This document shows, one piece after another, positions 1 to 64,000 of a stretch of DNA of 64,000 bases. The notes under the pieces were generated by a model. That model did no database searches. It saw only the letters and a list, made by a program, of their open reading frames with translations, and was not told the origin of the DNA. Location: positions 30,166,185-30,230,184 of the forward strand of contig NC_052471.1 of assembly GCF_009730915.1 (NCBI RefSeq), read 5' to 3'. Origin of the DNA: Dioscorea cayenensis subsp. rotundata (lineage: Eukaryota > Streptophyta > Magnoliopsida > Dioscoreales > Dioscoreaceae). Both the position numbers and the translations under genes were made by a program. How positions within the stretch are numbered: position 1 is the first letter of the stretch; every line of letters starts with the position of its first letter.

Positions 1-1068
1 CTTTCCAATGTAATGTACTATACAATCAATAAATATATTCACATATTTATTAAATCTGTATGCTCAAATTGATGTTTTTTTTTTGTACTAGTTTTAATTG
101 ATTTCTTTCCTTTTTTTGCTTTTCTTCATGTTCCATAAATGACCAACATCTAAACACAAGTCCGACATATTCTAAGACATTGTGAAACACAACAAGTGAC
201 ATGTTTAAAGTTTTAAATTAAACATATGTATATTAAAAATTGATACCACTGAAAATGCTTCCAAAGGAAATCTAATAAAACTAATCTTACTTTAAACTTC
301 AAATACTTCAAAATTATATATATACACACATAAATAATTTTAGACTTCACCGAAGTGGATGAAACATGACAAGCTAAAGCTGCCAAACAGATAATAGATG
401 CCAAATTTAATATGTTAAATGAAGCTATATGTCATACCATATGGAGTCTTTAAAACCTTGTAACCAGTTTCATGACAAGAAGACAATAAGGTAGATGAGT
501 CCAGACTTGCGGTGAGCTTAATTCACAATCACATATGTATCTTTGTTATTCCATCTTCAACTCTAGGGGGCCCAACTTTGCTTGTCCAACAGGCAGATGA
601 AGATGAACGAAGTTGGTTGGTGATCGGCAAAGGAAATATATATATATATAGAGATGAATCATGGACAGATGGATGCATGCTATGATCTTACTTGACATGT
701 AGAATGTGATTTTTCAGCTTCAATTATCAGCATGATAATCATAAGACATGAAAGACCAACGCATTTGCATAAGAGTTTTAAGAGTATGAAAATGATGCCA
801 AGGAAATTGACTCAATAATATTAAAGTGTTCATCATCTACTTAATGGTTCTCACAAGATAAAAGTTTTTTGTCCATTGACTACAAAGACATTATCCAAAA
901 TCATTTGCCACGAGCCAGTTCTCATACAAAGGCCCTTTCATTACTGGTTTGTTAAAGCTCCTACGTCCATCTAGATAATACTGTGAAGTCTGTGAATGAA
1001 GAGAAATTACCCCAAGTGTGCAGAATCTGACATAATCAGATACAAATTGTATACATAACTTGCATTCA
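1..1068. other. Left-edge non-coding stretch, downstream of the ribophorin gene
   Basis: AT-rich sequence with no convincing coding exon. The part next to position 1068 must hold the 3' UTR and polyadenylation region of the minus-strand ribophorin gene. A short AT dinucleotide run lies near 638-650. Nothing else was recognised. Confidence 0.5.
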
Positions 1069-4000
1069 TCATTTGCTAATGGAAAGATCCGTGTGTAAGT
1101 AGGCGATGCATGCTATGAAAAATAGGAAAAATGCAGAAACCAGCATCAAGGGCTCCGCAAGCATGAATATCGGGTTGAACTTGTAGTAGATCTGGAGGAA
1201 TTTAAAGACAATGCCGAAAAAAAAGGGTCAAAAAAATGAGTCAGAATTTTAAAACAGAAAAAGTTGTGTAATTGCTCTAAGCAAAATCTATAGTCGTACT
1301 GAAAAAATTCCATACTGGACAAGTTTGATGAAGTTATGATGTGCTTTAACAGATTAAAAAAAGCGCCAGATATAGTTGAATTTACAAAAAATCATTCCAA
1401 AACGTGCCAAGGGAAATACCTCAAAAGGAACATTGTGCTCTGGTACTACATTTTCCTTTACAAGGACAAGAGTTTTCCTCCCAACAACGTCAAGATATGA
1501 GTAAGATGTCTGCAGGGTCGCAGTAAAATAAAGTTTCATTCCAATAAGAATAGAATGGCTGAGGATGAATTTCAATACCATAAATTGAGACAAATAAGCG
1601 TTTACAAAAATCACACAAGTTAGGATAGGAAACTTGCATGGATAAATTCAGAAAACAAACAACAAACAGTACCTCATAATGCTGCTTCACAGGAAAAGGA
1701 ACCACGGCTGATGGATCTTTGGATCCTTCTGGAAGAACAACCTAAAGCAATGTAACCTTAAGAAATCAGGTTTCGAGATACATAACAGCATCCAAATATT
1801 TTCATCAAGGCTTCCAGGTCAACCGCTGAATAATGTCATCAATATTCTATTGCATGCAGACACACCCATGAGTTTTAAAGTTATGAACACAATACATCAC
1901 TATACTATTTATCACATTTTTCAAAGGAAGTTTTCAATTGCAAGAATTGTCATACGTACAAGGTAGTGAGACAAGAAATGCATACCATGAATGGCCACAA
2001 ACACAAAGGAACTCTAGACTATGACATACAGATGAGAGAATACAGTGATAAACTCAATAGCAGGGAACAATTTTGCAAAAAGATGCCAACATGTATGAGG
2101 AAATGCCTCAATGTTCAAGCAAGCATACAATCACAAAATTACTGATAATTAAGGTACTTACTTTAATGGTTAACCGATCAACCACTGTCTCAAGTAGAGG
2201 GCAACCAAAGGTGAAGTTCAGGTAGTGCTGACCATCAGATGATTCAAAGAGAAAATCTTGCAAAGGCAATCCATAACCAATGACAAAAGTCGTCTTCCAA
2301 CCTCCAAACAATGGATATCGAGGCTCTATTTCAAGCTCGGACTGTAAACAAGCAAGCAATCAATGAGTAAATATATCTCCTCATATAATTGATACAAAAC
2401 CACTGGCACTGAAACAAACCATCATTCCAAGTTTCAATGCTTCATTATCAACCTAAATTTCACTTTCAATCAGAGCACAAGCATAAAAACCCCATTGATT
2501 CATGTCAATACTGCAAGTACTTCTTGCCAAGATCCAGTCCAGTGAAACAGGCCCAGGGAATGCGGAATCAAGCCCCACATGAGGATGGGCCCAATGGGTC
2601 TAACAACAATGGCTTAGATGGATTCCACTAGCAAAAGGCATGACCCCAAGCTTGGTTTAGCAGAACATGGTCCATACATGGATTTTCTCCATACCACAGG
2701 ATAACGATTAAAAGTCATCAGGCTATCGCTGGTGGTCATATTGTGCACACCCTAATCTGACGAGGTTTAAAACATCAAGCAACCTTACCCTACTATTCAG
2801 AACTAAATAGCATGACATTATTTTCAGATCACAAAGAGTATCATGGGAAAGATGGTTTAATGAAAAAAAAAAGGAAAGGACTGACTTCTTACCTGAGATA
2901 GCAAGCTATAATGGTGAATTTTCCATCAAACAAAAACCATAAAGGTCTATAATGACCAGATAGATAACCGTTCTTTTCATGCTAACAATAATTTCCAGCC
3001 AATTCCACAGTTAACCACCATGGTTGTATATCAAATATTTAAAACAACCAAATTTTCTATTCTTACGTTTGAACTGAAATGAGGGCCAGACTATGCTGCA
3101 AGTAGTCAAGGCGTAGCCTTAGTTGTCTATGTCATCACTAACAAAAAAATTCTCAATCAATATAAGGACTACATGCTGGCTATGGACCATCAGCAACATA
3201 AGATGGGGGCTAAAAAAGAAACAAAGATAAATGTTAATCTATTTTTCTTCCTATTCACAAGCAATAGTCAAACTGTGATCATTTCTTCCTCTTTATACAC
3301 AACAGTCCTGAATCATTTGTTCCTCTTTACAAACAACAGACCATCTTATGATAAAGGAAGTTGAATCAACTTTACCTTGAGAGAATCACTTCGCAAGCGT
3401 GATGATGAAATGTTTCCAATTTCATCACGATAGTAGACAGAGTGAACTCGAGGTGGTAGTCTTGCAAGAAGAGACTTGAATGAAGAAACACCACTGATTG
3501 ATGGTCTAGCTTGATATTCAACCCTGTGCAAGACATTTTAAGTGTGTGATGACTTACTCCGAAGTCAAAACTGACATCATTGGGTAAACAGACACAAACG
3601 TGAAATTAGAATATTTACATAAGTTAGATACAAGTTACCAATCTTGCATGGTTGTATTATACAGAGGGTGACAGTAACATGGCAACACAAGCAACAGGTC
3701 CCTGATCCTAATTCTATGTTAACGAAAGGAAAGCATGCAAGCTTGATTTCCAATCAGCATGAAACATCAAGAGAACATTTTTCCTGTTTCAGTCTTTCCT
3801 TTTCTATAGTACTTGAAATGTGTGAGGCAAAGATCGCATATCACAGTTCAGGACATCAGTAAATAACATGATTTCAGCATATATTAATTTGCATGATATC
3901 CCCTGAAGCAAGATTAAGAGGATGATAATGCATTTTTACCATGCTATCACACACACAAACACACACAGCCAGGATTACACAGGAGCAAACTAGAAATTCC

Positions 4001-5489
4001 TTTGACCAACCTTGAAAAGACTCCTTTGTGGTGTGCTCCTGCATGAGAGAGTTTATAGTGTTCAGTTATTTGAACATTTCCCCAGTGAGAAATTTCCACC
4101 TCCCTTGTAAGTTCATCAACAACAGCAAATGGATTGTTATTCTCAAAATGGACAAGTATCGGGGAATGTGAATATGGAGAACGGTCATGGTATGGTCCAT
4201 ATCTTAGCTCTGTTCCAACACGATTACTAGGGCTTACATTTGTATAAGATTCCACCTTGCTGTTTGGTGTCTTTATAAATGTCCTCTGTTCCTTAATATG
4301 ATAAGGAGACAACAACAATGCGCTATCCCGATAGTACACATATTGTGACTCAGATTGACTAATCTCTGCTGGAAAGGGCTCTTGAGAATGTGTTAAAACA
4401 TACAGAACTTCCAACGCAGCTGTATCACCACTCTTCAATGGAGTGGGAAGAGCAATAGAGAAAAGCTGAGCCCCATTTGGTCCCTTTGGTGATTCAATGG
4501 GGTTTACATCAAGAGGCAAATAGGCTTTCTTTTTTCGTTTTCCAGCTGTGGTGGATGCTTTTACAATTGCTAAATGTTGGGCTTCATTTGGTGAAAAAGC
4601 AATAAGAATTTCTGAAACATCAGATGCACCAGTATTTTCAACCTGAAGAGTAGCACAAATCTCTATAAGAAATGAAAGGGAGAAAATGAAAGATTCAACT
4701 ATTCTTCTCACAATTTTGGCAGTATTTTCATTGTTTTTCATTTATTCTAAATCACACAGACATTTCTTATCTGTTTTGTCATGGATATCCTGGAACACTA
4801 TGAAAGCTTGCGTAAAACAATACAGAATGCTCAAATAAGAAGTTGGTTGGTATAATAATCTTCATTTTCGAATAAATAAATATCAGTAGAAAAAAATTGA
4901 TCAAACTGGAATAGTATGTTCATTCATAAACACTGTGAGACAAACATCAGATCAGATTTCGAATCAACATAAAGGAACTATTTTTTCTATTAAAATTGCT
5001 TAGGTGGGCGCAGAAGAGTCATTCAACCTCTAATAAACACGATGCAAAAAAACATGCCTAAGTTGAATTAAACACGGGGGATTCAGTCAGAAGCATACCT
5101 TAAAAGCCAGGAAAGCCCTTACGATGAAGGAGGTCAAATCGATCTGCATTGCAATCAAAGGCGCAAAAAATCAGCTACAAAACGAATCAAAAACCCACGG
5201 AAGAGCCCCCAGAGGCACATATATAGATGCCCACGAGATCAAAGATGGAGAATTTACCATCAATAAATGTACATCAGCTTAATGGAAAATGAAACAAACC
5301 CTAACTAAAGGAAAATAGAAAGAAAAAAAGAAAAAAAGATCGATCAGAGCATACCCGTCGCTCCGCGCTAAGAATGCGAACATCCTGCGAAGGAGAAGAA
5401 GAGGAAGAGGAGGATGAAGCCAGAACTGAGAAAAGGGAAGAGACGACGAGGACGAGGATCAAAGCTCGCCGGGGAGGAATTCCTTCCAT
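1069..5489 (-). CDS. OST1B: Ribophorin I, oligosaccharyltransferase subunit 1 (short OST1B type)
   Basis: Subunit of the ER oligosaccharyltransferase, which moves the lipid-linked glycan onto Asn in nascent proteins. Eight exons with GT-AG borders and matching phase: 5489-5355, 5143-5099, 4642-4011, 3523-3376, 2341-2162, 1741-1673, 1509-1420 and 1191-1069, giving 473 residues. Residues 1 to about 25 form a signal peptide followed by a Ser run. The luminal ribophorin domain carries typical blocks such as YVYYRDSALLLSPYHIK, FGGWKTTFVIGYGLPL and TSYSYLDVVGRKTLVLVKEN. One membrane segment lies at about 442-465 (LAEPLMLVSAFFLFFIACIAYL), and a tail of under ten residues ends in SISK. It therefore lacks the roughly 150-residue cytosolic extension of OST1A-type and animal ribophorin I. 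Arabidopsis OST1B is similarly short (recalled at about 464 residues). No frame breaks were seen. Confidence 0.93.
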
Positions 5490-6213
5490 GTTTTCCTCGT
5501 CTCCGATCGCACTCTCTCGCTACTCCTCCCTCTCAAAGCCTCTAGACTAGTTTTTATCTTGTTGACGAATCAGAGACCTCGAAGCCCGACTCTCAAGACA
5601 TCGTGACCGTCCTTAGTTGCCTCGTGATTTGCATTACTCACCATAAACAAACGATCAGAGCAGCCCATAATTATATATTGATTTTTTAAAAAAATAATTA
5701 ATAATTTATTTATTTATCTGTGAATTTTCCAAAAGTTTATCATTTTGTTCATTCCCATTATTTTCCTTTATTTGATTTACAGAGTTGCAAAAATATGAGG
5801 CAACCAAACAAACTTACAAAAGAGAAGACCAAAAAAATAAATAAATAAATAAATAAAACTTTGAACAAATAAGTTTCTTCAGGGTCACGAATTAATAACA
5901 AAAATATAGAATGATCTTTATTTCTTGTGAGCAAGTACATGCTGTAACAAATCACAAACATAATTCACAAACAACTAAAATCAAAGGCATTGCAGACTAT
6001 ATATAGCACAAGCCCAGGCTTTTAGGATTTATATTTATCGCATTCAAATGCTTCTGATATATAACAACAGACAAAACTCAAAACAACACATAGAAAATAG
6101 GACTCTTCTGTGTCTGTCTACCTTTTGCCTCAAATTGCTAATACATGGCTTTCTTTTTCTCTTTCTTTCTTTCATTCATTCATTCTCAACTTGTATAAAG
6201 ATTGCAGCACCGA
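5490..6213. other. Ribophorin gene leader and promoter, then the 3' UTR side of the epsin gene
   Basis: Positions 5490 to about 5640 are the CT-rich (on the minus strand) leader and core promoter of the ribophorin gene. About 5990-6213 should be the 3' UTR of the epsin gene. Between them is AT-rich DNA with an (AAAT)n run near 5829-5858. No ORF here looks real. Confidence 0.5.
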
Positions 6214-6867
6214 TCACCTATAGCCAGGCCCACCACCTCCATATGGCTGCTGTGTTCCATAGCCACCCATACCCATCATCGGGTTATAACCAATTCCGGC
6301 CATGCCTGGACCCGAAGGAGTCATTCCAATCGGCGGGCGCATTGGTGGTGCTTGACCCATGCCCATATTCATCCCCATTCCAATTCCCATTCCCATGGGT
6401 TGATTCATGCCAACACCATAGCCGCCACCCATGCCCATGGCAGAGCCCATCATTGGGTTAGGAGGGGGTGCCAAGCCGCTTGCACCAGCACGACCGATGC
6501 CAGAGCCTGCTCCCATAGCTTTGCCCATGTTGATGGTGGATGTGGCCGCACTTGCCAAGCTTCTCTCTTTCTCTTTTATTTTCTCCTTCCGATTGAGTGA
6601 ATCAAAGTCAATCCCGATATCCGCTAAGGGATTTATCTTAGCTGAAGAAAGTGAAAATTGCATTAGTAATTAGAATATCTGCTAACAAAAAGGTTCATGT
6701 GTTAGTAATTAGAAAAACCAGCTCTTAGTTAATATCATGAATTAAAAAAAAAAAAAGCAATGCCATGCCATGCAAAACATTAAAAGTAAGATAAGAGAAT
6801 CAATAATATGAGAAGGAACAGGCGTTTACCTCCAGAAATGTTAAGATCAACAAGGCCTCTGCTCAAT

Positions 6868-6902
<35 letters not shown>

Positions 6903-9900
6903 CTCCTTTGTAGGATGAGATTTCACAGGTGCCCCAGCAGAAGAGTAGGGAACTACTTCTGAAGCAAGAGGAGATGACTGTGGGAAAGGGTTCGAATAAG
7001 TCGTCTGTAGGCTTGAAGGACCTTGTGATTGGCCTACTAAAGAAACTGAAGAAGTCGATAGACCTGACTGAGGAAGAGTATTTAGATGACCAGCCTGATG
7101 ACTCTGTATGTTGGCAGGGGTGAACAGGGCTGAAGGACCTTGTGGTTGGGCTACTTGGGATACTGGAGGAGCCAATAGACCTGATTGAGGAAGAGTATTT
7201 AGATGACCAGTCTGTACGAAAGGTTGAGGTGTTGCGTGAGTGAAAGATTGAGGTGCCGGAGAAGAAACTAACTGCGAAGGTCCTGTCTGCGGATGAAGGG
7301 TATCCAAGAAACCATTGCTTCCGGGTCCTGCAGTAAAGTCGGCGCCCCCAAATGCATTGTTCACTGTTGACTGTTGGCCATTGGCAGCACTGGGAGTATA
7401 AGTTATACCACCCAATGAGTCCCCAAAATCAAAGGTTGGGATTGGTTCAACTTTGGTGGCTGGGGCTGCTGGTGGGGCAGATTCGGCAACTCCAAATGAG
7501 CCAGAAAATGGCTGGAATGAAGCTGCTGGTGGGGCAGATTCAGGAAAAGCCTGGAATGATGCTTGAGGCACAAAATTCTGCTGCGGAGCTGAATAACTTT
7601 CTTGTGTAGCCTTGAAAGGAGAATCACCAAATGGATTTTCGCTAGCCTGCCAAATAAAATAGAATAAGAGTTATGCTTTTCTAATGAAGTGAGATCTAAC
7701 CAAGAGAAAGTTTGCAAGAGAGCAGGTATTCAGGAAGCATTTCACAGAAATGCTCAAACTCTAACCCTATATGAGACAATGTTTACCTTAACTTGTCCAC
7801 CATTGAAAAGAAAATGGACAAATCATGCTAAGAATTAATAATTATATAGCACGTTGCACTTCATAAAAATATATATATATATATATATATTCATTCATGA
7901 TCCTGCATGCTCAGATACCAGAAAACTGATCTAATTAACATCAAATAAAGTAAGGTGAAAACATTCCCCATTTGCCTTCTTTATTAATGGTTTTTCAGAA
8001 GCTGGTGGTAATCATCACATAGTATGCCAACTTATCACAAGGTCTCTCTTCCAGATAGAAAAGTCGCTTTAATATCTTTGTATAACTAAATCCTCACTTT
8101 CAGAAGTTCTAATGGAAATGTTGGCACTAAACAGAAATCAGGGAAAATCGAAGGCACTTGATCAATTCATCCTATGCAAATGTTTTGTGATGCTTGTTCA
8201 AGCATTAACCGAACCTGGCTCAATACTGCAGAGGCTGGTGGAGGGGCCATGAAGTTTGCATCAAAGCTTGAACTTGTTGGTGCAGCAGCTTCAGATGAGG
8301 TACTGTAAGTAGCAACTGGAACAAGAGCCAAGGAACTTATAGAATCTGATGCTGATGAGGATCCAAAGAAGTCCATCCCAGTACTGCTTGCAGGAGGTGG
8401 GGCTGCTGATGAACAAAAAATCTCAAGTCAACATACAGAGTTTAACATATAATGTATACAAGTGGTAAGACTAACAGTGTTGTTTGTCACGGTAAAATGG
8501 TAAAGAAATCTGGCTGCCACCAAGAAAAGTTGTGGAGTTAATCACATCATGGATTCCATAACAATTGAAAAGACATATCTGCTTACAAATTTGTCTCTTT
8601 ATCATTCCCTAACTAAAATTATTTCCAGTGCCATAACTAGCATTCTGATATCATAGAATTGAAAATCAAAATGTAATTCTGCACATTGGACATTTGCCAA
8701 GTTTAAATAAGGCTCAGAAAATATCTAGCATTGATCCGGTACTAATATAGCGAAAAAGGAAAAATATCCTAAGGGATATACACCTCACTTGTCCAACCAA
8801 ATAAAGTTATTCGATGAAGTCAAAGGAACTTATTCCCAGCCAAAATATGAGATTTCAATCTAGCCCCAGAAAGGGGACAACTTCATCTCAAGAGGTGGTT
8901 TATAGCATACTCATAATTGACAAGCAGGCAATGTACAGACAGCTCAGTACCTGATACAAGACCACGTGGATCAAATTCATCAAAAGCTTCAGTATTGTTA
9001 TTATGGGCTTCAAAAGATCCACCAGCCACATTATGTGAACCTTGGCTTGTATTTCCAGAAGGGGAAACACTTTTTGGTGGAGGGGGGGAAGATGCTTTTG
9101 GTGCAGGTGCCGCTGCAGCTCCTCCGTCCCTTTAAATTATGTATGGTGTTAACATGGAAGGCTTCATCACTCCTAGAAGAAAATTCTCACCACAACAAAG
9201 AAAACATACCTTTCTATCTGTGTAGGACTCTGGGAATTACCCGATGCTTCTTCGTAACTGGGAGGTGCAATATTATTCTTCTCAGAGAGCTTGCGTTCAA
9301 ACCTTGGGCCAATAAAGTTAATGTGAAGACTAAGAGGAAGTGACTTCAGAGATTGAACTTAAAAAAATTATCTGCTACTACAAAAGGTACACCAATCAAA
9401 ATGAACCAGTGATGTTTGAGAAACTTAAATGCTCACCTCTCATGCTGAGAATGGTCATCATCCCTGCCACCAGTTCTGCATGAAAAAAGAAGTGTTGATA
9501 AGTTACTTGAATGAAGTTGTCAATAAAGAAATAGGTTCTTTGAATAGCACAAGTTAAAGGCAACATAACAGGACATTACATTTTAGCAAACTATTCAAAG
9601 AAAGATTGATAGTTGGAGACAAAAATGATATATTTCAAACCTTTCTATGACTATCATGAGATAAAATAGAAATTTCGCAAGTGGGAAAATACCGAGATGC
9701 ATGACGATCATCATCTTCGAAGGAGCGATCTCCATCTCTTTCAAAGCTCCTATTTCTTGGCCCAAACTGGTGATCATCACCACCACGTCCTCCTCTGTAA
9801 TCATCATCTTTGTAATTATCTCTTCCATAACGTTCTTCAGATTCAGAGCCAAACCGATCTCCATCACGACCGAAAGAATTTCTACCTCGACCATATCTCT

Positions 9901-11500
9901 CATCATCCCTATGTCCCCAATCTCTTTCCCTCCCATACCCATTCCGGTCTTCCTCTCTGTTACCATAACGACCTTCAAAACGATCATCATCATAGCGATC
10001 ACCATAGCCTCCAGTATTTGAATATGAACCAGGTCTATTTAGATCCACTGGTTGAGAATGTACTACGATACCTAAATAGTTTTGCAGCACTTAGAACATG
10101 ATATCAGAAGAAATAGACGAATTAGTTTATATTCAGAAAGCAAACTCACTTGTCCTTGTTTGCCACTGCCTTCTGTCTAGCTTCTTGTATTCTTTCATTA
10201 TCGTTTACCAGAGCAACAAGACTCTGTGATTTCCTTCGAACATTGTTACCTTGATCCCTTCCACTCGAATCAATATACTGAAAGCTGGATAGTGACTGAG
10301 ATATTTGACGGAAGCTCAAGTCATTGTACTTTCAACTTTGATAAGAAAAAACAATTTGAGCAGTACAGATTGCTACAGAATGATTTTAAAAAGGTAAAAG
10401 ATAGCATATGATACCGATATCTGGTACGAGTGCTCTTTAATGTCATCGATGACACGTTCAGATCCATGTGCCACAAGGTATTCCAAAACAATCAACCCCT
10501 GGAGCTCAACAGGACAGTTTGTTGGTGATGAGATTATGGCAATTATAACCAAAACCAGCATGATACAAAAGCAAACAAAGTGCTAACTTACTATGAACTT
10601 CAAAAGTGATCTACAAGCTTACTACAATCAGTATTTAATTTAAAAGAACAAATTATCAGTGAATTTTCCCAGACATAAAATAACTCAAATAAGAAACAAA
10701 AACACCATACGTTCATTCATTAAAAGGAGCTTATTAGAATCAATTAAGAACACATAATAAGAAACTGAAAGATGTACAGTACCTTATATACATGACGCCA
10801 ATTTTTTCCAGTATCATTGATCCTTTTCCAGATCACATTCATGATCATCTGGCATTCATAGCTGCAAAGCAGGTTAATATATGGCATGATAATGCATCAT
10901 TTCCAGGAAAGAAGTATGGAGTCGAATTTAGATCAAAATCTTACTGGTTTCTAGATGCCTGTGCAATATCTGCTAGAAGTGATCCATGAGGACCCCAAGG
11001 CTCATTGCTTGTAGCATCAAGAATCTGATAACAGAGAATTTGATATCCATGTAAGCCGCCAAGTTAAAGAATACGAATGCTTATTTTTTTTGAGCTATTT
11101 TCCAAAAAAAAAAAGTTAAAATGGGTTTCAAAATGCACAGAATATTTCAAATTTGGTGCTGGCTGAAATATTAAAAACCAGAAGCACCCATAGAAGCATA
11201 AAATTCAATAAGCTGTCGAACATTCTACCTTCTGTTCTATCCCAGGAACCTTCAAAACCTTTTTGTTAACCTCTCTCTTGCTGCAAAATAAATAGTGAAA
11301 AGGGTTTGAACAAAGGTGTAATGGAACAAAGCCAAACACAGGAGTATACCACAAAAGGTACAAGGAAAGTTTCCCTTTATAGCAATTATGAGCAAAGTGA
11401 TACCCCACTAGGTAAACAAACAGGAACCGGTAAGTTGACAAAGAAACAAGGAAGATAATTCTTACAGGTCCCTAACAGTTTGATCAAAAGCTTTCTTCAT
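6214..11500 (-). CDS. Clathrin interactor, EPSIN2/3-like (ENTH domain)
   Basis: Adaptor that binds phosphoinositide membranes and recruits clathrin and cargo. Thirteen coding exons: 11500-11466, 11280-11229, 11024-10945, 10861-10783, 10498-10415, 10295-10150, 10034-9693, 9475-9437, 9302-9210, 9129-8951, 8405-8215, 7646-6830 and 6641-6214, about 854 residues. The ENTH domain is residues 1 to about 150 (blocks [69 protein letters not shown]). It is followed by an Arg/Asp/Gly-rich linker, NPF-type motifs ([15 protein letters not shown]) and a Met/Gly-rich C-terminus, as in plant EPSIN2/3. Exon 7 is odd. The acceptor that homologues would use (exon start 10071, giving KYRS) runs into a stop because of one extra base near 10037-10042, while an AG at 10036-10035 restores the frame and drops about 12 residues. 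Start chosen at [16 protein letters not shown], the usual epsin N-terminus. Confidence 0.92.
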
Positions 11501-12833
11501 GATCACTTCTGCAAACCAGTGCCGATTCTTTCTTTGGTAGGAACCTTTTAAAATTTTTGGATGCGAGATCAGACAATGAACTCACAGACACTTTCCCTGC
11601 ATCAGACAAGCGTATATGGTGTAAACACCAAGTAATGGATCCCATAATTTTCAAGATAAACACTTGAAAAATAAATCCCAATGCCAAATGCGTAAGAATG
11701 ACTAGATCAACTTATACCAAAAGGAAGATGCAGGATCTCAAGAACAAAAGCAAAAGATCAAAAAGACATGTAAAACCTCCAAGAGAAAACAATAAATCTC
11801 AGAACTAACTTGATGACAAAATCACATCTCACCAAAATAAATCTCCATTTAAAGTATTAAGTATGGATTGGCATGCCAAAAATAGACAAGAGGACAGAAT
11901 CAACATTTGAACTTTAACAAATACCCAGTTGGCTCCAAAATATAAAATTTAAGCTGAATTTGCATCTCCCTCAGCCCAAAACCAATTCAAAGACTCAAAA
12001 ATTCAACAAACTCTACACAATATCCATAGATTTGTGGAGTAACTCATAGATCCAGTTATCCAAAGCAAAAAAAAAAAATCCGAACAACTTCCAATAAAAT
12101 AACCAGATAAAATAAATAAATGAATAAAAAGATGAACTCCTAAACTCACGCAGTGGTCCAATCCGGAACAAAGTGAAATCGAGAAAGCTATAAAGTTGAT
12201 AAATTTAAGCTCGATCTAGCTCACACAAAGCAAAAACGACATATAAAACTACAGATCCACTGAATTCGAGGTGAATCAATCCCATATACAATCTTCACAT
12301 CATTCAAAGCAACACAGAAAACCACATCTTAAGGAAAGAAACTCAAAAGAGCTCATGAATCCCATTGATACAATAAAACATGAAGAAATTCAAAAGCGAA
12401 GAAAAACCTGACCCGATTCAAGAAAAATCATAGATAACAAAAAAAAAGTAAAGAATCAAAAGAAAGAGCGCGACCGGCTGGCGGAGAGATCGGGATCGGA
12501 TCTGTGTATTCACAAGAGAGCTGAACACCACCCCTAAAATTCAGGGGCAAGATCACAAGGAAAACGGAATCTGTAAAAATTCACAAGAGAGCTGAACACC
12601 GCCCCTAAAATTCAGGGGCAAGATCGCAAGAAAAACGGAGTCTTTGGTTGTTCTTCACGCGTCTTATGGCGTAGACCGTATAGAGAAAGAGAGAGAGCGG
12701 AAGCAGAGAAGGAGGAGGAGGAGGAGACGAAGAAGAACGGAAAGGCAAAGGCAAAGGCAAAGGAGCGAAAGGGAAACTAGAAGGCGAGAAAGAATAAGAA
12801 AAGGGAGGGGGTGAAGACGGTGGCACGTTCCAT
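11501..12833 (-). promoter_or_regulatory. Leader, leader intron and promoter of the epsin gene
   Basis: On the minus strand a good acceptor (GATGCAG then GGAAAG, near 11600) precedes the ATG, and a possible donor (GGGTCAG then GTTTTT) lies near 12407. A leader intron of about 0.8 kb is therefore likely. The stretch 12480-12830 is strongly CT-rich on the minus strand, typical of plant 5' leaders and core promoters, and contains a 71-bp-period duplication. No TATA box was chosen. Confidence 0.5.
12509..12645. repeat. Two-copy tandem duplication in the epsin 5' leader
   Basis: Copy 1 starts at 12509 and copy 2 at 12580 (period 71 bp). About 60 bases match with only a few changes, mostly A/G. 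Each copy begins TTCACAAGAGAGCTGAACAC and contains the near-palindrome CCCCTAAAATTCAGGGG. Confidence 0.9.
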
Positions 12834-13222
12834 TAGATTCTTTCTAGGAAAAAAAAAATTACTGTTTTTTCTTTATTTGGTATAAAAAAAAACATTTTGT
12901 TTAATTTTTTCTTATTTAGTTTATTTAATAGTAAAAGTGTAAAAATCCCATCATAAAAGTGGAGCACAAAACAGCAAAATAAAGTTAAATATTTATACAT
13001 CCCCACCTTTTTTTTTTTTTTGGGAAACAAGATTCATTTCTATGGAATTTGTTGTGTTTTTATGGTTATTGTTTTCTTTTTTTAATAACATGATGATTTA
13101 TTTATTTTTATAAAAATTTATGAATTCTCATAAATTGAGTGCACACAAATTGGATGATAAATTTCTGTTATGTGTGCATATTCCTAGTTATATTATATTA
13201 TATATAGAGTTTGTACTTTTTA

Positions 13223-13224
<2 letters not shown>

Positions 13225-13277
<53 letters not shown>
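13225..13277. repeat. (TA)n microsatellite
   Basis: Uninterrupted TA dinucleotides of about 53 bp, the longest dinucleotide run in the window. Confidence 0.95.
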
Positions 13278-13281
<4 letters not shown>

Positions 13282-15380
13282 ATTTGCATTGTGTTGGAAC
13301 ACAATATTTTTATATATAAATATATATAGCAATGTAATTATTTTTTATAAAATAAATAAATCATAATTTTATTATAAAAACAAAATTATAGTAATAAACC
13401 TCAAGATCTACTCTATTAGTGTTGAAATTCAGACAAAACAAAATAGACAAAAAATCGATTAAAAAAACATAACACTTGAAAATAATCATAAAAAATGAAT
13501 CATCTGTCATAATTTATATATTAGATAATATTATTATAATTAAATTTATGTTTTGGAATATTAAGTACTTAACATTTAAAAATAGCCAAATATATGAAAA
13601 CATTGGTTTGTATTCCTCCACCCATTCATCCTTCCTCAAATGAATTACATTTTTGACAATACATATACCACAACAACAACAACAACAATTAATAAAAAGT
13701 GTGTTCTATTTCACTGTAAGAAACTTAACAAGGTAATAATCTAATTGGGGTAGGCAATGGTGAGATAATTACTACAAGTAAATTCAAGTCATTCAATTAA
13801 AATGGTACCCATGATATTTTTGAGGCATTTTCAAAAGTGTAACAATGATGAGTTAATTCAATAAATGAGAAGAAAAGAATAGAAAAGGGCATGAAGATGA
13901 TGTTGTGAAGTGGGAATTAAAGAGATTGTCAAATGCCAACCAGTGTAATGCTCATAATGAGATGGCATGCATTATTATGTATTCCTTGTTTCCCATGGAA
14001 TCCAATCCCATCCTATTCATCATTTGTTATGCATACAGCTACATATTATTACATCATTACCAACTTTTAAATTTCATTATATCTTCTTGTTACATATCAG
14101 AATATATTAAGTGTATTTAGACTTAAATGTATTATCATTAATGTATATGTCGCAAAGCACTTGTGATATTAGAAATAACATAAATAGTGCAATATTATCA
14201 ATTAAATGTATTCGAAATTTGATAAAGACCTAAGTTGAGAAATTTCTACTATTATATAATCATGTAGGTTAGATTTATATTTTCCATGTTTTGACTATTA
14301 GTCACCTAATAACTTCTAAGAATTTTGAATGATCCCTTGCCTTTTCATTTATTGACTTAATATTATTTTACATAATTATATCGACCATGAATAAGGTGCA
14401 AAGTTGTTGAATTATATATGAAATATTATAATTTTATCCTTCATTAATTTGTTTACAAAGAGAAAAAAATTAATGGGTCGAACATGTATGTGATGAGTAA
14501 GATGAACTGAGAAGGATGGAGGGAGAAAATTAATTAAGGTTGGATTCTAGATATAACTAATGTGTAGCTCAATAAATTGTCACATATAATATGTGGACAA
14601 GTGCAGAGTCAAAATCTTGTGTTTGCAGTAATGTAGCAATAATATTTATTCACTATTTTCAGGCCTCGGTATTATTTACATTTTTTTTCTCAAATAGGTG
14701 GTTTATGTAAGAGGAGTCATATTTTTCTCTTTCATTGTTGAATGGCAGAGAGACTTATTAGCTCAATATAATCCCTGTAAATCTTCAATGATCATATTCT
14801 TTGATAATTAAACTTGAAATTAGGGCACTTGTGGCCTAATGTTTAAAAATAAAATATTTGGATTCTAGAGAGCCGGCTTGTGGAAGATGGCTAAACTTGT
14901 TGACTAGTCAATGGTCATGGTCAAGGCCCAAATGAACACCAGTTCAATCAACGCAACCAGTGACGCAACTCATCATATGACTAACTCATTCAATTCAATC
15001 CAATCCTTTTAACTCATCATTGCTTCTTCTTTATATATATATATATATATACTTTGTGTTTGTATGTAGTTTATTTTTAAGTCCGCCCAATGTGACTGAC
15101 ATGACCGTGTAAACACGTTTTGTGATATATATATATATATATATATACATGCATTTGCTTCCTTGGACCATGTGTGTTTATGACTCCATTTTGCAAATGA
15201 AACTTGTTTTTTTATTTTTTTAAATTTTGGTTCTTGTTTGTTGGAATCATTTGGTTTGTTGAAGCCGCAGTAGATCAAGGAAGCAGCTTGTATTATATAT
15301 AAATAAATAAATATATATAGATATATTTAAAGAATATATAAATGTATTAAATGTGAAGATGTGGAGTTAATTAATAATAA

Positions 15381-15410
15381 GAAGGGAAGGGAAGGGAAGG
15401 GAAGGGAAGG
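15381..15410. repeat. (GAAGG)6 minisatellite
   Basis: Six perfect copies of GAAGG in tandem, a purine-only strand within AT-rich DNA. Confidence 0.95.
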
Positions 15411-15630
15411 TGGGGTCCATGGTCTACATCTAAATTGGTTGGATGGACATATCTCCTACTATACCAACCACATGAGGTTGGCTATATATATATATATATA
15501 TGCTTAGATCGGCTCAAGGGACGTTGATTTTCCACCGCCTCATATATCTCACCCACCCTTTGCTTCATCTTTTAACTACTATATCTATTTATCTTTTATT
15601 ATTACAATTTGAAATTTTTTTTTAATTTTA

Positions 15631-15664
<34 letters not shown>

Positions 15665-17978
15665 TTGTTTTATCTGTTAAAAAAATAATGGTCTTTTGGA
15701 CGAATGGTACTAAGTCCCTTATAGAAAGGCTCGATATCAAATTTCAAAACTTATACAAAATGAAGACGTACATGTGTTGAGCTATTGGTGTTTTGTGTTT
15801 GTGCTCATCTCTGATTTTTTTAAAATGAAAAGCTCAATTATTATTTATTTGTTAAAAATAAAAAAAAAAAGTACTGATATTTTATTATTTTTAAAAGATT
15901 TAAAATTGAGACTTTAGAGGCTCAAGTATCTTTTCTTTTAAAATGGCACGTTCAAAGTTTTGAAATATAAAAATATATATAATAACTATGATTTATTTAT
16001 ATTTTTGTAAAAATAAAAGATAACATAGTTGATATAATTATCAATATTAGTAAATGATTGCCATTTAAGCTTTCATATTTATTTTCTCTTTATTCTATGT
16101 TATTTTTCTCTCTATTTTTATATAAAAATTTCATCTCAAATTTAACTTTTGAGCCAATATATCTCTACAAAAACAAGATCGTCAATAGATGTTTTTAATT
16201 CAATAAATCAATATTTTTTTTAAGTTCCAATACAAATTGAAAATTTTAGCAATCAAACTTTTTTATTATACACAATTTAAGATGGGCGGATATTTAAAAG
16301 GGTTGAAAATTTTTTATATATATATAACATGGAGCACTTGGGCTTATAAAACCTTCTTCCACATATTCAATAGAAAAATTAGTTAGAGTTTGAAATGATT
16401 TCTTATTTAATTTTAAACTCTAGATTATCAACAAATCAACATGCTCATGAAATGTTCTTTAAAAAAGTAATGATTTCAATTAATTATAGTATTTTTTTTT
16501 ATATAAAAATGGACAAACCATTGTTACTGGCTTATTGCACATAAATCTATTTTTAAATATATCACGCTCCCTTATCTTGTGCACAAGGACGTTGTTCATA
16601 ATGTTATGTGTGGGATTTGAACGCCTAATTTTGGGTGGGATTTGAACATGTAACCCTCCATATTGGGTTAGCCCAAAGTTGCCCTATCATAATAAATACT
16701 AACTAATTTCAATAAATATAATAAATACTAGCTAATTTCAATGGAGTACTCATTAGATGTGTCTTTTTAATTCAATGTTAGTGATTTCAAATTAATGGAG
16801 AACAAGACATATCAGACTACATTCCCCATCTCTGTCATCTTGATTTCATGCATAATTTTGTGTGATTAACGCTTAAATAAGATGTGTGGCTATAGACAAA
16901 TGATCATTTTGGTTAAATATCATACAAGAGTCTGCCTCTCTTGTTATTTCTTTTAGTTCTATTTAAAATAAGTATTAGTTTATTTAAAAAATAGATATAA
17001 TTATACATTGTTGATTTCTATTAATGTATATATTTTTTTCGTATGTGTATTTAAATACCTCTCTGGACATGAGAATTTGTGAGATAACATGCATTGATTA
17101 TAAATTATATTAAAATTTTAGATTGACAAGAAATGTATCCCATCAATAGATGTATTGTGTGTTTTTTAAAATTAAAATTAAAATTTGATAATTATTAAAT
17201 TATGATAGTAAGAATGTTTATGTTATTAATTAGTTTCTAGCACATAACCCTTCGGCTGAAAGAAGAGTGATGCTTTCTTTGTGTTTAGGATAAATCTCAA
17301 GTTTGACTTTTTACTGCGTAAAATAAAATTATATGGTACATCAATACCCATGCATATATATTAAATTAAGTATCCCAATGCTAATGTAACTTGTTCATTT
17401 GTTAAAAATAAATAAATAAAATTTTATGCTAAGTTGTGTCATTAAATATTAATGGGTTAACCATGAGGAAAATGTTTGGAAATGCACTATTAGATAAGTA
17501 ATATTGTTCATCTAATACAATTGTTTACATATATAAGTAGCTTAGACAATACTCGTTTTAACTTTTTAAACTAGGTGATGTATGCAACTCATTTAACATA
17601 AAAAAGGAAGAAATAATAATAAATTAAATCTTATTTAATTTGTTTACTAGATTTGTTTTTTTTTAATATGCATGTTCTAATTTTTTATTTCCTTTACAAA
17701 GAAAAAAAAAAGGGGGGAGAAGTCTACTCTTCTCGGAATATAATAATGTTTTGGGTAAAGAACTATACCAAAAAAATAAAATAAACTTCCCAAACTTTAT
17801 ATTATATCAATTTTACAAAACTCATCAAATAATCAAAATATATTTAATATTTTAGATATATTTGATAATATGGCGCTAAAAATTTTTATTTGATCTTGAT
17901 AGAAATAATTAAATTGCCTTAATTAAGTTTGACATGAAAGGAAGGCTCACCTGTCCAAGTACACACAATGTCAACTCT

Positions 17979-18442
17979 AAGTAATAACCAATGATTGTAT
18001 TAGAAATGATTGTATAATGCCAATGTGTTGCCCTGTTTTGCTGTGATTTTGAAGATTGATCGTATGCTTATACATTGGTTCTCTGCAGTTTCGGCTAGTG
18101 GGTAGGTGAAGCTGGAGGACTCCATGTCTCGTGTCCGTCGCAGTCTGAAGTTTTTGGGTCCTCGGGCCGGGGAGACTCCCGAGTCTCCGGCCTTGGAGGA
18201 GGTGCACGATCTGATCGAGGAGTAGTGGCCTTTGTCTATGTTTTTGAGGTGGTTGCGTCCCCTCTCTCGTATTCTGCTTATGTTTTTAGTCTACTCTTGT
18301 TATTTTATGATCACTTCTTGTGGTTTGTTTGGGTTTATTATTGGTCTTTGCCCTTTTTGGGGTAGGTGTTCATTTCTGTTTTCTCTTTTAATAGATCGGT
18401 GGTTTATCCACTTAAAAAAAAAAAAAGTAATAACCAATGATT
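17979..18442 (+). mobile_element. 5'-truncated LINE 3' end with perfect 18-bp target-site duplication
   Basis: The 18-mer AAGTAATAACCAATGATT occurs at 17979-17996 and again at 18425-18442. Between them lie about 428 bp, more GC-rich than the surroundings, that end in TGGTTTATCCACTT plus a poly-A run at about 18414-18426. The body contains AAGATTGATCGTATGCTT, which recurs as close variants near the 3' ends of the LINEs at 53.35 kb and 60.39 kb, so the three belong to one family. No coding domain is left. The perfect duplication suggests a young insertion. Confidence 0.92.
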
Positions 18443-19729
18443 TCTAACCCTCCTAAAATTTGCCTTTTCATAAATAACCAATTAATTTCTTCTTATTACA
18501 TAGTAATAAAATTAAAATAGGTGAAATGCTTTCTGTTATTTTTATATATAATTAAAATAAAACGAAGAAATGAAAGAACCATGTCAGACAAGAGTCACAC
18601 ACATTTTATCAAAGATTATGATCATCTATCCACGATCAATAATATATTGATTAAAGATATAAAGGAAAAGAGTTTTAATAATATATAATTAAAATATATT
18701 TCTTTTTCATATTTTTTTGCATTTTGAAATTATGATACTTTATAAAATAAATATAATAAATATAATTATTAAATCAACACTTCTAACAAAATATACTTTC
18801 GTAGTGTTTGGATTAAAAAAATAAAAAAAAGTAATTATTGGGGAAAAATTGAGAAAGTAAAGAAATGGAAATAAAAAGTTGAACCATGTGTTTAGATAGT
18901 CAAATTTTAGTGAGACAAAAAAAAATGAGAGTTGGTTGATTATTTTTTTATTTTTATTTTTGTTAAGAAAGGAGAACATAAATAAGATGATATGTAATAA
19001 TATGATTTTATAATTAAAACCTTTGCAAATTAAATAAAAATATTACTCATTTCTATTCAAGTGCATCTACCATTAATATTTCATAAAATATTCACACCTC
19101 TTTGTCAGCAAAAGCAAATCGATACAACATGGGAGCGCGATCTTTCATCGATAACTAGAGAAAAAGAATATCAATAATATAGGATCAAACTGATGTAACG
19201 TATGAAAAATTGATCATCAATATTGAATCAAAAATGAAAGACGAGGCATAGGAATCTCATTGATCTTCTAGACGAGATTGGTAGGGACAATGGGCTATGT
19301 AAACCCTTAAGGATGTGAAAATCTATAAAATAGTTATTCAAACAAGGGGAGGATTTAACTTATTATTTTTAATCATTTTTTTTTTTTTATACTTTCCTAA
19401 TGCTCAAGTTCTCAATCGAGACACACTTAAAAATAATTTGATTTTAGAAAAGCAAATAGCTCTTATTTTACTTAGGATTAATTAAAATTTGTATTAAAAT
19501 TTGTTTTAAAAATAATATAAGTATATTAATATATATGACTTATTTATTTATGTTTTCACAATTTTTTTGTAAATATACATTTTTAAAAAGATGTATTTAA
19601 GTGACAAACAATTTTTTATAAAATAATTTGATGATTTGATAAATAATTTATAATTTAAAGAAAAAACTCATCGTAGTCTATATGGATTTTCCGTTTTTTG
19701 TGATAGCTCATATATATGTATATAATTTC

Positions 19730-20130
19730 TCTATTAATAGGTAAATAAGTAATTTTATATTGATGTTGTCATCAAGTGATTTTTCTTTAAAAGGTACCCA
19801 GGTAATGATATCATATACTTATATTTCCTCAATTAGTATGGAGACGTTGATATAACGACAAACATCGACAACGTTGCATGATACGAGTACGTGTGATAAT
19901 TTAATAGCATGAGATACTCAATGGTAATTTCATTATTGATGGGTAAATTAGTAATTTGATATCAATGTTTTTCGTTAAGTGATCTTTTTAATAGGTACCA
20001 AGACAATAATATCATATGGAGGCATTTATATAACGACAAAATAACTACAACGTTGTATGATACAAGAATGATAATTTTTACTTATCCGGAGACTACGTGT
20101 GATAATTAAATAGCTTGAGATAATCAATAA
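19730..20130. repeat. Decayed two-copy tandem repeat, period about 202 bp
   Basis: GTAAATAAGTAATTT at 19741 recurs as GTAAATTAGTAATTT at 19943. Later blocks match in the same order (AAGTGATTTTT/AAGTGATCTTT, ATATAACGACAAA twice, ACAACGTTGxATGATACxAG, CTACGTGTGATAATTxAATAGC). Function unknown. Confidence 0.8.
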
Positions 20131-20890
20131 CAATATTAACTCGAAAATTTTGATGGAAATTTGATTTAAGTTTTGAATAATCATATTATTCTAATTCTAA
20201 TTTAATAACATATTTTAGTTATTGTATATGAATTTACCCACATGAGATGTGCATGTACATATATATAAGATCATCCATGTTTATCTAATAGAAAAGTTTT
20301 AGTTTAATATGATATTATTATTATTTTTTTCATATTTCAAATATTTGATAATATGTTGCCAAAAAACTCTCATCTCTTTGTAACTCAAAGCACAATTGTT
20401 ATTAATTTAAAAATAAAATAGATAAATGACATTAATTTCATTATATATACAAATAAGGCAAGCATTTCCAAATGTATAGCACAATGTCCACTCAATAATA
20501 ACCAATAAATTCTTACCCAATTTTGTAACCCACATACATTTTATTCTAAAAAGACTAGGATTTCTTTACATATATAAACTCCATCCAAAATTTTAAATTA
20601 TATATATATATATATATATGTATTTTAAATTTAGATTCTTCAATTCAAAATGTTCACCCTAAAGTTTGAAAAGCCGCCCGTTGTTTGATAAATTTTTTTC
20701 AAAAAAATAAATAAATAAATATATATATATATATATATATATAAACGCAACAAAAACGCTTGAGAGAATAAAATATATTAATTTTTTTTTATAAAAACAA
20801 ATTAATAATTTATAAATAAAATTAAAAAAAATTTAACGTTACTCATAGAAGGGCAAAGGGGTAATTTTACAGTGCCGTCGCCGTCAGGTG

Positions 20891-21161
20891 GTGCCACGTC
20901 AGGCAGGCCAAGACAGCGCCTTTTGTTCCGCGGAAGGGCAAAAATGGTAATAAAAGAGGAATATAGGAGGGCATTTTCGTCCAAAATGGAGAAAAGTTCG
21001 ATGCAACCTATAAAAAGTAAGTGAGCATGCGTCTCGCAGTGCCCATAGAAGAGCTCCTTCTTCTTCTTCTCCGCGCTCTCACTCTCTCCAAACCCTTGCT
21101 CCGCTTCTAGGGTTTCACTCTCGATCGTCCCCTCCTCCTCCTACTCCTCCTCTTCGACGAC
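20891..21161 (+). promoter_or_regulatory. Promoter and leader of the TIFY-GATA gene
   Basis: GCCACGTCAG at 20893-20902 has an ACGT bZIP-type core. A TATA box, CTATAAAAAG, lies at 21008-21017 and is followed by a CT-rich leader to the ATG at 21162. The spacing suggests transcription starting near 21040. Confidence 0.7.
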
Positions 21162-24100
21162 ATGGACGCAGGCGACGATGATCACCTGCTTCCTTTCGAT
21201 GCTGCCAACCTCGACGTCGATGTGGATGCCCCTGATGATGATGGTTGGGTGGATGAGGTCATCGGCGATGGCGCTGAAGAGCCATCGGAGTCGCTCCCCG
21301 ATCCTCAGCCTGAGGATCAACTCATTATCACCTTCCAGGGAGCTGTTCATGAGTTCAATGGAATATCTCGGCCAAGGGTTCGAGAATTTTCTTTTCTTTG
21401 ATTGCATTTCTCGGATCTTTGATTGTTTTTTATCTTGGGATTTTTTCTATTATTTTTGTTCTTGGATTTCAGCTTCGATGTTGTGCTTAAGTGCATTCTT
21501 AATTTGTTCTGTTTGGTCCGTGGAATTTGTTTTTGGAGAAGCGATAATTATGATTGGGTTTGATGGTAAAGGAGAGATATTTCTCTTCCTTGATCTGCAT
21601 TTCAAGGAGTTCCGTTTATTTCTAGTTTAAATTAAATTTTTTTTTTGTTTTTTAATTTTCCTTTCGGGAGGTTGATGCATGGTTTTTATTTTGATGGAGG
21701 TTGATGGTTTTTATTTTGATGCATTTTGTGTCAATCCGCTCAGTTTGATCTGGTTTTCATTTTGGAAATAGAATATCGTGATAGTCCAATTTTAATATAA
21801 TGATAAGTTTGCGAGAAAGGAGTGAAATTTCCAGTGTCATTAGTGGTTGGAAGACTGATTGAATGGCTTGCTGTGTGAGATTTGAGAAGTGGATCAATGT
21901 TATAAAATAGCTTCATCTTTATCCAATGCCTATAACGTGGAAGCCTAGCTACCTTAATTTGAAAAACATGTAGCTAGTGTTCATGAACTCTCACTCAGGA
22001 AAGAATAATTTTTCCCAAATTTCCTGTAGCTATACTTTTATAAACTGAACCTTCAATTTTTCATGCCTCCGGCCGGATATATATTGTGGACACAAGCTAG
22101 TTGCCATCAATTTTTCAAGCCTCTAGATATCATGGACATAACTAGTTCTAGTCACCCCAATAGTGCATGCCTCTTGGTGAGAGATTGATGCCCTTGATGC
22201 CTTTACAACTTTTTATACCATTTAGTTCATGTAGATATATAATTGTGGGTGACAATTATCTTTCTTTTATGTTTTACTTCACCAACTGAAAGGGTGGATG
22301 ATCGAAAGGATTTTCTGAAGTTAATTTGAGAACATGCAGTTGTACGTTGTAAATAATGACGTACGTAGAACATTGTTTGCATCGTTACTATGTTTGATCA
22401 CGACACGTGGTCGGTTCGGGATTAAGGAAAGGTATCTATTTTGTTTTTTTCGGAAACTAATAGTATTTACAACAACAAGCTTTTGTTGATCATGCATATG
22501 TGAAATGGCATTGTTAGTTGTTATCATTAATTTGTTATAGCCTATAGTTAGAAGATTGAAAGAAATCTTGCTTGGCAATGGTGCACACATCTATATTACT
22601 GAATTGATTGTTATGATTGATTGGTTGTAGAGTGGTATAAGGCTCCATGAATAAGTTGTGCAAATGTGTTTCTTGTTTCTCTCATGACATTTTTTAAAAG
22701 ATATGCGTATAAATACTTGCCTCTTATAATTTGCCTTTTATCCGCATCTCATATATCTAGTGTGCTATGTGGAGAGTACATTGTGTTTTACTATAATGTT
22801 ATGTCTTTCATTTAGGTGGAAGCAATAATTTATTTGCTAACTGAGAATGAGACATCTGCTGTTGTCACTCGCATGAGACCAGGGTTAGATGTAAATTCCA
22901 AGGTAATTTTATAGGCAGAGGCCCATTTGATTTTTTACAATGTATACTATGTTTGATTGATTGATTTTCTTTTTTGTTAGGATTTGGAAAAAGTCTCACA
23001 ATCAAAATCCTCAGCCAATGCTTACAGGCAGGAAGCTTTAATGAGATATAGGGAGAAAAAAAAGAAACGTAACTTCATGAATAGAGTGATGTATGAAAGT
23101 AGACAAGAGGCTGCTTCAAGGTATGCAGATCCCCAAACTGGTCCACTCAGGGTGCGTATATAGGAATGTGTGTGTGTGTTTTTCTCTAAGACTATTTATA
23201 GTTCGAACTCCTTCATCATCTTTGCTTTGAGAAGAAAGTAAGAAGTTAGAAAAGAGGTTGCTTCAGGGCATGCAGACTTCCAAATTGGTCTACTCAGGGA
23301 GCATATGTAAGAATGTGCTTTATTTATTTCCCCTAAAACCATTATATTTCAAACTACTTCATTCTTTTATTTCTTTAAATAGAACCTGATGTTGTCCTGA
23401 ATAATTTTCTTGACAGCTCTTTTCTAATGCAATATACACTCTGCAGTTTACATAATTTAACACTGTTGCATCTCATCATTTAAACACTTACATATTTGAT
23501 AAGATAAACATATCATTTGTTGAGAACAAGTCTTCAATCGGCAGTAAAATGACTCGTTGCTTTAGTAAATGAAAATAGTGGTTCTCCAAGTGGGCACCTC
23601 CACTTTTAGCACTTCATAAGACCAAGGTAAAAGGTTTCTTGCATGCACACACGTCAGTGGTTGCCCTCCTTTTTCATTGCCAAATTGTTCGATTGGAGTG
23701 TTAAATAACTCTCAGTTTCAATATATTTCTCATAGTAATTAGAACTAACTTGAACACTTTCAATTTGCTATCTTGGATTCAGAATGAAACGACACAAAGG
23801 TCAGTTTGTATCATCCAAATCAAACATCGATGCAGAAGGCAATCCATCCAATGAAAACAATGCTGAGGAAGAAACAAATCCAATGTTGTGAGTTATTTCT
23901 CAATTTTTGCTAGCCAATTTTTTTTGTAAGTTCTAGTATTACATGATCAAACATGACAAAGTAAAGAGTAGTTAAATATCAAACTTTCACATCTTACCTA
24001 TCATTGTGCTCACAAAAAAATTTGATATGTTCGGATATTGTTGATGTTTTTTGCAGTTGCCAAAATTGTATGATTAGCAAAGATGAGACCCCAATGATGC

Positions 24101-25304
24101 GTCGAGGGCCAAATGGACCAGGAACTCTATGCAATCCTTGTGGGTTGAAGTGGTCACACACAGTAAACTTCTCAACTTATATTTGTCCTGTGATTAGTTA
24201 TTTATCATTATCGAACCTTCTTTATTTAGGGAAACCAACACAAACTGCAACTGGCTTGTATTTATTTGATCACATTCAGTTAATTGAATGCCATGTCGCA
24301 TCAACATTTAAAACATCAAGTGGGTTCCTAAAAGAATTCTTAGTAATGAGATGCATCCGTACAATTGCTCATAATTTTTATTTCTGTGTGATGCACATCC
24401 AACATGCTTGACTGCTGACAGTTAAACAATACAAGTTTGGATCGGACAAGTACCTTCAATTTGCTGCAATATTAGAAACAATGTGACGTGGTGCATCTCG
24501 GGCCATGCTATATCTGCTGTTTTTTCTTTCATTCATACCAACATGCCTTGTTTGCTCTTGTGGAGACTGCAGAACTGAGTAACTTCTGCCTTCTTTGGCA
24601 TGTTCACAGAGTTTTCATGTTTGCATATGTAATTTAGTGAATGTAGTTTATTATAGCCCAGTCATGCAATTAGATTGTTTTTATTCTGGGTTCTGTTTTT
24701 AATTTCCTTTTCCATATGTTGATTCTCATTCTTTTAGGTAACTTGCTGTCATTCCTCACCCATTTACTGCTTATATGCAGGGCATCCTAAGAATTCCTGC
24801 TCAGGTTCCATCTTCCATGAACAATGACCTCCAGGTTAACAAAGTTGAGCAGGTGAAAGTTCTTTAGAAAAATATAGCATAAGTAATTTAGTGAATATGG
24901 TTTATCATAGCCAAGGCATGTATTTAGATTGTGATTTTTTCCCGGGCTCTATTTCTAATTTCCTTTGCCACATATTGATGCTTATTCTCTCAAGGAACTG
25001 GACTTCATGCCTGCCACATTTACTGCTTATCTGCAGGGTATAGCTCAAATCCCTCCTGAGGTTTATCCATCCTCGGTGGACAAAGATCTCCAGGATAACA
25101 ACATTGACCAGGTGAAACTTTCTGTTAAAATGTAGCAGCAAAACTATAATTAATGAAGGTACATTCATTTTCTTCATTAGGTTAGATTGTTTAACCTGGT
25201 GCTCTTTTCAGATTGACAACAATGGCATCAGAGTTCCGGACTTGTCATGGGATGATCTCATAATTGAATCTGCTGAGACAGGGCAAGCTGGGAAAGAAAG
25301 CTAG
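21162..25304 (+). CDS. Divergent TIFY-CCT-GATA zinc finger transcription factor (ZML/GATA24-like)
   Basis: Eight exons, all phase-consistent: 21162-21377, 22816-22902, 22981-23120, 23783-23887, 24057-24162, 24781-24852, 25037-25111 and 25212-25304, giving 297 residues. An acidic N-terminus leads to a TIFY domain at about 53-86 (core ITFQG), a CCT domain at about 113-155 ([24 protein letters not shown]) and a GATA finger with C184, C187, C208 and C211, spaced C-x2-C-x20-C-x2-C as in plant TIFY GATAs ([16 protein letters not shown]). This order is that of the ZIM/ZML class, nuclear factors binding GATA-type sites. Oddities: the usual LCNACGL reads LCNPCGL, the post-finger GTLRDLSK reads GILRIPAQ, and the exon carrying it (exon 6) is followed by a tandem paralogous exon 7. 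DNA binding may be altered. Only two Cys pairs are seen, with no lesion. Confidence 0.88.
23097..23316 (+). repeat. Intronic duplication of the end of GATA exon 3
   Basis: The segment from about 23097 (AGTAGACAAGAGGCTGCTTC) through the donor and start of intron 3 recurs about 147 bp downstream from about 23244 (AGTTAGAAAAGAGGTTGCTTC), continuing through ATGCAGA, CCAAAxTGGTCxACTCAGGG and AGAATGTG. In the second copy the donor GGTATGC has become GGGCATGC, so it lacks the GT. Confidence 0.85.
24629..25137 (+). repeat. Tandem duplication of GATA exon 6 with its flanking introns
   Basis: Two units of about 254 bp, starting at 24629 and 24883 (both GTAATTTAGTGAAT). Each holds the upstream intron, the acceptor (TTTACTGCTTATxTGCAGGG), the exon (24781-24852 and 25037-25111) and the donor (CAGGTGAAA). 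Both exons are open, phase 0, with intact splice sites, and encode 24 and 25 residues ([10 protein letters not shown] and [10 protein letters not shown] starts). Confidence 0.92.
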
Positions 25305-25352
25305 ATCCACCAGTGCCAATAAGATAGAGTTTCCTGGTGAGGCATTTTTCCA

Positions 25353-26300
25353 TTTATACACCAGGTCATTGATGGTTCTTTATTCATAGGTTATGATTTC
25401 AACATTTGAGTTTAACTTGCATAATTTACAGTGTATAAATTCAATATCTGACTGATAGATGGGCGGGTTTCTGTATTTTCAATGATGGATGGCTTTATAT
25501 GTAAGATTATTTTAAAAAAAAAACTGATGTTAAAAAAGAAACAATTTCATCAAAATTCATGTTTATTGATCATTTTCTTTCATTAATCATCTCCATTAGA
25601 TCAACTAAATGTGGTGTTATGAGTCATCTATGATCTTGTGATTTTGACAAATCTTATGCTGGTCATGTACATGAAAATATCTTCAATACAAAGCTAGAAT
25701 AACAGAATCTTGGTGTTGGTTGCATAATCCCTCAAAAATGTGTAATATTGCTAATACACAACTGTGGTATATTTCAGTTTATACACCAAATCACTGACGG
25801 TTCTTTAATCATTGATTGTGATTTTAACATTAGATTTTAACTTGCCTCTCTTGCATCTAGTAAATACAGTATTCTGATCAATAGATGCACAGCTTTCTGC
25901 AGCTTCAGTGATGGATGGTTTTATATGTTGAGTATTCAAAAATATCCAGTGATTTTACAGACCATTTGATCATCATTAATATTCGACGATTAGTTTTCAT
26001 CAATCGTCTCAATTAAATTAGTGGATTCATATTCGATGATTATATTTCATCAATCCTTTCAAATAGATTAATGGGGTGTTTATTTGGATGTAGTTTATAA
26101 ATACAATAGATCTCAGGTTACAATATAGTTGCAAATCCAAAATTTTGTTTAATCCTGGATTGGACCGGAAGTCTGAAATACACAAACAAAATTGAATTTG
26201 GTATTGCAAACTTAACCTAGAGATTGAATACATGAGAATTTCTTCAATCCAAAACTAGAGAAAATAATCTTATAATTTCAAATTAATCATACATCTAAAC
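25353..26300. repeat. Two diverged copies of a 3'-flank segment (third copy near 32259)
   Basis: TTTATACACCAGGTCATTGA at 25353 recurs as TTTATACACCAAATCACTGA at 25778 (period about 425 bp). Following blocks correspond: GGTTCTTTA, TTAACTTGC, TTCAGTGATGGATGG/TTCAATGATGGATGG, CATCAATCGTCTCAATTA. The same blocks occur once at about 32259-32640, left of the related PPR gene. The second copy has extra sequence at about 26080-26225. Confidence 0.75.
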
Positions 26301-26804
26301 AGTAGAGAACATATATGAACTCATCTATGGATGAATATACATATTGTTGTGTATCTTATCAATTAAGTTTGTACAATGCATCTACTACTATGTTTTGAGT
26401 TTGAAGTCTGACCTCCATCTACACTGTTCTTCATAGATCCATCATGTATTAACAGATATTGCAGTATGTTAGCTCCCTCCAGTATAATGTGATCCAAGAG
26501 TTCTTTATACCCTAAACCATATTCCACAGAGATGATGAAGTGCTCCTGCAGGTGATTTAGAAATTAGACTGACGACCAAGATATAAGATGTGAAACAACA
26601 AATTCTCTGTAGGATTAGACAACAGAGAAGAAATAAGATGCAAAACATCTCCATACTGATGCAAATTTGAGATACCATGCATGAAAGGTCCAGTGATAAA
26701 TCATTTGAATTAAAGCATTTTGCCAAGAATAAAGCAGACCTCATGTATTTTCCATGCCTTGACAGTAACCATTACTACAGCATGCGCCTTGATCAATGAA
26801 CGGA

Positions 26805-28073
26805 AAAAGCAAAAATCTGGAACCCATCCTTGACTCGTAATCCATTTAAGCAGATTTAGTGTGTCCCTGAGTTATTCACCCGCTTATCAACCCATAAGCT
26901 AAGCGTCCGGCCGGCCCCCTTATCAACCCATAAGCTATGTTCCCGGCCTCTTCTGGTGAGAACCGGCCATCCAGCTAAAGAATTAACCTTCGGTGAAAAC
27001 CCACCATCTGTCCAGAGAACCAATGAAGAAACCAATAGCCTCCAAATATTTCCCTTGTCTATTGAAACAATCAACCGTCTAGAGAACTAACAAAGAAATC
27101 AATAGCCTCTGAATATTTCTCTTGTCAACTGAAACTATCAACCATCACACCGTCCGTCACACAATTAGAAGCTCACCAAATTGCCTTCCCAACCAAAAGT
27201 ATTGCATCGAAATGGTAAAAGTAACATCATTCGCAATAAACACCCTACGTTCAATTACAAATTTTGCATAGGAAAGCTTCCCAACTCCGCATAGCCTATG
27301 CATCTTGTAATAAAAGTCCACTAATTCGGATTGATGTGCTTGCTCATCATGCTACCTAGGAGTTTAAGCACCATAAAAGATTACCCATTCTTAAACAACT
27401 CACTCATGATTGTGTTATAATTCATAACATCCAAATCACACTCCATCCCATGGCTTCTTTACCAACAGGCGCTAAGCCTCCCAAAGCCTTGGAGCAATGA
27501 CAAAGGCAAATCAAAAACGCTCAAAGTCACAAAATTTGGATATAATTAACCCCTTCTCCAGTATAACTTCCAATCGTTCAAATGCTTTATCCGCACCACC
27601 ATTCTTACAAAGATCATTTACATAAATGCCGTCGAGTGATCACGGTTGGTTGCCCTCCCACGCTAACACTCTCCTCTAATATTCTCTCAGCATCATTTGA
27701 AATATCAAATCTTGCAGAGTGCTTCCATTAACACAATACAGGCCCAGTGTTTGGGGAACAACTGAAATTCCACATTGAATCCGCCAACCTTTTCGCCTTT
27801 AAGAGCATGAACAATCCACATATAAGAATGGACATTGGGCAGCATTGTTCATGAAGTGTGAGTTTGAGCTTGTAAGAATGGACATTGAGACAGCATTGTT
27901 CATGCAGCATAAGTTGGAGAACACCGATTGCTTCTCAGAGTCCTGTGCCAAAGCCTAGCAATCAGTTTCGAATTAGCAACCATATCAGGTTTGCACTAAG
28001 ACTAATATTTATCAAACGGTTTCAAATAACAATAGCACACCTTGATAAGAACATTGCAGGAGGCAACATGAGG
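26805..28073 (-). pseudogene. P-type PPR pseudogene (left copy of the segmental duplication)
   Basis: Decayed duplicate of the PPR gene at 33159-34716. Shared peptides remain in order on the minus strand: MLHEQCCLNVxSY against MLHEQCHLNVQTY, KAKRLADSMWNFSCSPNT against KAKRLVNSMRNFGCSPNT, and DGGFSPKV. Many frame breaks and small deletions separate them, and the longest open piece is about 70 codons. DNA similarity continues into the 3' flank (26390-26805 against 32690-33160). The 5' part, about 450 bp, is missing, and the homology stops at about 28073, just before a SINE. No product expected. Confidence 0.85.
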
Positions 28074-28085
28074 GGCCTATTCACC

Positions 28086-28286
28086 GATGACCAAGTGGTC
28101 TATTGGTAGCCGGGTCTCTATTAAAATCTTTCACAAGTGGTGAGAGTTCGAATCATAAGTGAGGATACATTTCTGAAAATGTGAGTAGTGGTTGTGTGTG
28201 GGGATGGTTTCAGCGCCTGTATGTGCACAGATCCTGTTCCTACTTACTTCGCCGAAATCTGTGCACGACCTTAGGAGAAAAAAAAA
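28086..28286 (+). mobile_element. tRNA-derived SINE
   Basis: A Pol III-like box A (TGACCAAGTGGT, 28088-28099) is followed about 45 bp later by box B (GAGTTCGAATC, 28144-28154). The 3' part has a perfect 10-bp stem, GTGCACAGAT at 28223-28232 pairing with ATCTGTGCAC at 28257-28266, and the element ends in a short A run at 28278-28286. Flanking GGGCC on both sides could be a short target-site duplication, but that is weak. A related scrap may lie at 50500-50600. Confidence 0.7.
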
Positions 28287-28406
28287 GGGCCAAGATAAGA
28301 CCATCGTCAAGATTCCATGTGTCCTTTGTAACTTCACCATCTGATATTGCTACTAAAAAAGATGTTCCAGAATTCCCAGGGCCTTTGAAGGAAAAACTTG
28401 CCACAT

Positions 28407-30332
28407 TCACCAAAAATCAGAACAAGAGCAGAGACCAGCCTTGAAGCAATGGAAGCGATTCCGGTCCCTGATGATGATCTCTCTCTCAAAGATGGAAGCA
28501 CAAAGCTTCATGGCAGAGTGACAGTCAGAGCAAATCCTTATATTCTTCACAATGCGCAGTGTTACACCAGGCTTTGTGCTCATCAGGCCTAGTGCCAATG
28601 CCAGCCTCTCACTGTGAACCAACAGAGCCTGTTCACGCTCCTCTCTCTCATCTCCATTCTCCATGTAGTTATCAGCAACTCTGGAGTTTTGAGAAGCTGC
28701 ATCAATGGTGTACCCAGCCAGCTTCAGCCTACGTACTATTTCAACCAGCATGGTGTAAATCTCTGTAGTTTGAGGGTGTGTTTTATCACCTGCAGTGAAC
28801 CAGTGCACAATGCCATTGATCTCAATGAAGCTCATTCCAGGAGTCTTCTGAATCCCTCTGTTCTTCACTACCATCCGGAGATCATCGGCCTCAGTGTGTC
28901 TCTGGGAAGCTGCGAACATGTTGGACAGCAGGACATGGTACTCCGTGTTATCTGGGTATAATTGAACAAGCTCTTGCATCAGCTTTCTTCCCAATTCTAG
29001 CTTCCCATGCAAAGCACAAGAGGCTAACAGTGAGCCAAGCACTACTTCATTGGGTTGCATGGGCATTGCCCTGACGAGAGATTCAGCTTCATCTACACAC
29101 CCTGCCCTGCCTAAGAGATCAACCATGCAAGCAAAATGTTCTATTTTTGGTGTTATCTTATAAATCGAGCCGAGTTCTTGAAACATGTTGCGACCTTCTT
29201 CCACTAAGCCTGAGCGACTGCATGCACTGAGAACACTCACCATGGTTATATCATCTGGCTGCTCTTCACCTTCAGTGACCATCCTGGTGAACAAGTGCAG
29301 CACTCGGAGACCCATGCCCTGCATCGACAGACCACTCAGCATTGCATTCCAGGACACTACGTTTCTCTCCGCCATTCTTTCAAACAGAGTGAGTGCATTG
29401 TCTACTCTTCCGCATTTCCCATACATATCTATCAAAGCAGTGTTCACTTTGAGAAGATGGTCCTTATAATTATCAGCAAAGCTTGTTGCTTTGATGAAAT
29501 GGGTGTGGAGCCAGCGACCGACGGTGAGGTCTCCAGCCTGCGAGCATGCCGAGAGGAGCGAGCACATACTAACATGGTTGAGCCACCTCAAGTGAACACC
29601 ATCAAACAACAACTCACCTAGCAAACTGAGAGCATCTCTGGGACGTCCTGCTTCGATGCAAGCCGAGATCATCACCGTCCAGGCGACGTCATTCCTCTGA
29701 GGCATTCTATCAAACACCTCCTGCCCACTTCTCAAACCCTCCCACCGAAGCGCGCCAGTGAGGATGATTGTCCAGGAGACAATCGTAGGTTCCTTCATCT
29801 CTTTGAAAAGCTTCCAGGCTTCATCCATTCTGCTTGACTTGGCGTACATATCCATCGCGGCATTGCATGACGCGGCGGTGAATGGGAGGCCGAGCTTGAA
29901 GAAGAGAAGGTGCGCCGCATAGCCAGAGAAGTTGTCAGACAAGCGCGCAGAGGCCGAGAGGAGCGCAATGAGGGTGACCTCGTCTGGTGAAGCCCCAGCA
30001 CGAAGCATGGAGCGGAAGAAGAGGATAGCGCGGGAAGGAAGAGCATGTCGAATGTGGCACGAGATCAGCGCTGTCCAGTCAGGCGTGAATCGCGCTACAA
30101 CCGGTATCTCCTCGAACGCCCGGAGCGCCGAGGCCGGAGGACCAAGGGCGGCGTACATGTGAAACAAGGCACTGGAGATGTTCGATGAAATGCTTGAAAG
30201 AAAGAAAAGTCCATTCTTAACAAGCGCGGCGTGAAGCTGGTAACCGTGTGGCGGAGGAGTGTCGCCGAGCGAGCATGATCGGAGAAGCGGACGGCAACAA
30301 CGAGCCAGAGAATCGAAGAAGGCATCTCCCAT
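28407..30332 (-). CDS. DYW-type pentatricopeptide repeat protein (At5g15340-like)
   Basis: Intronless and fully open, 641 residues. PLS-type PPR repeats fill about 50-490 (for example CNAAMDMYAKSSRMDEAWKLF, VNTALIDMYGKCGRVDNA, MVDLLGRAGCVDEAESLV). E and E+ regions follow (NEVVLGSLLASCALHGK, GMSFIEINGIVHWFTAGD), then a DYW deaminase domain with the HSE motif (LVHSERLALALGL), the CxxC in NIRICSDCHSAMK and the final CSCSDFW, so the last triplet is DFW instead of DYW. Members of this family act in mitochondria or plastids, usually in C-to-U editing of specific sites. Repeat order and the WEGLRSGQEVFDRMPQRN block match Arabidopsis At5g15340 as recalled. The left half of a duplicated block holds this intact copy. 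Only an N-terminal stump remains in the right half (34823-34950). Confidence 0.94.
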   Translation of the reverse strand: MGDAFFDSLARCCRPLLRSCSLGDTPPPHGYQLHAALVKNGLFFLSSISSNISSALFHMYAALGPPASALRAFEEIPVVARFTPDWTALISCHIRHALPSRAILFFRSMLRAGASPDEVTLIALLSASARLSDNFSGYAAHLLFFKLGLPFTAASCNAAMDMYAKSSRMDEAWKLFKEMKEPTIVSWTIILTGALRWEGLRSGQEVFDRMPQRNDVAWTVMISACIEAGRPRDALSLLGELLFDGVHLRWLNHVSMCSLLSACSQAGDLTVGRWLHTHFIKATSFADNYKDHLLKVNTALIDMYGKCGRVDNALTLFERMAERNVVSWNAMLSGLSMQGMGLRVLHLFTRMVTEGEEQPDDITMVSVLSACSRSGLVEEGRNMFQELGSIYKITPKIEHFACMVDLLGRAGCVDEAESLVRAMPMQPNEVVLGSLLASCALHGKLELGRKLMQELVQLYPDNTEYHVLLSNMFAASQRHTEADDLRMVVKNRGIQKTPGMSFIEINGIVHWFTAGDKTHPQTTEIYTMLVEIVRRLKLAGYTIDAASQNSRVADNYMENGDEREEREQALLVHSERLALALGLMSTKPGVTLRIVKNIRICSDCHSAMKLCASIFEREIIIRDRNRFHCFKAGLCSCSDFW

Positions 30333-31080
30333 GAATTTTTCTCGTAAGCTGATGGTGCAGTGGTACTTTTTACCCGCATCTTAATTTCTATCCTTAATTT
30401 TTATCGACTTTAAAGTCTAAACGTGATAGAATAACATTATGCATGGTTTCAGTAACGTGAAAGAATCCACTAATTTTACCCTTTTTATTATTATTATTAT
30501 TATTATTTTTTTAAGAAAAAGGTGATAAACACCATAATTTCATAAACGTGCACGTGTGAGGAACAAGATAAAATTAAAATTTGAAACCGGCTTTTGTGAT
30601 CAGATGGATTTACATTCATAGTCATTAAAACTTTATTAAAACTTGAAACTAGTTGAAAGTCTTCTTTTTATTTCCCTTGTCATTGACGTCCTATTTATTA
30701 GCCTTTCTTTTTTTTGTTTTTTAGATACTGTTCTATGTGAAACTTCCCCAAGTATAGTAGATCACTTGATTGCCCATATATCATAATCACAAATTTAAAG
30801 TACCTTAATAAACATTAATAGTGTTAAAATCGTAAAAATTTGTCTGTCATATGATTTTGTCACATGATTTTAAATATAATTTTATTTGATTTTTATGATT
30901 AAATTTTTTTAATAGAATTTTAAGAGAAAATTATTTTATATCATATAAATTAGTTTTTAAATAAAATAATAATTTTATCTTTTTCAAATAAAGAAAAGTT
31001 AATTCCATTTACGATTTTTTTTATATCGATGGAGAAATAACATAGTTAAAAAAAAAAAAAAAATTTGCAGAGTATTTATT
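30333..31080. other. AT-rich gap between the DYW gene and the kinase remnant
   Basis: Holds the promoter side of the DYW gene, an ATT run near 30485-30510 and, at about 30505-30545, AAAAAGGTGATAAACACCAT, which resembles the LINE-tail motif GTGGATAAACCAC. No remnant of the plus-strand PPR gene that occupies the equivalent place in the right copy (35096-37308) was seen. Confidence 0.5.
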
Positions 31081-31745
31081 TTGTAATTTTTTTTAATTTC
31101 CCAAAAACCATGAAGCGCATAGAAAGCAGTATTCAGGTGCCGCTGGTGCACATCTTTTCGCAAAGATTTCAATGGATTAACAAAGGCCATAAACGATGAG
31201 CTGAAGACAACGGACAACAACTCCTCTCCAGTTTCTGAAAGAACAACTACAAAAATCATCCGTCTCAGGGATGCTCTCAATGCTCTGAAGAATGATAATT
31301 AATCCTATTTGGCCAACATGAGAAATATCAAATAAGAAAGAAACAAGTATAACTGTTAAACTGACATGGAATTGTGCTACAATGAACAACTTCACTGGTG
31401 TCAGTTAAGAGTCCAGATCCCACTGCAGGCATTCTTTAGGCAGGTGAGCTGACTCTGCAACAATTAGCTGACTATCTCATAACAGAGATTTTTGCCTGCA
31501 AAGTCAAGAAAATATATCAACTCTTGATCTATCCCGGAGTGATGACAATGAATGTGTCTGTAGAATCTAAATGCTTACTCATTTTACAAAGCTCTCATCA
31601 GCCTTAGATGATCTTGGATTGGTTGCCCGGCAAAGCTCCTTCTTCACTTCCCCACCAGAGGAGACAGTGTAAAAACACTGCCGGAGAGGGGACTGCATTA
31701 GAGCACCACAGATACAATTATACAAATGTTTGCCATCACTATTTC
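31081..31745 (-). pseudogene. NCRK-like receptor kinase remnant (left copy)
   Basis: Aligns by eye, with the same order, to the 3' part of the kinase gene at 37955-40871. The last-exon region (31120-31290 against 38100-38290), the conserved AGTCCAGATCCCACTGCAGGCATTCT at 31410-31436 against 38469-38494, TTTGCCTGCAAA, then TACAAAGCTCTCATCAG and GGTTGCCCGGC against GGTTGCCGACCGG. It then jumps to AGCTCCTTCTTCACTTCCC, matching 39759-39777. About 1 kb of kinase exons and introns is thus absent, and the rest has many small indels. No product expected. Confidence 0.75.
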
Positions 31746-33158
31746 AGACACAAGAATTTATACTGAGACCTGTGAATTAGACAATCTGGCAACAATCAAA
31801 TGGAAGAGCTACAGATGTTATTCAAAACAAAAATAAGACCAGAAAGCAGCAGAAATTTCAAATTTGCCTTGAGAGAAATCAAACAGAACTTGTGGAAGAT
31901 TATTTATTCTCAACACATGCATGAAAGGCAACCAATAGATGATATATTTTTAGTTGTAGCCTTAATAGCATTTGCTTAATGAATGAAACTATCATAATCA
32001 ATTTTCTCCATCTCAGTGTTCACCATCTATCACCCTTTTACTAGTAATAGGGCCTATATGTGGAACCTGAAAGAACCATTTCTAACAATAAGCAACCAAA
32101 TCAGCCATAATTATTCTCTTTTCTGTCTAAAATGACAATTGAGAAAATAAGTTGTTTTGAAGTTGGTATATGTTGTAGTATCAGATTCTGAACTGCAAAA
32201 GGTAAGTCTGAGGATAAATAGTTGCTGATTCACTTTGGCATCGCAACCAGATATATGCTTGTTCATACAAAAGGTCACTGATGGTTATTTATTCCTAATG
32301 ATTTTAACAATTGAACTTACATCCTTTGCAGTGTGTAAAGGTCTTATATGTAGGTTATTTCAAAAAACCTGGCAATGTTACAAACCATATGGTCAAAATT
32401 CATATTTGGTGATTAGTATTCATCAATCATCTCAATTCAATCAATAGCATTTGGTGTTGCAACTCATCTAGAGACAGAACATCATTATGATCCTGTGATT
32501 TTGACAAATAGTAGGCTGGCCATATACATGAGAACATCTTCAATATAAAATTTGATTAAAAAAAAAACCTTATAATTGCAAGGTAATCACACAGCTAAAC
32601 AATAAAAAACATACGAACTCATCTATTGAAGCATCCATTCGTAATTTTTTGTTGCTTAGCAATTATGTTCACACAATGCATTGGCTAGCATATTTTGAGT
32701 TTGAAGCCTGACCTCCATCAATACTGTTCTCCATAGATCCCTCATGTATTAGCAAATATCGGGGGTATGTTATCTTTAGTAAAATCTGATCCAAGATTTC
32801 CTTAAGCCCTCAACCCATTCCACACAGAGATGATTAAGAGTTCCTGCAGGTGCCTCTGTAATTAGATTAGAATACCCAAACATAAAATGCAAAATAAGTT
32901 CATGTGGATGCAAATTTTCTGTGTAGAAATAGTGTGTGCCCTGAACAAATGTGTTCATCCAGTGCATGAGTAGTTAAAACTGGGAAAAAAGGAAGACACA
33001 ATGAATATTACCTTTCACACCCTCATATTCTCCCAAGTGGGTAGAACAACCTCGAGATTGCAGGCATGAAACGTCCAGCGATAAATCATTTGAATCGAAG
33101 CATTTTGTCAAGAATAAAACAGACCACATGTATTTCCATGCCTAGACAGTAACCTTTC
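31746..33158. other. Gap between the kinase remnant and the right PPR copy
   Basis: No gene seen. From about 32259 the sequence is the right-hand copy of the block at 25353-26805 (shared TTTGAGTTTGAAGxCTGACCTCCATC at 26394 and 32693, and a shared 3' flank of the PPR gene). The segment 31746-32258 shows nothing recognisable. Confidence 0.55.
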
Positions 33159-34716
33159 CTACATAATGCCTTGATCAATGAATGGAAAATGCAAAAATCC
33201 AGAACCCATCCCTTCACCTGCAATCCATTCAAGCAGATTTAGTGTGTCACAGAGTTTTCCGCCCCTTATCAATCCATAAGTTAAGCGCGCGGCCACCTTT
33301 GGTGAGAATCCACCATCTAGAGAACTAACAAAGTAAACTATAGCATCTGAATATTTCCCTTGTCTGCAGAAACAATCAACCATAACATTGTAGGTTACAG
33401 CATTTGGTTGAATTCCCTCAACTTGCATCTTAGCAAACAAAAGCTGAACTTCACCCAAATTGCCTTCCCAGCAAAAGTATTGCATCAGAATGGTATATGT
33501 AACAACATTAGCAACAAACACTCTCCTTTCAATTACAAATTTTGCTTCCCAGATCTTCCCAGCTCTGCATAAGCTATGTATCACAATGGTAAAGGTCCAG
33601 ATGTTTGGGTCAATGCCCTTCTTCATCATGTCACCTAGGAGTTTAAGCACCGCGGATGACTTCTCGCTCTTACAAAGGCCACTCATAACTGTGTTGTAAT
33701 TCACAACATTGACATCCCACTCCAACTCAAGGCTTCTCCCCAACAGGAGCTCAGCCTCCCAAACCTTGGAGCAATGGCAAAGGCAATCAAGAAGGATGTT
33801 CAAAGTCACAGAATTTGGATTTAATCCCTTCTCTAGCATTGCTTCCAATTGTTCAAATGCTTTATCTGCATCACCATTCTTACAAAGACCATTCATATAA
33901 ATGCTGTAAGTGATCACGTCTGGTTTCCATCCCATGCTCGTACTCTCCTCCAATATTTTCTCAACATCACTGAAATATCCTACCTTGCAGAGTCCTTCAA
34001 TCAACACGTTATAGGTCACAGTGTTTGGGGAGCAGCCAAAATTCCTCATTGAATTCACTAACCTCTTCGCCTTTATGATTCTTCCATTGGAACAGTAAGC
34101 TCGAACAATCGGCGTGTAAGTCTGGACATTAAGGTGGCATTGTTCATGCAGCATAAGTTTGAGGACACCAATAGCTTCCCGGATTCTTTCCAGCTTGACA
34201 AAGCCCAGCAATCAGTGTGGAATAAGCAACCACATCAGGCTTGCAACCAAGCCTCACCATCCACTGAAGAACCAAACAAGCTTTATTAAACTGCTTCAAA
34301 TAACAAGAGTACATTTTTACAAGAACAGTGCAAGAAGCAACATCAGGAATCAATCCCGACGAGACCATATCCTTGAAAACAGCCTCAGCTTCCTCAAATC
34401 GTCGGGCAACCACCAAGCTATCAATGGCAGTGGTGTAACATGGTACATCAAGCTCGAAGTTTGATTGCCGCATTTCGTCAAGCAGGCGGAGGACATCATC
34501 AGGTTGGCCTGCCCGAGCAAAAGCTTTCATCAGTTTGTTGTATTCGAACGGGTGAGGATGCCGTGGTCTGGCGCCAATCTCCAAACAAGAAGAAAAAGAA
34601 GAAGAGCAGCTCCTCTGAAAGAAATGCTTCACGACCTCAGCGAACTTCGTAAATTTGGTCGTCATGGAGGTCGCAATAACTCCTCCGCCAGCACAAACCT
34701 TGGATAGGAAATACAA
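33159..34716 (-). CDS. P-type pentatricopeptide repeat protein (right copy), one frameshift
   Basis: Intronless RNA-binding PPR protein, likely organellar. 34716 to about 34190 encodes an N-terminus and the first repeats (FEYNKLMKAFARAGQPDDVL, DVASCTVLVKMYS, PDVVAYSTLIAGLCQAG). The following repeats continue in another frame from about 34187 to 33159 (NVQTYTPIVRAYCSNGRI, NTVTYNVLIEGLCKVG, PDVITYSIYMNGLCKNGDADKA, NAVTYNVMVDCFCRQGKYSDA), in all about 515-525 residues of canonical 35-residue P motifs. The break is one extra A in an A run at 34187-34189 (GCTGGAAAGAATC). Otherwise the gene is clean, so a sequencing error or a very young lesion is likely. The left copy at 26805-28073 is a clear pseudogene. 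The downstream ORF alone (about 350 codons) contains most repeats. No orthologue recognised. Confidence 0.8.
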
Positions 34717-34822
34717 ACAAATGGACGATTCTCAGGGACAACCGAGCAAAACAGGAGATTGGAGAACCAGGGCATAAGAAAGGAGAAGGGCCGCAGTTCA
34801 TGGAGATGGCCACCATTGCTCT

Positions 34823-34950
34823 CCAACGCACTCGAGATGTTCGATGAAATGCCCGAGAGAAATACAATGCCAGTCTCGATGGGCGTCGCAGCATCGAGCT
34901 CGTGGCCGTGCGCGCATGATCGAAGAACCGGACAACACTTTGCCAAGCCT
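34823..34950 (-). pseudogene. N-terminal stump of a DYW PPR gene (right copy)
   Basis: GAGATGTTCGATGAAATGC is shared by 34832 and 30177, and the minus-strand peptides CCPVLRSC and GISSNISSAL match CCRPLLRSC and SISSNISSAL of the DYW gene at 28407-30332. The rest of the gene (about 1.8 kb) is gone, and the stump abuts the start of the P-type PPR gene. Confidence 0.85.
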
Positions 34951-34979
34951 GCGAATTTGATTTTTAAATTTTCACATCT

Positions 34980-35055
34980 TCATCGGGTTTAGACCCGAAA
35001 CCCGAACCCATTTAGTTATCGGGTTTAGATCCGATACCCGAGACCATTCTCAAAA
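34980..35055. repeat. Two copies of a CGGGTTTAGAYCCGA hairpin motif in a divergent promoter
   Basis: ATCGGGTTTAGACCCGAAAC and ATCGGGTTTAGATCCGATAC follow each other about 34 bp apart. Each can form a TCGGGT-loop-ACCCGA stem. They lie between two divergently transcribed PPR genes. Confidence 0.8.
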
Positions 35056-35095
35056 CCCTGGTTACGACCTCCATTTCAAACCCAAACCCCCAACA

Positions 35096-37308
35096 ATGGC
35101 GTCCATCGCCTCCTCCGCCGGCAAAACCCTAGCTTTCCTCAAGACGTTGAACTCTAGAAACCCTAATCCTTTCCCTTCTCTTCTCCTCCGTGTCCATGGC
35201 TTCTCTTCCGAATCCTCGCCCGAGAGCTCCGCTGATCCGGATCAAGAGCCGCAGAAGCCAATCCGGCCGATGCGCGGAGAAGCGGAGAAGCTCGACGAGA
35301 CGATATGCTACATGATGGCCCAGCGACCATGGACGACCCGCCTCCAGAACTCCATTCGGAATCTCGTCCCCAACTTCAACCAAGCCCTCGTGCTCGGCGT
35401 CCTCCGCCGCGCGCGCCACCCGGACCACGCCCTCCGCTTCTTCCGATGGGTCGAGAAGACAGGCTTCCGCCACGATCGCGATACCTATCTTGAGATCATC
35501 TCTATCCTTTCTCGCAACCTTATGCTCAACCACGCCCGCTGCATCCTCATCGACGACATGCCCAAGCGCGAGGTGGATCGCGAAGAGGACATGTTTATCG
35601 AGCTCATTCAAGGCTACGGCCGCGAGGGGATCCCTCAGGAAGTCGTCAAGCTCTTTCAGAAGATGCCTGAATTCGGGGTCGTGCGCACTTCCCAGATCTT
35701 ATGATGCCTTCTTCAAGGCCATTCTCCGGCGAGGCCGGGTGATGATGGCCAAAAGGTTCTTCAATGCCATGATTCGTGATGGCGTTGCTCCCACATTGTC
35801 GACCTATAACACTCTTTTGTGGGGGTTTTCTCTGTGCATGAAGATGGATACTGCAAACAGGTTCTTTGAAGACATGAAAATGCGAGGCATTGTGCCTGAC
35901 ATTGTCACCTATAACATGCTGCTGAATGGTTGGGTGAGAGCTAAGAAGGTTGATGATGCTGAGAAAGTGTTTGCAGAAATGAGTAGCACTGATTCAGGTC
36001 CAAATTCAATCTCTTACAATCTTATGATCAAGGGGTATGTCTCTGCGGATAGGGTAGATGATGGTTTGCGTTTGTTTGGAGAGATGCGGGAGAAAGGGAT
36101 CAGAGCTACTGAGAAGACTTATGCGGCGCTAATGCCGGGCCTTTGTGATGATACAGATAGAACAGGGGAGGCCCGGAAGGTTATGGATGAGATGGTAGAG
36201 CGAAGAATGACACCAAAGGACAAATCAATATTTTTGAGGATGATTTCTAGCATGTGCAGATCACAGGACTTGGATGGGGCAATGGCAGTGCACCAGGCAA
36301 TGGGCCGGTTCCGTGATGTTGCCGTTGATTTGTCTCATTATGGTGTTCTGATTGAAGGGCTTTGCAATGGGAAGAAGTATGATAAGGCTGTGGAGATACT
36401 TGATGAACTTCTGGGAAAGGGGATGCTGTTGAATCCCCAGAGCGCAGTTATTGAGCCCTCCGCATATAATCCGATGATTGAGTATTTATGTGGCAATGGC
36501 TTAACGTCTAAAGCTGAAGAGTTCTTTAGGTTGCTGATGAAGAAAGGGATTGATGATAAGGTTGCATTCAATCATTTGATACGTGGGCATGCAAAGGAAG
36601 AGAAGCCGGAGTCTGCTTTTGAGCTCCTTAACATCATGAACCGCCGTGGAATTGCATCTGATGCTGATGCATATACCTTGCTTGTGGAGAGCTACTTGAA
36701 GAAGAGGGAACCGGCCGATGCAAGGACAGTATTAGATGGTATGATTGAACAGGGCCATTTGCCCAGCTCATCTTTGTTCCGGTCTGTGATGGTGGCTCTG
36801 TTTGACGATGGTCGTGTTCAGACTGCTAGTCGGGTGATGAAGAGCATGATAGATAAGGGGGTGAAGGAGAAACATGGACGTTGTGCATAAGATTCTTGAA
36901 GCTTTGTTTATGCGGGGCCATGTTGAGGAAGCCCTTGGGCGCATTAATCTGCTGTTATTGAATAGCTGTGCTCCTGATTTCGACAGCCTCGTGGTTTCTC
37001 TCTGCGAGAGCAGTAAAGCCATTGAGGCTCTCAAGCTGGTGGACTTTGGATTAGAGAGGGACTGTGACATCAGTTTCTCGAGCTTTGATTGTTTGTTAGA
37101 TGTACTCTATTCTGCTGAAAAGGTACTACCTGCATACTCAATTCTGTGCAAGATCAAAGCGAAAGGAGGTGTGGTGGATAAAAAAGGGTGTGAGGCTTTG
37201 ATTGAGAGCCTGGTTGCAGGAGGGCACACAAAGCAAGCAGACATTCTCTCCAGGACATTGGCAGGAAAGAACCCTTTGGATGTAAAAAGGGTAAGAAAAT
37301 TGCTGTAG
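35096..37308 (+). CDS. Pentatricopeptide repeat protein, At2g37230-like, two frameshifts
   Basis: Intronless P-type PPR gene of about 736 codons, probably mitochondrial or plastid targeted (Ser/Arg/Leu-rich N-terminus MASIASSAGKTLAFLKTLNS). Three open pieces run in order: 35096-35690 (LVPNFNQALVLGVLRRARHP, FFRWVEKTGFRHDRDT), about 35693-36870 (SYDAFFKAILRRGRVMMAKR, NSISYNLMIKGYVSADRVDD, FRSVMVALFDDGRVQTASRV) and 36872-37308 (MDVVHKILEALFMRGHVEEA, LVDFGLERDCDISFSSFD). The order and wording match Arabidopsis At2g37230 as recalled. Two one-base surpluses break it: CCC at 35691-35693 and AAA at 36870-36872. Each is the same kind of change in a short homopolymer, with intact conserved sequence on both sides, so assembly error is the first suspect. 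It sits only in the right half of the segmental duplication. First ATG of the open frame taken as start. Confidence 0.88.
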
Positions 37309-37954
37309 ATGCCTAATGAAGTGTCATGCATTATCCATTCTTGATGGGTTTCACCATTTTTGTTATGTTGTATCACCCTTTTTTTATCGAATGTTAGCCG
37401 GAATGCCAAATAAGGCAAATGCAGGTTCTTTACCTGTTATGTTTGATCCTGAGTAGACCATTGATGATGATGGTTTGTTTGTTCATTTTGATACTTGTTT
37501 ATCAATGGCTTTTGATCAGCTTAGGGGAAAAAACATTGTTGTTTGTTCATCGTCATGGTTTCACTTCCATGAGAGAATTCACTTTGAAATTTCTGTTACA
37601 TTTACTCTGATAAGTGAAGACATCTCATTCTTTTGTTGTGTTTGTCTTTCTTTTCAAATATTGTTTTATGTGAAATTCCTGAATTAGATCTCTTGGAACA
37701 ATATGATATATATCAGTCACAAAGCTAACTGACCTTGTAGAACAACAATATATTTCAGATTAGCAGGAGAGAAATAGGATCACAATGAATAGTGACCATT
37801 TAAGTGGAACTTCATATGATCAAATAGAATCAAGCCTTAACATTTCTTTCTTCCATCCCTTCTGTTTCCTTCTGTGCCTATAAGGAAAAAAATAAAATAA
37901 AATAAAACATATATACAAGCAGACTTCAGGCTGCTTCTGGTGATGTTCTTTTCA
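37309..37954. other. Convergent 3' flanks of the PPR gene (+) and the kinase gene (-)
   Basis: T-rich to A-rich sequence between two stop codons, expected to hold both 3' UTRs. An AAAAT-type run lies near 37887-37910. No gene was seen. Confidence 0.55.
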
Positions 37955-40871
37955 TCAAAGTGACCGAATATTTGACGACACAAATGATTCAAAACGGGGT
38001 TCGGTTAGGTCAACTGTTCCATCATCGGAGGCCCTTCCGCTATGGTTTCCCTTTGATGTCAAGAATATTAGTCTCTCCATGTATTCAGCTGATAGTATCA
38101 TTTCTGCATTGTTCTGTGGAGCCTTGCAAATATATCTATCAACTGCCAGAGGCCATGAGCTCCGCGCGTTCCATCTCACTGAAGACGGACAACTCCTTTC
38201 CATGTTCCCAAGGGAACCACCGTCAATTCTATCTGATTCAGGAATGCTCTTGATACTCTGGGATGAAGATGATGAACCCTGTTTGGCCTGAATGAGAAGC
38301 AGTCAAATAAGAAACAAACGTATGTAACAGTTAAACTAACTTCGGCTGCAGAAAAATCGCATGAAGCTGTGCTACCATGAATAAACTTGCAGGCAAGGTT
38401 CTCCTCTTGGTTTTATCAGGCGAAATTATGGAGAGTATTTGAACAATTTCACTCATCGTTGGTCGAGAGTCCGGATCCCATTGCAGGCATTCTCTAGCTA
38501 AATGAGCCATAATTTGCATTTCCTCTTCTGGGAACTTACCTCTCAGAACAGGGTCAGGCAGCTCTGAAACAACCAGCGTACTATCTCGCAACCTAGCCTT
38601 TGCCTGCAAACTCATGAAAGCTTTTCATTCTCTGAATCTTGTTCTAGAGTGACTGGCACTAAATGAAATTGTTGCATTTGGATGCTTACCCACATTACAA
38701 GGCTTTCATGGGTCTTGTTAGATGATTTCTGTATAGGTTGCCGACCGGTAATCAACTCCAGAACCACCACACCGAAACTGAAAACATCTGATTTTAGTGT
38801 AGCCTTTCCCACGATAGCGTACTCAGGGGCAAAATATCCGAAAGTCCCTAACATTCTCGCTGGAGAGTTCGTGCAACTTGTGATATCATCAGCCATTAGC
38901 CGTTTGGCCATACCGAGATCAGTTATCTGCATATCAAAAAAGAAACTAACCAAGTCAAATGTTTGATTCAATCTTCATGACTGATCGGTTATCCACTGAG
39001 TAATAAACTAGAATAGGTTATTAAGTATGAAAGAAGTTAAGCGATAACTCATGGTTCAACCTTAGCTCTGTACTTGTCATCTAAAAGAATGTTGGTGGAC
39101 TTGATGTCTCGATGCAATATCCTTGGAGCAGCTGCTTCATGAAGATATTCCAAGCCTTTTGCAGCTCCGATGGCAATCGCAACACGGGTTTCCCAGTCTA
39201 TGGGTTCCTTTCCTTTTGCGTCCAGGCAATCACGCAAATTACCATTCGCTAAATACTCAAAAACTAGCAGCTTCACAGATTGTCTTCCTTGGGACTCTAA
39301 GCAGTATCCGAGCAAAGGTACTACATGACAGTGGTTTAGTCTTGCTAGCATTTCAATCTAAGATATGAAAGGAAAAACAATAATCCTTATGTCAGAAGAG
39401 CATGCAGATGAATCAAGATAAAATTCATGAATACAGTTAGAAGATTTTGATTTAAATCGAATCGACTATGATACTGCTATCAGCATCATTAACACCTTAA
39501 AAATGAGCAAAAATGTTTGTCTAATTAGTAATTATTGCTCTCAAAATGGCTAAAACTAATAATACCTCAGCCAGAAAGTCATTGTCTTCTTGCCCTGCAG
39601 GCGGCTTTAGTTTCTTAACAGCAATAGCTCTTCCATTTCTAAGTTTGCCATAGTATACATCGCTGCTTGCCCCGCATCCTATGAGATTATCATTTGAAAA
39701 TTTATTGGTCGCTTGATCTAATTCCACATAAGAAAATTGCGTGATTGTGCCTGGTATAGCTCCTTTTTCACTTCCCAACCATGACGGCCAGCGGAAAAGA
39801 CCTGCTGCGGGAGATCAGAATACAAGTTTTTATTAAATATCTTACTATTAGTATCTGTTCAAGAAAACTATAAGAGATGCACATTGATATAATCTTACCA
39901 ATGATTGGGCTCTTGACAGGAAACCCTTGGAATGAACCAGACTGATCACTCATCAAGTTAATCCTACTGTTCCAACTTGTTTCCTTGTCAGATAATGTTG
40001 TAATTGTTTGGACAGAGAGCTTGTCCTTCTTATAGCAGTAGCATGCTGCAGAAGCAAAAACTGCAATCGTTGTGAGCAAGCCGCAGAGTAGGAGGACGGC
40101 TATAACGGCTTTGTTAGAGAAAGGCTTCTTTGCAGCTGTCGATGATTCTAGCATGTCTGTCATCACCACATAGGATACAAAATTAACTCAACATCACTAG
40201 AGTTGCTCCATTAATATAATACACTATATCCTGAGAGGATTTAAGAATATACCAGATGTGCAATTGCAAGCAGAAAAACAACCGGCGTCTTTGATGTAGC
40301 CTGGAGTCTTGGGAGATGAACCTTCAGACGAGCACGAACAATTCCATCTTTCTCCATCTGTCAACATATATGATCATAATTCGATGTAAAATGACAGAAT
40401 GCTCATTGAGGATTTCATGATTTAATGGACAACAAATATAAATACTTCTTCATTAGTACATCAGCTTGACATGTGAATTAAAAATAATTTAAAGGAAAAT
40501 AATCAACAATGTTGCCATACCAAGGACACAATCACAAGATGTAGAACAATTGATCGTGGGAGTGTAATTCTGCGGTTCTAGAGGATTGGGGTCGCATATA
40601 CATGCCCATCTGAGTCTTCCGAACTCATCTAAAAGAATTTCAATGGAAAATGAAATCAGTGAATTGTACTCCTTGACATTTCAATAAAGTGATCCAATTG
40701 CAATCTATCGCAGCCTTTTATGTTTGATATATATATATATATATTGTGTATGATCAGCAGTCTGTCGCACAATTGAGATATTTTTGAGTACTAACCGCAT
40801 GATATTGATCGAAACCAGAACGATGCAAAGACGAAACCGAGAGTGATTTTCCAATTTAGCTCCATCAGCAT
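37955..40871 (-). CDS. NCRK: Receptor-like Ser/Thr kinase, NCRK type
   Basis: Nine exons: 40871-40796, 40628-40521, 40357-40253, 40156-39899, 39801-39566, 39357-39061, 38926-38690, 38603-38376 and 38287-37955, all phase-consistent, 625 residues. There is a signal peptide (about 1-24), a small Cys-rich ectodomain (about 25-97, CSTSCDC and CFSACNC motifs) and a membrane segment at about 113-137. The kinase domain has a glycine loop (GCGASSDVY), K245 (AVKK), HRD at 343-345 (LHRDIKSTN), DLG in place of DFG (ITDLGMAK) and APE (YFAPEY), so catalytic residues are present. Cys pattern, juxtamembrane DKETSWNS and kinase wording match Arabidopsis NCRK, a plasma-membrane/endosomal RLCK-like kinase reported to bind ROP GTPases. 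The acceptor of exon 5 is a NAGNAG. The C-terminal 110 residues are Ser-rich and longer than in Arabidopsis. An eroded 3' copy lies at 31081-31745. Confidence 0.92.
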
Positions 40872-42972
40872 TGATTTAATTCTTCAAGACAACCAATTAT
40901 TCAATTCCATTTATTGTCCTGTTTCAGAAACGCAATAAATAAAACAAAAATATATTGAGATTTAGACATGAAAGAAGGCCAAAATTGTTGAAGTTCTTCA
41001 AGCAAGAGATATTGGAAAAGAGGACAAGAATCCTTCAAGAGTTGGAAATAGCAAGTACATCCAAAAATGAAAAATAGTGAGGATTCTGTTGCAAGTAAAG
41101 GAAAGATAATTCTGATTCCAGAGCATGACTTCTGTAGGAAACAAGAAATTTAAACAAAAAAAGCAATCACATTAATAATGAACATGAATGATGAGTGCTG
41201 CATAAGCAAAAATAAGATGATTCTAATTCTTGAGCAATCCACCAAACAAACATGAATGATAAGAAAAAGAACACAGATATCCGCTCACCAAACTAACCAC
41301 ATTTACTGTGTTAAAACATGATTCAAAATGGCACACATACCAGTGAGTGTGTTGACTACATGAATTATCCTCTGATGAGAAAACAGGCATAAAGAACAGA
41401 TAGAAACCCACAAAAAGAGAAAACCCAAAACAAAACAAATGGGGAACATCCAATATAAGTTCTGAGAACAAGCATGGAAGAGAGAAAGTTACATACCCCA
41501 AATTATCTCTGAGGAGAGATACTCCAAATCTGGAAGCTCACTGATAAAAGAAACAAGACAGTGGTACTAAGCACCCTGCACTTGGTTGCATAAGTGTGCT
41601 AGAGGTGCTGCCTGAATCCAAGACAAGGAATGGAATGGGGTCAGATAAACATCACCAGATGAACCATTAAAATTAATAAGAGCAAGAAAATAGGATATTG
41701 ATTGAGAAATACAACGCTAGTGAGAAGACAGCTCCACAAAAAACAAGAGGTCAAGAAGAAAACTCCCCAGTACCCAACTCAGCCATCTCAGAACTTGAAA
41801 GTGACTCTCCAACCATTAAAATGAAAGTCAGAAAATAGAGAGGAAAAAGAAAAAGAATACAAAAAACACAGCTTTACAATAAAGAAACAGAATTCAAATC
41901 TTCAACGGCTATGAAGAAATGTGAGTGAAAGTGGGAGTATTTATGATTTATGATGAAAACAAAGCCTTTGCTTTGAAGACATGCAGTAATAAATAAAAGG
42001 ATTAGCCTCTAGATTCACCCCCTGCTTTCTCAAATCACACTCCCATAGAAGTATTGATTACTGGGAAAGTTTGGTGGATCTGTGAGTTTAGACATAAATA
42101 AATACACAAAATAAATAGAGCAAATTAATATAGTAAAAACTTTCAGACTTACAATTTAGATTGGTGTCGGCTCGTGGTACGGTGTGGAGCGGATCTGGTA
42201 ATATGTCAAGAGAAGGGACCTACATATACATAACAACACATATAATGCACTGCTGCATGACACTTCACTGTTGAGGGACCACAGAAACAGACTGTAGATA
42301 TTGAACAGTGTACAGTATGCCGTGTTGTGTCTCTGGTGTATTATTAATTGAAATGCAAGACAACTGGGGAGACATGGAAAATCAGAAACTATAATAAATA
42401 GATTGAGATTATAAATAAGGAATCCGTGATTGTTTCCAAGGTATAAATGGATAAGGGTCAGACTTCGCTCATACAGCCAGTAATAATATAACAAAAGAGT
42501 AGAAAGAACAAGATCCATAGATTTGAGAAATGAAATGGAACAAATATAGAGAGCATCAAGTATTATACCAAGAGAAGAATGCCACCCCCCAGAGTACACC
42601 CCTTATACCACCCAATATTCGAAGGGAAAGCCTTCTCTTATATACATCACCAAAAAAAGGAAAAAAATAAAAACCACTAGATAATTTAGCCCAAAAAAAA
42701 AAAAATCCCAACTCAATAATAAGCAGCACCTCCTTTCACCATCCACCCCTTCCATTTTCATCCACCTATCCAATCCTTATTCATTTACAATACACAAATT
42801 ACACCCCTTCACAATGTAAATAGCAATCCATAGCTCCTGCTGAATTTTTCTTTTCTCCAATATGTCTCCACACCCACCACCAAAAACCAGAAGGAAATAG
42901 GGAGGTATTGAACAAAAACTAGGACAAAATCATTCCATTCTCTTTGGTTATTTGCGAAGAAGAATGCTGAAG
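40872..42972. other. 5' region of the kinase gene and 3' side of the RING/vWA gene
   Basis: About 2.1 kb without supported coding sequence. It should hold the leader (possibly with an intron, unresolved) and promoter of the kinase, and the 3' UTR of the RING gene at its right end. The 147-codon ORF at 42156-42599 is Leu/Ser/Tyr-rich and has no recognisable domain. Confidence 0.5.
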
Positions 42973-45900
42973 TTACCTAGGTTGTGGTCTTGCTGGGAAG
43001 GACCTTGAAGGTCTGATCGGTGGATTTGGGCGTCGGACTGAAGGACTAAATGTCTGGGACCTCTGCAGCATGTCAACCATAGATGGGGTCTGGTAAGCAT
43101 GAACAAGGCTATTGCTATCTGTCGAGTCCCCACGGGTTGTTGCCCTCTGCCATGAGTGCGAACTCAGCCCAGATAGCACATAAGCTCGTCCAGAAGCTTC
43201 GTACCGCTGCCGGCTGGCCATCCTATCCTGCATCTCCTTCAGCTCCACATCGAGTGCTGAGCAGAGCTGATCACCTGACCGGCCTGCAAGAGACTCTGCA
43301 AGCATCTTCCGGCAGCCCTCCAGTATGGATACTGCTTCTGAGAGCGAGCCCCTCTCAGCAGAAATTCTAGCATCTGCCATAGCCTCTGCAGCCCGAAGCC
43401 TGTTTCTTTGTCGATCAACCTCAATTGACATTGCCTGTGCCATTAGAGATCCTGGCCTTTGGATCCTCACCTCTTCACTTTGTAGATGAACCATCTCCTG
43501 GGATACTGGATCTCTATAAACACAATTCACTTTCAGCAGCACAGTCTCTTCACTGCTGGGGGGAACAGCAACAGAGACCAAGAAATCCCTCTCTTCATCA
43601 GCATACAAGTCCCCGACATTGATCGATCCCACATGACCATTGTCCACTACTTGGTTAGGGTAGCTGCCAGATTTAATGCAGTTGATGCGCACACCAGGAT
43701 GCCCACATTCCACCCCCACCCGCATTTCCTGCACCACCACGCTCAGAAGACCACCGATGCACTGTGCAAATGCATCCTGGATCACACCTTCAGCCTCAAT
43801 AAAAGAAAAGGTCCCACCAGATGTTTCTGAGATCGAATGCATCGAGGCAGAGTCATGATCCACACCAAAACCAAAGGCATGTACTGGAATTTGATGCCCT
43901 GAGCCACCAAGGATAGATGATGGCACAAGGGATCGATAGTCAGGCTGTGCATGGCGGCTACCAGTAGCAGCAGAGATTGTGTAAGTGTCTTGACCATCAG
44001 ACAAAAGGATGATGCTACACACTGGATTTTTCTCCTTTCGATCTTCAATTACTTTGGCACCCTTCCGAAGGCCCTCAGCGATGTTAGTTCCACCGCTGGA
44101 GACCAAGGAATTAACAGCTTGAAGGGCTTGTTGCCGGCCAGATTCAGACATCAGACGAAGGTGGAAAAGCCTCCGTGCAGTGGATGAAAAGGCAATGACT
44201 GAAAGCCGATCAGCTGGTCCAAGATTCTGAATCACAAAACCCATAGCCCTTTTCAATAGGGCAAGCTTAGTGCCAGCCATACTGCCACTAACATCAAGCA
44301 CAGTAACAAGGTCAACAGGAGCACGGGTGGTTTGTGAGGCTGGCAGGTTCGACTGGATATTTTGGCCAGATATCTCCCTTGTACTAGCAAGAGGGGCTTT
44401 AAGGTGGATTAAAGCAAAAAAGTTCTCTTCAGAAGCTAACTGCGGAACAGCTGAGAATTCAGGGTATGTCTTAATCTCTACTGTCTTAATACACCCATGC
44501 TGAGAATCATTGGTCGCTTCAGTATGGGAGTCCAAAGGCTCATCATCATCAAATACACCTGGTTCTGAAGCATGGAAGAGAGGAGTGAGATGATGTGGTC
44601 GGTTGGAAGAGTCAACACGAGGAAGTCGGCGCAAGATAGTCATAAAGCCATCATCTTGTGGGCCAATTCAGCGGGTTCCCTCTGGTTCTTCCACGAGGAA
44701 GCTCAGAAGCTGGGGGTCCTTGGAAAGGGATCTCCTTCCATTTTGACCGGCAAACTGGGCACACATGATTCCCATGCTTCACATTTGAGGTGATGCAGTG
44801 GAAATGAAATGTGTGGGAGCATTCTGCAGTGAAGAGAGCATGACCTTGGCCAGGTTTCATAGTGCCCAGACAAATAGCACATGTTCGCTGAAAAAACAAA
44901 GGTTTGAGAATCAGTAAAAAAGGAATTCAATAGACAATGCAAGCAAGGAAGTTGGCACAGAAATAGCCAAGGATTACTTATGGACTCTAACAAGCACAAC
45001 AGCCTGAGCACACACAACGCCAAAAGGGAAGATCATTCCCACAAAGTGCAACAGCTTGCCTTTTTTTATGCATATAAAGAAAGGCCTATTAGGAGAACAC
45101 CAAGTTATTTTCAAACATGTGATTTCCACATTTGTGTAATCTAACAGACTCATAATTGCATCTATTCCACAAACAAAAAGCAGCCAATGTGATCATTATT
45201 TTCAATCAACTCTCCTATTTGAAATTTTCCTATATTACAAACTACAAAATCAGTACTTTGACAAATGTACATGATATACAGAATAACACTGCAGCTTTCA
45301 AATGAGGAACAACTTAATTCATGAAAACCAGGTAAAGCAAGATTGCCTCCAAAGCCACTCACTCAAGAGTTTTAATCTTTTCTTGCACACTTCTTAGAAA
45401 GAAAGCCAAAGTGATGCTAGATTAACTCAAAGCAGAAGAAAGGCAAGCATTCACATTGCAATGGAGTCGTTAATTATATATTCCCCAAATATTGGCACAG
45501 AAAACCAACTTTGCCATATAGTAATAGATCTCAACTTCTCATAAATAATATTACATTACACTTCCTTCCTCATTCATGTTTTGTCACAACCATTAGCAAA
45601 CCTGAAAAATACAAGAGAACTGGTCCACAATTATAAGTTTATTTTGCCAAAACCAACTTTACCAAATCACAACAGTTCCGAACTAATTATAAGTAATATT
45701 ATGTTAAGCTTCCTCCCTCACTCACGTTTTGTCACAACCAACTACAACATGAATTATTCAAGAAAATGGTCCCCAATTAAAACTTTGTTTTGACAAAAGG
45801 CCTTCATCTTTTGTGTGTGACTCCAGTTGTCAACCAGGACCACCACATTTAAATTGAGATGATCACTGTCAAACAAAGCAATTACTAAAACTAAAAAGTC

Positions 45901-47586
45901 ATCATGTGTTTGTCAGGAGGAGGATCAAGTGCTACTATAATGATATTCATTTGCCTAAACCTAAAGAAACCCATTATCAAGAATCAGGGAGCTTTGAGGT
46001 TGATGAGAAACAATTAAGCACATAGTTCTTAGACGTAGCATAGGCCATCGAAGCAAATCAAATTATGAATAATTTTAAGATATCCTCAGCAGTCAGAAGT
46101 AGCTCAATCTTCTTCTGAGAACAGAAATCTCTTCAGGGCCAAAGGAAGTAGCCTCTCATAAATTTTTCACATAACAGATAAAAAGAAAGTCAACAAAATC
46201 ATTTTCCAGGGGAAAAACAACTTTCATGTTTTCAAATGATACAGTAATTTCATTTGGCAACATGGCTGACCAGCTAGCTTGGCAAAATCCAAAAAGACAG
46301 CCGGTCATAAATTTTCTCATTAACAGATAGAAAGAAAGTTAATTTGATAAGCATTTTCTGGGGGGAAAAATTTAATCAACTTTCATTGCTTGAAATGATA
46401 CAGTAATTTTATTTGCAAACATAGTCAGCAGGTCAGCTAGCTTGGCAAAATTCACAAAGGTCCAATCAGAGCACTATGTTCTAAGGGATACAAGCCAAGC
46501 GGCAATGGGAGGTCAACTGCTCAAGATGTAAAGTATTCAACTTATTTTCCATGTGAGGTGGCACGGACAACACGATTTAATAGTGTAATAGACTATTCAA
46601 AGACAATGACAAATTAAGTAGTGACCACAAGCACGCTATGTTTTTTATGCCGTCTCTAATATTCAACGGGGAAAAGTGGTTGGTCACTAAATAACCTACA
46701 GAGTTTCAAGGTTGTATAAAAAAAACAGAGAGCAAAGACCATTTACAAGGCCAGACACGTACAAAGCAAATTACTTCAGAAAGAGTACAAGAAAATTGCA
46801 AACCGATCAAAAACCAATACCATGACCAATTAATAAGAAAGCGGATCAGAAGTATCACTGAAGCTAAAGAAATTCATTAGCAAATGATGGAAAGCTGAGG
46901 ATTTGCAACAAAGCTTTCATCCGTCGAGTAACAGTGATTCAACCAAGCAAGAAGGCACTTTCCCTTTCAGGGTGGGACTAATGGGTTGAAACAAAGGCAA
47001 GTAATCAGGAGTCCCCCTTTTCTATTCTATTAAGGCAAGAAGACACTGGTCCTAAAGGGACTACACCGCTTTATCCCCACAAAAGCAATGAACGCAAGTA
47101 AAAAAGAAGAGGAGCCCACGAAAGAAGAAAACAAAACACCATCATCCAGCTCCATGATTTGAAACAACAGCTGCAAAAGATGCCACGACGCAAACTTCAG
47201 AGGTTCCCAAAGAAAGCACCAACGCCATCACCACCACCACCACCACATTATCAAAAACATCAAGCCGAAGTAATAAAAGAAGAAAAAAATCCATCTTTTT
47301 CCATAAAAAAAATTCTCAAATAAATAGAAAAAAAAAAAGACAGGACCTTTGAGGATCGGCTGCCTGATTTAGACAGCCGAAGGCCAGAAGAAGTCGGAAC
47401 TGGAGTAGTAGGCATGAGAACCCCAAAATCCGAGCCGCCGGCAGCCGGCGAACCATCAACAGCAGTCGAGAACCTCGTCTCCGGCTCTTCAGATGGAGGA
47501 GAGACATCATCATCTAAGGTTCTGGGAACGTAGACACACAGATTAAGCCCTAAAGCGAGCTTAGCCTTCCTCCATGTACTTCCCAT
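42973..47586 (-). CDS. RING-finger and von Willebrand A protein, WAV3/EDA40-like E3 ubiquitin ligase
   Basis: Two exons, 47586-47347 (80 codons) and 44887-42973, with a phase-0 intron of about 2.46 kb; about 717 residues. The N-terminus MGSTWRKAKLALGLNLCVYV is typical of the subgroup. A RING finger follows at about 83-127 (CAICLG, CSHTFHFHC, CPVC; C3H2C3 pattern). Next come a linker and a vWA domain with a MIDAS motif (VLDVSGSMAGTK), LSDGQDTY and VHAFGFGVDHD, then the VWA-Hint-like C-terminal domain and a Ser/Pro/Arg tail ending in RPSRSFPARPQPR. Arabidopsis WAV3 relatives are E3 ligases needed for root gravitropism and polarity; the role here is inferred. Between RING and vWA the frame shifts by one surplus base at about 44670-44675 (TGGCCCACAAGATG, where homologues read WPQDDGFMTILRR). 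Both sides are otherwise intact. ATG chosen at MGSTWRK. Confidence 0.9.
44888..47346 (-). other. Large intron of the RING/vWA gene
   Basis: Donor AAAG/GTCCTG at 47347/47346 and acceptor TTTTTTCAG at 44888. Inside, two stretches resemble each other: 46150-46260 and 46305-46450, sharing CATAAATTTTxxCAxxxAACAGATA, AGAAAGT and CATTTTCxxGGGG...TGATACAGTAATTT. This is an intronic duplication with a period of about 150 bp. No nested gene was seen. Confidence 0.75.
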
Positions 47587-47900
47587 TCTCACCTAGGGTT
47601 TCTAGCACCCCCGATCTCCAATCTCCAGCTAAAACTCCTCCATCTCCGCCTCAGCCCTGGATCTGGAGCTTGGATTTGGTGACGCCGAGCCTTCGCTAGT
47701 CTCGAGAAACCCTAGAAACGGGTCAGAGGAGAGCACCTCAGCAGTGATGGCGAGAAAACAAGAGCAAGAGAGAGAGAAAGAGAGAAGCTTTGACCTTTGC
47801 GCTTTGAGAGCAGGCTTTTGGGAATGCGAGGTGGAGAAGTAGCGTAGAGGAATTTCGCTGTCCTCTTATATCAGCTGTTCTTCCCATAATACCCTTACCA
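47587..47900 (-). promoter_or_regulatory. Leader and core promoter of the RING/vWA gene
   Basis: CT-rich (on the minus strand) leader next to the ATG. A TATA-like GATATAAGAGG (minus strand) lies at 47863-47872, which would place transcription start near 47835. Confidence 0.5.
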
Positions 47901-49037
47901 TTTCACTTTATTTACGTATATGCCATTCAGCCGTTTCTCTTTATAATTATTAGCACCGAAATCTTAAATTTTAGCGGTTTAATTATATTTATATATTTAT
48001 TGAGTTGTTATAATAATTAAAAAAATTATTTAATTTTGTCATTATTGTCCCTAATCTATGTGCATTAACCATCACATGCATTCACTAATACAATAATTAA
48101 ATGCTAAAAAAAAATAAAACAATAACTAAAGATGATTTGATAAAAAAAAATAGTTTAAGATAAAACTAAAAATATAAGATTTATTTGGTAAAAATTAATG
48201 TATTAAGTGAATTAAAAAATACAAAATTAAGGAATAATTAAAAAAATAATAATAAACTTATATTAATAGCAATTTCTTAATTTATTGACATCAGATCTAT
48301 TGTTTCGAGTGAGGGAGTAGATGTGTTGAGAGCTTAAAAGACATGGTTGTGCCCGGATATGACTTGTATACATTTTGTAACAAAAAAATATTAAAAATTA
48401 AATATATATATTATGGCAATTGTGTAATAAAGAAGGCAGGGAGGGGCAATATGTAGAATGGTAATGGCATTGGAGCCACAAAGAATGAGGATAAAGAACA
48501 AGAGTGTGTGGCCAAAGGAGCTGAAATAAGATCTAAATTTTCAAAATGCAAAAAAATAATATAAATAAATAAATAAAATAACAAAGAGAAAAAGAAATAG
48601 GAAGGCAAAGTGGAAATGATGAAAAGAGTGGAAGAAAAGTGGAATGAATAATGATCCCTCTGGACATTGGATGGCATATTAAGTGGGGATTGGAATTAGT
48701 TGTTTCTTATCCAATTTATTACTGTTTAATTAAGTGGAATACATGATTATTCTCCTCATTAATTTTTTTAAAATTTTTTTCTTTGATTGATTTATAAGAT
48801 TTAATGATTATGATACGAAGTAGGCATGATTAAATTATCTCAAGGTTTCCATGAAAACGTGTCATTATGTTTATTGACAATTGATACTCCGAATACATTA
48901 GTCAACTTTAAATATATTCTATTTAAATGAAATTTCAAATCTTTTACTCGTTCAGGCTTCGGTATTATTTATTTTTCATATTTCAATTTTTTTAAAAAAA
49001 ATCAACATAGGACATTAATTGTCATTTGTTTTTGTTT

Positions 49038-49190
49038 TTATTTTTTTTTTGAAAAAAAAGTGGATAAACCACATTCATTAAGTAAAGAACACTCAAAGGA
49101 GCCGTGGCTCTAACAAAATAAATCACCAGAAGTGGTTGAAAGTACAATAGATAAAACAAAAACCAAAGAAAAAAAAAGGTAAAAAACCTA
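49038..49190 (-). mobile_element. 5'-truncated LINE 3' end
   Basis: On the plus strand a T run is followed by GAAAAAAAAGTGGATAAACCAC and ATTCATTAAG, the terminal signature of the LINE family in this window (tail read on the minus strand as GTGGTTTATCCAC plus poly-A). About 130 bp of 3' UTR-like sequence follows. Flanking GTTTTTATTT and GTTTATATTT may be an imperfect target-site duplication. Confidence 0.7.
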
Positions 49191-50499
49191 AAAGAATGGT
49201 GTTTATATTTAATTATATTATTATTTGAGAATTAAGTTATAAATAAAGTAATAATATTATGATGAATTTATAAAATTAATGCTACAATTTAAAATAAGAT
49301 GGTCCATCGATGATTGCGACAAGCTAATAATATATTGAAGCGAACAACAAATAAAACAACAAATATCAGTGACTCTCAGAAAATAATTGATGTAAATTAA
49401 GAGGTTGAGTGCCATAGATTAGTCAAATGTTGATCATCATTTTCACTAGTATTGATGTGAGAGAATAAGAAACTTAAGGTTTTATTTGACAATAGAGATA
49501 AAGTTTTCCAACTTGATTTTTTATTTGTCTTGGTTTATAAATATTTTAAAAAAAGCATTTGATTGATTTTGAGAAAAATCTAAATAAGTGGAAAAGAGCA
49601 ATAATTAAAAATATGGTTATTTAAATTCAACTGAATATTAAAAAAAAAAAACCATAGCTAAAATAAGAGTTCTTATGTGCCCAAGTATGAGTCTTTAGGT
49701 CAAACCTGAGCGGAAGTGGACGAAAGTGGTCTAATTTTTCTCATTTTTGGTATTTATTTGTGCTGACTGAAGTGGATTTTGAATTAAACTCATTTTAGAA
49801 TTTTTTTTTTACTGAAATGAGAGGAAGTGAACCAATTATAAAAACTCACTTTTTTCACTTCCAAAGGCATTTTTGAACTCATGGAACTTCACCCAACTCT
49901 TAAATTCTCCAGTTTTATTTTCACTTTCTGACAAATGAACACCAGAACTACTGAAAGTGATATCATTTCCCCCACTTCAGGGAAGTGACATTTCCCTTAC
50001 TTCCGCACTTCCACTCAGTTCCTTTCAAATGAACGGCCTCTAAGAGAGACTGAAAATGTAGTTAAGAAGGTGATTAGCAAATCCTCTATTGACAAGACAA
50101 GGATGATAAGGTTAACATACTGTTAAAGCCACTGTTGATAGATTATCTAATGTTAGAATCATATTATCCTGATTTAATCCATTATATATGTTAATTTTTT
50201 GGAGAACAAGATCCCATTACCTGTTGAAAATTTTAAAAATATATAAATAAAAAAAAACAATCACATGGTATGTAAAATGTAAGAGCTATTTAATGCCTTT
50301 GATAGGATTTGGAAGTTTTAGATTTTAATATAATCTTATTGGTTTTGGAACCAACATGGAAGTTTCACTATTTTATCTTGTATGACCATGATACTTGAAG
50401 AAAGACAAACTAGGAATGTATATATATATATATATATATATATAATACATATTGTACATGTTATATTACGTGGTTTTGTTCTTTTAATTTGCTAGAAAG

Positions 50500-50605
50500 A
50501 CAAGAGTAGCCAATAAATTTTTAGTCTATTGGTACTGAATTCTCTGCATAGGATATTTGTGTTTTTCTAATAAAATAGGTTTGAATCTTAACTCATAGAA
50601 AATAA
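50500..50605 (+). mobile_element. Possible SINE scrap
   Basis: AGTCTATTGGTACTGAATTC followed after about 45 bp by GGTTTGAATCTTAACTCATAG resembles the box A and box B region of the SINE at 28086 (GTGGTCTATTGGTA and GAGTTCGAATCATAAGT). No tail or target-site duplication was found. Confidence 0.4.
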
Positions 50606-51196
50606 AAATACAAATGTGTTTAAGTATTAATTTTACATTTGTGCATAGCTAAAATATATGATTTGATCATATTTATTAAAAAAAATAAAAACTACTTAAT
50701 TCTTAATATTAGTTAGTTGAGAATTGGGAAATTGATGGGGAGATTAAGATTGAGAGTTAAGAGGGTGTGATTTGTCTTCAAAGGTATCACAAAAATTAGG
50801 GTTGAGGAAACATAAACATGGTCATCCTTACCCACCTCCAGCACCCTCTCATTAAGTTCTTGAAAGCTTAGTTTATGAAGTCTTTATTTATTTATTTTTA
50901 TTTTTATTTTTTTATAAAAAGACTAAACGAGCCAATAATTATATATTTATCAATTTCCTTCACAACTTGTCTTATGGATATTTTCTCTAATCTTTTATGC
51001 AAGATAGAATAATTCATCCTCGTATAACATGATCTAAAAACAAATTAAAAAAAAAAATAAATTATTTACATGATCTAATAATTTTTTTAATAAAAATAAA
51101 TAAATCATCAAAATGTTAAAAATAAGGAAAAAAAAATGACGACAAAGACGGTTCCCAAGAAATATCAGCCGAAAAATCAACATTTATATAACCTGT

Positions 51197-51198
51197 TA

Positions 51199-51255
<57 letters not shown>

Positions 51256-51256
51256 T
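51197..51256. repeat. (TTA)n microsatellite
   Basis: About 60 bp of uninterrupted TTA/ATT trinucleotides. Confidence 0.95.
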
Positions 51257-51909
51257 GATGTTTAGACATGTCAAACAGTCAACATTACCAACAAACCATT
51301 CAATCTCCATAGTTAATTCTTGGACAAGTTCACAAGATTTCATTTTCAAGGTACTATTAACAAATAATTAACACCAACTTGTGTCCTTTTGTTTTGTACA
51401 AGTCTCAATGAGTGCATTAATTATTCAAGCTTCCCTAATCAAGCCATATTTGCCAATGTCATTAAATTTTATTTATTAATAATATGATAATTTGGGCATC
51501 GTATTTAGTTATTTTTTTATACAAATTTTAAAAATTATTAGTAATAAAAAAAAGATAATTTTTTTTACCTCGTAAAAAATTGAGAAATCAATTTTTCAGA
51601 CAATATTTAAAATGACTCATTTATACATTTTTATATAAAAAAAACATGTTCTAAACATTGAATGAAAGAATTCAACCATTCACATCCATCCGATTTTATT
51701 GGTTCATAAAAAAAGTTATGCTTAATTGTTTTAATTATATAACTCATGATTCTAATTGTTGGATGGTGTAATTTTCACTTGGAATCCTACCAAACTTGAA
51801 GATTTTTAGTCAATTATAGGTGGGGTAGAAATGGAAAAACTTGAACACGTGTGAACATTATGTCTTTTTTTCTTATTACTATTATTTTAATACTTATGAT
51901 CATATTAAA

Positions 51910-51982
51910 AGGTTCTTTTATTTTTTTTTGAAAAAATAAATAAATCATAATTTATTAAAAAGAAAAACACAGGTTCTTTTAT
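51910..51982 (-). mobile_element. Very short LINE-tail insertion (about 49 bp) with perfect 12-bp target-site duplication
   Basis: AGGTTCTTTTAT at 51910-51921 is repeated at 51971-51982. Between them lie a T run, GAAAAAATAAATAAATCATA and TTTATTAAAAAGAAAAACAC, i.e. on the minus strand only the last few dozen bases of the LINE family plus its A tail. Confidence 0.85.
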
Positions 51983-52553
51983 CTTCACCTAAATTTATGA
52001 GTTTTTATAGTTATTTATTTATTGGCAATATCTTCAAGTCAAGTGTTTTTTTTTAATCTCTTTTTAATAAATACATTACCTTTATTAACTATTGAGAAGA
52101 GTGACTCCCACCGGGTTATTTTTCATAAAAAGACAAAAACCAATTCAAACTTAACCGAGGCAAATTTTATTAAAAAAATAAATAAATAAGAAATTTCAAA
52201 TAAAAATTAATAATAACTGAATATTATATTAAGACCATGTTCCACCATTTCCATTTTAATTAAAATTAATTATATATTTTTAAGTTGGTTATTAACAGTT
52301 CAAGACATGAAGAAACTTAAGTTAGAGAAATCTGCAACAACTATCAAATACAACTTTAACTTTCTATATACCTTTTCTAGTGTTGATATAAGCTTTTTCA
52401 CTACTTAGAAATTAAAAGACCCCTGACACTCCATATCGACATAGCGAGATGGATAATCCCCTTTAATAATCATTTTATAAAAATCTTGTATTTTCTATAT
52501 GAGTATTATTTTTTTATGTTTTTGACCATATACTCAAACTTTTTACATTACTA

Positions 52554-52857
52554 TATTGCGAGATCTATACAGCCTGCACTTGTAACCGATTTTTTTCTCT
52601 TCAATATATTTTGAGTGGTTTATCCATTGTTTTTTTGAGAGAAATCTCTCAATCTTAAAATGTCAAAACAAGTTTGGTCCAACCCCCCTTATTCAATAAA
52701 TAATATATTGCAGGATCAATACAGTATGCACTTATAACTGATTTTTTTTCTCTCTAATATATTTTGAGTGATTTATTAATTGTTTTTGAGAGAAATCTCC
52801 AATGCTTCAAATGTCAAAACAAATTTGGTCCAAACCACCTTATTCAATATATAATAT
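52554..52857. repeat. Two-copy tandem repeat, period 152 bp
   Basis: Copies start at 52554 (TATTGCGAGATC) and 52706 (TATTGCAGGATC). They share CTxTAATATATTTTGAGTGxTTTAT, TTTTTGAGAGAAATCTC, AAATGTCAAAACAAxTTTGG and CTTATTCAATAxATAATAT. Each contains GAGTGGTTTATCCAT or its variant, close to the LINE terminal motif. Confidence 0.88.
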
Positions 52858-53204
52858 ATGCACACATATTTAAAGAGAGATAGAGATTGAAAAGGGAGGC
52901 GAAAGAAAGAAAAGAAAAGAAAGAAAGCACCAAGCATAATGAATGATGGGGCATATGGTTGAAAGAATCTGGTCAGCAAGAAAGCACTTGTGATAAACTC
53001 AACTAGGTAGCTTCTTATATGTGAGACATGCCAACCTTTTTTTTTATCTTTATTTTTTTTTATTTGTTTTGTTTTATTTGTTGTGGGTGGGTAAGACTTA
53101 AGCCACTCAAATATGCCATCCTTTGCGTGAGCAAGAGTCTCCACAAGAATCTTTCATCACTCTTCCCCCATTTTCTGTGTGCGCGCATGCTTTATTTATT
53201 TATT

Positions 53205-53300
53205 TATTTATTTTTAATTTTTTAATAAAATGAAAATGAATAAATCATTGATTTATTCAGAGAAAAAATAAGAACAAATAAAACTAAGATCAACAAAAAA
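53205..53300 (-). mobile_element. Probable LINE-tail scrap
   Basis: T-rich tract, then AAAATGAAAATGAATAAATC, ATTGATTTATTCAGAG and AAAATAAGAAC, the same layout as the confirmed tails at 51922 and 56164. CATGCT flanks both sides but is too short to prove a duplication. Confidence 0.45.
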
Positions 53301-53347
53301 AACACATGCTAACTATTTGTTTGACCATATACTCAACAAATTTGTAG

Positions 53348-54751
53348 ATTTATATATATATATATATATATATTTAAAAAAGTGGATAAACCATATATAT
53401 TAAACTGGAGAAAGTACAAAAAAACCCCACCAACAGATGAGAGACAAACTACAGAAAAACAAAAACCCACTAATTGCAGATCAACAACACAAAAAAAAAG
53501 GAGACGGAGAAGTCTCCTCAAAGCATCTCCAAGTGACCCCCTAGCATGTACCCTGATCAATAACCTCCTCATAAGATGGCACCCTACCGGTCTCCTCCTC
53601 ACGAGGGCCTAAAACTCCAGGCTACACCGAACAATAGACATAGACTCCTTAACCTTCTGTTTAAGACCCTCTGACTCTGCTGAGAACTAGGATACAAGCA
53701 TATGGTTAATCTTCAGAATGAGAATGTGAACAGGCACCACAATAGCATGAAAACTGCAATTATTTCTAATGTGCTCAAATGTTCCACTCAATAGCCTTTA
53801 ATCACTAGGTCCCTTATGACTCTAAGCAACGACGCCAAGAAAGATCTCCAAGAACCCCAGACAATATTCATAGACATAGTGGGTCCCGCAGATGCAAAAA
53901 TCCGCACAAAAATAGACCCACACCTGTCTAGCAACAGAGCAGTGGATGAACAAATGGTCAACCGATTCCATGCCCGAATGGCATAAAACACATGTTGCCG
54001 TTGGTAGTCAATTACAGCGTCTTTTTGCCAAATTCTCCAGAGATAGGATTTTGTACTTCCACACTAGCCAATTAAAGAGGTTGATTTTCTTTGGGAAAGA
54101 ATTATTCCAGAAGAACCTCGCAATCGGGCATCACAAACCCCCATCATTTATAAAATTATAGAAAGATTTAACCGAAAAGATACCATTCCCAGTGAGCCTC
54201 CACCTGTTTCTGATCACGCAAGTCACCGCTAGGCGCCCTCAAGAGATCTCTGGTAAGCCGCATCTCAGGGTTATCAACAAATTAAACGAGGCCTCTCCAA
54301 GAGGCAAACAAGATCCCTAATCGTGCCATTGGGGCGCTGGCTGGCAACAAAATCATCCCCGCCAGTGTACATAGGTGCTTTACCATCCAGCCATTGATAT
54401 TTCCAAAAAAGAGTCTCCATTCCTGAGTTAACTTTATTTAAGATACAACATCTTAACGCCCTGATGTAGAGCTAATAACATCTTTCCAAAAGAAAGAGAT
54501 CCCGCACGCTGCACCTTGAGAACATATTCCAACGAGTCCGAGCCCATAGTTAAATTGTATGATCATGCAGTGCAAATCGATCAGCATCATCATGAACTTT
54601 CACCACCACTTCTCCGGGGAGGGCATGATTAAACTTGCTAGGTCTGAGGATACCCCAGCCTCCTTGATTGCGTGGACGACACAAGTTTCTCCAGCCAACT
54701 AAACGATGTACTGGGTGGTCAATCTCTGGTCCTAACCAAATATTTATATAT
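53348..54751 (-). mobile_element. 5'-truncated L1-type LINE, 3' part of ORF2
   Basis: The 3' end on the left (AAAAAAGTGGATAAACCAT at about 53377) carries the family signature. Near 53700 the minus strand has AAGATTAACCATATGCTT. The reverse-transcriptase zinc-binding domain reads on the minus strand at about 53800-54000 (CHSGMESVDHLFIHCSVA), and near 54640-54720 the typical post-RT peptide VGWRNLCRPRNQGGWGILRPS is visible. Several stops and shifts interrupt it. RT and endonuclease are missing. ATTTATATAT at 53348-53357 and 54742-54751 may be the target-site duplication, though it is low complexity. Confidence 0.85.
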
Positions 54752-55489
54752 TTTTTTAAATTATGAGAAAATTTTGAGAATATGTGATGGTGGTGGATGT
54801 GCTTAGATAATTTAGATAATTATATCTAATTAAAGAGAGCAATAGTAAGGTATAGTCTGGACTGAATCTAGGTGTAATTGAATTAAGATTTATAAAAAAA
54901 TATTTTAAAGTTTGAGTATGATAACATAATATTTAGTAAATTAAGCCACTGCTATATCACTTAATTTGCAAATTTAGTTAAATCATATTTACCTTATTGT
55001 TCTATGGTGATAGGTTTTATCTTCTTTTTTTATTTTTTATTTTTTTATTTTTAATTTTATCGTTTGTTATTGCTTTCATGTGTATATATATATATATATA
55101 TATATCAAATAAACGCTAAACTAACAAAATATAATTTCTATGTTATAAAGTAGTTAACTAGTAAAAGGCAGCTCAAATCCTAATAAGTAGCTTCCTTAGA
55201 AGTATATGACAAGTATCTCATGGTTTTTTTTTAAACTTTATTCAGAAGCTTTTTATTTACCATTCTAAATTTATATTATGCTTTCTGCATAAAATACTAT
55301 ATATGCTATTATAATATACAATTAATTATAGATAGGCTTATCTTAAATGGTAATTAATGCTAATTTCTTATTTACACCCTGTATTCAAGAATCTTTATTT
55401 CTTAATAAACTCCAATTAAATCTAACTTAACCAACTTGACTATAATCAATTAGTTCAGCCAATTAATTCAGTTAAACTTAAATAATACA

Positions 55490-55527
<38 letters not shown>

Positions 55528-55892
55528 AAAAGCATTAGTGGTCTAAAAAGTGGAGGCTGTGATCCATGGCCACTTCTCCATGTTGTTTTGTTGGGCAGTA
55601 GAATAAAACTTTTCCACCAAAAAAGTCACTACCTTTTTCTTTTAAAAGGTTGGCTCTTTTATATATAGAGCTCAACAAAGGATTACTCCTCCACTAGATC
55701 CTCACTTTCTTTCTTTCTTTTAATTATTAGTTTCATCTTCAACCAAATCTATTGAACCCACCACTTTCAAAGTTGTCAAAATTCAATGTTATCACTTGAT
55801 ATCAATTGGTTTGGTTGGGATCAATTCAATTCCCTCCCTTCAAAAATCTCTAATAAAATTAATGCCACTCCAACTACTAATGAATTATTACA

Positions 55893-55995
55893 ATTTTTTT
55901 TTAAAATAAATAAACCATAATTTTATTAAATTAAAAATAAACGACACAAATAAGAGTACAAAAACACAGTACAAACAAGTACAAGCGGGCCTTTA
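55893..55995 (-). mobile_element. Probable LINE-tail insertion
   Basis: T run, then AAAATAAATAAACCATAATT, TTATTAAATT and ACAGTACAAACAAGTACAAG. It matches the insertion at 56164 (AACCATAGATTTATTAAAT, ACAGTACAAAG). No clear target-site duplication was seen. Confidence 0.6.
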
Positions 55996-56150
55996 CTTAG
56001 AATTTGTATATTGCCTATCTTCTCCTCTTCAATTTTTTTTTAATTTATTTTGTAGAAACTGTAATATAGAGAGCTAATATTCTACTCTTTCTTTATTTTT
56101 ATAAATGTTGCACATCAAGTTGTGTGTATATAATGGGCCTAGTTCTTGGG

Positions 56151-56248
56151 TTTTCTTACAATTTTTTTTTTTTTTTGAGATAAATGTGGATAAACCATAG
56201 ATTTATTAAATAGAAAAAGACAGTACAAAGTAGGATTTTCTTACAATT
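56151..56248 (-). mobile_element. Very short LINE-tail insertion (about 72 bp) with perfect 13-bp target-site duplication
   Basis: TTTTCTTACAATT at 56151-56163 is repeated at 56236-56248. The insert is a T run, then GAGATAAATGTGGATAAACC, ATAGATTTATTAAATAG and AAAAAGACAGTACAAAGTAG: the LINE 3' terminus with its poly-A tail in minus orientation. Confidence 0.88.
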
Positions 56249-56426
56249 ATTTTCACCTAATAGACTTAAAACTTATAGTGAATACTAATAGTGAATTAGG
56301 TTTTGTTATAGATAATAATTAGTCTAATATTAATAGCATGATTAATGATTAAATTATTTTTTTAACAAAACTTCATATATTTTTCGCAAATATTGCTAGT
56401 GTTTGAATTGACTTGCAAACATGACA

Positions 56427-56464
<38 letters not shown>

Positions 56465-57569
56465 GTAGGACGTAAAAAATAAATACAATCTTCTGTCCGT
56501 ATAGTTAAGAGATTGCGTTACATTCATCAATTTATATATATAATATTTTATTGCACAAGTATAGCAGGAAATATTAAATTTAATAAGTAAATTATGACAA
56601 AAAAAAAACATGAATAACTATACCAATGATAAAACATAAGAGTCTCATGTGCGCGTGATAAACATGAGAGTGCATCATCATTCAAAGTAATAATTTTTAA
56701 ATTTTTAGTAAATAAATAATAAATTTTTAAGCATTTCTGGCTGATTTATGGTTGAGTATCTCATTTTATATCTATTAAATTAACTGTTGTCCATCATTGC
56801 TTCTCTAATACCTTCCCTTAATGTACTATTATATTTTAAAATAATCATGTTATATATAAATTATTTAAGTAAGTTCTAATATAACATATTATTTGCAATT
56901 GATTCAATTTATGACCAATATTTACATATATATTTTTATTTTTTTTTAATTAATAGGTGTCAGACTATTAGTTCGTCTGATAGTTAGACTAATAAAATGA
57001 AACTAATGAAAACTAGTTGAAGTTGGAAAAATTGAAACATGGGGCAGCCATCTGTTTGAAAAATCAGGCCAACCTGTCAATTACGAACTATTCAACTTTC
57101 CATTCTCCAAGAACTCTTTTAATCCTAAATTAATAATTGAACTTGTGAAGATTGAACATTATATGTGTCAGGATTTTAACCACAATATATATTTATATAC
57201 ACAGTGTGAAAGAGAGAGATGAGAAGGAAATACATCATTCATGGCTGCTAAATTGGACTAAAAACATGGGCTAGTGAAGAACCATGAAGTCCACAAACCA
57301 GTGCGGACTAATGCCAAAATGGTTGGTGCTAGCTGGCTGCTCATGATGAAAAAGGTGGGTAACATATTAGTAGTAAGGAATCAGTGGAGATGCATGAGAT
57401 GAGATCTTATCACAAAACTACTTCACAGTTAAGAACTTGAACAAATAACACAAATTACATGGTATGCAATCCAGCTATTACATATTTTTATTTTTAAATC
57501 AAATGTGAGAAAACCAAGAGAAATAGCTAGCAATATAGAAAAATGAGAGAATAATAGATCATTTCTTTC

Positions 57570-59814
<2,245 letters not shown>

Positions 59815-60070
59815 AGATGAACTGAGAGTAAATGAAATAACACAACTGTGATGAGGTGGTGATCAAGAGCTAGCTAGCTATAACTAGTTGTTTTGATGAT
59901 CGGTGATGAAGAGCATAGAGTTGTTAAATAGATGCTTGAGATTGTTGGGTTGCTGGGGATATGATGCAAGATGAAGGAAATTGTCTCATGAATTAAGCCC
60001 GCATGAATTATACATGGGTTGGTGAAGAACCAACCGGTCCAAAAACGAGTGTAGTGTGGTTGGTGGTGGT
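59815..60070 (-). promoter_or_regulatory. PAL promoter with three AC-II elements
   Basis: A TATA-like TATTTAA (minus strand) lies at 59924-59930. The R2R3-MYB binding core ACCAACC (AC-II) occurs three times within 48 bp: minus strand at 60017-60023, plus strand at 60029-60035 and minus strand at 60058-60064. AC elements are the known MYB targets of phenylpropanoid promoters. Confidence 0.75.
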
Positions 60071-60387
60071 CATTCTTGGAGACAAAATATTATTTTTAGC
60101 GTGCACAGGCAGCCAAAGGTTGGTAATTAAGCCATATAATCAAAGTTGTAATGCGCTCACGAGTTTTGAATTGAATGGTTGATGCATGTGTGGTCTATAT
60201 ATATATATATATATATATTTTTCAGTGGTATACATGCTTATTATTAGGTACGATGTGCGCCAGAAGCAGCTTGCGCATGGAATCAGTTTGTTATATTATG
60301 CTCAGCATGTGCAGTGAGCATTTGAAATGAGAAACATGCGCTTTGAATAGATCGAGGTAGATTATAAGTAGTAAAAAGAGAGGGAAT
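60071..60387. other. Distal PAL upstream region
   Basis: AT-rich, with a (TA)n run at about 60197-60220 and the repeated GCGC/GCTTGCGCATG area near 60250-60280. No gene was seen. Confidence 0.5.
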
Positions 60388-63300
60388 GAAAAGCGGATAA
60401 AAACCACAAGCATTAAGAGTAAAACGGTCAACCCTAGACACGTAAAAAATCCAGACTACCCCACAGATGAAAGAGCAAGAGAAGACACAGAAAAAAGCCG
60501 CAAGATGTGGTCCCAACAACAACCACTGGACTCAAAAAGCATCCTGAGGAGGAGTCCTCTAGGGAGAACCTCATCTAGCCAAAACTAAATCGCGCCAGAG
60601 TTCGGTAGGCCCCGTGGGGACGCTGGGTCGTCCAAAGGAGAGAAAAATCAAGGCTACGGCTTGACCTTCGCCATGACGCTCTCCAATTTTGCCTTCTTTT
60701 CGATCAAATGCAGATAACTCGTAGAAAGAAGCATATGTTCAATCTTAATAATAATAATAGACAGCTTGTACAATAAGTAGATCTGAAAATCGCGGCATTT
60801 CGCTCAGCCCAAATATTCCAAAGTGGATACCTAGCAATCAAATCCTAGAGGAAAAATAAGAGGTTTTTATTTGCTTTTTCCTCCAAGCACCCCATTGGTC
60901 GCTAGTGACGTAGGGACCTCCTCAAAATCCGTGTCGGCTATTCCAAAATGTGTGAAACCAATCGACATTGGACAAGGAGGTGATCACTCGATTCAACGTT
61001 AGCGTGACATAAAACACATGTGATCGAGGGATAATGGTTACATCTCACGCACTGAGATTTTCCAAAGTTAAGATTTTGTTTGCACGAGCCAGCCAGTTGA
61101 ACAGATTGATTTTCTTGGGACAGAGCCCTTTAAGGATTGTCAATGTAAATCCGCATCTTAACCCCGCCATCGCTCGTAAAATTGTAGAATGATTTGACAA
61201 AGTGAAACTCCCCGATTAGCGTAGTAAGTTTCCGGGTTGACATCATCCTTTGCCCAAAACGTGAGTTGAATTAATCTGGGCAACCATCTCCCGGGCCACA
61301 GAAAAATCCTCCAACAGGATAGGGAAGTCGCCTTCCAAAGAAGATCCTTAATAGTGCATTCCTTGAATAGTGCACCCCTCGAAAAAGATTTGGCCAGATA
61401 TCCGCCGGTGCACACCCCTCCACCCAGCTATCAAGCCAAAAAAGAGTAAATGCACCATCACGAATGATAGGAGTAAGATTTTTGCGGAAGGCCGGCAAGA
61501 CATGGGAGAATACCATTCGGGAAGAAAGAATCTCTTGTACAGGTGCTTGTGGAAAAGATTCCAAGAGGGAAAAATTCCTAAAAATAGTTTGCCTCGAAAA
61601 CTAATTCTCCACACCACTACCGACCATTTATGATTTTTCCACCACCATTTACTAAGCAAGGCATTGTTGAAGGGTGGTAAGATCTTTAGAACACCCCAAC
61701 CACCATGCTCAGCGAGATTTGCAGAGCCTCGACCACCCTACTAGTGTCATTTTGGATTGTTGTGCATCCGGTCCAGACCAGAGGAAATCTCTACGAATTT
61801 TGTCGATACAACTGATCACCCATCAGGGTAATTTAAAAATCGACATCCAGTAAGTTGGAATAGCGGAGAGCACTGAATTGAGCAGGGTAAGTCGCCCCCC
61901 AAGAGAAAGTAATTTGGATTTCCAAGTTGCAAGCCTACTTCGAATTTTGGCAATCGTAGCATCCCATCTCGCCTTCTTGGTCGACCCCTCAGAGATAGGA
62001 ACTCCCAAGTAGACCAATGACAAAAATATCGGTGATACAGGCAAGATGCTTGCCAAGTGGGGCGTGGGGCTCAGCTTTTCTTTGGGAGGAATACAAGCAA
62101 GTTTTGTTGAAATTCACTTTGAGCCCGAAAGCCCCTCAAATAAGAATAGAATCAGCTTAATGATGCGAAGATCTTCTTTTCCCCCAGTTGTCATTACAAG
62201 TAGGTCATCAACGAATTGGAGATGACACATCTTTTCCCCACTATCGCCAAATGCAACCCCGTGAAGGATCCCAGAGCGTAGGGCATTATTGAACATTGTG
62301 CTTAGCACATCCATTACCAGAACAAATAGCAATGGCGATAGTGGATTCCCCTGACGAAGACCCCTGCGGTAGCGAACATATCCACATTGAGTTCCGTTAA
62401 TAAGGAAAGAAGCCTTGGAACTCATTAGGATCGTATGTATCCACCCTATCCATTTTTCACTAAACCCTCGTGCACGAAGTAAATCCAGGAGAAAGGTCCA
62501 GTCAACAGTGTCGAAGGCTTTGAAAAAATCCACTTTTAAAATCAAGCCCTGAAGCCTATGTTTTTGCATGTGGAAGATGAGTTCTTGGGCTGTGGCAATA
62601 TTGTCAATAATACAACGACCTTTAGTGAATGCTGACTGTGTCGAATCAATTAATTCCCCAATCTTTTTGACACAATCTTCAGGGTCGAATTGATAAGGTT
62701 GATAGGAAGATATTGGGACGGATTATCAGGAGAATGACATTTGGGAATTAGAGTAATGTTGGCCCAGTTAATTCTTTCCATATTAGCGTTCCCAAAGTAA
62801 AAATCTTCACAAAGCTTGAAGATGTCAAACTTAACAATATCCCAACACTTCTGAAAGAATAAGATGGGAAAACCATCCGGTCCATGGGCTTTATCTGCAC
62901 TCATGCCAAAGACAACAATCCTAATTTCCTCCTGAGAGAAAGGAACGTCTAACGCCGTGAGGTCATGATGAAACTTTTGTCCAAGAAGGCTAGCCCAGTC
63001 CAGGCAGATGCGCTGCTCTTAAGTAGAACCAAAGAGGTTTTTGTAAAAGGAGGTAAAGGAGGCTCCAATCCTTTTTCAGTATCCTCCACTCTTTGGTTAT
63101 CATGCCAAACCCCGGGATGAAATTTCTAGTCCTCACGACCATTGCCACCGAGTGAAAAACCAAGATTTTTGTCCCCTTCTTTGAGCCAAGATATTCGCGC
63201 CCTTTGTTTCCAATATATCTCTTCTTCTTTGAGGATCGAAAACATTTCCACTTTGATCGCATTGTCTTTCCCTCGTTCCTCATCCGTAAGGGGCCTTAAT

Positions 63301-64000
63301 TCCTTCAATGCGTCCCGTAATCCCTATTTCATGCAAGAGGGACCAACTTTTTCGCTTGATTGAGCCAAAAATCCACTTTGGCCCAATTCCTCAGCTGGTC
63401 CCTTAAAAGTGCAATCTTCTTAGCCATGATAAAGGCCCCACAGCCCACCAGTTGGGGAGCATCCCACCACTCTTTGATTAAATCCAAGAAGTTACTCACG
63501 AGAGCCAAAGCCTTTTCAAAACGAAAGGGGTCATGAGTTTGGGGATATGTATTCCGACTCAAGTCTAATTGGAACATGATCCAATCCCAATCTCGGGAGG
63601 CAATTTTTGGAGGACTTCTTCGAAAATAGACTTATTCCAGATGGCATTAACTAGAAAAGCTGTCAGTTTCACCCGTATCGGATCTACTTAGCCATTGGTC
63701 CAAGTGAAATGTTTCCCAAAAGAGGGTGGTTCCAATAAGTGAAGGTCCATGAGTAGATTTTGGGCTAACTGGATGTCTTCCCGATGGTATGTTCTATTTG
63801 ATTTGTCAGCTTGGTCAAAGATGGAATTGAAGTCTCCACAAATCACCCACGGCAGCGATGGGTGTGGAGCGCTAAGTCTAATCTCGTCCCAAAATTCTTT
63901 TTTAAGAAGCCTACTGTTGGGACCATTAACCGCGGTACAAATCTAAATGACTCTAGTCGCCTTATTAGTGAATTCTAAAGTCAGGCTAAACGATCCCTTA
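60388..64000 (-). mobile_element. Long L1-type LINE (endonuclease, reverse transcriptase, zf-RVT), cut by the window edge
   Basis: The 3' end is at about 60388 (plus strand AGCGGATAAAAACCACAAGC, a variant of the family signature), and coding runs leftward on the minus strand. Seen in order: an APE-type endonuclease part at about 63870-63700 (LPWVICGDFNSIFDQADKSN, FGKHFTWTNG); ORF2 linker peptides; reverse transcriptase at 62904-62114 (KAHGPDGFPILFFQKCW, ILKVDFFKAFDTVDW, GLRQGNPLSPLLFVLVMD, FVDDLLV with the catalytic DD); the post-RT region at 62056-61270 (YLGVPISEGSTKKARW, WKSKLLSLGGRLTLLNSVLS); and the zinc-binding domain at about 61030-60930 (CVLCHANVESSDHLLVQC). Many stops and frame changes break ORF2, so it is not autonomous. 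The 5' end lies beyond the window. Same family as the copies at 53.35 and 17.98 kb. Confidence 0.93.

Follow-up and report, generated by a model that had tools for sequence, protein, structure and literature searches.

Differences in gene order between related plants are usually ascribed to inversion, transposition or gene loss after polyploidy. A further route is described for animal mitochondrial genomes, where the DRL/TDRL model, as outlined in PMC5745709, has several genes copied in tandem and one copy of each gene inactivated, while remnants persist. Complementary loss of duplicate genes is also found after tetraploidy in maize, for which the account in PMC2893956 gives flanked exon deletions of 5-178 bp, 10 of 16 with direct repeats. 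In yams the reference event is the delta whole-genome duplication, reported for Dioscorea alata with a median Ks of 0.869 and an age of 64 My (PMC9010478). Among the literature matches listed for fractionation and for tandem duplication with random loss, no tandem duplication-random loss in a nuclear plant genome stood out, which does not imply its absence from print. The matches listed comprised mitochondrial DRL papers, polyploidy papers and others. The locus described here, in a window of 64,000 nucleotides of Dioscorea cayenensis subsp. rotundata (NC_052471.1, positions 30,166,185 to 30,230,184), is best classed as a nuclear case of tandem duplication-random loss. Probably, one direct tandem duplication was followed by deletions in different genes, which left the working set spread over a left block (L) and a right block (R).

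Self-comparison of the window aligns L (26228-31687) with R (32524-39814) along a single collinear plus-strand diagonal, introns and intergenic DNA included, and the ordered same-strand matches of the window self-BLAST run overall from 25.3 to 31.7 kb in L and from 32.2 to 39.8 kb in R. The diagonal comprises a P-type PPR gene with its 3' flank (L 26228-28073, R 32524-34347, E 0.0), the N terminus of a PPR-DYW gene (L 30165-30248, R 34824-34910), the 3' flank of a receptor kinase gene (L 30685-30820, R 37619-37750) and parts of this kinase with introns (L 31217-31687, R 38189-39814). The similarity is far above chance and constitutes a contiguous tandem duplication of several genes. Retrocopies are ruled out as the origin of the blocks, because introns align between them.

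The paired sequences are also alike in their divergence. The K2P distance between the blocks is 0.277 for the proximal 3' flank (433 sites), 0.294 for third positions of the P-type PPR (378 sites), 0.319 for the remnant of the DYW gene (177 sites) and 0.370 for the kinase 3' flank (260 sites), with six short kinase pieces at 0.21-0.37. Tested as four groups (flank, PPR third positions, DYW stump and kinase region), divergence is homogeneous (chi2 1.53, 3 d.f., p 0.67); the flank group of this test pools a repeat-related distal piece with the proximal flank, which by itself (100 of 433 differences) gives the same value as the pooled flank. Twelve separate segments likewise show no significant difference (chi2 15.0, 11 d.f., p 0.18), and a less diverged stretch of 133 bases by the stop codon of the P-type PPR (0.131) was excluded from both tests. 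Uniform divergence is what a single event predicts. The initial annotation had proposed one segmental tandem duplication and had named a collinear diagonal and similar divergence of the pairs as checks; both were found, and the proposal is supported to that extent. If 0.28 is scaled on the delta duplication (Ks 0.869 = 64 My, PMC9010478), the age would be roughly 20 My, an estimate that sets noncoding K2P against coding Ks.

The diagnostic diagonal starts at 26228/32524, and the 3' flank of R (32524-33158, minus strand) is collinear with L 26228-26912. Further out, 25353-26072 resembles 32252-32564, and the initial annotation counted this stretch as part of the shared 3' flank. The flank does hold from 26228/32524 onward; the outer part (25353 to about 26072) was set aside as part of the duplication and is not diagnostic, because 24630-25984 at the left edge is a dispersed repeat, which explains the outermost similarity and has pieces at nine further loci, most of them 86-98% identical and one 77%. 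Between the blocks lies a junction sequence (31690-32252) in which no homology above shuffles was found to kinase exons A-D and the 5' region or to the left flank. From 32107 onward it belongs to sequence (R 32107-33086) that recurs once, at C11:17.2M, in a copy split by about 1.4 kb. Non-kinase sequence at 31720-31924, adjoining the left kinase fragment, recurs in diverged form on C10 and C13, and a copy on C11 contains 31690-31770. The C10 and C13 repeats are 87-90% alike over about 3.6 kb, and they and the related stretch on C11 contain pieces of the left kinase fragment; where comparable, the C13 kinase piece matches L at 88% and R at 79%, and tblastn listed no kinase exon D in the C11 stretch. 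We judge the junction not to be recent, because these diverged copies already hold the sequence beside the left kinase fragment. Unequal crossing-over between repeats flanking the segment is a possible origin of the duplication; related repeats lie at 24630-25984 and 32107-32564, and none was found to the right of the R kinase in the window self-BLAST at E 1e-8.

The two secure complementary losses are those of the P-type PPR in L and of the DYW gene in R. The left P-type PPR, which with its 3' flank occupies 26228-28073 on the minus strand, is dead, as the initial annotation held. It carries 6 nonsense codons in 368 aligned codons, and 24 of the 32 length differences between the copies are not multiples of three and hence break the frame, at least one of these having arisen in R. 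Its N-terminal part is missing, with homology stopping at 28073 while R runs on to an ATG at 34665. The retained copy in R (33104-34665, minus strand) had been called nearly intact at 33159-34716. This holds for its long frames, which when pieced together contain no nonsense codon, and fails on two single-base frameshifts, which leave the gene as assembled not open, and on the start at 34665. In 1000 neutral simulations of 483 codons, with a branch length of half the L-R distance, 7.0 nonsense codons were expected and the probability of none was 0.001. Zero against about seven shows that this copy was, to judge from its codons, under past selection. It is the copy that was kept, at least until recently, and its function today would depend on the frameshifts, which may be errors of assembly. 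Its next best match in the genome has 45-50% amino-acid identity (119 of 1211 candidates scored).

The left DYW gene (28407-30332, minus strand) is an open frame of 641 codons, with a PPR tract and matches to DYW_deaminase (3.8e-32), E_motif (2e-11) and E+ (1.6e-07), and its predicted product thus has the PPR tract, E, E+ and DYW domains of a PPR-DYW protein. In R the body of this gene is deleted and an N-terminal stump is left (34770-34956, minus strand; 0 of 500 shuffles reach the score) with about 50 codons at 34955-34824, so that the initial description of an intact left copy and a right stump stands. No match to the left start codon was found by eye in the stump, which begins about 290 bases upstream of the P-type PPR start, in a divergent layout with a further PPR gene. 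The next best match to the DYW gene in the genome has 39% amino-acid identity (69 of 1095 candidates scored).

This further gene, a P-type PPR on the plus strand at 35096-37308, was overlooked in the initial annotation, and the statement that the whole series lies on the minus strand does not hold. It carries two single-base frameshifts and is absent from L, where the corresponding interval (30314-30614) is only about 300 bases long and no counterpart was found. When L 30249-30690 was compared with R 34900-37620, the best match was the end of the DYW gene itself; L 30442-30476 matches the plus-strand gene on its 3' side with a score of 38, just above the maximum of 37 in 40 shuffles, and this match was not counted as homologous. 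Its next best match in the genome has 36% amino-acid identity (104 of 1123 candidates scored), and the gene would either have been lost from L or have been inserted later into R. By eye, the four frameshifts in the two right-hand PPR genes fall in short single-base runs, and a PAL gene at 57.6-59.9 kb, the pieces of which closely match plant PAL in the PDB, shows about ten frame changes, against about one in the large exon of a second PAL copy on contig C22. This pattern suggests that indel errors are unevenly spread in the assembly; recent pseudogene formation could also account for it.

The kinase is intact in R (37955-40871, minus strand), as had been claimed, with a complete frame of nine exons and 626 codons including the stop. 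We tentatively call it NCRK-like, as the initial annotation did; by eye the model has a signal peptide, a cysteine-rich ectodomain, a membrane segment and a kinase domain, and Pfam kinase matches fall on two exon pieces. In L the 3' flank (30615-30904, minus strand) is collinear with R 37546-37825 (0 of 500 shuffles reach the score), and the gene is the remnant described initially, a fragment at 31113-31687 (minus strand) with parts of exons I, H, G and E and two introns. Missing from it are exons A-D and F, the greater part of E and G and some of H, and homology to R stops at the acceptor of intron D/E. A direct repeat at one deletion junction was suggestive by eye and was rejected as the mediator of the deletion, since 48% of random pairs score as high.

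The left kinase was probably cut by the breakpoint of the duplication and so never complete, in which case it lends reciprocal loss little support. The duplication could instead have included the whole kinase, with symmetrical reciprocal loss afterwards, as the initial annotation proposed, and later deletion of the left 5' half. This course is a possible but distinctly less favoured one, to which faint similarity that runs on into intron D/E (with a score reached by 11 of 500 shuffles) and the further deletions inside the left kinase lend some credence. Against it, exons A-D have left no significant trace in L, whereas dead pieces of E, G, H and I that are smaller can be recognised there. Comparison with the kinase 5' region scores no better than chance (49, where 40 shuffles go up to 59; further scores are reached by 154 of 500, 80 of 200 and 31 of 200 shuffles). 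The boundary sequence that does not belong to the kinase, moreover, already sits in the diverged C10, C13 and C11 copies. Those copies, with the dispersed repeat at the left edge and the C11:17.2M copy of R 32107-33086, might suggest that the similarity was built from repeats and from gene fragments captured by mobile elements, without one duplication. This is improbable, for the repeats do not cover the PPR, the DYW stump or most of kinase exon I, all of which are collinear and similarly diverged, and the left kinase fragment reaches past the piece that the repeats carry, so that L is the more probable donor.

The complementary losses on a collinear pair also recall fractionation, and L and R might be partners from a whole-genome duplication made adjacent by rearrangement. 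We reject this reading as very improbable on account of a locus found when the genome (584.2 Mb, 2249 contigs) was searched. A second kinase lies on the 0.5-Mb contig C22, with 79, 75 and 54% identity in three exon matches (70 of 1568 candidates scored), and its surroundings contain PAL, RING and GATA genes in the same order as the window (GATA, kinase, RING, PAL). The kinase Ks between R and C22 is 0.93 (323 codons, exons E-H), near the delta median (PMC9010478), and by gene order and Ks this locus behaves as the homoeologous partner. In an alignment of 696 sites, which is partly noise from unrelated stretches forced together, 132 sites are common to L and R and differ in C22, 54 are common to L and C22 and differ in R, and 175 are common to R and C22 and differ in L; in separate BLAST comparisons only exon H of the left fragment matches C22 convincingly, whereas R was matched in exons and introns. 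By this sharing (132 against 54) and these matches L groups with R. The blocks are three times closer to each other than R is to C22, and the tandem duplication postdates the whole-genome one (K2P about 0.28 against Ks 0.93). On C22 only 2,561 bases separate the kinase from GATA, and none of the three PPR genes could be recognised there (the best match being 26 residues of DYW, E 0.006), with a 29% PPR-type match beyond GATA at 461.5 kb. Either C22 has lost the three genes, or they arrived later than the whole-genome duplication.

The reading we favour is a single tandem duplication with a left kinase probably truncated at birth, and we propose the following course of events. A contiguous segment with the PPR 3' flank, the P-type PPR, the PPR-DYW gene, the kinase 3' part and, probably, the plus-strand PPR would have been duplicated once, in direct tandem, in the interval from the GATA factor gene to the promoter of the kinase. 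On its right this segment may have ended in or near intron D/E, so that the left kinase copy would have been born without promoter, signal peptide and membrane segment while the right copy was whole. L would then have lost the 5' end of its P-type PPR, which decayed, and the plus-strand PPR interval would have been removed; in R the DYW body would have been deleted, leaving the first ~50 codons just upstream of the P-type PPR. Each surviving good copy would from then on have been indispensable. The reciprocity needs no special cause, because with independent losses and one copy of each gene having to stay, mixed retention is the chance expectation (0.75 for three genes, 0.5 for two). The initial claim that one good copy of each gene is kept across the blocks stands for the DYW gene, lost in R, and, at least until recently, for the P-type PPR, kept in R but frameshifted as assembled; the plus-strand PPR is in R alone, and for the kinase the claim is doubtful.

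PPR proteins act on organelle RNA. If the ancestral order was P-type PPR, DYW, plus-strand PPR and kinase, the working order would now be DYW, P-type PPR, plus-strand PPR and kinase. It is conceivable, though doubtful, that the locus is midway in tandem duplication-random loss, that the order of two organelle-RNA genes has been swapped and that the retained P-type PPR came under the promoter region that once belonged to the now deleted DYW gene. Were this course a general one, it would be a quiet source of breaks in nuclear microsynteny and of exchanged promoters, traceless once the remnants fade. The process itself is an ordinary one caught midway in an unusually readable state, and the useful part is this intermediate together with the predicted DYW/P-type PPR swap; a tandem block that can be dated, and in which both sets of remnants can still be read, makes another route of gene-order change visible step by step. 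The divergence also leads to a prediction among yams. Since about 0.28 falls between the median Ks values given for D. alata, 0.163 with D. dumetorum and 0.389 with D. zingiberensis (PMC9010478), the duplication is expected to be present in the alata-dumetorum group and absent from D. zingiberensis.

Among known systems, the delta duplication of Dioscorea (PMC9010478) would account for the C22 partner, which predates the tandem copy (Ks 0.93, compared with about 0.28). Fractionation, the term used in the initial annotation, is a fair analogy, although the two blocks are not partners from a whole-genome duplication and the real partner on C22 is much older. As in the account of maize after tetraploidy, duplicate genes were lost complementarily by deletions; here, however, there is no whole-genome-duplication pair, the deletions reach kilobases and the one junction tested has no significant direct repeat (PMC2893956). 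The mitochondrial DRL/TDRL model, as described in PMC5745709, differs in that the present locus lies on a nuclear plant chromosome, its end gene was probably truncated, its ancestral order is a reconstruction and loss appears slow, over an estimated 20 My. It shares with that model the tandem copy of several genes, the inactivation of one copy, at least for the DYW gene, the persistence of remnants and the expected change of order.

The order of genes around the NCRK-like kinase recurs elsewhere in the same genome, on a 0.5-Mb contig (C22:424100-483500, loci L036-L041) that carries PAL, RING, kinase and GATA genes in the order found in the window. The C22 contig behaves as the whole-genome-duplication partner of the window. 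The PAL gene of the window itself (57666-59862) closely matches plant PAL in every piece, and changes frame about ten times, at small indels. So many frame changes, despite the close match of each piece, suggest that indel errors are unevenly spread in the assembly, or else that the gene is a young pseudogene. Further along, at 61274-63018, lie open frames that by eye resemble a degraded, putative LINE-type reverse transcriptase.

Within the right block, a P-type PPR gene on the plus strand (35096-37308) contains two single-base frameshifts and shares 36% amino acid identity with its next best relative among the genome candidates scored. The 3′ flank of this block (32107-33086) has one copy elsewhere, at C11:17198387-17200826, which is ~83-93% identical and split by ~1.4 kb. 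At the left edge, a dispersed repeat with internal tandem units (24630-25984) has nine further loci in the genome, including ones on C20, C5, C12 and C11, with 86-98% identity for most pieces. The dead kinase fragment of the left block and its flank (31308-31924) also have copies, lying within repeats at C10:11.667M and C13:5.172M, and a related stretch at C11:16.418M, an arrangement that looks like the capture of part of the left block by a mobile element.
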